Source of the DNA: Fidelibacterota bacterium
Lineage (GTDB): Bacteria > Fidelibacterota > Fidelibacteria > Fidelibacterales > Fidelibacteraceae
NCBI GenBank assembly: GCA_030600775.1
Contig: JAUVLI010000002.1
Coordinates: forward strand, 1-38,976
DNA: 38,976 nucleotides
Direction of reading: 5' to 3'
Below, one piece after another: positions 1 to 38,976 of the stretch; the stretch's first letter is position 1, and every line of letters starts with the position of its first letter. A program made the translations under genes and the position numbers. The notes under the pieces are model-generated. The model saw only the letters and a program-made list of their open reading frames with translations, was not told the origin of the DNA and searched no databases.

Positions 1-133
1 ATAAGTTTAATATTTGTGAATAAGTAATCTAATTGTAAGGATGAAACGAATATTTATTTAGCAACGAATTATACAAATTATTCGAATATTTTTCAAATTT
101 ATTTTTTGTCTTAATACATTTTTTATTTATATT

Positions 134-158
134 GGCTAAATCTCATTTTGAGATGCTG
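134..158 (+). repeat. 25-bp repeat, left copy of an inverted pair
   Basis: The sequence begins GGCTAAATCT and ends GAGATGCTG. It contains its own small palindrome (TCTCA-TTT-TGAGA, 141-153). The same 25 bases occur on the opposite strand at 4857-4881 with one mismatch, so the two copies face each other across the whole decayed surface-gene island. They could be ends of a mobile or recombining segment, or two members of a dispersed intergenic repeat family. No transposase accompanies them. Confidence 0.7.
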
Positions 159-184
159 AAAAAAAATGTATATTAGGATTATGA

Positions 185-376
185 AATGAATACTCTAATC
201 ATGTTGATATTAAATTAAAAGAGAGAAAAGAATTAGTTCCTGATATTATAAGCAGAACAGAAAAAGTTGTTTTAGATGGTTTTTGCAATCCATTAAAGCT
301 TTAAACATTTCCATTGAAAGGCAAAGCAGTTAAGCCTTTGCATAACCCATTCTTATTAGAGATGAATATTGAATAA
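185..376 (+). pseudogene. Degenerate coding relic
   Basis: A run of about 63 codons has one in-frame stop at 302-304 and ends at TAA 374-376. The part before the stop ends in residues KVVLDGFCNPLKL; the part after reads TFPLKGKAVKPLHNPF. There is no good start codon or ribosome binding site. I do not recognise the family. The rest of 1-717 is extremely AT-rich and shows only short open stretches (for example 541-660), so the whole flank looks like eroded coding DNA. Confidence 0.25.
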
Positions 377-717
377 ATACAATTAAATAAGGTAATAATG
401 TCGGTAGTTTGGAATATGTTTTTCTATTAAGGTTTTAACAAACAAATAGGGTTGAAACATATTAAAAATTCATATCAATTAATGACTTTTCACAAGTCTA
501 TTAGGTTAATTAAAAGGCCTTTAATACTTTATCGTCGTCGTTGGAAAGAAAAAAGGCAACAAAACAGGATTTAAAAGAATTGGGAATGCGTATGATAATA
601 ATGGTGGTATGATGATAATTTCAATTACGATTGTTGCAGTTCTTGTTAAATTGCTATAAATACAAGTTTGATAATATTTATTGAAAAAATAAAAATCAAA
701 TAAAAAAAAGGAAAAAC

Positions 718-746
718 TTGACTATTTATCATTGATATATTATACT
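718..746 (+). promoter_or_regulatory. Sigma-70-type promoter
   Basis: TTGACT at 718-723, a 17-bp spacer, and TATACT at 741-746 together form a near-consensus -35/-10 pair. The predicted start of transcription is near 752, just ahead of the short reading frame at 770 and the lamin-tail fragment at 819. This is the best-matching promoter in the window, although AT-rich DNA produces chance matches. Confidence 0.5.
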
Positions 747-769
747 ATATTAATTGAAGGATGGTTTTT

Positions 770-826
770 ATGAGAAATATACATATAGTCAATAACATTA
801 CTAAGGAAGTATTAGATTATGTATAA
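770..826 (+). other. Short upstream reading frame (18 codons)
   Basis: An ATG at 770 lies just after an AAGGA-type ribosome binding site. It encodes MRNIHIVNNITKEVLDYV and stops at 824-826, overlapping the ATG (819) of the lamin-tail fragment in another frame. It could be a leader that couples translation to the next gene, or the surviving start of a lost gene. Nothing in the peptide points to a function. Confidence 0.25.
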
Positions 827-1088
827 ATGTATAAAAGAAAAAGGCAAAACCTTTTTAATATTGCTTTTTGGTACCATTATTATGCCAATAATACTATATT
901 CTCAAAATGCAGTAAATGGTTTAATTATCAACGAAGTATATCTTGAAGAGACAAAACCTGAAAATAATTGGATTGAAATATATAATCCTTCTGATAAAGA
1001 AATGACGCTTGAACAATTCCGTCTTTCTCATATCAGGACAATTAATGTATTGCCACCTGATATTAGGAAAGAAGAAGGTTTTATTTAA
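819..1088 (+). pseudogene. Truncated lamin-tail-domain (LTD) secreted protein
   Basis: This is an 89-codon fragment. It has an N-terminal hydrophobic signal-like segment (residues 10-28, ending near YSQNA) followed by the start of a lamin-tail domain: GLIINEVYLEE, then NNWIEIYNPSDKEM and LEQFRLSHIRTINVLP. In secreted FCB-group proteins this domain is usually one module of a much larger surface protein, often followed by a sorting domain. Here the frame stops after about 60 domain residues, and nothing resembling the rest follows before 1195. I read it as a gene remnant. It sits directly downstream of a good promoter and may still be transcribed. Confidence 0.6.
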
Positions 1089-1194
1089 CGATAAGAAAAC
1101 ATAGTAATTTTAAAGGTCAAAAAAGGCGAAAAATGAGTAAAATCGGAAAATTGAGACTATGTAACTTCCAGAGTATCAGTGGGTTACGAGTTTT

Positions 1195-1968
1195 GTGAAA
1201 CCCTCAACAGAAAAATTAAAAGGAGGGATTGTAATAATAAACTACAAGAAAAAATTGTATTTTAAGATTTTCTATATATTGTCATTATTCCTTTTGTTAT
1301 TAAGCTCAGATTTGGTTTTAGCAAAAAACAAGCATTTTGGTATTCAATTGGGTGCAAATTATTTTCGAAAAGAAGAAAGAATTGGGTATAAGATTTATAA
1401 AAATAATCAGAATACAGAAGGAAAATTCGTTTTCGATAATGATGGTTTTTCTTATCAATTAGGCATTGTGTGTTTCTTTAATGAACGTTTAAGTATATTG
1501 GCTCAATATCGTACACCAAGAAAGTGTTCATACCATTATCCAGCGACATGGACACCTTTTGTATATGGTCTAAATACATACTGGACCAAAACCGAAGCAT
1601 CATCATGGATTGCTGCCTGTCGTTTTCATTTCAAAAAGTTACTTTTTGTTAAACCTTATGCTGGTTTTGGGATAGACTATTATAAAGTCAAAGCATATAA
1701 CCGTGCCGGGCATATTCATCCAGAAACTGGTGAAATTTTATATATTTTTCCCGAAAACAGCTATGATTATCTCGGCTATAAAAATATTTTTGGATTTTTA
1801 CTACCGGTTGGGATTACAGTATCACTATCGGAAAGAGCTGTGCTTGATTTTAGTGGAAACTATACATTTGTTAAATTAAACAACTGGGGAGAGGAATATG
1901 ATAGAGCTGACAATCAAAATATGAGTGGCTTTTATGTAAATCTTAACTTAATGTTTTTAATATGGTAA
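1195..1968 (+). CDS. Outer-membrane beta-barrel-like protein
   Basis: 257 codons from a GTG start. A hydrophobic signal segment at residues 22-43 ends near VLAKN. The rest alternates polar and aromatic residues in short stretches (FGIQLGANYF, RLSILAQYRTP, VKPYAGFGIDYY, LDFSGNYTFVKL) and ends in FYVNLNLMFLIW, typical of a small 8-strand outer-membrane barrel. The start is doubtful: a strong AGGAGG motif lies inside the frame at 1221-1226, with only ATT or ATA codons at the right distance after it. The original start may have been lost by an ATG-to-ATA change, or translation may begin at a rare codon. The next gene, with its own GGAGGT, follows at once. Specific function unknown. Confidence 0.6.
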   Translation: MKPSTEKLKGGIVIINYKKKLYFKIFYILSLFLLLLSSDLVLAKNKHFGIQLGANYFRKEERIGYKIYKNNQNTEGKFVFDNDGFSYQLGIVCFFNERLSILAQYRTPRKCSYHYPATWTPFVYGLNTYWTKTEASSWIAACRFHFKKLLFVKPYAGFGIDYYKVKAYNRAGHIHPETGEILYIFPENSYDYLGYKNIFGFLLPVGITVSLSERAVLDFSGNYTFVKLNNWGEEYDRADNQNMSGFYVNLNLMFLIW

Positions 1969-1989
1969 ATAATAATGGAGGTACTAGAA

Positions 1990-2416
1990 ATGTTAAAAAA
2001 TATTTTAATGGGATTCGTGTTATGTTTCACAACTGTGCTTTTTGCACAAGAAATTGCTGTTATTTCAAGAAACAACATACCCGCTGAAAAGGATATTGTA
2101 GATTTATTAATGGAAAAAAATCAACAACTTCTTTTGAATAAAGAGGGAAATATATTAGAGATAACAGACGGGAAAATAACAATTGGTAAAAAAAATCAAT
2201 TGAAGGAATTTTATAAACGCAAAATAAAGGGTGCCTTACCCCAAAATTTTGACATAAATCGCTATAAATACCTGACTAAGGGAAATGGTATTTATTATGT
2301 TGGAAGATGTGGTGTTAATCTATGCAGACCATCCTTGTCATTTCATAAAAAACGATGGGAGCGTTTGGTATTTTTGGCAATCTGAAAAGATACTCGGACA
2401 AGTGCTATTTGATTAG
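1990..2416 (+). pseudogene. Secreted protein with RCC1-like C-terminus, frameshifted
   Basis: The start is ATG 1990, set by GGAGGT at 1977-1982. The first frame encodes a signal peptide (MLKNILMGFVLCFTTVLFAQ) and about 80 residues I do not recognise, then becomes meaningless and stops at 2385. In the +1 frame, codons from 2300 read LEDVVLIYADHPCHF, then IKNDGSVWYFW, and stop at TAG 2414-2416. That is an RCC1-type repeat and resembles the last repeat of the next gene (LEDVQLIKAGGG ... KTDGTYWIF). The shift must lie between a TGA in the +1 frame (2273-2275) and about 2299. There is no long homopolymer there, so this break is less easily blamed on sequencing than the one at 2737. Confidence 0.6.
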
Positions 2417-2561
2417 TTCGAAAGTCTTGTTGATTTCTAACCATAACTCAGTTGTTCATATTTGACAAACTTTGTTATCAAAAACGTAACTCATTAAAGG
2501 TAGTGTCAAAAGTTTTATGAAAAAAAGTGTTAGAAAAGAAAAAAGTACGGGAGTATTATAA

Positions 2562-3628
2562 GTGAGAATTTCTATGAAAAAATATGCTTTTAATATTCTG
2601 TTGTTTTTTCTTTTTTTAATAATTTCATGTACATCACCAACGGAGCCGGAACAAAACACTGAAGATGATTTTTTAGGACAGTTAGAAGCCGATATCGATC
2701 ACGTAGTATTAAAACCTGATGGATATGTTTGGGCTTGGGGGGGGGGAATTCCACAGGACAATTAGGAAACGGAACGATGAACCCAAGTGCGGTACCTGTT
2801 CAGGTAAAAAATTTAAAGAATGTTATAGCGATTGATCTCTTAGAAGGGGCAGGTGTGGCCGCTGATAAACGAAGAGATATTTGGTTCTGGGGAGATAGAT
2901 TAATATGGGCTGAAGGGCCTTATGATACCATCGTTACTAAACCCAAAAAGATATCACACTTATATGGCGTAATATCCTTGGAATTACACGGTATTTATAT
3001 TAATCTGCTTAGAAAAGACGGTACGGTTTGGCGATTAACATGGGATCACATGTCGCCAACAAAATACCTTAAACCTGAAAAAATTCCCGGAATGGAAGAG
3101 ATATGCCAGATATCCGGTGATCTTGCACTAAAATTTAACGGTACATTGTGTGCGTTTCCGGATCGGTTGGTTTTTCAGCCTGAAGAAGTTGGATTAATTG
3201 ATACATTGAGAAACATAGTTCAGTTAGGAAATATGTCGAGAAGTTATACTATTATACTTAAAGAGGACAACACTGTTTGGGCTTGGGGAAGAAACAGATG
3301 CGGAACGCTCGGTAATGTATCATATGAAGACAGTTCTATTCCAATCAGAATAAATAATCTTGATAATATTGTAGCAATTTCGGTAAATGGCGCAATGTGT
3401 CTAGCTTTAAGAAGCGACGGCACAGCCTGGTTTTGGGGTTTGGCATATTTGAATTTTGATCAAAACATCAAAATTTATCAGAATGTCCCTGTAAAAGTTG
3501 AGGGGCTGGAAGATGTGCAGCTCATTAAAGCAGGAGGAGGAAACAGAAATATTGTGATGAAAACGGATGGCACTTATTGGATTTTTGATTCAATAAATAG
3601 AATCCCTGAAAAAGTACCATTTAATTAG
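2562..3628 (+). pseudogene. RCC1-repeat lipoprotein, out of frame at a poly-G tract
   Basis: The first part (GTG 2562, RBS GGGAG; stop 2763-2765) encodes an SPII signal with lipobox IISC, a linker TSPTEPE, and the start of an RCC1 repeat, VVLKPDGYVWAWG. The second part (to 3628) continues in another frame as NSTGQLGNGT and about five more repeat units, e.g. IILKEDNTVWAWGRN and LALRSDGTAWFWG. The two frames meet at ten consecutive G (2737-2746). Eight or eleven G would join them; eight gives WAWGGNSTGQLGNG, a perfect RCC1 unit. The full product would be a roughly 355-residue beta-propeller-like surface lipoprotein. It is either switched off by slipped-strand mutation, permanently broken, or mis-sequenced. 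Confidence 0.75.
2737..2746 (+). repeat. Run of ten G inside the RCC1 lipoprotein gene
   Basis: This is a 10-base G homopolymer in otherwise very AT-rich DNA, lying in the conserved WG codons of an RCC1 repeat. Its length decides whether the two halves of the gene are in frame: 8 or 11 would be ON, the present 10 is OFF. Long runs of A and T are common in this window, but I found no other long G or C run. Confidence 0.9.
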
Positions 3629-3813
3629 TTTTAAATGCATAAAAGCTAATGAATGTTGATTATTTTGCGTTAAAATAAAAACAAATAATGAAAAAATTGG
3701 AGGAACTATGATCATCTTGAAACCGCCCTGAACATCAATATAAGAGAACCTTATTTTAAATGTAAATATTTAAAGAAAAATTCAAACAAAAATGAATATT
3801 TGAAAGGGGAAAA

Positions 3814-3918
3814 ATGAAAAAGTTTAAATCAATCAATTTAAAGGAGCGTAATCATGAAAGTAATAAAGTTGTATCTATTTTGTATTCTATTAGGATTTAT
3901 TGGTTTATCAGCCTGTAA
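3814..3918 (+). other. Short reading frame overlapping the next gene
   Basis: ATG 3814 follows a strong GAAAGGGGA ribosome binding site. It encodes 34 residues starting MKKFKSINLKERN and ends inside the lipoprotein gene that begins at 3854, in a different frame. Another RBS-ATG pair (GGAGG, ATG 3708) gives only seven codons. Apart from these, 3629-3853 shows nothing I can name. These may be leaders or leftover starts of deleted genes. Confidence 0.2.
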
Positions 3919-4459
3919 ATCTCCAACAGAAATGAATGGTTCATCTTCAAAAAAATTACCAGATAGCTATTACCCTTTACAAGTTGGGAATGAATGGCAT
4001 TACTATGAATTAGAATCAGATTCTTTTACAATTTCAGTTGTTTCAAAAAAGAATATTGACGGTAAAACTTATTTCGTAAAATCATTATCAGAATCTGAAT
4101 CTTCTGAGTCTAATGAGAGTTTAGTGAGAGAAGAAAATGGCATTGTTTACAAAAGAATTGAGGGTAAGGAATATCTCTATTTAGACTTTAACAGAAATAT
4201 AGGAGAAAAATGGCAACAGTTACCGTACGAACTATTTAGCTATATTATCTCTAAAACTGATACTGTTTATACTAACATTGGTATGTTAGTTGATTGTATC
4301 AGAATTGTTAGTGAAAGTGAATTAGATAAATCTGAAACATTATATGCACCAGGTATTGGATTAGTATCTTCAAGTCTTGATTTTAAGAAAGGTTATGTTA
4401 TTGGTGGTAGCTATGGACTTATTTGGGCTGTAATAAATGGCATCACAATAAAACATTAA
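3854..4459 (+). CDS. Lipoprotein of unknown function
   Basis: 201 residues. An SPII signal ends in the lipobox LSAC (Cys about residue 21), followed by the linker KSPTEMNGSSS. The mature part begins YYPLQVGNEWHYYE, a motif common at the start of small secreted proteins in FCB-group genomes, and continues as a strand-rich domain. The start ATG follows AAGGAG. The reading frame is intact, unlike the RCC1 genes before it and the propeptide fragment after it. A location in the inner leaflet of the outer membrane is expected from the lipobox; the role is unknown. Confidence 0.75.
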   Translation: MKVIKLYLFCILLGFIGLSACKSPTEMNGSSSKKLPDSYYPLQVGNEWHYYELESDSFTISVVSKKNIDGKTYFVKSLSESESSESNESLVREENGIVYKRIEGKEYLYLDFNRNIGEKWQQLPYELFSYIISKTDTVYTNIGMLVDCIRIVSESELDKSETLYAPGIGLVSSSLDFKKGYVIGGSYGLIWAVINGITIKH

Positions 4460-4517
4460 AAAAGGCAAGAAAATATCGAATAGTTCATTCAAACTTAAAC
4501 AAAGAAAGGAAATTATT

Positions 4518-4787
4518 ATGAAAAAACATTTTTATACTAACTATCAATCTGTTATTATCATCGGTTTGATGATATTTTGTGTGAGTATCTCTGTAGAAAA
4601 AGGTTTTGGACAAACTTTTCCAGATTATGCCCCTGGCAGTCTTATTGTTAAATTTTCTGCTAAGGCCACTGCTCGAAAAGATTTCCGCATCCGTGAAGTA
4701 AAAGGCAAAGTTGCTACTGGTTTAGCAAATATTGATTCATTAAATGCTCATTTTAAGGCTAAATCGTTTTGGCAAAAAAGCCGTTAA
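4518..4787 (+). pseudogene. Truncated secreted-protease-type propeptide
   Basis: 89 codons from ATG 4518 (RBS GAAAGGA). A signal segment (residues 10-31, ending GFGQ) is followed by FPDYAPGSLIVKFSAKA and ATGLANIDSLNAHFKA. This resembles the N-terminal propeptide of subtilisin-type (S8) secreted proteases of FCB bacteria, where YxPGELIVKF and a 'GxxSIDxLN' segment precede the catalytic domain. Here the frame stops before any catalytic residue, and the next 185 bases hold only a repeat before uvrA. It is most likely the stump of a gene deleted at the island edge. The family assignment rests on this short match only. Confidence 0.5.
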
Positions 4788-4837
4788 CTGTAATTGGATA
4801 TTTAATACACAATAAATCTAAATATTTTTATACTTAT

Positions 4838-4883
4838 AGGGGCTAGATCTCATTTACAGCATCTCAAAATAAGATTTAGCCCT
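4838..4883. repeat. Hairpin-forming right copy of the island repeat
   Basis: GGGCTAGATCT pairs with AGATTTAGCCC (10 of 11) around a 21-base middle. The right-hand part, 4857-4881 read on the minus strand, is the 25-bp sequence found at 134-158. No T-run follows on either strand, so it is not a standard terminator. It separates the truncated propeptide gene from uvrA. Confidence 0.65.
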
Positions 4884-4972
4884 TACATTAATCACAAATA
4901 ATCTTTTCATATTTTAAATATTTTTCTTATCTTTGTAAGTTTACATGGTTTGAAAATACTTAAAATTAAGGA

Positions 4973-7801
4973 ATGGATTTGAATAAAATTACGATTACCG
5001 GAGCAAGAGAACATAATTTAAAAAATATAAATGTAACTATTCCACGAGATAAATTAGTAATAATTACAGGGTTATCGGGAAGTGGAAAATCTTCACTTGC
5101 TTTTGACACTCTATATGCCGAAGGACAGAGGCGATATGTGGAATCATTATCTTCTTATGCAAGGCAGTTTCTCGGATTAATGGAAAAGCCGGATGTTGAT
5201 AATATTGACGGACTTTCGCCTGCGATTTCAATTGAACAAAAAACGACTCATCGTAATCCCAGATCGACAGTGGGAACTGTTACGGAAATTCACGATTATT
5301 TGCGTTTGTTATATGCGAGAATTGGGGTCCCACATTGTTATATTTGTGGAAAAAAAGTTGAAAAAATGACAGTCCAGCAGATTACCGATGCAATTATGAA
5401 ACTACCACAATCTGCGAAAATTCAAATATTTGCACCTTTGGTTTATGAGAGAAAGGGTGAATATAAAGAATTATTTCGTGAGATGAAAAGAGATGGTTTT
5501 TTAAGAGTGAGAATTGATAAAAAAATAGTTCCTTTAAGTGTTGGAATAAAACTTGAAAAAAATATTAAACATTCAATTGAATTAGTTGTTGATCGTTTAG
5601 TAATAAATAAAAATATAAAAAGTCGTTTAACTGAAAGTATTGAGCTTGCTTTAAAAATGGGAAATGGAAATATTGTCGTTGATGAAATTGGAAAAAAAGA
5701 ACATAAATTCAGTGAAAATTATGCTTGCCCGGATCATGAAAATGTTACTTTTGAAGAATTATCACCGCGGATGTTTTCATTTAATAATCCAGTCGGTGCT
5801 TGCCCTGCTTGCACTGGATTGGGTTCACAACGGGAAGTAAGTCCAGATTTGGTCGTGCCAGATAAGAGGAAAAGTCTATTGCAGGGAGCGATACAACCAT
5901 GGGGAGAACAGCCACGAGGGAATTATTATGGAAGTATGTTACGAGCATTATCTGTTGAATATAATTTTAAATTTACTACACCTTGGTATAAATTAAGTAA
6001 AAAAGTGCAGGATATTTTACTTTACGGAACAGGCGGAGAAAAGATTTCTGTAAAATATAAAACAAATCGTTGGTCAGGAGAATACAAAGATGGATTCGAA
6101 GGTGTAATAAATAATTTAAAGCGAAGATATCATCAAACAAATAGTTCTTATATTAGAGATTGGATTGAAAAATATATGAGTATTTTAGAATGTCGTATTT
6201 GTAAAGGTGGTAGATTAAAACACAGTTCGCTTTCTGTGTTTGTTGGTGGAAAAAATATTAATGAGATATCAAAATTTTCCATAAAAAAAACGCTAAAATT
6301 CTTTGAAAATATAAAATTAAATGAGACAGAATATAAAATAGCTGAACAAATATTGGAAGAAATTAAAAAAAGATTGGTATTCCTGACAAATGTTGGTTTG
6401 GGATATTTGACATTATCAAGATTAGCTGGGACTCTATCAGGTGGCGAAGCACAGCGGATCAGATTAGCTACTCAAATTGGCTCGCAATTAATGGGAGTTC
6501 TGTATATTCTCGATGAACCAAGTATTGGACTTCATCAACATGATAATAAAAAATTGCTTCAGACATTAAAACATTTACGTGATTTGGGGAATACAATAAT
6601 TGTAATTGAACATGATGCCGAAACGATGGAATCGGCAGATCACATTATTGATATTGGACCCGGCGCTGGAGTACGGGGTGGAAAAATAGTTTGTCAAGGT
6701 TCGATTGATAAAATAAAAAATTGTAAAGAATCAATTACCGGCGATTATTTAAGTGGAAGAAAAGTCATTGAAATTCCTGAAAAGAGAATGCGCGGGAATG
6801 GTAAAAAAATGATGTTACATAAAGCTGAAGGAAATAATTTAAAATCAATTGATGTTGAATTCCCACTTGGTAAAATGATATGCATAACAGGATTAAGTGG
6901 ATCCGGTAAAAGTACACTAATAAATGAAACACTTGTTCCGGCTTTAAGTCGTCAGTTAATGTATTCTAAAAAAAGCTCTCTTGCTTACGAATCGTTATCC
7001 GGAGTGAGATATTTGGATAAGATAATTAATATTGATCAATCCCCAATTGGAAGAACTCCGCGTTCAAATTCTGTTACTTATACGGGAATATTTGCAAATA
7101 TTCGTAAATTATTTTCAGAAACGCAAGAAGCTAAATTACATGGATATTCACAGGGAAGATTTAGTTTTAATGTTAAAGGTGGAAGATGTGAAACTTGCAA
7201 AGGTGATGGAATAAAGAAAATTGAAATGTACTTTTTACCTGAAGTTCATGTGCAATGTGAGGTCTGCAAAGGGAAAAGATATAATAGAGAGACATTAGCT
7301 GTAAAATATCGTGGGAAAAATATTGCAGATATTCTTGATATGAGTGTTGAAGAAGCGTTAAAATTTTTCAAAAATCATCCGGCAATCAGCAGACGATTAA
7401 GAACATTGTATGAAGTTGGTCTTGGCTATATTAAACTCGGTCAATCGGCAACAACCCTTTCCGGAGGTGAAGCTCAACGAATTAAATTAGCGAAGGAATT
7501 GAGCAAAGTTAGTACGGGAAACACATTATATGTATTAGATGAACCAACGACAGGTTTGCATTTTGCTGATATAAAATTGTTGTTATCAATTTTGAAAAAA
7601 TTGGTAAAAAAAGGAAATACAGTAATCGTAATTGAACACAATTTAGATGTAATAAAATCTGTTGATCATATTATTGATCTTGGGCCGGAAGGTGGTGATA
7701 TGGGTGGAGAAATCGTTGCAACAGGAACACCCGAAGAAGTGGCTAAAAATACTGAATCTTATACAGGGAAATATTTGAAGAAAATATTAAGTGAGAAGTA
7801 A
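4973..7801 (+). CDS. uvrA: UvrABC excinuclease subunit A
   Basis: 942 residues, full length for UvrA, the damage-recognising ATPase of nucleotide excision repair. Walker A GLSGSGKSS lies near residue 33, and insertion-domain cysteine pairs (CYICGKK; ACPACTGLG) follow. The first ABC signature LSGGEAQRIRLA is near 488 with Walker B YILDEPSIGLH. The second half has GLSGSGKSTLINET near 640, the C-terminal zinc finger (CETCKGDG ... CEVCKGKR, about 738-767), the second signature TLSGGEAQRIKLA, and VLDEPTTGLH. The start is ATG 4973 after AAGGA. uvrB and uvrC are not in the window. It marks the return to core genome after the decayed island. Confidence 0.97.
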   Translation: MDLNKITITGAREHNLKNINVTIPRDKLVIITGLSGSGKSSLAFDTLYAEGQRRYVESLSSYARQFLGLMEKPDVDNIDGLSPAISIEQKTTHRNPRSTVGTVTEIHDYLRLLYARIGVPHCYICGKKVEKMTVQQITDAIMKLPQSAKIQIFAPLVYERKGEYKELFREMKRDGFLRVRIDKKIVPLSVGIKLEKNIKHSIELVVDRLVINKNIKSRLTESIELALKMGNGNIVVDEIGKKEHKFSENYACPDHENVTFEELSPRMFSFNNPVGACPACTGLGSQREVSPDLVVPDKRKSLLQGAIQPWGEQPRGNYYGSMLRALSVEYNFKFTTPWYKLSKKVQDILLYGTGGEKISVKYKTNRWSGEYKDGFEGVINNLKRRYHQTNSSYIRDWIEKYMSILECRICKGGRLKHSSLSVFVGGKNINEISKFSIKKTLKFFENIKLNETEYKIAEQILEEIKKRLVFLTNVGLGYLTLSRLAGTLSGGEAQRIRLATQIGSQLMGVLYILDEPSIGLHQHDNKKLLQTLKHLRDLGNTIIVIEHDAETMESADHIIDIGPGAGVRGGKIVCQGSIDKIKNCKESITGDYLSGRKVIEIPEKRMRGNGKKMMLHKAEGNNLKSIDVEFPLGKMICITGLSGSGKSTLINETLVPALSRQLMYSKKSSLAYESLSGVRYLDKIINIDQSPIGRTPRSNSVTYTGIFANIRKLFSETQEAKLHGYSQGRFSFNVKGGRCETCKGDGIKKIEMYFLPEVHVQCEVCKGKRYNRETLAVKYRGKNIADILDMSVEEALKFFKNHPAISRRLRTLYEVGLGYIKLGQSATTLSGGEAQRIKLAKELSKVSTGNTLYVLDEPTTGLHFADIKLLLSILKKLVKKGNTVIVIEHNLDVIKSVDHIIDLGPEGGDMGGEIVATGTPEEVAKNTESYTGKYLKKILSEK

Positions 7802-7858
7802 AAATTTAACTTTGTGTTCCTTGTGGTAAAATTTTTTTTAAAAAAAAGAGGAAACATC

Positions 7859-9058
7859 ATGAATATAAAAAAAATCATTTTGGGATTATTTATACTATTA
7901 GTCAATTTTCATTTTGGAAACGCTTGTACTTCAGCTGTAATTTCCGGTAAAGCAACAATTGATGGTAGACCGATTTTATGGAAACATCGTGACACAGGAT
8001 CATTAGAAAATAAATTGATCTTTATTGAAGGCAAAAAATATGATTTAGTTGGTGTTGCAAATTCCGCTGACACCACTGGAAAGAACATTTGGATGGGAAG
8101 TAATGAAACAGGATTTAGCATAATGAACACTGCATCATATAATGTAAATACCGATACAACTTGTGAAGTGGAAGACGATCAAGAAGGAACATTTATGAGG
8201 GAAGCCTTGGAGACATGTTCGGATCTGTCAGATTTTGAAAAGCTTCTTCAGACAACAAGTGGTAAAAGGGGAGTGGCAGCTAATTTTGGTGTGATAGATG
8301 CAAATGGCGGTGCGGCTTACTACGAAACAGGATATTATTCTTATAAAAAATATGATGCAAATTTAAGTAAAGATGGGTATTTAATAAGAACGAATTTTTC
8401 GGTAAGTGGCGATGATGAAAACGGATTAGGAATAATTAGATATAAAACAACAACTGAATTATTTAAAAATGAATATTCACAAAATAAACTATCCGTTAAT
8501 TTTATTTTGAAAAGGGCAACTCGAAATTTGGAACATTCCTTGACAGGAAAAAATATTTTTGAAATGGAGCTTCCTGAAAATAATTTTGATACAACTTATG
8601 TTTATTTATCCGATTATGTTGTTAGAAGTTCAACTGCTTCGGTTATGATAATTCAAGGAGTTAAGAAAAATGAAGATCCAGAATTAACAACAATGTGGAC
8701 AATTCTCGGATGGCCGTTATTGACAGTTGTAACCCCTGTGTGGGTAACAGATGGCGATGATTTACCAAAAAATCTTATTTCTGTAAATAATAAAAATCCA
8801 TTCATAAATCAAAGTGTTTTAGATTTAAAAAACAATTGTTTTCCAATCAAATTAGGCAATGGATATAGATATTTAAATCTCTCCGTACTGATGAATGAAG
8901 AAAAAAATGGTTATATGCAAACAATAATTCCAAAGGAAAAAAAGATAATTGAAAAGGCAAATAATATGCTTAAAAAATGGCGGGAAAAGGGAATTAATAA
9001 AAAAGAATTAAAGAATTTCTATAAATGGTTAAATAAATATATTAGTGAAATTTATTAA
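7859..9058 (+). CDS. Secreted Ntn-hydrolase, linear amide C-N hydrolase / C45-like
   Basis: 399 residues from ATG 7859, chosen because AGAGGAAA lies just upstream and a typical signal peptide follows; a longer frame opens at 7814. The signal is expected to end at NA, exposing Cys23 in ACTSAVISGKAT, followed by GRPILWKHRD. In this superfamily (penicillin/choloylglycine acylases, acyltransferase C45, dipeptidase C69) such an N-terminal Cys is the catalytic nucleophile, and the downstream Arg/Asp support it. The motif NETGFSIMNTASYN fits the fold. The likely role is hydrolysis of an amide bond in an exported or periplasmic substrate; the substrate cannot be inferred. It stands alone between uvrA and the convergent yjbQ gene. 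Confidence 0.8.
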   Translation: MNIKKIILGLFILLVNFHFGNACTSAVISGKATIDGRPILWKHRDTGSLENKLIFIEGKKYDLVGVANSADTTGKNIWMGSNETGFSIMNTASYNVNTDTTCEVEDDQEGTFMREALETCSDLSDFEKLLQTTSGKRGVAANFGVIDANGGAAYYETGYYSYKKYDANLSKDGYLIRTNFSVSGDDENGLGIIRYKTTTELFKNEYSQNKLSVNFILKRATRNLEHSLTGKNIFEMELPENNFDTTYVYLSDYVVRSSTASVMIIQGVKKNEDPELTTMWTILGWPLLTVVTPVWVTDGDDLPKNLISVNNKNPFINQSVLDLKNNCFPIKLGNGYRYLNLSVLMNEEKNGYMQTIIPKEKKIIEKANNMLKKWREKGINKKELKNFYKWLNKYISEIY

Positions 9059-9463
9059 CTAATCAGAAATAATTTTTATATAATATTTCCTATGCCTCGG
9101 TCCGTCGAATTCACAAAAATAAATTGCTTGCCAAACGCCGAGAATTAATTTGTTATCTTCAAATATTAAAGAAATTGATGGACTAAAAATTGATGATTTG
9201 AGATGACTGTCACTATTTCCTTCCGAATGTAAATAGTTTGGATCATTCTTTGGAATTAATTTATTGATCTTATAATCGATATCTATTTTTACATCAGGAT
9301 CGGCGTTTTCATTTATCGTAATTCCGGCAGTTGTATGTGGCGTAAAAATTACAACAATACCATTATTGAATTTAGAATCATTAATTTCTTTTTGTATAAT
9401 ATTGGTTATATCTAATAGTTCAGTTCGTTTATTTGTAATAATTGATTTTTTTATTGTTTTCAT
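9059..9463 (-). CDS. yjbQ: YjbQ/UPF0047 family protein
   Basis: 134 residues, the usual family length. Conserved motifs include FTPHTTAGITINE, a SHLKSS segment, and GVWQAIYFCEFDGPRHR near the end, whose His and Arg residues line the putative active site in known structures. Members form trimers and some show weak thiamine-phosphate synthase activity, but the physiological role is unsettled. The stop codon abuts that of the C45-like gene on the other strand. A hairpin at 9475-9505 lies just upstream and separates it from the membrane cluster. No clear ribosome binding site precedes the start at 9463. Confidence 0.93.
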   Translation of the reverse strand: MKTIKKSIITNKRTELLDITNIIQKEINDSKFNNGIVVIFTPHTTAGITINENADPDVKIDIDYKINKLIPKNDPNYLHSEGNSDSHLKSSIFSPSISLIFEDNKLILGVWQAIYFCEFDGPRHRKYYIKIISD

Positions 9464-9474
9464 AATTTAAAAGA

Positions 9475-9505
9475 AAAAACTCCCAATGAAAATTGAGAGT
9501 TTTTA
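9475..9505 (-). terminator. Intrinsic terminator of the membrane-protein operon
   Basis: AAAACTC...GAGTTTT is an inverted repeat with an AAT-GAAA-ATT centre. Runs of A and T on both sides make it work on either strand. On the minus strand it lies right after the last gene of the 13243-9524 cluster. Confidence 0.75.
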
Positions 9506-9523
9506 TTTTAATAATTTAAAATT

Positions 9524-10348
9524 TTATTCAGTTACTTCTTCTGTTTTCTTGAGATTCAATATTAATAATGTTGCCACCATTGCAACTAATAATATTAGTG
9601 TAGCATAGCCATATTGTTTGTGAGAATATTCTATAAGTTTATTAAATCTTCCTATCAATAGTGAGATACGACCCATAACAGCAAAACCGAATGAAGCTCC
9701 GAAAGAAATCATCAAAAAGTGAATCCCAACTCGTGATATTTTTCCAAATATTCCTTTATGTTCAACTGAGAAGAAAAAGTAAAATAATCCTGTAACAGTT
9801 CCAACGATCAATACGAGGTTATTTATAACAGTACCTAAACTTTCACCCCAAAGTGGTAAAAGGGATCCGTGGATTTGAGCAATAACATTAGAACTCATAA
9901 AACCATAGATTCTAAGTCCAGCCGCCATTCCAACGACATAAGCAAGAGACCATCGACCTAGCCAATTAATACTCGGAATTAAACGAGCCAACATAAAAAG
10001 TCCAAGGAAGAAAGCAATTATATACCATAAATTTTGTTGCTGATCTCCTGGAATTCCATTTTCGGGAAACACATTGTGACTAAACCAATGAAGTCCGTTA
10101 TAGATTTTATACCAAAATTGGTTAAATTTTGATAATGTCGATTGATCGTCCACATATGGCCATAAACGACCAAATAAATTTGGCCATACTTGATTCCAAA
10201 ATGCGATCGTTCCCCAATATGCAGCGGAAACACCAACATAAATATGTTCCGCAACTTTATAAAATGGATTATCTTTATATAAATAACTTAAAATTGCTAA
10301 TGTTAAAAATACAGAAACCCATGCTCCAAATATATTACCGAATGACAT
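9524..10348 (-). CDS. Multi-pass membrane protein of the four-gene cluster
   Basis: 274 residues with about six to seven hydrophobic helices (first at residues 8-23, last at about 245-265) and a short acidic C-terminal tail KKTEEVTE. The loop between the first two membrane regions is rich in aromatic residues (AYWGTIAFWNQVWPNLFGRLWPY). I do not recognise a named family. The start is set by AGGAG about seven bases upstream. It is the last gene of a tight operon (9-bp gap to the preceding gene) and is followed by a terminator. It is probably an integral subunit of a complex with its three neighbours; this is inferred from arrangement only. Confidence 0.8.
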   Translation of the reverse strand: MSFGNIFGAWVSVFLTLAILSYLYKDNPFYKVAEHIYVGVSAAYWGTIAFWNQVWPNLFGRLWPYVDDQSTLSKFNQFWYKIYNGLHWFSHNVFPENGIPGDQQQNLWYIIAFFLGLFMLARLIPSINWLGRWSLAYVVGMAAGLRIYGFMSSNVIAQIHGSLLPLWGESLGTVINNLVLIVGTVTGLFYFFFSVEHKGIFGKISRVGIHFLMISFGASFGFAVMGRISLLIGRFNKLIEYSHKQYGYATLILLVAMVATLLILNLKKTEEVTE

Positions 10349-10357
10349 ATTTATCTC

Positions 10358-11212
10358 CTAATATTTTTTTTCTTTTTTACGTTTGACAAAGTAAGAAATA
10401 TTTCCAATAACAATAAATAATACAATTACGAGGTGAGCAATTGATTGAGCGTCCATTGATTTTCCAGCTTTTCCAATTACAGGATGAATATCGTTATTTA
10501 CAAGTAATTGTTCATATTCTGCTGCACCTGGCATTCCGGCTACAATTCCCTGCAATTGCCCGGATTTAACAAAAGGTAATATTTCATTTACTTGAATAGA
10601 AGTTACACCTGTGCTTGTTTTGATCTTTAAAGGGTCTGATGCATACTGAACCCATTCTTTTGAACCTGGATATCCAGCTGATAAACTAAAAATAAATCCA
10701 ATGTTTTTCAATGATTGAACTCCATCCATTAGTGGTATTTCCTTTATTTTTATTGCTCTGGAATCAACGGTAAAATTTGCAGGGAAACTACGAGTAATAC
10801 CTTTTATTACGGCTTCATTACCTGGACGATAACCAAGATTGCAATAATCAACGCCATATGTGAGATCAAATTCTTCAATTGCTACTTGTTGTAATGCTTG
10901 ACGTGCCATAAATAAACCATCTGGCCATAAACAAGTAATAATTACACGATTTCCTTTGGTAAATAAATGTCGCAAAACTGCTATTGCCATTGGGTGAATT
11001 TCAGGTTTTGTCGATGGACCATAATCAAATGATACAAGTACTTTTTCATTTTTTGGGATATTATCTACTGCATTAAATGCATCAATAGTTAAATTTGTTG
11101 GTTCTACAGGTAGTCCTAAAGGAAATATTAATGGTAGAAAAACGACAATTGCAATGATCAAAAAAATGTATCTTCTGTCTATACTGCCTAAATTTTCTAA
11201 AAATTTACTCAT
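10358..11212 (-). CDS. Bitopic membrane protein with soluble middle domain
   Basis: 284 residues. One membrane segment lies near the N-terminus (about 14-34) and one near the C-terminus (about 257-275, before a KRKKEKK tail), enclosing a soluble domain of about 220 residues. That domain contains KVLVSFDYGPSTKPEIHPMA, VIITCLWPDG and GIVAGMPGAAEYEQLL, and looks like an alternating alpha/beta fold. I cannot name the family and see no classical catalytic motif. It starts one base after the stop of the upstream gene, with its RBS inside that gene, so translation is likely coupled. Confidence 0.8.
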   Translation of the reverse strand: MSKFLENLGSIDRRYIFLIIAIVVFLPLIFPLGLPVEPTNLTIDAFNAVDNIPKNEKVLVSFDYGPSTKPEIHPMAIAVLRHLFTKGNRVIITCLWPDGLFMARQALQQVAIEEFDLTYGVDYCNLGYRPGNEAVIKGITRSFPANFTVDSRAIKIKEIPLMDGVQSLKNIGFIFSLSAGYPGSKEWVQYASDPLKIKTSTGVTSIQVNEILPFVKSGQLQGIVAGMPGAAEYEQLLVNNDIHPVIGKAGKSMDAQSIAHLVIVLFIVIGNISYFVKRKKEKKY

Positions 11213-11213
11213 T

Positions 11214-12119
11214 TTATTTCTCCCCTAAAAATGATTTTTCAATACCCAAAATAACTCGTAACGAAGTTCCTACAATTCCTAATCCGATTCCAATCATAAT
11301 TGCTCGTGCTCCGGCAGCATTTGGATATTGATAAATCCATTCTTGTAATATTTCTAAACGAAGGAAACTGAAAAACGATGTCTTAGGTATCCAATTAGTA
11401 ATAAATACTCCCAATGGAACTCTTCCAATCATAATAATTATTCCAGCTACCAATAAAATTGTTGCTTCCAAATTTCTGACTCTAAAAGCTCTGTAAGATG
11501 CACTGGCAACAAAAAAAGCTAACAATGCAAACATTGTTGCACTTAACGGAGTAAAAACATTTTTGAATATCCAAGCGAAATAAGTATTGTTTTGTTGCAA
11601 ATGTCCACCCCAGCTAACTTCTTTTACTTCAACAACAGCACCAACTGTTTCTAAACGATTTTTAAATCCAATTGCTTTATTTTGAGTATAGTATTGTTTT
11701 TTAATTTTTATACCGTCGCCAGTTTCAGGAATTGCATAAACGTTATTTGCAATTTTATTATCAATTTGTAATTCTTGAGAAAGTTCGTTTACAACAACAG
11801 TTGGATTATTGCCAACATCTTTTAACACAAGAAAATATCCGCCTTTTAGAATAAATCCAAAAGTAAGCGTAAGAAAAAATCCTAAGATAGCAGCCAAACT
11901 ATATTGCCAATTTCTTTTTCTATGAATCAATTTTGAACTTTGTATTTTTAATAGGTTTAATGCACCTAAGATCATTGCAAAACTTGCAATAATATCGAAC
12001 CATTGTGTTGCATGTATTTCAAATGCATCAAATGGACTGTGTGGAATAAACCAAGATGCCAACATCGTAACACCAACAACAAATACTATAGCTAAAGGTA
12101 TATATCTTTTTAAAAACAT
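11214..12119 (-). CDS. Membrane protein with central soluble insert
   Basis: 301 residues. Two or three membrane helices in the first 110 residues are followed by a soluble segment (about 118-180), then three to four more helices. The segment includes NKAIGFKNRLETVGAVVEVK, a helix-strand pattern reminiscent of the ribosomal L7/L12 C-terminal or ClpS-like fold; this is only a resemblance. The C-terminal helix reads ARAIMIGIGLGIVGTSLRV, glycine-rich and likely packed against partners. Family unnamed by me. GGAGATAAC precedes the ATG. Gaps of 8 bp upstream and 1 bp downstream place it in the middle of the operon. Confidence 0.8.
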   Translation of the reverse strand: MFLKRYIPLAIVFVVGVTMLASWFIPHSPFDAFEIHATQWFDIIASFAMILGALNLLKIQSSKLIHRKRNWQYSLAAILGFFLTLTFGFILKGGYFLVLKDVGNNPTVVVNELSQELQIDNKIANNVYAIPETGDGIKIKKQYYTQNKAIGFKNRLETVGAVVEVKEVSWGGHLQQNNTYFAWIFKNVFTPLSATMFALLAFFVASASYRAFRVRNLEATILLVAGIIIMIGRVPLGVFITNWIPKTSFFSFLRLEILQEWIYQYPNAAGARAIMIGIGLGIVGTSLRVILGIEKSFLGEK

Positions 12120-12127
12120 GTTATCTC

Positions 12128-13243
12128 CTATCCAATTTCAAATAATTTTTTAAAGAATTCTGCTCCGAATGACTCAAAAATGACTCCAACAACTATAATG
12201 ATCATTATTGCCGCTTTAACCATATCTTGTCCTTTTATTGAGCCCAATAATTTTGGATCTTGACTTAAATATGCACTTGCGGCAAAAAATTCTTCACCAA
12301 TAAGTGTGTAATCACAAGCGGTAATAAAAAATGGCAGTTGAGCTTGTGAACCGGTTCCGGCAATTTGAATGGCACCAATAGAGTTTCCTGTTTCGGCTAA
12401 GATCAGTGATTCGGCGTAAAATTTACCTTGCATAAATACTGCTGCCGGTTTCTCTCTTAACATAATTCCATTTACTCCAGCAGCATATGCAAATTGATCA
12501 TCTGTCAAATAGTGAACCATATCGGAATTAAATTGGTCAGGTCGCCCTTCACTCATATACGATTCTCTAACGATTTCTCTTCCTGCTTCCATAACAATAG
12601 AACGAGCTACCGGAACATTTAAATCTGTTTCATATCTCGCTGTCATTTTAGATACATGACCAAGAATAATTATTCCGGAAATTGTTTCTACTTGATCAAG
12701 ATCCATAATTCCGGGAATAAATAGAACGGATTTCCCCATTTCTGTTGCTCTTCCAACTGCTTCTTCAAAGGCTTTCAGACCGGCAATTGGACGCAAATAA
12801 ATTTCTTTTTTCTTTTTTGCTTTCTCAATATAAAATAAAATTAGAATAGATGTAACTAATAAAAATATAAATCTTGCAAGTCGAGATGTATTAAACCATT
12901 GTGCTTTTGTTATAAATGGCTCTGAAATTGCTTCTGCAATAACCTTCTCATTATCATCATAAGTTGTAACTTTTAATGAAGTTAAAATATCATTTTTAAT
13001 ATAAATTTTTGATGATAATTTGTCAATGCTCTTTAATTCTATCCATTGTAATTCATCACCTAATTTTTTAAATACTTTAAAATTAGTCGTATTATCAATC
13101 CCAGTAATGAGCATATTTACAAGTTGTCCCTCAGCTTCTGATTTATCTACTTCTACATTAATATTTATTTCGCTCCCAATGGCAAAATTAAATATCAACA
13201 TAAAAAGCAAAAATATTTTCAGCCATATTCCTCTATTTTTCAT
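12128..13243 (-). CDS. DUF6754-like membrane protein
   Basis: 371 residues from ATG 13243, chosen because GGAGGAC (13247-13253) sits directly before it; the frame opens upstream at TTG 13255. A signal segment (about 1-23) is followed by an Ig/FN3-like extracytoplasmic domain (to about 115), a membrane helix (ARFIFLLVTSILILFYI), and a conserved cytoplasmic domain. That domain has GKSVLFIPGIMDLDQV, GAIQIAGTGSQAQLPFFI, and ACDYTLIGEEFFAASAYLS. A last helix near the C-terminus (IMIIIVVGVIFESFGA) ends it. The conserved part matches my memory of DUF6754, which has no known function. It is the first gene of the four-gene cluster; an AT-rich 94-bp gap separates it from the small genes upstream. Confidence 0.75.
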   Translation of the reverse strand: MKNRGIWLKIFLLFMLIFNFAIGSEININVEVDKSEAEGQLVNMLITGIDNTTNFKVFKKLGDELQWIELKSIDKLSSKIYIKNDILTSLKVTTYDDNEKVIAEAISEPFITKAQWFNTSRLARFIFLLVTSILILFYIEKAKKKKEIYLRPIAGLKAFEEAVGRATEMGKSVLFIPGIMDLDQVETISGIIILGHVSKMTARYETDLNVPVARSIVMEAGREIVRESYMSEGRPDQFNSDMVHYLTDDQFAYAAGVNGIMLREKPAAVFMQGKFYAESLILAETGNSIGAIQIAGTGSQAQLPFFITACDYTLIGEEFFAASAYLSQDPKLLGSIKGQDMVKAAIMIIIVVGVIFESFGAEFFKKLFEIG

Positions 13244-13337
13244 TTTGTCCTCCAATTAAGTAGTCAAGTATACAAATTATTTTATTGTTATCTAATAAAA
13301 AAATTAAAAAAATAATATTTGGATTTTTCGTTTGAAA

Positions 13338-13643
13338 TTACTTCTTATTTTTCCCACTCTTCTTATCATTTTCCATTTTTTCAATTTCAAATAATATTTT
13401 TTCTATATTTTCTCTTTTTTCCAACATTTTGGTATATTTATAAAATTGACCTTTTGAAAAAAATGGTTCAATGAAAGGACCAAAAAAATTAAGAAATTGT
13501 GCTCCAATAAAATTTAGTGGCTTTGCAATATCCAAAAATAATATTGAGGGAACGGATAAATGTCTATCAACTATTTTTTTTGCTATTAATTTTATCAGCT
13601 CTTCTTCCTTATGATCATTATGTTCTTGAATTGACTTATTCAT
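13338..13643 (-). CDS. Small conserved-looking hypothetical protein
   Basis: 101 residues with no signal peptide. Charged ends flank a core HLSVPSILFLDIAKPLNFIGAQ followed by FFGPFIEPFF, probably an amphipathic or membrane-associated helix. The C-terminal part is a charged helix (MLEKRENIEKILFEIEKMEN). The family is not one I can name. Its ATG overlaps the stop of the upstream gene in an ATGA junction (13640-13643), so the two are co-translated. Its downstream neighbours are the four membrane-protein genes, which may belong to the same transcript. Confidence 0.65.
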   Translation of the reverse strand: MNKSIQEHNDHKEEELIKLIAKKIVDRHLSVPSILFLDIAKPLNFIGAQFLNFFGPFIEPFFSKGQFYKYTKMLEKRENIEKILFEIEKMENDKKSGKNKK

Positions 13644-14074
13644 TTTTCTACTTTACTTTTTACTATTTCAATTACTTTTTCATGATTATTATCAAATATC
13701 AAATTCCAAGCTCTATAATTATCTAATCGAGATGCGTTAAAAGTTGTATATAGCTTAAGCATTTTTTTATCATAATCAAATCTTTTGAAATATTCCCATT
13801 TCCGTTCTTTTTTTAAAGGTCCGTTTTCTATAATTATTTTTTTATCTGATAATATAAACTTCGTTGGGAAATAATAAGGTAATAAAACAAAAATAAAGAA
13901 AACCATTAAGATAATGGAAAAAAACAGGAAGTTGCCCATTAACATACCTGAATAAATTGAGACAATTAAAATAAAAATTCCAACTACTATTCCTTTTAAT
14001 AAATTTTTTTTTAATGGATAAATTTGCCATTGAAATAATGTTTGATCATCATAATTTATTTTTCCATTTTTCAT
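13640..14074 (-). CDS. Small two-helix membrane protein, PH-like tail
   Basis: 144 residues. Two adjacent membrane helices (about 28-45 and 50-68) are followed by a soluble tail starting PTKFILSDKKIIIENGPLKK and WEYFKRFDYD. The layout of a helical hairpin, then strands with a 'LSDKKIIIE' edge, resembles bacterial PH-domain (bPH) membrane proteins, but the match is weak. The ribosome binding site is poor. The 126-bp region upstream is shared with the divergently transcribed glgC gene and must hold the promoters of both. It overlaps the next gene by four bases. Confidence 0.65.
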   Translation of the reverse strand: MKNGKINYDDQTLFQWQIYPLKKNLLKGIVVGIFILIVSIYSGMLMGNFLFFSIILMVFFIFVLLPYYFPTKFILSDKKIIIENGPLKKERKWEYFKRFDYDKKMLKLYTTFNASRLDNYRAWNLIFDNNHEKVIEIVKSKVEK

Positions 14075-14141
14075 TACTATAATTTAGAAAATAATATTTG
14101 TAAAAAAAATAAAATTATTTATAAATTTAATGATATTATTT

Positions 14142-14170
14142 TTGGATATAACTAATACTTTTATTAATAT
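14142..14170 (+). promoter_or_regulatory. Possible promoter of the glgC-type gene
   Basis: TTGGAT (14142-14147), a 17-bp spacer and TAATAT (14165-14170) lie 31 bases before the start codon. The spacing is ideal, but the boxes are only partial matches in AT-rich DNA. Confidence 0.35.
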
Positions 14171-14200
14171 ATTAAAGAAACAAAAAAGGGAGGTAAGTAT

Positions 14201-15436
14201 ATGAGAAATGTAATGACACTTATTCTTGGAGGAGGACAAGGAACACGATTGGCTCCTTTAACAATTGTGAGAGCAAAGCCAGCAGTGCCAATTGGTGGGA
14301 AATATCGGCTTATTGATATTCCAATAAGTAATTGTATAAATTCTGACATAAGAAAAATTTATATATTAACTCAATTTAATAGTGAGTCATTACATAGGCA
14401 TATAAATCAAGCATACAGATTTGATCAATTTACAAACGGTTTTCTGGAAATTCTTGCAGCTTCTCAAACTTTAGATAATTTAGGATGGTATCAGGGAACT
14501 GCTGATGCTGTAAGACATAATATTCATCATTTTGAATCTTATGGTTTTGATCAGTATTTGATTCTTGCCGGTGATCATTTGTATAGAATGAATTATAAAA
14601 ATTTTGTTCAACAACACAGAGATAAAAAATCAGATATTACAGTTTCTGTAAAACCAGTGACTCGAGAAGAAGCGAAAGCGTTTGGTATTTTGAAAGTTGA
14701 TAATAATGGAAGAATAATTGATTTTGCAGAAAAACCTAAAAAAAATGAAGTATTAGATAAAATGGAAAGTGATACAGGTATTCCGGAAAAACCATTTTGG
14801 GGATCAATGGGAATATATGTATTTGATAAAGATATTCTGTCTTTGCAATTAAAAAATATAAAAGAAGATGATTTCGGTGGTAACATTATTCCAGGTTCCA
14901 TAAAAGATTTTAAAGTAGATGCTTATTTTTTTGATGGATATTGGGAAGATATTGGTACAATAGGTACATTTTATCAAGCAAATTTAGCTTTGACAGATAT
15001 GACGCCACCTTTTAAATTTAATGATCATTCATTTCCTATTTACACGCATGCAAGAATGTTGCAAGGATCTCGCATAGGTAATACTAAAATATTTCATTCC
15101 ATAATAAATGATGGTTGTTTCATTGGGGCAGAATCTATAACAAACTCAATTGTTGGCATTAGAAGTGTTGTCGGTGACAATAGTATAATTAGTGATAGCA
15201 TTATCATGGGGAATGATTTTTTTAGCGATAAAAAGTGTGATGAAATATATTTAGGAATAGGTAGAAATTGTAAGATCAAAAAGGCTATTATTGACAAAAA
15301 TGCTTATATTGGAGACAATGTGCAAATTATTAATAAAGATAATAAAGAATTTGAAGAAGCAGAAAATTATTGGATACGAGATGGGATCGTGGTTATTAAA
15401 AAAGGTGCAGTAATTTCGAATGGTACAATAATATAA
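14201..15436 (+). CDS. glgC: Glucose-1-phosphate adenylyltransferase
   Basis: 411 residues, normal for GlgC, which makes ADP-glucose from glucose-1-phosphate and ATP for glycogen synthesis. The nucleotide-binding start reads [15 protein letters not shown] with [20 protein letters not shown]. Further markers are [23 protein letters not shown], the FAEKPK motif, and [11 protein letters not shown]. The C-terminal third is a left-handed beta-helix with hexapeptide-type repeats ([19 protein letters not shown]). A strong GGGAGG precedes ATG 14201. No other glycogen genes are nearby. The next reading frame is a decayed fragment, so the gene appears to be its own transcription unit. Confidence 0.93.
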
Positions 15437-15449
15437 ATTTAGAGAAAGA

Positions 15450-15820
15450 GTGAAAGGAAACAAAAAAGCAATTAGCAGAAAAATTTCAGAATTTGCTGTA
15501 AATCTTAAATATGGATATTTGCCTGATAATGTTGTTGAGCAAACGGAACGATTTTTGTATGATTCTATAAAATGCGCTTTTGGAAATATGGGCACGAAAG
15601 ATGTAAATATTTTTGAAGAATATTTAGAATATCCAAAAGAAGATCCTCGCGAACCGATGAATATAAAAGATTTGAGAATAAAATTTAATTCATTGATAAA
15701 TAATAATATAAAAAAAATAGGATAAAAGAGCTTGAAAATGCGATTTTTAGCTGTGAAAAGTATAATTATGTTAATAATTTTATGGGAAAACTGATTATTT
15801 TAAAAAAAAATAAAAAATAA
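15450..15820 (+). pseudogene. MmgE/PrpD family remnant with internal deletion
   Basis: The first part begins KKAISRKISEFAVNLKYGYL and continues PDNVVEQTERFLYDSIKCAFG, which matches the N-terminus of MmgE/PrpD proteins (2-methylcitrate dehydratase type, normally 450-500 residues). After GTKDVN the sequence jumps to a C-terminal-type stretch, YPKEDPREPMNIKDLRIKF. The frame stops at 15725, but another frame (from 15722) continues as IKELENAIFSCEKYN and stops at 15818-15820, a plausible PrpD tail. So more than three quarters of the gene is missing, and a further shift lies near an A8 run. It is a dead gene rather than a small protein. The substrate of the ancestor cannot be told. Confidence 0.65.
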
Positions 15821-15821
15821 C

Positions 15822-15850
15822 TTGCATGTAAATATTTAAATGATTAACAT
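15822..15850 (+). promoter_or_regulatory. Possible promoter of the outer-membrane protein gene
   Basis: TTGCAT (15822-15827), a 17-bp spacer and TAACAT (15845-15850) begin two bases after the PrpD remnant ends and 61 bases before the ATG at 15911. The match is moderate. Confidence 0.35.
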
Positions 15851-15910
15851 ATTAAAGATTTGAAAAATAAAGGTATTTTTTAATTAGAAAAAACATTAGG
15901 AGGATTAAAC

Positions 15911-16708
15911 ATGAAGAATTATTTGAAATTTTTGTTTGTTTTATCATTAGTGTTTTCTTTTTCGTTTTTATTTGCGCAAGAAGAAATCAGTGGTGATGAA
16001 GAGTTTCAACAATTATTCGAAGAAGGAAATGTTGATACTGAAGCTGTTGAAGAAGAGAGTGGTTTTCTCGATAAGGTTACTGACATTGCTGAGGAAGAAG
16101 AAGCTGCTGCTGAGGAAGGTGAAGAAGAAGCAATTGTAGAAGAAGTTGCTGATGTAGATACTTGGGGTGTAAAAGCTTATGTAAATGTTGGAGCAGTTGA
16201 ACCTTGGGGTGATCCAGGAACTGGTGCATTATGTGATGTGGGCTTCCATTTTGGTGGTGGAGCTATTGTAAAACTTTCTAATTTTGTAGATTTACCAGCA
16301 GTATTAGATCCGTTAAATGTAGAAGGTGTAGTAAGCTATACAAGCTTTGCACAAAAAGACGATGGCGATGGAACCGCTACAGTTATAGGTGTTGGAATAA
16401 CACCTCGCTATGATGTAAGTGATTTGGTTTTTGATGCACTTGGTGTTGAGCCAGTTGTTGGTGTTTTCGGATTGTTAGGATTGCGTTACAACTATCATTC
16501 ATGGGATAGCTTCCCCGTATTAGAAGACGAGAGTGCTTCATCTTTCGGTCTTGATATTGGAGCAGGAGTTAAATATAATATTAATGAATCTGCGGGATTG
16601 GACTTTAGATTTACACAAGGTCTATATGGTATGACAGAGATTGATTATGGCGACTATTCTCATTCAGAAAATGGATTTCTTTTAGGTGTCACTTTTAAGA
16701 TACAATAA
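15911..16708 (+). CDS. Outer-membrane beta-barrel protein with acidic N-terminal segment
   Basis: 265 residues from ATG 15911, with a strong AGGAGG a few bases before. The signal peptide ends in FLFAQ. A very acidic stretch (about residues 24-78, many E and D with Ala) follows, then a barrel-like domain with alternating strands (WGVKAYVNVGAVEPWG, VGVFGLLGLRYNYHSW, SSFGLDIGAGVKYNINES) and the C-terminal strand GFLLGVTFKIQ typical of outer-membrane proteins. Its own promoter-like boxes and a strong terminator make it a single-gene unit, and the strong RBS suggests high expression. The acidic segment could bind cations or contact peptidoglycan-side partners; that is speculation. Function unknown. 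Confidence 0.75.
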   Translation: MKNYLKFLFVLSLVFSFSFLFAQEEISGDEEFQQLFEEGNVDTEAVEEESGFLDKVTDIAEEEEAAAEEGEEEAIVEEVADVDTWGVKAYVNVGAVEPWGDPGTGALCDVGFHFGGGAIVKLSNFVDLPAVLDPLNVEGVVSYTSFAQKDDGDGTATVIGVGITPRYDVSDLVFDALGVEPVVGVFGLLGLRYNYHSWDSFPVLEDESASSFGLDIGAGVKYNINESAGLDFRFTQGLYGMTEIDYGDYSHSENGFLLGVTFKIQ

Positions 16709-16730
16709 TTATTAAATCTAAATAATAAAA

Positions 16731-16763
16731 AAAAGCTCTCAAATAAATTGAGAGCTTTTTTTA
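16731..16763. terminator. Strong bidirectional terminator
   Basis: AAAAGCTCTCAA (16731-16742), loop ATAAA, and TTGAGAGCTTTT (16748-16759) form a perfect 12-bp stem followed by T residues. It lies between the convergent outer-membrane protein gene and the hemC-like gene and serves both strands. Confidence 0.92.
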
Positions 16764-16781
16764 TCACTAATGTTTTATTTT

Positions 16782-17699
16782 TTATTTAGGTAATATTTTT
16801 TTAATTTTATCGTTTTTTAGGAAAGTATTTGCTAATTTGTCACCAATAGATTTGCTATTATCCCTAAATGTTTTTGTAATATTTTCTTTGATGAAGATGT
16901 CGCCTTCATTATTAGATAAAAATGCAGTTATGGAAAGTTCTTTATCATTCATTTCTGCATAGACACCAACGGGATAATTATTACTGATATTTAATTTTGA
17001 AATGAATGCTCTTTCCGCAGTAACTGTGTTATATGTCTCTTTGTCTAATATTGGTTGAAGTAATTCAATTATATCAAATCTATGGCTTGGAATTATTAAT
17101 GCTGTAGCACCTTGTCCGGCTGCAGGAATGAATTTGTGTTTATCTAAATCTGCTGCAGGTGCTTTTGAAATATTTAAACGCTCAACTATTATTTTATCAA
17201 GAATAATTCCATTAAGTTTAAAATTTTTTAACTTAAAAATACAGGATTTCACATCACCATTTAAAATAACTAATTTTGTATTTGGATAATATTTTTTCAT
17301 TAATGCAAAATTTCTTAAATTGCTAACTCCAACAACAAACTTTGGCAAGTCATCATCTATTTTAAAATCATTAAATGTTACGAAGGTATCTTCTGAATAA
17401 TCCCTTTTAATGTATCCGGCAATAATCAAACCCGGATCAATTGAACATGATAAATATTTGACGTTGTGCACAGATATCTGAATATCATTATTTAACAATT
17501 GTTCTTCTATTTCTAAACTATAAGGAGTATCTATAATTTCATCATTGATTTGAAAATCATTATTTATTTGGTGATTTGTCCTAATAATTTTGATATGAAC
17601 ATTTAATTGAGGGTATTGCAATTTTAGCAATTCTTTTATATGATTCGTTTGCCAAATAGCTAATTTGTCTTCATTAGTTGCAATTGTAATGCTTTTCAT
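16782..17699 (-). CDS. HemC-like protein lacking catalytic and cofactor residues
   Basis: 305 residues, about the length of hydroxymethylbilane synthase (HemC), and alignable by eye along its whole length: TIATNEDKLAIWQ at the start, IQISVHNVKYLS, GVSNLRN, KFIPAAGQGATALI, TAERAFISKL, YPVGVYAE. However, the residues that make HemC work are gone. The catalytic Asp of VHSxKDVP is Tyr82. The cofactor-carrying Cys before VPIG is Asn240. The Arg of the ATR motif is Asn9, one of the RR pair is Asn130, and both Arg of LRGNVGTR are Asn147 and Cys153. It cannot carry the dipyrromethane cofactor. The frame is intact with AGGAG before ATG, so it may be a repurposed binding protein. No other heme genes are near. 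Confidence 0.7.
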   Translation of the reverse strand: MKSITIATNEDKLAIWQTNHIKELLKLQYPQLNVHIKIIRTNHQINNDFQINDEIIDTPYSLEIEEQLLNNDIQISVHNVKYLSCSIDPGLIIAGYIKRDYSEDTFVTFNDFKIDDDLPKFVVGVSNLRNFALMKKYYPNTKLVILNGDVKSCIFKLKNFKLNGIILDKIIVERLNISKAPAADLDKHKFIPAAGQGATALIIPSHRFDIIELLQPILDKETYNTVTAERAFISKLNISNNYPVGVYAEMNDKELSITAFLSNNEGDIFIKENITKTFRDNSKSIGDKLANTFLKNDKIKKILPK

Positions 17700-17825
17700 T
17701 TTTACTCCTGATACATTGCACTATTATGTGTGATAAAATTCAAAAAATTGTATTCTACTATTATAACCATAATTAAATATAATAAAAATAATTGTTAAAA
17801 TCTACTAAAATATTATTATAATTAA

Positions 17826-17858
17826 TAAAAAAGGAAGTATTTTCTACTTCCTTTTTTA
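17826..17858. terminator. Terminator downstream of dnaK
   Basis: AAAAAAGGAAGTA and TACTTCCTTTTTT form a perfect stem around a TTTTC loop, about 20 bases past the dnaK stop codon on the minus strand. The flanking A and T runs make it usable in both directions. Confidence 0.88.
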
Positions 17859-17878
17859 TATTAGTATGATTAGAAGTG

Positions 17879-19792
17879 TTATTTCTTTTTATCTTCGTCA
17901 ACTACTTCATAATCGGCATCTTCTACATCATCTTTTGATTTTGTATTTGCTGATTCAGATTTTGACTGTGATTGTTGATTTGTTTGATCTGTTTTTGTAT
18001 TTTGATACATCTTTTCTGAAATTTTTGAAAAAGCTTGAGTAACTGCTTCTATTTTTGATTTTATCTCATTTGCATCTTTGCTATCTTTAACTTTTTCTAA
18101 TTCCTCTAACGCATTTTCAACAGGTTTTTTATCCTCATCTGAAATTTTATCTTTGAGTTCGTCAAGTTGTTTCTTTGTAGAAAATATTATTTGTTCCGCT
18201 TGATTGTGAGTATCAACTGTTTCTTTCCATTTTTTATCTTCTTTTGCGTGTTCTTCAGCGTCTTTTTTCATATTTTCTATTTCGCTTTCCTTAAGTCCGC
18301 TTGATGATTCAATTGTAATATGTTGTTCTTTGCTAGTAGCTTTATCTTTTGCAGAAACGTTTAAAATTCCATTTGCATCAATATCAAATGATACTTCTAT
18401 TTGTGGTATTCCTCTTGGAGCAGGTGGAATTCCATCCAATGTAAATCTTCCGAGTGTTCTATTGCCGGCAGCCTGTGATCTTTCTCCCTGTAGGACATGT
18501 ATTTCAACAGCTGGTTGATTATCAGCAGCAGTACTAAAGATCTCTGTTTTTTTAGCAGGTATGGTTGTGTTTTTATCTATCAATTTTGTAGATACGCCAC
18601 CCAATGTCTCTATTCCCAATGATAATGGTGTTACGTCTAGTAATAATACGTCTTTTACATCACCTTGCAATACGCCACCTTGAATAGCAGCTCCTAACGC
18701 AACAACTTCATCTGGATTTACAGTTTTGTTAGGTTCTTTACCGAATATTTCTTTTACTAATTTTTGTACAGAAGGTATTCGTGTTGAACCACCTACTAAA
18801 ATAATCTCATTAATTTCACCTTTTGAAACACCCGCATCTTTCATAGCATCCATACAAGGTTGTTTTGTCTTTTCAACTAAATCTTCTGTTAGTTGATCAA
18901 ATTTAGCTCTGGAAATAGTAATATTTAGATGTTTGGGCCCATTAGAATCTGCCGTTAAATATGGAAGATTAATTTCTGTTTGTTTTGAAGAGGATAATTC
19001 CATTTTCCCTTTTTCGGCTGCATCTTTTAATCTTTGAACAACCATTGGATCTTTGGAAATATCAATTCCTTCTTGTTTTTTATATTCTTTGATCAAATAA
19101 TCGATTAATCGTTTATCAAAATCATCTCCACCCAAATGACCATCGCCATTTGTGGATTTTACTTCAAAAACACCTTCACCGATTTCAAGTATTGAAATAT
19201 CGAAAGTTCCACCTCCAAGATCGAAAACTGCTATTTTTTCATCTTTTTTCTTGTCTAAACCATAAGCTAAAGAAGCAGCTGTTGGTTCATTTATGATCCT
19301 TTTTACTTTCAAACCGGCAATTTTCCCAGCATCCTTTGTCGCCTGTCTCTGAGAATCATTGAAATATGCTGGAACTGTGATGACAGCTTCATCAACTTTT
19401 TCACCTAAATATTCTTCCGCTATTTGTTTTGCTTTTTGTAATATCATTGCACTGATTTCTGGTGGTGAATATTTTTTATTGTTTACATTAACACGTACAT
19501 CTCCATTAGATCCTTTTTCAACTTTAAAAGGTACTTCATGCATTTCTTGATCTACTTCTTCATACATGCGTCCCATAAATCTTTTAATACTGGATATGGT
19601 GTTAGTTGGATTTGTAATTGCCTGTCTTTTTGCACTTGTTCCAACCAATCTCTCACCATCTTTTTTAAATGCGATAATTGATGAAGTTGTTCTTCCACCC
19701 TCTGAATTTAATAATATTTTTGGTTCCTTACCTTCCATTATTGCAACACATGAATTGGTAGTCCCTAAATCAATTCCTATTATTTTTCCCAT
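17879..19792 (-). CDS. dnaK: Chaperone protein DnaK (Hsp70)
   Basis: 637 residues from ATG 19792. That start was chosen over the in-frame ATG at 19804 because GGAGG (19798-19802) lies just before it and the protein then begins [20 protein letters not shown]. The ATPase domain has [34 protein letters not shown], and [16 protein letters not shown]. The substrate-binding domain has [14 protein letters not shown] and the helical lid follows. The C-terminus keeps the [14 protein letters not shown] tail that contacts J-proteins and GrpE in the family. grpE and dnaJ are not adjacent. Upstream DNA has no CIRCE operator but does have tandem repeats and a sigma-54-like element. Confidence 0.97.
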
Positions 19793-19838
19793 TTTTTCCT
19801 CCATTTTATTTTAAATTTTCATTTTCATTAATTAATAG

Positions 19839-19855
19839 AGCAAATATTATGCCAA
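19839..19855 (-). promoter_or_regulatory. Sigma-54-like -24/-12 element upstream of dnaK
   Basis: On the minus strand, TTGGCATAATATTTGCT matches YTGGCAYR-N4-TTGCW, with the GG and GC exactly ten bases apart. A start of transcription near 19828 would give a leader of about 36 bases. A TTGACA (-35-like) lies upstream with 15 bp to TAATAT, so a suboptimal sigma-70 reading is also possible. This is a single site in AT-rich DNA. Confidence 0.3.
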
Positions 19856-19862
19856 ATTAGCA

Positions 19863-19907
19863 AATGTCAATATTGTAACATACTATGCCATAATGACAAT
19901 ATTGGAA
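19863..19907. repeat. Repeats in the dnaK-feoA intergenic region
   Basis: Two copies of TG(T/A)CAATATTG lie about 27 bases apart, each containing the palindrome CAATATTG. A TATGCCA element occurs both between them and in the sigma-54-like site at 19839. This could be an operator for dnaK or feoA. No CIRCE and no clear Fur box are visible. Confidence 0.35.
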
Positions 19908-20007
19908 AATATTATTTTATAATTAAAAATTTAAAAATATGTTTTTATAATTGCAAATTGATATTAATTATATTAAATTTAAAGATAATTAAAAATGGAT
20001 TTATATT

Positions 20008-20232
20008 ATGAGTTTAAAAGAAATACAGATTGGTGATAAGGCAAAAGTGATAAAATTGAATGGTGGCTTAATGTTTAAAAAAAGAGCAGAAGCATTAGGC
20101 ATTAGAGTCGGATCAATGATAGAAAAAAGATCAGCACAATTTATGAATGGTCCAATTACAATAAAAGTTGGAAATACAAATATTGCATTAGGTGTTGGTA
20201 TGGCAGAAAAAATTATTGTAGAAGTGTTATAA
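20008..20232 (+). CDS. feoA: Ferrous iron transport protein A
   Basis: 74 residues, the usual size of the SH3-like FeoA domain. Typical pattern: IQIGDKAKVIKLNGG, a KKRAEALGIRVGSMIEK segment, and GNTNIALGVGMAEKI. FeoA is a small cytoplasmic protein thought to modulate the FeoB GTPase or pore. The gene is 30 bp upstream of feoB and must be co-transcribed. The 203-bp region before it is shared with the divergent dnaK. I see no convincing Fur box, and its ribosome binding site is weak. Confidence 0.93.
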   Translation: MSLKEIQIGDKAKVIKLNGGLMFKKRAEALGIRVGSMIEKRSAQFMNGPITIKVGNTNIALGVGMAEKIIVEVL

Positions 20233-20262
20233 AATAAAAAGATATTTACTAAGGTGTAGTTT

Positions 20263-22026
20263 GTGAATAAAAAACTAACTAATAAGAAGTTAATGCTAAT
20301 TGGTAATCCTAATGTAGGTAAAAGTGCCATTTTTTCAAGATTAACAGGTGTTAAAGTAATTGTATCAAATTATCACGGAACTACTGTAGAATTTACAAGA
20401 GGATATTTAAAATTAGGTGATGATAGAATGGAGATAGTGGATATTCCCGGGATATATTCACTTGAACCTACTATAAAGGCCGAAGAAATTGCTGTAAAAA
20501 TTTTTGAAGAAGCAGTAAAAGAAAAAAATGAAAATATATTTATAAATGTAATTGATTCTACAAATTTAGAAAGGAATCTTAATCTTACTTATGAATTGAT
20601 AAAGAGAGATATTCCACTAATAGTAGTGTTGAATTTTTGGGATGAAGCCGGGCATACAGGTGTAAGTATCAATAGGGAAAAATTAGAGAATATTTTAGGT
20701 GTTCCAGTGATAACCACTTGCGGTATTACCGGTGAAGGGATAAAAAGTCTTGTTGATAATTTGCATAATGCAAAAAGAAGTAATCTTATTAGTAAAAGAA
20801 TTTCCAAAGATATTACTGAAAAAAGTAAATGGGAACAAATAGGTGAAATTATTGAGCAAGTTCAGAAATTAAAACATCGGCATCATACAATTGGTGAAAA
20901 ACTTAGCGATTTTTCAATTCATCCATTAAGTGGTTTACTAGTTGCAATTATAGTTTTGGGATTATCTCTTTCGATAATTAGATTAATTGGCGAATCGTTA
21001 ATAACATATTTATTTGAGCCCATGTTTGAAAATTATTGGACACCTATATTATTGAAAATATCCGCTTTATTCAATGGGAATGGTATTTTACATGATATCT
21101 TAATTGGGCAGGTAATAGATGGAAAGATAAGCTATCTAGATTCAATGGGTATGCTTTCTACTGGATTATTTGTTCCAATTGCGATGATATTACCATATAT
21201 AACTGCATTTTATTTTGTTTTAAGTTTTTTAGAAGATTCCGGTTATTTACCGCGTTTAGGAATACTTGTTGATAATCTGATGCATAAATTGGGATTACAT
21301 GGATTAGCGATAATACCGATGTTGTTAGGAATTGGTTGCAATGTTCCCGGTGCTTTGTCAACAAGAATGTTGGAAACACGCAAAGAAAAATTTATAGCAA
21401 GTACATTAATGGCAATTGCAGTTCCTTGTATGGCACAGATAGCTATGATCTTTGGGTTGCTTGGACGATATGGACTGAAAGCAATAATAATTGTTTTCGT
21501 GGTATTGTTTGTTGTTTGGGTTATTTTAGGTCTATTAATGAATAGATTTGTCAAGGGAACAAGTCCTGAAATATTTACGGAAATTCCACCTTATAGAATA
21601 CCATATTTTAAATCATTATTGAAAAAATTATGGATGAGAATTGTTTGGTTTATTAAGGAAGCCGTTCCTTATGTATTGTTGGGTGTATTAATAATAAATA
21701 TTTTATATGTTTTACATGTAATAGATTTTTTGGGAAATTTAGTAGGTCCAATCATTACTGGATTGATGGGATTACCAAAGGAAACAGTTGGCGCATTAAT
21801 TGTTGGATTTCTACGAAAAGATGTAGCAGTTGGAATGTTAGTTCCATTGGGATTATCTATGAAACAAATGATAATTTCTTCTGTAATATTGACAATGTAT
21901 TTCCCTTGTATTGCAACATTTACCGTGTTACTAAAAGAATTAGGAGCTAAAGATATGGTAAAATCAGCAACGATAATGATATTATCAACATTGATTGTTG
22001 GTACTATATTAAATTTAGTTTTGTAA
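20263..22026 (+). CDS. feoB: Ferrous iron transporter FeoB (short form)
   Basis: 587 residues from GTG 20263 (RBS AAGGTG). The N-terminal GTPase domain has G1 GNPNVGKS, G3 DIPG, and a G4-like LNFWDE. The membrane domain carries both gate motifs: CNVPGALSTRMLETRKEKF with AVPCMAQIAMIFG, and FPCIATFTVLLKELG. FLRKDVAVGML lies between them. It imports Fe2+ across the inner membrane, typical of anaerobic or microaerobic life. Classical FeoB is 700-770 residues; this one is shorter, with a compact linker and no Cys-rich C-terminal tail, but no essential motif is missing. No FeoC gene follows; the next gene is a tRNA. Confidence 0.95.
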   Translation: MNKKLTNKKLMLIGNPNVGKSAIFSRLTGVKVIVSNYHGTTVEFTRGYLKLGDDRMEIVDIPGIYSLEPTIKAEEIAVKIFEEAVKEKNENIFINVIDSTNLERNLNLTYELIKRDIPLIVVLNFWDEAGHTGVSINREKLENILGVPVITTCGITGEGIKSLVDNLHNAKRSNLISKRISKDITEKSKWEQIGEIIEQVQKLKHRHHTIGEKLSDFSIHPLSGLLVAIIVLGLSLSIIRLIGESLITYLFEPMFENYWTPILLKISALFNGNGILHDILIGQVIDGKISYLDSMGMLSTGLFVPIAMILPYITAFYFVLSFLEDSGYLPRLGILVDNLMHKLGLHGLAIIPMLLGIGCNVPGALSTRMLETRKEKFIASTLMAIAVPCMAQIAMIFGLLGRYGLKAIIIVFVVLFVVWVILGLLMNRFVKGTSPEIFTEIPPYRIPYFKSLLKKLWMRIVWFIKEAVPYVLLGVLIINILYVLHVIDFLGNLVGPIITGLMGLPKETVGALIVGFLRKDVAVGMLVPLGLSMKQMIISSVILTMYFPCIATFTVLLKELGAKDMVKSATIMILSTLIVGTILNLVL

Positions 22027-22084
22027 AAGTATAGAAAATTGGTTGTATTTATTTGAAAAATAAGTTATTATTAGGTAAAATTTA

Positions 22085-22157
22085 GCCCCTGTAGCTCAGT
22101 GGATAGAGCACAGGTTTCCTAAACCTGTTGTCGCCCGTTCAAGTCGGGCCAGGGGTA
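22085..22157 (+). tRNA. tRNA-Arg (anticodon CCT)
   Basis: All four arms fold. The acceptor is GCCCCTG with CAGGGGT (first pair G-T), followed by a D arm TAGCTCAGTGGATAGAGCA. The anticodon stem is CAGGT/ACCTG with loop TTCCTAA (anticodon CCT), and the T arm GCCCG-TTCAAGT-CGGGC. The discriminator is A. CCA is not encoded. It reads the rare arginine codon AGG. It sits between feoB and a TPR gene on the same strand. Confidence 0.95.
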
Positions 22158-22175
22158 CATAAAAAAAGGAGAAGC

Positions 22176-22862
22176 ATGTTAAAAGCAAAGAAAAAAATAA
22201 AAAAGAAAGAATTGAAAAAAGATCCATTTTTTGAAAAGATCGATGAGTCATTTAGATTTTATAAAAAAAATCAGCAGGTCATTATAATATCTTTATTGAT
22301 CATTATTTTAATGATATTGATTGGTTGGTATTATTTTAATTCACAAAATAAAAAGAATGAAGAAGCAGCTGGACAATTTGGTATTGCTCAATTTTATTTA
22401 AGTGGTCAACAATATGAAAATGCTACTAAGAAATTTGAGGAAGTAAATGAATTGTATTCGGACACAAAATATGGTAATCTCACATTATATTATTTAGGTT
22501 ATATAAATTATAATCAAAATAAGTTTGAGAAAGCGATCGAATATTTTAATGATTATTTAGATAAAAGTTGTGATGATAATGTAATTAACGGTGCTGCTTA
22601 TAATGGTTTGGCAAAAATATATGAAGATAAAGCAGAATTTCTCAAAGCAGGGATAAATTACAAAAGTGCGTATGAAACAACACCATTAGAATTTAAAAAA
22701 ATTGAGTATGCATTTCAATCAATTGATTGTTTAATAAAAGCAAAAGAATATGGAAAAGCAGATAAATTAATAACAAAAGTTGAAAATAATCATGAATTAA
22801 ATGATTTACAGAGTGATAAAATTAAATCATTTAGAATTATATTAGGATTAAAAAATAATTAA
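22176..22862 (+). CDS. Membrane-anchored tetratricopeptide-repeat protein
   Basis: 228 residues from ATG 22176, chosen because AAGGAGA precedes it; the longer frame would run into the tRNA. A very lysine-rich N-terminus is followed by one membrane helix (VIIISLLIIILMILIGWYYF, about 36-55), then helical repeats of TPR type: AQFYLSGQQYENATKKFEEV, LYYLGYINYNQNKFEKAIEY, YNGLAKIYEDKAEFLKAGIN. The layout resembles YfgM-type or coordinator proteins that hold periplasmic or envelope partners, but no specific partner is indicated. A hairpin ends the gene at 22914-22931, before rimP. Confidence 0.8.
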   Translation: MLKAKKKIKKKELKKDPFFEKIDESFRFYKKNQQVIIISLLIIILMILIGWYYFNSQNKKNEEAAGQFGIAQFYLSGQQYENATKKFEEVNELYSDTKYGNLTLYYLGYINYNQNKFEKAIEYFNDYLDKSCDDNVINGAAYNGLAKIYEDKAEFLKAGINYKSAYETTPLEFKKIEYAFQSIDCLIKAKEYGKADKLITKVENNHELNDLQSDKIKSFRIILGLKNN

Positions 22863-22909
22863 ATAAAACATTTGGATTTTAAAAAAGTATTTGTATATTA
22901 CTTAATGAG

Positions 22910-22935
22910 AAGTGGGAGTTATCCCACTTTTGTTG
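22910..22935 (+). terminator. Hairpin upstream of rimP
   Basis: AAGTGGGA and TCCCACTT enclose a GTTA loop, followed by TTGTTG. It may terminate the tRNA/TPR transcript or act as an attenuating hairpin in front of the rimP-nusA operon. The T tract is imperfect. Confidence 0.5.
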
Positions 22936-22947
22936 TATGAGGGATGT

Positions 22948-23397
22948 ATGAAGGATAGAATAAAAGAAGTGACCAATCAAATAGCGGAAAAAATGGGAAT
23001 AATTGTAGAAGAAATAATTATTAACAATAATGTAAATATGATAAAAATCATTGCTGATAAAAAAGAAGGAATAAAATTAGATGATTTGGCAATTTTTTCT
23101 CATACATTGTCTGACGATGAAAAGTTTGATAATATTATTGGCAATAAATATCGTTTTGAAGTAACTTCACCTGGTTTAGATAGTAAAATGACAAAACCAT
23201 ATCAATTTATTCGTAATATTGGTCGTAGTGTTAATATTTTTTTTGATGGTCGAAATAAAAATAGTTCAATAAAGGGTAAAATAATAGAAGCTGATAATGA
23301 AAAAATATTAATAGAATCAAAAAACAAGAAGAAAAAAGATACAGTAGAAATAAATTATAATAGAATTAAATATGGAAAATTAAAATTAAAATGGTAA
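22948..23397 (+). CDS. rimP: Ribosome maturation factor RimP
   Basis: 149 residues from ATG 22948, with GAGGG just before it; an earlier start at 22912 would lie inside the hairpin. RimP binds 30S precursors in the cytoplasm and helps assemble the 3' major domain. Family features are the LSDDEKFDNIIGNKYRFEV segment followed by TSPGLDSKM and a C-terminal SH3-like domain with a basic end (YNRIKYGKLKLKW). The N-terminal domain is divergent. It heads the rimP-nusA-infB block conserved in most bacteria, which strongly supports the call. Confidence 0.92.
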   Translation: MKDRIKEVTNQIAEKMGIIVEEIIINNNVNMIKIIADKKEGIKLDDLAIFSHTLSDDEKFDNIIGNKYRFEVTSPGLDSKMTKPYQFIRNIGRSVNIFFDGRNKNSSIKGKIIEADNEKILIESKNKKKKDTVEINYNRIKYGKLKLKW

Positions 23398-23412
23398 ACA
23401 GGAGTTGTCGTT

Positions 23413-24711
23413 TTGGATCAAAAAAAACTTATTGAAGCATTTATATTACTTGCAAAAGAAAAAAATATGGCAAGGGCAGAAGTTGGTAATATCATTGAAA
23501 ACGTAATTGAATCACTAATAAGGAAAAAATTTGGTGATGTTGATAATTTTGATATTATTGTTAATACAAAAATGGGAGAAATAGAAATATATCAAGAACT
23601 TGAAGTAGTTGCTGATGATGATATGGATGATGAAGTATCACAAATATCACTTTCTGATGCGAAAGAAATGCCCGATTCCGAAGATGTAGAAGTGGGAGAA
23701 ATTGTTGTTAAAATAATTGAACCGACCATTTTTGGGAGAAGATCAATTTCTGCAGCTAAACAAATATTAAGTCAAAGGATCATTGAAATAGAAAGAGAAC
23801 AGATATTTAATGATTATAAAAAACGCATTGGAGAAATTGTTGTAGGTAATATTCATCAGGCAAGAAGAAACGGTACTGTATTTATCAACAATGATAAAAT
23901 AGAGTTAAAAATGCCAAGGAATGAACAAATTCCTACCGAAAGATATCATCGTGGTTATACAATAAAAGCGGTAATAAAAGATGTCCAAATTAGTAGCAAG
24001 GGACCAGAAATAATAATATCGAGATCAGATGAATTATTTTTAAGGCGACTTTTTGAATTGGAAGTGCCAGAAATTTATGATGGTATTGTAGAAATTAAAA
24101 CAATTGCTAGAATACCGGGACGAAGAAGTAAAATAGTTGTAACAACAAATGACAAAAGAATTGATCCTGTTGGAGCTTGCGTTGGAATTAAAGGGAATAG
24201 AATAAAGACAATTGTTAATGAGGTAGGTGGTGAAAATATTGATATTATTAATTATAGTAATGAATCAGAATTATTGATTTCGAGAGCTTTATCACCTGCA
24301 AAACCATCTTTTATTGAAATTGATGAAGAGAGAAAATATGCTTTAGCCGTTTTCGAAGATGAGGAAATTGCCACTGCTATTGGATCTGGTGGTGTAAATA
24401 TTAATCTTACTTCACGAGTAACTGGTTATGAAATTGATGCAATTCGTCAATCAGAATATAATCGTTTAGAAGGTGATGATATTTTTATTGAGGATATTGA
24501 TGAAATTACTGATGCTCAAGCAAAAACTCTTCAAAATGAAGAAATTGAAACAGTTGCAGATTTTTTAAATACTGACACTGAAAAATTATTAAGTATTAAG
24601 GGAATTGGCGAGAAAACATTTGAGAAATTAGAATTCATAATACAAGATGCTTTAGAAAGTAAGAGAGAAGAAGAGAAAGAAAAGGAATTAGATTTGGATC
24701 AGAATGTATAA
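23413..24711 (+). CDS. nusA: Transcription elongation/termination factor NusA
   Basis: 432 residues from TTG 23413; CAGGAG lies 8 bases before it. Domains in order: RNA-polymerase-binding N-terminus (1-120), S1 domain (about 135-195, GEIVVGNIHQARRNGTVFIN), KH1 (VGACVGIKGNRIKTIVNEVG), KH2 (ATAIGSGGVNINLTSRVTGY), and a single C-terminal helix-hairpin-helix unit (SIKGIGEKTFEKLEFI). NusA binds RNA polymerase and nascent RNA and controls pausing, termination and antitermination. The TTG start may keep its level low. It lies in the rimP-nusA-infB operon. Confidence 0.96.
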   Translation: MDQKKLIEAFILLAKEKNMARAEVGNIIENVIESLIRKKFGDVDNFDIIVNTKMGEIEIYQELEVVADDDMDDEVSQISLSDAKEMPDSEDVEVGEIVVKIIEPTIFGRRSISAAKQILSQRIIEIEREQIFNDYKKRIGEIVVGNIHQARRNGTVFINNDKIELKMPRNEQIPTERYHRGYTIKAVIKDVQISSKGPEIIISRSDELFLRRLFELEVPEIYDGIVEIKTIARIPGRRSKIVVTTNDKRIDPVGACVGIKGNRIKTIVNEVGGENIDIINYSNESELLISRALSPAKPSFIEIDEERKYALAVFEDEEIATAIGSGGVNINLTSRVTGYEIDAIRQSEYNRLEGDDIFIEDIDEITDAQAKTLQNEEIETVADFLNTDTEKLLSIKGIGEKTFEKLEFIIQDALESKREEEKEKELDLDQNV

Positions 24712-24743
24712 AATTAGAATATGTGTAAAGTAGGAGCTTCTTA

Positions 24744-27314
24744 ATGCCAACCACTAAAAATGAAAAGCGAATAAAAATATTTCAATTAGCAAAGCAATTG
24801 AATATATCTCATAAAGATATCATTGTATATTTAAAATCAAAAAATTTTAAAACTTCAGTTAACAAACCATTAGATGAAGATATTATTAAGATTGTATTAG
24901 ATAAATTTGGTAAAGATATTAAAGATTATTCTAATAATATAAAAATTGATAAAAAATTTACGACTACATTGCAGGATAAACAAGCAATAGAGAAAGAAAA
25001 GAGGTTAATAGAGGATGCTGCGCGAGAGAAAGCAGAAACAGCACGAGAAATAGAATTTAAAAATGCTAAAAAAATCGAAGAAAAAGAAATTTTAGAAAAA
25101 AAACGAAAAAAAGAAAAAGAAAAAGAAGAGACAATAAAGAGAAAAAAAGCCGAAACAGAGGCAAAAAAGTTATTAGAAAAAGAAGAAGAATTAAAGAGCA
25201 AATCTAAAAAATCTAAGAAAAGAAAAAAAGTAATTGAAAAAACAGAAGAAGAGATTAAAGAAGATAAAATAAATGAAAAATTAAAAAAATTAAAAGAAAA
25301 ACATAAGAGAACCAGTAAAAGAATACAGGTATCCCCATTAAAATCTCGTCTAAAGAAATTGAAATCGAAAAAAAGCAGTAAAGATAAGCAAGATAAAAAA
25401 AGTGATAAAAGATCATGGAAAAACAAGAAAAAAGTTGACCAAAATGCAGTAGATAAAAATTTAAAAGCGACACTTGCCAAAATAGATGAAAGGAAATTGA
25501 AAAAAAAGAGAAAAAGAAAAAAAGGAAATGATGTAATTTCCGAAGAGGAAAATAATATCATTGAATTGACCGAATTTATTAGTGTAAATGATTTAAGTAA
25601 ACGTTTAGATATCACAGCAAATGAAGTTATTACTAAATGTATGGAAATGGGAATAATGGTTTCTATTAATCAAAGATTGGATTGGGATTTAATCGAGCTT
25701 TTATGTTCTGAATTTGATTATGAAGCAAAAAAAATGGAAGAATATACAGAAGAATTTGTCGAAGAGGAAAAGGATGTAGATGAGGAATTTCTAGAAGAAA
25801 GAGCACCGATAATATCTGTAATGGGACATGTTGATCATGGTAAAACATCAATTTTAGATTATATAAGAAATGAAAATGTGGTAGATAAGGAATCAGGAGG
25901 AATTACTCAGCATATTGGTGCCTATAAAGTTAATTTAGATAATGGTAAACAAATAACTTTTATTGATACACCTGGTCATGAAGCTTTTACTGCGATGAGA
26001 GCCAGAGGTGCTCAAATAACTGACATAGCAATTATTGTTGTAGCTGCTGATGATGGCGTTATGCCACAAACAAAAGAAGCAATTAGTCACGCAGAAGCTT
26101 CCGGAGTGCCAATTATTATTGCAATCAATAAAATTGATAAGCCAAATGCTGATATTGATAAAGTGAAAAGAGAACTTTCAGAAAATAGAATATTAGTTGA
26201 GGATTGGGGAGGAAAGATACAATCAGTTGAAGTATCTGCAAAAATGGGAACCAATATTGATAAATTATTGGAAGCTATTATATTAGAAGCCGAAATTCTT
26301 GAATTAAAAGCAACAAAAAAAGGCAATGCCAAAGGTAATGTTATAGAATCCAAATTGGATAAAGGATTAGGAGCAGTTGCGACAGTGTTAATTAAAAAAG
26401 GAACTCTAAAAGTCGGTGACTCTTTTATTTGTGGTCGTTCTGCAGGGCGAGTTAGAGCAATGATCAATGATAAAAATGAAAAACTTAAAGCTGCGTATCC
26501 AAGCGATTCTATACAAATTCAAGGTTTTAACAATGTGCCACAAGCTGGAGATAATTTTATTTGTTTATCAGATGAAAAAGCTGTAAGAAGAATTGCTAGT
26601 GAGAGACAAAGAATTTATAGAGAACAAGAATTTCGAGCTCAATCAATAATAACTCTTGATGAAATAGGTAAACAAATAGCTGAAGGGAAAACAAGAGAAC
26701 TTGCGATAATTATTAAAGGTGATGCAGACGGATCAATTGAAGCATTTGCCGATTCTTTTATGAAACTGTCAACAAAAGAAGTTGCAGTAAAAATTATTCA
26801 TAAGGGTCTCGGAATGATAACGGAAACTGATGTTAATTTAGCATCGGCTTCAAATGCAATTATAATTGGATTCCATGTAAATGCTACTTCTCAAGCAAAT
26901 GAGTTAGCAAAAGAATTAAATGTTGAGATTAGAAATTATACAATTATTTATGATGCTATTGAAGAAATTAGATTAGCTTTGGAAGGCATGTTAGAACCGG
27001 AGAGATTTCATCAGGAAGTGGGAAAAGCCGAAGTGCGTGATATTATTAAAATCTCTCGTATTGGAGATATTGCCGGTTGTTCTGTCATTTCAGGTAAGAT
27101 GATTAAAAATGCACAAATCAATATTTTACGGGATGGAAATCAAATATTCTCAGGATATTTATCTAGTTTAAAAAGATTTAAAAATGATGCAAAAGAAGTT
27201 ACAGAAGGATACGAATGTGGAATAATTATAGACGGTTTTAACGATATTAAAATTGATGATATAATTGAATGTTTTGTTGAGAAGGCAGTTAAGAGAAAAT
27301 TAAAAAGTAAATAA
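24744..27314 (+). CDS. infB: Translation initiation factor IF-2
   Basis: 856 residues. An IF2_N-type module opens the protein (IFQLAKQLNISHKDIIVYLK). Residues 75-270 are an extremely Lys/Glu-rich low-complexity linker. A second IF2_N module follows (ISVNDLSKRLDITANEVITK). The GTPase domain begins near 355 with SVMGHVDHGKTSILD, then FIDTPGHEAFTAMRARGAQ and AINKIDKPNAD. Domains II-IV complete it, with YEVG-type C-terminal features such as ISGKMIKNAQINILRDG. IF-2 places fMet-tRNA on the 30S and promotes subunit joining. The lysine linker encodes long A-rich DNA; the antisense frame there is a shadow. It sits between nusA and rbfA. Confidence 0.97.
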   Translation: MPTTKNEKRIKIFQLAKQLNISHKDIIVYLKSKNFKTSVNKPLDEDIIKIVLDKFGKDIKDYSNNIKIDKKFTTTLQDKQAIEKEKRLIEDAAREKAETAREIEFKNAKKIEEKEILEKKRKKEKEKEETIKRKKAETEAKKLLEKEEELKSKSKKSKKRKKVIEKTEEEIKEDKINEKLKKLKEKHKRTSKRIQVSPLKSRLKKLKSKKSSKDKQDKKSDKRSWKNKKKVDQNAVDKNLKATLAKIDERKLKKKRKRKKGNDVISEEENNIIELTEFISVNDLSKRLDITANEVITKCMEMGIMVSINQRLDWDLIELLCSEFDYEAKKMEEYTEEFVEEEKDVDEEFLEERAPIISVMGHVDHGKTSILDYIRNENVVDKESGGITQHIGAYKVNLDNGKQITFIDTPGHEAFTAMRARGAQITDIAIIVVAADDGVMPQTKEAISHAEASGVPIIIAINKIDKPNADIDKVKRELSENRILVEDWGGKIQSVEVSAKMGTNIDKLLEAIILEAEILELKATKKGNAKGNVIESKLDKGLGAVATVLIKKGTLKVGDSFICGRSAGRVRAMINDKNEKLKAAYPSDSIQIQGFNNVPQAGDNFICLSDEKAVRRIASERQRIYREQEFRAQSIITLDEIGKQIAEGKTRELAIIIKGDADGSIEAFADSFMKLSTKEVAVKIIHKGLGMITETDVNLASASNAIIIGFHVNATSQANELAKELNVEIRNYTIIYDAIEEIRLALEGMLEPERFHQEVGKAEVRDIIKISRIGDIAGCSVISGKMIKNAQINILRDGNQIFSGYLSSLKRFKNDAKEVTEGYECGIIIDGFNDIKIDDIIECFVEKAVKRKLKSK

Positions 27315-27317
27315 AAT

Positions 27318-27665
27318 ATGAGCATAAGACAGAAAAAAGTTAGTGAAGAGATAAAACATATTGTTAGTGAATTTTTTGCAAGAAACACACTTAACAAATG
27401 TGAAAAATCGTTTATTACTTTGGCAAAAGTTGAGATTTCACCTGATTTGAGATATGCAAAAATTTATGTAAGTATTCTCAATTTACAAACGGATATTGAA
27501 CAAGAAAAGTGTTTGAAATCAATAATAAGGAACAAAAACCGTATTAAAAAAGAAATAGCAGATAATTTAGTTTTGAGAAATGTTCCAGAAATAATAATTA
27601 AAAAAGATGAATCGTTTAAAAAAGCAGAAAGAATTAAAGAAATATTGCGAGATATTAACAAATAA
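27318..27665 (+). CDS. rbfA: Ribosome-binding factor A
   Basis: 115 residues, starting three bases after the infB stop. RbfA is a KH-like 30S maturation factor that acts on helix 1 of 16S rRNA. Family pattern: RQKKVSEEIKHIVSEFFARN, then ITLAKVEISPDLRYAKIYVS, and the C-terminal LVLRNVPEIIIKKDESFKKA. The tight spacing and the infB-rbfA-truB order support the call. The gene has no separate ribosome binding site of note, so it is likely coupled to infB. Confidence 0.95.
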   Translation: MSIRQKKVSEEIKHIVSEFFARNTLNKCEKSFITLAKVEISPDLRYAKIYVSILNLQTDIEQEKCLKSIIRNKNRIKKEIADNLVLRNVPEIIIKKDESFKKAERIKEILRDINK

Positions 27666-27675
27666 AGTCGTTGGT

Positions 27676-28332
27676 ATGACCATTCCGGTAAATAAACCGA
27701 AAGATTGGACTTCATTTGATGTTGTTAAAAAAATGAGAAATATGACAAAGTTTAAAAAAGTTGGTCATGCTGGTACTTTGGATCCATTTGCTACAGGATT
27801 ATTAATTTTGGGTTTTGGGAAACATACAAAGGGATTAGATAATTATAAAAATGCAAAGAAAGAATATATTGTTGACATTTCATTAGGAAGTTCAACGGAT
27901 ACAATGGACAGAACGGGTAAAGTAATAAAGGAAAATAGTGATATCCCAGAGTATTCAATGATACAAATACAAAGTGTAATTGATTCTTTTAAAGGTGAAA
28001 TTAAACAAATTCCACCAATGTATTCGGCTAAAAAAATTAAAGGAAAAAGATTATACAAATATGCCAGAAAAGGTATTGAAATAAAAAGAAAGCCAATAGA
28101 AATAAACATTTACAGTATTGATATTTTAAGTTATTTTGGTAATATTTTAAAGTTAAAAGTCGAATGCTCAACCGGTACTTATATTAGAGTTTTGGCAAAT
28201 GATATAGGCGAAAAATTGGGATGTTACGGACATGCTAAGGAGTTATTGAGAAGTAAAATCGGTGAGTATTCAGTAGATGATAGTTTCCAAATAGAAGAGT
28301 TTGCGGAAGAATGGAAATCATTAGAAATATAA
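27676..28332 (+). CDS. truB: tRNA pseudouridine-55 synthase
   Basis: 218 residues from ATG 27676, giving MTIPVNKPKDWTSFDVVKKM, the normal TruB start. A longer frame from 27607 would overlap rbfA and adds non-family residues. Catalytic Asp is in GHAGTLDPFATGLLILG. Other family motifs are KKEYIVDISLGSSTDTMDRTG, IPPMYSAKKIKGKRLYKYAR, and CSTGTYIRVLANDIG. It makes the universal pseudouridine in the T loop of tRNAs. It is shorter than E. coli TruB because it lacks the extra C-terminal PUA-like domain. Its end overlaps ribF by 22 bases. Confidence 0.95.
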   Translation: MTIPVNKPKDWTSFDVVKKMRNMTKFKKVGHAGTLDPFATGLLILGFGKHTKGLDNYKNAKKEYIVDISLGSSTDTMDRTGKVIKENSDIPEYSMIQIQSVIDSFKGEIKQIPPMYSAKKIKGKRLYKYARKGIEIKRKPIEINIYSIDILSYFGNILKLKVECSTGTYIRVLANDIGEKLGCYGHAKELLRSKIGEYSVDDSFQIEEFAEEWKSLEI

Positions 28333-29249
28333 ATAATTTAAAAAATAAAGTTGCAGCTGTAGTTACTGTTGGAAATTTTGATGGAATTCATTTGGGACAC
28401 CAAGAAATTATTAATTCTTTATTAGAAGAGTCAAAACGGCTAAATGTGAAAAGCATTTTAATAACTTTTAATCCATCGTCTAAAGAATTTTTTGGAAATA
28501 ATAAAGATGATGTAAAACTAATTACTACATTAAATGAAAAGAAAAAAATACTTTCTGATACAAAATTAGATTTGTTGGTAGTGCAAGATTTTAATAAGGA
28601 ATTTTCAAAAGTATCTTCAAAGGATTTTATTGAAAAAATATTGTTGAAATATATTGATATTAAAAAAATTATTTTAGGTTCTACACATACTTTTGGAAAA
28701 AATAATAATGGTAATGCAACATTGTTAAATGAATTAAGCAAAAAGCACGGATTTGGAATAAAAGTTGTTGAAAAATTGAAAAATAATGATTATAATATAA
28801 GTAGTACTAATCTAAGACGCCTATTTGCCACCGGTGAAATAGATAAAGTGAATTATATTCTCGGAAGAAAATATACTATGAAAGGTAAGATTATTTCCGG
28901 AAAACAAAGAGGAAGGAATTTAGGTTTCCCTACATTAAATTTAAAACCGATATCATCAAAAAAGGTCATCCCAAAAATCGGTGCATATTGTGTGGAAGTA
29001 TCAATAAATAATGATATATATAATGGAATGTGCAATATCGGTTATAGTCCAACATTTAATGATAAAGATCTATCAATTGAAATTCATATCATCGATGATA
29101 GTATTAAAAATATTAGTGGTGAAGAAATTGAAATAAAATTTCATTCTTGGTTACGAAACGAAAAGAAATTTGGAGATGAAGAAAGATTGATTGAACAATT
29201 GAAAAAGGATAAAAATGATTGTGAGAGATATTTTATTCAAAGAAAATAA
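28311..29249 (+). CDS. ribF: Bifunctional riboflavin kinase / FAD synthetase
   Basis: 312 residues. The N-terminal FAD synthetase domain has AVVTVGNFDGIHLGHQEII with the nucleotidyltransferase HLGH motif, and ISSTNLRRLFATGEI. The C-terminal riboflavin kinase domain begins GRKYTMKGKIISGKQRGRNL followed by GFPTLNL, with the substrate-binding PTLN, and ends in a basic helix. It converts riboflavin to FMN and FAD. The ATG lies inside truB (22-bp overlap), so translation is coupled. The truB-ribF-rpsO order is common across bacteria. Confidence 0.95.
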   Translation: MEIIRNINNLKNKVAAVVTVGNFDGIHLGHQEIINSLLEESKRLNVKSILITFNPSSKEFFGNNKDDVKLITTLNEKKKILSDTKLDLLVVQDFNKEFSKVSSKDFIEKILLKYIDIKKIILGSTHTFGKNNNGNATLLNELSKKHGFGIKVVEKLKNNDYNISSTNLRRLFATGEIDKVNYILGRKYTMKGKIISGKQRGRNLGFPTLNLKPISSKKVIPKIGAYCVEVSINNDIYNGMCNIGYSPTFNDKDLSIEIHIIDDSIKNISGEEIEIKFHSWLRNEKKFGDEERLIEQLKKDKNDCERYFIQRK

Positions 29250-29330
29250 TTCAAATTAAGAAATTAAAATTGTATTGATATTCAAATACAAAAAACTTTT
29301 TATGGAAAAAAAGAAAACAAAGGAGTTCAA

Positions 29331-29606
29331 ATGACAACATTAACAAAAAGTCAAAAAGAAGATATGGTAAAAGAATACGGGGAAAAAGATGGTGATACCG
29401 GTAGTCCGGAAGTTCAAATTGCGATGTTAACCCAACGCATAAAAGATTTATCAGCACATTTAAAAATTAATAAAAAAGATAATCATAATCGTAGGGCTTT
29501 ATCAATTTTGATTGGTAAAAGGAAAAGATTATTAAAATATGTGATGAAGAAAAAAGGACAGAGTGAATACGCTGAATTAATTAAGAAATTAGGTATAAGA
29601 AAATAG
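29331..29606 (+). CDS. rpsO: 30S ribosomal protein S15
   Basis: 91 residues, normal size for S15 (88-90). Family core: YGEKDGDTGSPEVQIAMLTQ, RIKDLSAHLKINKKDNHNRR, and LSILIGKRKRLLKYV. S15 binds the central domain of 16S rRNA early in assembly and often represses its own mRNA through leader structure; I could not define such a structure in the 81-bp leader. AAAGGAG precedes the ATG. It is followed by pnp, the standard rpsO-pnp pair. Confidence 0.97.
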   Translation: MTTLTKSQKEDMVKEYGEKDGDTGSPEVQIAMLTQRIKDLSAHLKINKKDNHNRRALSILIGKRKRLLKYVMKKKGQSEYAELIKKLGIRK

Positions 29607-29660
29607 AATAAGTAAAATTATTTAATAATGATTTTATGGATGCTTTAAAAAGGAGAAATT

Positions 29661-31799
29661 TTGATAAAAAAGCAAAAAGAGATTAATGGAAAATTGATTT
29701 CACTTGAAACTGGAAAAATGGCAAAGCAAGCAGATGGTGCTATTCTAGCTCAAACAGGTGAAACAATTGTGATGGCAACTGTAGTTGCAGGTAAAACAAT
29801 GAGAGAAGGAGCTGATTTTGTTCCTTTATCTGTTGATTATAGAGAAAAATTTTACGCCAGTGGAAAAATCCCCGGTGGATTTATAAAAAGAGAAGGAAGA
29901 CCTTCGGAAAGAGAGGTTTTAAGTGCAAGGTTAATAGATAGACAAATAAGACCACTTTTACCAAAAAATTGGTATTATGAAACTCAGGTGATGGTAAGTG
30001 TATTATCTTATGATGGTGAAAATCAACCTGATATTTTGGGAGCAATTGCTTCTACGACCGCATTATCTATTTCAAATATTCCATTTGATGGTCCGGTTTC
30101 TACAGTGAGAATTGGAAGAAAAAATGGTGAATTGATCGTAAATCCTTTGTTTGATGAGATAGAAACCGGTGATGTTGAAATGATAATTGCAGGATCTCGT
30201 GATTCCATAAATATGGTTGAAGGGGAAGCAAAAGAAATTACAGAAAAAGAATTCATAGAAGTAATGAAAAAAGCTCATAATTCTATTGTTGATACAATTG
30301 ATTTGCAGGAAGAATTGATTGCAGAGATAAATCCTGAAAAAAGAGAAAAACCTGAGCTCATAGAAGATGATGAATTAAAGAAAGAAGTTCTTGAAACTGT
30401 TGAAGGCAAGATCGATAAATTAATTCAAAATGACAATAAAAATGAACGTGTCGAATTAACTCAAAAGATATTTGATGAATTGGAAGAGAAATATGGCGAC
30501 GACTATGAAGAAAAAAGTTCGGAAGTAAAAAATATTGTAAATGACAGAACTAAGGAAAAAGTAAGAGAAAGGATATTAAAAGAAAAGATTAGGATTGATG
30601 GTAGAAAACCGAATGAAATACGAAAAATAACTTCTGAAGTATCATTATTACCGAGAACACATGGCTCTGCATTATTTACTCGTGGTGAAACACAAGCACT
30701 TGTTGTTACAACTTTAGGTTCCACTAAAGATACACAAATGCTGGATAATATCGATGGCTCAGCAGATAAACAATATATGTTACAATATAATTTTCCACCT
30801 TTTGCAACTGGTGAAACAAGAATGAGATTCAGTGTTAGTCGTAGAGAGATCGGACATGGAAATTTAGCGGAAAGAGCATTGAAATATATAATTCCACAAA
30901 AGGAAAATTTTCCATATACAATTCGTGTTGTTAGCGATATTTTAGAATCAAATGGTTCTTCTTCAATGGCGTCGGTTTGTGGTGGATGTTTATCTTTAAT
31001 GGACGCCGGTGTAAATATTAAAAAAATGGTAAGTGGAATAGCGATGGGTCTTGTCACTGATGGAGATGATTTTGTTGTGTTATCCGATATTTTGGGTGAA
31101 GAAGATCATTATGGCGATATGGATTTTAAGGTTACGGGAACAGAAGATGGAATTACAGCGATCCAAATGGATTTAAAAATTAGAGGATTGTCTTTTGAAA
31201 AAATGGAAGCAGCTCTAAATCAAGCTCGTGAAGGAAGATTACATATTCTAAATAAAATGAAAGAAGCATTGACTGAACCGAGAAAAGAATTAAATAAATA
31301 TGCCCCAAGGATTAAATCAATTAAAGTTCCTGTAGATAAAATTGGTGCTATTATTGGCCCATCCGGTAAAATGATCAAGGAAATTGTTGCAAAAACCGGT
31401 GTTGAAATAGATATAGATCAAGATGAAAATGAAGGAAGTGTAAATATATTTTCTAACGATAGTAAAGCGGCAAAAGAAGCGGAAGATATTATATTAGCAA
31501 TTATTGAAGAACCTGAAGTAGGGAAAACTTATGAAGGCAAAGTGAAAAATATACTTGATTTTGGTGCTTTTGTGGAAATATTACCCGGCGTTGAGGGATT
31601 AGTTCATATTTCGGAATTAAAATGGGAACGAGTTGAAAAAGTTACGGATGTTTTAAAAATTGGCGATAAGGTAAAGGTAAAGTTATTTGATACCAACCCA
31701 CAAGGGAAGTTAAAATTGAGCATTAAACGATTAACTGAAAAACCGGAAGGGTTTGAAAATAAAAGAGAAAGTTTTGACAGAGATAGAAATAGAAGATAA
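29661..31799 (+). CDS. pnp: Polyribonucleotide nucleotidyltransferase (PNPase)
   Basis: 712 residues from TTG 29661, with AAGGAG 6 bases before it. Two RNase PH-like cores (about 10-210 and 315-540) flank an alpha-helical domain. The second, active core has the phosphate-binding and catalytic pattern DILGEEDHYGDMDFKVTGTE. KH follows (KIGAIIGPSGKMIKEIVAKT, about 555-615), then S1 (GKTYEGKVKNILDFGAFVEI, about 620-690), and a short charged tail. PNPase degrades RNA 3' to 5' with phosphate and is a degradosome or exosome-like partner. A double hairpin follows the stop and ends the operon. Confidence 0.97.
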   Translation: MIKKQKEINGKLISLETGKMAKQADGAILAQTGETIVMATVVAGKTMREGADFVPLSVDYREKFYASGKIPGGFIKREGRPSEREVLSARLIDRQIRPLLPKNWYYETQVMVSVLSYDGENQPDILGAIASTTALSISNIPFDGPVSTVRIGRKNGELIVNPLFDEIETGDVEMIIAGSRDSINMVEGEAKEITEKEFIEVMKKAHNSIVDTIDLQEELIAEINPEKREKPELIEDDELKKEVLETVEGKIDKLIQNDNKNERVELTQKIFDELEEKYGDDYEEKSSEVKNIVNDRTKEKVRERILKEKIRIDGRKPNEIRKITSEVSLLPRTHGSALFTRGETQALVVTTLGSTKDTQMLDNIDGSADKQYMLQYNFPPFATGETRMRFSVSRREIGHGNLAERALKYIIPQKENFPYTIRVVSDILESNGSSSMASVCGGCLSLMDAGVNIKKMVSGIAMGLVTDGDDFVVLSDILGEEDHYGDMDFKVTGTEDGITAIQMDLKIRGLSFEKMEAALNQAREGRLHILNKMKEALTEPRKELNKYAPRIKSIKVPVDKIGAIIGPSGKMIKEIVAKTGVEIDIDQDENEGSVNIFSNDSKAAKEAEDIILAIIEEPEVGKTYEGKVKNILDFGAFVEILPGVEGLVHISELKWERVEKVTDVLKIGDKVKVKLFDTNPQGKLKLSIKRLTEKPEGFENKRESFDRDRNRR

Positions 31800-31844
31800 T
31801 TAATAAAAATATTTCATTCAGAATTAGTTTGATCTATTTAAGAG

Positions 31845-31878
31845 AACACTTGATATTTATTTATCAAGTGTTTTTTTT
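31845..31878 (+). terminator. Strong terminator after pnp
   Basis: AACACTTGATA and TATCAAGTGTT form an 11-bp stem with a six-base loop, followed by eight T. It closes the rimP-to-pnp block. Confidence 0.93.
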
Positions 31879-31924
31879 GAGTCCACTAAAGAAACTATTA
31901 AAGTGGTTAAATAATTCAAATATT

Positions 31925-31944
31925 AACCGTTTTAGCGGTTTTTT
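31925..31944. terminator. Second hairpin after pnp
   Basis: AACCG-TTTTAG-CGGTT is followed by T residues. It sits inside a wider imperfect pairing of GAGTCCAC (31878-31885) with GTGAACTC (31946-31953). It could be a back-up terminator or part of a structured RNA ahead of the rluD-type gene. Confidence 0.55.
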
Positions 31945-32057
31945 ATGTGAACTCACAATTTTTATAAAACCAAAGAAAGATATTGAATTTGAATTATTAA
32001 TTTTGTAAAATACTTAATAATGAAAGAAAAGAAAATATATTATAATTATTTAAATAT

Positions 32058-33083
32058 ATGAATTCAAAAAATCTGCTCTATCAAGAGACAGTAGAAACTC
32101 AGACTTTTAAGATAATAGTGCCCAAAAAAGCAAAAATAATGCGTATTGATGCGTTTATTACTTCGCAAATCAGCGGTGTTTCGCGTACAAAAGTTCAGGA
32201 GTTAATTGAACGAAATTTAATTATAAGAAATGATGAGTATATAAAAAAAGCTTCCACAAAAATTAAAAAAGATGATGTTATCACTGTTAACATTCCACGA
32301 TTAAAAAGATTGCAAGTTGAGCCGGAGAATATTCCATTAGATTTTATTTATGAAGACGATGATCTTATTGTAATAAACAAACCTCCCGGTTTAGTTGTTC
32401 ACCCCGGAATAGGAAATCGTACGGGAACCTTGGCAAATGCGTTGGCTCATCATTGTACCACTTTATCTAATGTAGGTGGAGAATATCGACCGGGAATTGT
32501 TCATCGGTTAGATAAAGACACCTCTGGAATTATTATTGCTGCAAAGAATAACATTGCTCATAATTTAATGGCGAAGAAATTTGAGAAAAGAGAAATAAAG
32601 AAATATTATCTTGCTTTAGTTTGGGGAAAATTAAAAGATAGTTCCGGAAAAATAATTACAAATATTGGAAGAAGTAGATCCAATAGACAAAAATTTTCAG
32701 TTGTTTCAGATAATGTAAAAAACAAAAGCAAATATGCCGAAACGCACTATGAAGTATTAGAAGAATATGATTTTATTAGTTTAGTGAAAATACGGATCAT
32801 TACAGGTAGAACTCATCAAATTCGTGTCCACTTTTCAAATATGAATCATCCTGTTCTTGGTGATACCGATTATGGAGGCAAAATGAAACGCTTTAAAACA
32901 CTTATTCCGAGACATAGAAGAATTGCAATTGAAGTTATGGATAATATTCATAGACAGGCGTTACATAGTTATCAAATGGAATTTATTCATCCAATAACAA
33001 ATGAATTAATGAAATTAGAAGCTCCAATCCCTGATGATATTATGACTGCTATTTCAATTATGAAAAGGGACGAAAACAGTTGA
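32058..33083 (+). CDS. rluD: RluD-type 23S rRNA pseudouridine synthase
   Basis: 341 residues. An N-terminal S4 RNA-binding domain (about 28-85, MRIDAFITSQISGVSRTKVQ) is followed by the RluA-type catalytic domain: YEDDDLIVINKPPGLVVHPG, catalytic Asp in RPGIVHRLDKDTSGIIIAAK, and VKIRIITGRTHQIRVHFSNM. RluD makes pseudouridines in helix 69 of 23S rRNA; the exact target within the RluA/RluD family cannot be settled from sequence alone. The start lacks a clear ribosome binding site, so the first 20 residues are uncertain. It is separated from pnp by terminators. Confidence 0.88.
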   Translation: MNSKNLLYQETVETQTFKIIVPKKAKIMRIDAFITSQISGVSRTKVQELIERNLIIRNDEYIKKASTKIKKDDVITVNIPRLKRLQVEPENIPLDFIYEDDDLIVINKPPGLVVHPGIGNRTGTLANALAHHCTTLSNVGGEYRPGIVHRLDKDTSGIIIAAKNNIAHNLMAKKFEKREIKKYYLALVWGKLKDSSGKIITNIGRSRSNRQKFSVVSDNVKNKSKYAETHYEVLEEYDFISLVKIRIITGRTHQIRVHFSNMNHPVLGDTDYGGKMKRFKTLIPRHRRIAIEVMDNIHRQALHSYQMEFIHPITNELMKLEAPIPDDIMTAISIMKRDENS

Positions 33084-33163
33084 ATTTGGTTTAAAAAAAT
33101 ATTAATATTAACGATGATGATAATATTTTAATAAAATTGTTAGGGAAGTTGTAAAATATTCAA

Positions 33164-34072
33164 ATGAATTTTAATAAAGTAAAAGAAAAATTTATTAAAT
33201 ATTTAAAAAATGTAAGGAAATATTCACCTTATACTCAAAATTCTTATAATGAAGATTTAAATCAATTTCATTCATTTTGTGTAGAATATTTTTCAAAACC
33301 TAAAATATCTCTTAAAGATATTGATAAATTCACTGTTAGACATTTTTTGGGAATGTTATCGGAAAAAAAATATTCGCCGAGATCAATTGCGAGAAAATTA
33401 GCTACTTTAAAATCATTTTTCAAATTTGTCATAAAAAATGAATGGATAAAAGTTAATCCTTGTTATTCAATAAGATCGCCCAAAATATCAAAATCATTGC
33501 CAATCGGATTGAGTGAAGAGCAGACGAAGAAAATTTTTGAGACAAATAAAGCTGATAATTTTATTCATAGTCGAGATCTTGCAATCATTGAAGTGTTCTA
33601 TAGTTCAGGAATTCGACTTAGCGAGTTAGTTGATCTGAATATTAATGATTTGGACTTTCATGGTGGATTGATGACTGTTATTGGTAAAGGGAATAAGGAG
33701 AGAGTATTACCGCTTGGTAAACATGCAATAGAAGCAGTTGAAAAATATTTTATATTCAGAAGGGAAAAGTATGGTAATTTTACAAACGGAAGTCCACTTT
33801 TTATTTCATCTCGAAATAAAAGAATTACAAATCGCTCGGTTCAATATAGAGTAGAGAAATATTTAGAGATCGTGTCAAAAGGAAGTAAAAAAAATAGTCC
33901 ACATGTGTTACGTCATTCATTTGCTACACAATTATTGGATAATGGTGCAGATTTGGAATCGGTAAGAGCTTTATTAGGTCATTCAAGTTTATCATCAACC
34001 CAAATTTACACTCATATTAAAATGAAACATCTATTAAAATCTTATAAACAAGCACATCCTCGTGCAGATTAA
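33164..34072 (+). CDS. Tyrosine recombinase XerC/XerD
   Basis: 302 residues, standard Xer length. A SAM-like core-binding domain occupies the first 100 residues (YLKNVRKYSPYTQNSYNEDL; SPRSIARKLATLKSFFKFVI). The catalytic residues are all visible: Arg in SSGIRLSELVDL, Lys in GKGNKERVLPLG, His and Arg in HVLRHSFATQLLDNGADLE, His in LLGHSSLSSTQIYTH with the nucleophile Tyr. It resolves chromosome dimers at dif. I cannot tell XerC from XerD, and some genomes carry a single Xer. The housekeeping neighbours argue for a chromosomal Xer rather than a mobile integrase. Confidence 0.9.
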   Translation: MNFNKVKEKFIKYLKNVRKYSPYTQNSYNEDLNQFHSFCVEYFSKPKISLKDIDKFTVRHFLGMLSEKKYSPRSIARKLATLKSFFKFVIKNEWIKVNPCYSIRSPKISKSLPIGLSEEQTKKIFETNKADNFIHSRDLAIIEVFYSSGIRLSELVDLNINDLDFHGGLMTVIGKGNKERVLPLGKHAIEAVEKYFIFRREKYGNFTNGSPLFISSRNKRITNRSVQYRVEKYLEIVSKGSKKNSPHVLRHSFATQLLDNGADLESVRALLGHSSLSSTQIYTHIKMKHLLKSYKQAHPRAD

Positions 34073-34170
34073 TAAATTAAATAGAGATTAATGGAATAAT
34101 AATTATTATATTATAATAATATGAAATTGACTAAGGTAATAAAAATTAATAAAAAAATATGGAGGAGAAA

Positions 34171-34458
34171 ATGGAAATTGAAATAACTGCGAGACATATC
34201 GATTTATCAAAGAATTTAAAAGAATATATTGAAGGTGAGGTGGAACGGTTATCAAAAATTTATGACAGAATAATAAGTGCTCAAGTAGTTTTTGAGATGG
34301 AGGCGCATTCTCAATATGGTGTTGAGATAATTATTAATGTTCCCAAGAAGCAATTAGTTATAAAACAAAAAGCAGACGATGAAACGAAGGCAATAGATGA
34401 GGCAATGGAAAAAATGGTAAGACAGCTAAAAAAATATAAAGAAAAATTAAGACAGTAA
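34171..34458 (+). CDS. hpf: Ribosome hibernation promoting factor, short form
   Basis: 95 residues from ATG 34171, chosen because GGAGGAG sits just before it; an in-frame ATG at 34159 is part of that Shine-Dalgarno region. The fold pattern is that of HPF/YfiA: EIEITARHIDLSKNLKEYIE, then KQKADDETKAIDEAMEKMVR and QLKKYKEK. It binds the decoding centre of 30S subunits in stationary phase. It lacks the C-terminal domain of long HPF that pairs 70S ribosomes directly. It starts the hpf-hprK pair (3-bp gap). Confidence 0.93.
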   Translation: MEIEITARHIDLSKNLKEYIEGEVERLSKIYDRIISAQVVFEMEAHSQYGVEIIINVPKKQLVIKQKADDETKAIDEAMEKMVRQLKKYKEKLRQ

Positions 34459-34461
34459 ATC

Positions 34462-35445
34462 ATGAGTAAAAAATTAAATATTCAAAAATTTTATAATGAT
34501 ATAAAAAATATAACGAAATTAAAATACATAAATCAACCTACAGGTGCGAAAAACATTATCTCTTCTCCGAAATTAAATATTCCAGGATTGGAGTTGACAG
34601 GATATTGGGAGAATTTTTCTGCCAATAATATACAGATAATAAGCGAAAAGGAATTAAAATATTTGTTTTCTATTTCTCCAATGGCTATTAAATCAATTTT
34701 TGAAAGAATGTTTTCTTTTCATATTCCATGTATAGTTTTTATTGAAGTCAATGAAATTCCTCCAATAATAATAGAAATTGCAGATAAATACAATATTGCT
34801 GTGATGAATACTCACTTGAAGATAATGCGTTTTACGAAATTAGTCGGTTCATATCTATATAAGGAATTAGCTCCTCGAACTGTAATTCATGGTGGGCTTG
34901 TTGATGTTTATGGTGCCGGAATATTGCTTACAGGGGAAAGTGGTATTGGTAAAAGTGAAATTGCTCTTGACCTTGTTGAGCGTGGACATAGATTGGTTGC
35001 AGATGATGTCGTTAATATAGAAAAAACAGATGATAGAATTATTATGGGATATGGAGAAGAGTTGTTACAAAATACGCTTGAAATCAGAGGACTTGGAATA
35101 GTTAATGTAAGAAAAGCATATGGAATTAGAGCAGTTAGAGCAAGAAAAAGGGTTGAACAACATGTTGAATTGCATCGTTGGGATGTTAATAAAGAATATG
35201 AAAGGTTTGGACTGCAGAATGAATATAGTGATATTTTAGGCATTAAAGTTCCTTTCATAAAGTTACCAATTTATCCCGGGAAAAATATTACAGTAATTAT
35301 AGAGACGATTGCGTTAAGATATTTGCAGAAGTTATATGGTGAAGATTCTGCACAAGAATTACAAGAAAAATTATTAAATAAAATGAAACAAAAGAAAAAT
35401 ATATCAAAAATGAATGATGAGAGATTTGAAGGTGACTACGAATAA
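34462..35445 (+). CDS. hprK: HPr kinase/phosphorylase
   Basis: 327 residues. The N-terminal domain contains NTHLKIMRFTKLVGSYLYKE. The catalytic domain has the P-loop GESGIGKSEIALDLVERGHR, followed by LVADDVV, and the HprK signature LEIRGLGIVNVRKAYGIRAV. It phosphorylates Ser46 of HPr with ATP or pyrophosphate and reverses it with phosphate, linking carbon state to regulation. It begins three bases after hpf and is probably translated from the same mRNA. In Gram-negatives hpf and hprK often stand together with ptsN or rapZ; neither is visible here, and HPr itself is not in the window. Confidence 0.95.
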   Translation: MSKKLNIQKFYNDIKNITKLKYINQPTGAKNIISSPKLNIPGLELTGYWENFSANNIQIISEKELKYLFSISPMAIKSIFERMFSFHIPCIVFIEVNEIPPIIIEIADKYNIAVMNTHLKIMRFTKLVGSYLYKELAPRTVIHGGLVDVYGAGILLTGESGIGKSEIALDLVERGHRLVADDVVNIEKTDDRIIMGYGEELLQNTLEIRGLGIVNVRKAYGIRAVRARKRVEQHVELHRWDVNKEYERFGLQNEYSDILGIKVPFIKLPIYPGKNITVIIETIALRYLQKLYGEDSAQELQEKLLNKMKQKKNISKMNDERFEGDYE

Positions 35446-35472
35446 ACACTTTACAAATAATAGGAGAAAAAT

Positions 35473-36441
35473 ATGAAAGCAATAATTCCTGCTGCTGGTG
35501 TTGGGACAAGATTAAGGCCACACACCTTTACAAATCCTAAAGTAATGTTGAATGTTGCTGGAAAACCGATCATTAGTCATATTGTTGATAGATTGATTGA
35601 AGCTGGAATAACAGAATTATCAATTATTGTTGGATATATGGGTCAAGTAGTTAAAGATTATTTTAAAGAAAATTACTCAATCCAATGTGAATTTCCTATC
35701 CAAAAGGAGATGAAAGGTTTGGGTCATGCAATATTGCAAGGATTAGATGATAGCGATGAACCGACATTGATAATATTGGGTGATACCATAATTGAAACGG
35801 ACTTTAGAAAATTTGTTTTGGAAGATGAAAATATTTTAGCAGTGGTGAAGGTTGACAATCCTCAAAGATTTGGTATTGTGGAAACAGATTCTGAAGATAA
35901 TATTACAAAAATGGTTGAAAAACCGGATGATCCTAAAAGCGATCTTGCTATTGCAGGTATTTATTTGGTTCGCAGTCAAAGGATTTTAAAATTAGCAATA
36001 GAAAAATTAATAAGTGATAATATCAAAACGAGAGGTGAATATCAAATAACAGATGCTCTTCAAATAATGATAGATAATGGTGAAAAAATTCAAGCATTAA
36101 AGATCGACAATTGGTATGATTGTGGTACAAAAAAAACATTATTATCCACAAATAAATATTTGTTATCGAAGATCAAAAAGACGAATAAAAAATTTCCAAA
36201 TTCAATAATTAAAGATAATGTATTTATTGGTGAAAATGTAAAAATTGCTGATTCCATTATTGGTCCAAATGTGTCATTAGGAAATGAAACTAAAATTGAT
36301 AATAGTATAATTTCAAATACAATTATTAATAAAAATGCAACAATATCCAATAAATTGATAACTGACTCAATTATTGGAGAATCGATAATAGTTAAGGGAG
36401 AATTAACTTCGTTAAATATTGGAAATGATTCTATAATTTAA
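35473..36441 (+). CDS. Sugar-1-phosphate nucleotidyltransferase with beta-helix tail
   Basis: 322 residues. A GT-A-like nucleotidyltransferase domain opens with MKAIIPAAGVGTRLRPHTFT, the Lys of NPKVMLNVAGKP, and continues with KGLGHAILQGLDD, LIILGDTIIE, and AIAGIYLVRS. The C-terminal 90 residues are a left-handed beta-helix (IKDNVFIGENVKIADSIIGP). It is closest to long glucose-1-phosphate thymidylyltransferase or GDP/UDP-sugar pyrophosphorylase types; base and sugar cannot be decided. It makes activated sugar for envelope glycans. TAGGAG precedes the ATG. It lies between hprK and metK. Confidence 0.88.
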   Translation: MKAIIPAAGVGTRLRPHTFTNPKVMLNVAGKPIISHIVDRLIEAGITELSIIVGYMGQVVKDYFKENYSIQCEFPIQKEMKGLGHAILQGLDDSDEPTLIILGDTIIETDFRKFVLEDENILAVVKVDNPQRFGIVETDSEDNITKMVEKPDDPKSDLAIAGIYLVRSQRILKLAIEKLISDNIKTRGEYQITDALQIMIDNGEKIQALKIDNWYDCGTKKTLLSTNKYLLSKIKKTNKKFPNSIIKDNVFIGENVKIADSIIGPNVSLGNETKIDNSIISNTIINKNATISNKLITDSIIGESIIVKGELTSLNIGNDSII

Positions 36442-36478
36442 GATCAAGTAAACAATTAATGAAAGGAGAATGTAAAGA

Positions 36479-37629
36479 ATGAGCAAATATTATTTTACTT
36501 CAGAATCAGTAACAGAAGGACATCCCGATAAGGTATGTGATAAAATTTCCGATGCGGTTTTAGATGCAATTTTGGCAAAAGATCCAAATGGACGAGTAGC
36601 TTGTGAGACACTTGCTACAACAGGAATGATAATGGTAGTAGGCGAGATCACTACAAAATGTTATGTTCCGATCAATGAAATTGTTCGTAAGACATTAAAT
36701 GAAATAGGTTATAATAATGGAGACACTGGCTTAGATAGTGAAAATTGTTCAGTAGTTGTTTCTATTGATGCTCAATCACCGGATATTTCACAGGGAGTAG
36801 ATGGAAAGGCAGATCATGAACAAGGAGCCGGTGATCAAGGAATAATGTTTGGGTTTGCCTGTGATGAAACAAAAGAATTGATGCCATTACCAATTATGCT
36901 TGCTCATAAATTGTCATATAGATTAACAGAAATAAGAAAAAAGAAAATAGTTAATTGGGCGTTACCTGATGGTAAATCAGAAGTTACTGTGGAATATGAA
37001 AATGGTATTCCAAAGCGAGTTAGTTCTGTAGTTATCGCAATTCATCATAAAAAATATATTTCATTGAAAGATTTACAATCAGATGTAAAGAAATTTGTAA
37101 TTGAACCAGTTTTAGGCGATTGGATAGATAAAGATACAGAATTACATATTAATGCGACCGGCAGATTTGTTGTTGGTGGACCACTTGCAGATGCTGGATT
37201 GACTGGCAGGAAAATTATTGTTGATACTTATGGAGGATATTCTCGACATGGTGGTGGAGCATTTTCAGGTAAAGACCCATCTAAAGTTGATAGATCGGCA
37301 GCATACATGGCACGATATATTGCAAAAATATTGTAGCAAGCGGGATTGCAAAAAAATGTGAAATTGAAGTTGCATATTCTATAGGTAAAGCAGAACCGAT
37401 ATCATTGTTTGTAGAGACCTTTGGTACAGGAAAAATTGATGATGAAAAGTTATCAGAAATAGTCAAAAAAGAATTCCCGTTAAAACCACACGAAATAATA
37501 GAATATCTTGATCTTAAAAAACCGATATATAAAAAAACAGCGGCATATGGACATTTTGGACGTATTAATGAAAATTTTTCTTGGGAAAAAACCGATAAAG
37601 TAAATGATTTAAAAAAATATCTAAAATGA
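36479..37629 (+). CDS. metK: S-adenosylmethionine synthetase, split by a one-base frameshift
   Basis: The two pieces join to about 383 residues, exactly the family length. The first frame covers [36 protein letters not shown], and [20 protein letters not shown], then [20 protein letters not shown], and stops at TAG (37334-37336). The rest (from about 37329) reads in the other frame as [20 protein letters not shown] ... [12 protein letters not shown] and [12 protein letters not shown]. One extra A in the A5 run at 37324-37328 restores AKNIVASG. MetK is normally essential, so a sequencing or assembly slip is more likely than a dead gene; programmed frameshifting is a remote alternative. GAAAGGAG precedes the ATG. 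No SAM riboswitch fits in the 37-bp gap before it. Confidence 0.93.
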
Positions 37630-37643
37630 TGTTTTAATGTTTT

Positions 37644-38228
37644 ATGAAGAATGTTTTCAAAATATTTTTGTCGTTTATTCTAATAATGATGATCTCATGT
37701 GATTCATTACTTAGAGATAGTGAAAAACCTATAGATCCATCTAATACTCATTGGGAAATGCCAACAGAATCAAGTGTTGTTTTTAATAATATGATAAATG
37801 CTTTCCAATATAGAGAGTATGAAAGTTATATAAAATGTTACTCTGATTCAACAACGAATAATGGTAAAGAATTCATTTTTGTCCCAACCGCAACAGTAGA
37901 TTATCCTGAGAAATTTGAAAACTGGGGAAGATCTGAAGAGCTTTCTTATTTTAAAAATATGTTGTCATCTTGTCCGATTGATTCCACTTTAGAATTTAGT
38001 ATTTTAAAAGAAGAGGAAATAAATAATATTGGTGATTCAATTCAATATCAAATTAACTATGAAATTAAAGTACATCACAATCTTGATAATTTAAATAATA
38101 AATTTGTTGGATCTGCAAATATATGGCTAATGAAAAATCCTCAGAATTATTGGGTTATTTATTTTTTTGAAGATATTTCTACTTCGGATGAATTTCCAAA
38201 TTGGACTGATTTGAAAGAATATTATTAA
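37644..38228 (+). CDS. Lipoprotein, NTF2-like candidate (first of a pair)
   Basis: 194 residues. The SPII signal ends in lipobox MISC (Cys about residue 19), followed by a short linker. The mature protein contains FNNMINAFQYREYESYIKCY, then strands ending in ANIWLMKNPQNYWVIYFFED. The pattern (helix with a 'reyesy' motif, then a sheet, then a tryptophan-rich last strand) suggests an NTF2-like cone fold, but no family name is certain. The next gene encodes a lipoprotein of the same length and layout, 10 bp downstream, so they are probably diverged tandem duplicates and co-transcribed after metK. Confidence 0.7.
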   Translation: MKNVFKIFLSFILIMMISCDSLLRDSEKPIDPSNTHWEMPTESSVVFNNMINAFQYREYESYIKCYSDSTTNNGKEFIFVPTATVDYPEKFENWGRSEELSYFKNMLSSCPIDSTLEFSILKEEEINNIGDSIQYQINYEIKVHHNLDNLNNKFVGSANIWLMKNPQNYWVIYFFEDISTSDEFPNWTDLKEYY

Positions 38229-38238
38229 ATACTTTGTT

Positions 38239-38808
38239 ATGAAAAGAGAAATTAAAATATTATTATTTTGTTTAATATTATTACTGAATATAAGTGGTTG
38301 TAATAATATTTTTGCTCCAAAATTAGAGAATTTTACAGATGGTCAGTCCCTTTTTAACAGGGTTTTGAAGACACCAACAGATGTTTTGGAAAATTTTCGT
38401 TATGCTTATATTTATCGTGATAGCTTAATATATTCAAACTTAATAGATAGTGATTTTGTTTTTATTTATTACAATGCAGATGATGAAGGTGGTAGTGGAC
38501 ACTATGATTCATGGCTAAGAGAAGTAGAGTTACGCACCACGGGAAGAATTTTTAGAGCTTTTTCTCATATTGATTTAACTTGGAACTCTACATTGGATAG
38601 TAGTTATTCATATTATAGTGGAGATTCTTTAGTAACTCAGCAAGATGATATTTTTGAAGAAGCTAATAATGCGAACATTTCAAAATCATTTGAATTAAAT
38701 TTAGGTTATGAAATAATAATTGAAGGAACTGCGAAATTTGATTTTATTAAGAATAAAAATGATGAATGGCAAATATGTAAATGGCGTGATGAATCAAGCT
38801 CTTATTAA
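38239..38808 (+). CDS. Lipoprotein, NTF2-like candidate (second of a pair)
   Basis: 189 residues. The lipobox ISGC lies near residue 21, then NNIFAPKLENF. The mature domain starts TPTDVLENFRYAYIYRDSLI with YSNLIDSDFVFIYYNADD, contains AFSHIDLTWNSTLDSS, and ends in FDFIKNKNDEWQICKWRDES. The 'VLENFRYAYIYRDSLIYSNL' helix corresponds to FNNMINAFQYREYESYIKCY of the gene before, and both end in a strand with NxxxW, supporting common ancestry. Expected in the outer or inner membrane leaflet facing the periplasm. Function unknown. Confidence 0.7.
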   Translation: MKREIKILLFCLILLLNISGCNNIFAPKLENFTDGQSLFNRVLKTPTDVLENFRYAYIYRDSLIYSNLIDSDFVFIYYNADDEGGSGHYDSWLREVELRTTGRIFRAFSHIDLTWNSTLDSSYSYYSGDSLVTQQDDIFEEANNANISKSFELNLGYEIIIEGTAKFDFIKNKNDEWQICKWRDESSSY

Positions 38809-38826
38809 AATAACACAGAGATAAAA

Positions 38827-38976
38827 TTGTATATCAAATATTTTAAAAATAATTTTTCTGATGTAAAAAAGATTTCGTTTTTCTTTTTAATTATATTTGC
38901 AGTGATTATTTTTTTGATAATTAATAGAATAAATAATAGAATTGAAAAAAAATACAATGATATCGATTATAAATCT
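38827..38976 (+). CDS. Start of a membrane protein, cut by the window end
   Basis: Fifty open codons run to the last base of the window from TTG 38827, with ACAGAG about seven bases before. The peptide starts MYIKYFKNNFSDVKKI and has one strong hydrophobic helix (FFFLIIFAVIIFLIIN), followed by a charged segment with coiled-coil character (RINNRIEKKYNDIDYK). It may be an anchored envelope protein or a secretion-type adaptor. It follows the lipoprotein pair by 18 bases and probably belongs to the same transcript. Confidence 0.5.
   Translation, partial: MYIKYFKNNFSDVKKISFFFLIIFAVIIFLIINRINNRIEKKYNDIDYKS

Follow-up and report, generated by a model that had tools for sequence, protein, structure and literature searches.

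Here we analysed a 38,976-nucleotide stretch of a Fidelibacterota genome (the window), which carries a gene for a protein descended from hydroxymethylbilane synthase (HMBS, HemC). In all probability this HemC-like protein is an HMBS-derived pseudoenzyme that was retained after the loss of its pathway, rather than a functional HemC or a pseudogene in decay. Since the catalytic and cofactor-holding residues are gone from an intact gene under selection, its job is almost certainly different from that of HMBS. Pseudoenzymes in general have lost their catalytic residues and retain their fold under selection. The same pattern is found here, with an intact gene, dN/dS well below 1, and catalytic residues lost across the clade. 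Throughout, the family refers to Fidelibacteraceae (Marinimicrobia/Fidelibacterota), g1 is the genus of the window, g3 is its sister genus, and g2 is a third genus.

The open reading frame begins with ATG, contains no internal stops, and lies on the minus strand (Table 1). As the first-pass annotation had claimed, it is a full-length, intact frame that aligns with HemC, and Pfam profiles match residues 4–205 (Porphobil_deam, 2e-30) and residues 225–294 (Porphobil_deamC, 1e-11). The N-terminus, MKSITIATNEDKLAIWQ, aligns with the N-terminus of cytosolic HemC. TIGR00212, the NCBI hemC equivalog model, scores 178.9 bits with a cut-off of 164. With both HMBS domains at full length and an HMBS fold in its predicted model, the protein belongs to HMBS by descent.

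Table 1 Features at and around the hemC-like gene, in window coordinates.
Feature	Coordinates	Strand	Basis or remark
hemC-like gene, probable pseudoenzyme, 305 aa	16782..17699, stop codon included	minus	ORF 17699-16782, Pfam, TIGR00212, orthologues
HMBS domains 1 and 2 (PF01379), coding region	17085..17690	minus	Dipyrromethane pocket in active enzymes; changes D84Y, R11N, R132N, R149N, R155C, S81N, S129N
HMBS domain 3 (PF03900), coding region, residues 225-294	16818..17027	minus	Asn240 replaces cofactor Cys242
Tyr82 codon, site of catalytic Asp84	17454..17456	minus	Alignment with E. coli HemC
Asn240 codon, site of cofactor Cys242	16980..16982	minus	Alignment with E. coli HemC
Intrinsic terminator, 15-bp stem, between the convergent hemC-like (minus) and beta-barrel (plus) genes	16728..16762	listed on minus	Near-symmetric A/T tails
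Hairpin GGAAGTA-TTTTC-TACTTCC followed by a T run, between dnaK and the hemC-like gene	17833..17851		By eye; unlisted in the terminator scan
Secreted outer-membrane beta-barrel protein, convergent neighbour	15911..16708	plus	PF13505, 1e-9
MmgE/PrpD-family gene remnant, 91 aa	15450..15725	plus	N-terminus joined to C-terminal piece, large internal deletion

We aligned the window protein against E. coli HemC, whose residue numbering is used for the sites. The protein differs from HMBS at the catalytic Asp84 (Tyr82 in the window protein), at Cys242 that anchors the dipyrromethane cofactor (Asn240), and at R11 (Asn9), R132 (Asn130), R149 (Asn147), and R155 (Cys153). All of these residue calls by the first-pass annotation are right. 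Further substitutions are K55D, K59D, S13D, S81N, S129N, N151D, and A170D, so that four of the seven active-site Arg (11, 131, 132, 149, 155, 176, and 232) are missing along with Lys 55 and 59. Retained residues are H80, K83, R101, R131, R176, Q198-G199, and R232. Among E. coli HMBS mutants, D84N has no activity, R131L and R132L lose cofactor binding, R11H, R149H, and R155H are detrimental, and K55Q and K59Q affect activity (PMC3945110). Based on these published mutants, HMBS activity of the window protein is implausible, and it very likely does not synthesize hydroxymethylbilane.

The same two losses occur in all nine copies from the family. At the Asp84 site, seven have Asn, one has His, and the window protein has Tyr; at the Cys242 site, five have Asp, three have Asn, and one has Pro. 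Outside the family, 51 alignment rows are readable at position 242 and every one of them has Cys, and the other HemCs of the phylum in which both sites are covered and read (approximately 46) all retain Asp84 and Cys242. Five derived residues, N81, N129, F157, K28, and K181, are invariant in the nine copies. We also considered whether the Asp or Cys had merely shifted. The only cysteines in the window protein are residues 85 and 153, the two nearest orthologues have none, and no Cys is conserved among the nine copies, so a displaced residue was rejected. A Cys at E. coli position 227 in g3 was likewise rejected as a substitute, as the active HemCs L011 and L013 have it too.

Each family genome with the gene contains a single intact copy (three of three in g1, six of six in g3), and none was found in the 10 genomes of g2, so members of the family can do without its role. 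The window protein is 83 and 72% identical to the copies of its own genus and 35–38% identical to those of g3. Every copy is one frame with no internal stops, rather than the fragmented gene expected of a plain pseudogene. An assembly or frameshift artefact was rejected because nine genomes agree, one of them a single contig. In a tree of 26 proteins, the nine copies are monophyletic (100/99) on a long stem inside a Marinimicrobia group (95/89), which is consistent with vertical descent, although the long branches call for caution. Since the loss of Asp84 and Cys242 and the derived Asn81 and Asn129 are common to g1 and g3, the loss most simply predates the split of the two genera. One contig scan with the family profile, reliant on two peptide patterns, found no members outside the family.

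The Arg-to-Asn and Cys-to-Asn changes are consistent with a genomic GC content of 30%, but AT-driven drift alone was rejected, as g3 members at 45% GC also have N81 and N129 and also lack the Cys and Asp. A contig of 25% GC (L041) retains a normal HemC. HemC matches were found in 59 of the 245 genomes of the phylum. The other 186 Marinimicrobia genomes, many of them incomplete, have no match, and loss of tetrapyrrole synthesis seems to be common across the phylum. Low-scoring HemCs elsewhere in the phylum (130–170 bits, frames of approximately 510 amino acids) were rejected as further dead copies because their catalytic residues are present. L098–L110 (genomes of families f10, f12, and f22) have HemC frames of approximately 500–540 amino acids with low Porphobil_deam scores and catalytic residues wherever readable; these are perhaps HemC-HemD fusions.

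The rest of the pathway is undetectable in the family. HemA and HemB were each found in 0 of 16 family genomes and HemD in 0 of 12, with three, four, and four outgroup genomes positive, respectively. For HemE, 10 family genomes fall under the equivalog cut-off of 303, the best at 105 bits vs 385–429 bits in outgroups, and the CobA matches of 10 family genomes are all below 25 bits. The window genome (1.87 Mb) is 92% complete, so the absences are judged from the family taken together and chiefly from G008 of g3, a one-contig genome of 2,788,509 bases (45.0% GC in the stretch read) in which none of the five is detectable either. There is thus no HemB to make the substrate of HMBS and no HemD to use its product, and no second, canonical HemC was found in the family genomes. 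Unlike outgroup hemC, which sits within a hemA-hemC-hemD-hemE operon, the window gene is solitary. Family matches to the URO-D superfamily were rejected as HemE, being under the hemE cut-off and resembling a second URO-D paralogue of outgroup G032. Proteins of this kind, for example G000:C57:11751-12593 and G008:C1:1010699-1012431, form adjacent pairs in several g3 genomes and are possibly corrinoid methyltransferases.

Despite these losses, the gene is under ordinary purifying selection, like its neighbours. Pairwise dN/dS across relatives is 0.14–0.22 in g1 (bootstrap upper bound 0.32) and 0.04–0.08 in g3 (upper bound 0.13). Neighbouring genes in the comparison of the window with genome G002 have values of 0.06–0.33, and the broken MmgE/PrpD gene has 0.72. 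Together with the lost residues and the missing pathway, the low dN/dS supports the earlier proposal that selection has kept the fold after HMBS chemistry was gone.

We next asked which part of the protein is conserved, defining the pocket as the 31 positions that touch the cofactor or growing chain (the residue table of PMC3945110 plus Cys242). In active HemCs the pocket is approximately 2.3 times better conserved than the rest, and the four nearest outgroup HemCs are invariant at 28 of 31 pocket positions vs 84 of 262 others. When g1 is compared with g3, conservation of the pocket does not exceed that of the remaining positions (0.35 vs 0.34). Within genera the samples are small, with three sequences in g1 and six in g3. 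In g3, 25 of 31 pocket positions are invariant vs 149 of 262 others (p=0.01), and pocket dN is 0–0.46 of the rest; this conserved, altered pocket makes ligand binding at the old site plausible for g3. In g1, the corresponding counts are 17 of 31 vs 177 of 262 (p=0.16), and pocket dN is 0.84–1.6 times the rest. Since the g1 pocket drifts as fast as the remainder, the selected part in g1 is the fold or a surface, and selection there is unlikely to act on binding of a ligand at the old site. The ligand-binding or regulatory role suggested by the first-pass annotation thus stays a suggestion: the altered pocket is conserved in g3 alone, and the g1 data argue against a conserved ligand at that site. 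Any single binding mechanism for the whole family is weakened as well. Position 157 is Phe in all nine copies (Phe155 in the window protein), whereas readable HemCs from outside the family all have a polar residue there. It could be a new contact surface, its exposure being judged from the polarity in other HemCs rather than from coordinates.

AlphaFold models based on an 11-row alignment have the HemC fold, with pLDDT of 86.0 for the window protein and 90.4 for a g3 protein. In Foldseek, the best 32 PDB matches are all HMBS (TM to query 0.81–0.88), followed by type II binding-protein folds (E approximately 1e-8 to 1e-9). The likeness to HMBS, or porphobilinogen deaminase (PF01379 and PF03900; TIGR00212; PDB 1ypn, 1pda, and 4mlv), is a full-length homology over three domains, and it includes the PAAGQGA and TAERAF motifs. 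The model has low confidence at residues 43–59, where the active-site loop of HMBS lies; the E. coli structure 2YPN is missing loop 42–60 (PMC3945110). The type II periplasmic-binding-protein-like folds, such as the LysR-type effector domains of OxyR and Cbl and amino-acid binding proteins, share the two-domain clamshell and provide an example of its use for binding instead of catalysis. However, their TM is low (0.33–0.44), HMBS matches far better, and the window protein has no obvious signal peptide or DNA-binding domain.

In g1, the hemC-like gene has dnaK on one side and a convergent beta-barrel gene on the other, and in g3 it is near an MmgE/PrpD gene. The hairpin on the dnaK side (Table 1) is probably the dnaK terminator, so the hemC-like gene is probably its own transcription unit. 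No conserved operon partner was found in the family, and no genes for transport, heme, or cobamides are visibly linked to it. Homology between the secreted neighbours of g1 and g3 was rejected, as it is marginal and mostly signal peptide, which leaves MmgE/PrpD as the sole shared linkage. This gene is broken in the window, intact in G002 (L045:3242-4633, 463 aa) and near the g3 copies, and was not found at the corresponding place in G001. Elsewhere in the window, four genes at 9524-13255 on the minus strand, a DUF6754 protein and three with no Pfam match over the cut-off, keep their order in G001.

Several other explanations could account for parts of these data. A hemC that is decaying after pathway loss and has stayed unbroken by chance would fit the missing pathway, the drifting g1 pocket, and the loss of the gene from g2. 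This is very unlikely given the dN/dS of 0.04–0.22 with narrow intervals, and given that nine copies remain intact, with fold residues kept, across genera that are only 35–38% identical. The nearby MmgE/PrpD gene illustrates what decay looks like in the window. At the other extreme, the score above the hemC equivalog cut-off could signify that hydroxymethylbilane is still made by an unusual route, but with no Cys242 or Asp84, no HemB for substrate, and no HemD for product, we give this virtually no credence.

Two further alternatives retain a function for the pocket. The clamshell may bind porphobilinogen or a tetrapyrrole in a non-catalytic way, for example as a salvage or sensor protein in cells unable to make such compounds. 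R132, R155, and R176, which remain in g3, touch the cofactor and polypyrrole chain in simulations (PMC3945110). Against this, every g1 copy is missing R11, R132, and R149, every g3 copy is missing R131 and R149, and the gene shows none of the linkages noted above; on balance this role is unlikely. That the altered pocket now catalyses another reaction is more doubtful still. It would agree with the conservation of the g3 pocket above background, which keeps H80, Q19, Q198, and five Arg and has new invariant Asn81, Asp13, and Glu170. However, g1 varies at the D84 site (Tyr, His, or Asn) and the R155 site (Cys, Arg, or Gln), hence there is no family-wide catalytic set.

We therefore favor a pseudoenzyme that would act as a soluble, cytosolic two-domain clamshell, by binding and not catalysis. 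In this scenario, the ancestor of the Fidelibacteraceae would have lost tetrapyrrole biosynthesis (hemA, hemB, hemD, and hemE) and retained its vertically inherited hemC. The cofactor Cys, the catalytic Asp, and several of the substrate Arg would have disappeared from that gene either before this step or after it, with selection for a non-HMBS role keeping the gene in place. In g3, the Fidelibacter lineage, the protein would most likely clamp a small ligand, anionic and perhaps carboxylated, through R11, R132, R155, R176, and R232, a tentative assignment that falls somewhat short of probable. In g1, the pocket constraint would be gone and the scaffold selected, probably for a surface in contact with other proteins, to which the helix bearing the invariant Phe157 would belong; this is a guess, which we regard as possible. 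A fuller version is doubtful as a whole, namely that these proteins are a new class of non-enzymatic HemC derivative, in which the Fidelibacter-lineage clamshell holds a new anionic metabolite where the cofactor once sat and signals to a partner by way of a new hydrophobic patch, the cells themselves lacking tetrapyrrole synthesis and relying on their neighbours for peptidoglycan.

Few metabolic enzymes are as highly conserved as HemC. In the literature searched, which left most subscription journals outside, we found no report of a HemC-derived pseudoenzyme or of a clade that retains a dead HemC after pathway loss. Five of five further family members tested also score above the TIGR00212 cut-off (165.8–209.5 bits), so public annotation probably calls them HemC. 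Automatic annotation of this kind credits these genomes with an enzyme step that they almost certainly lack, which spoils predictions of auxotrophy. The lineages of the Fidelibacteraceae are 46-47, with the cultured strain IA91, M50B103, and TCS52 (PMC11652737). The HemC-like protein would represent a catalytic scaffold that has been reused, and with a cultured member in the family, its role is open to experiment.
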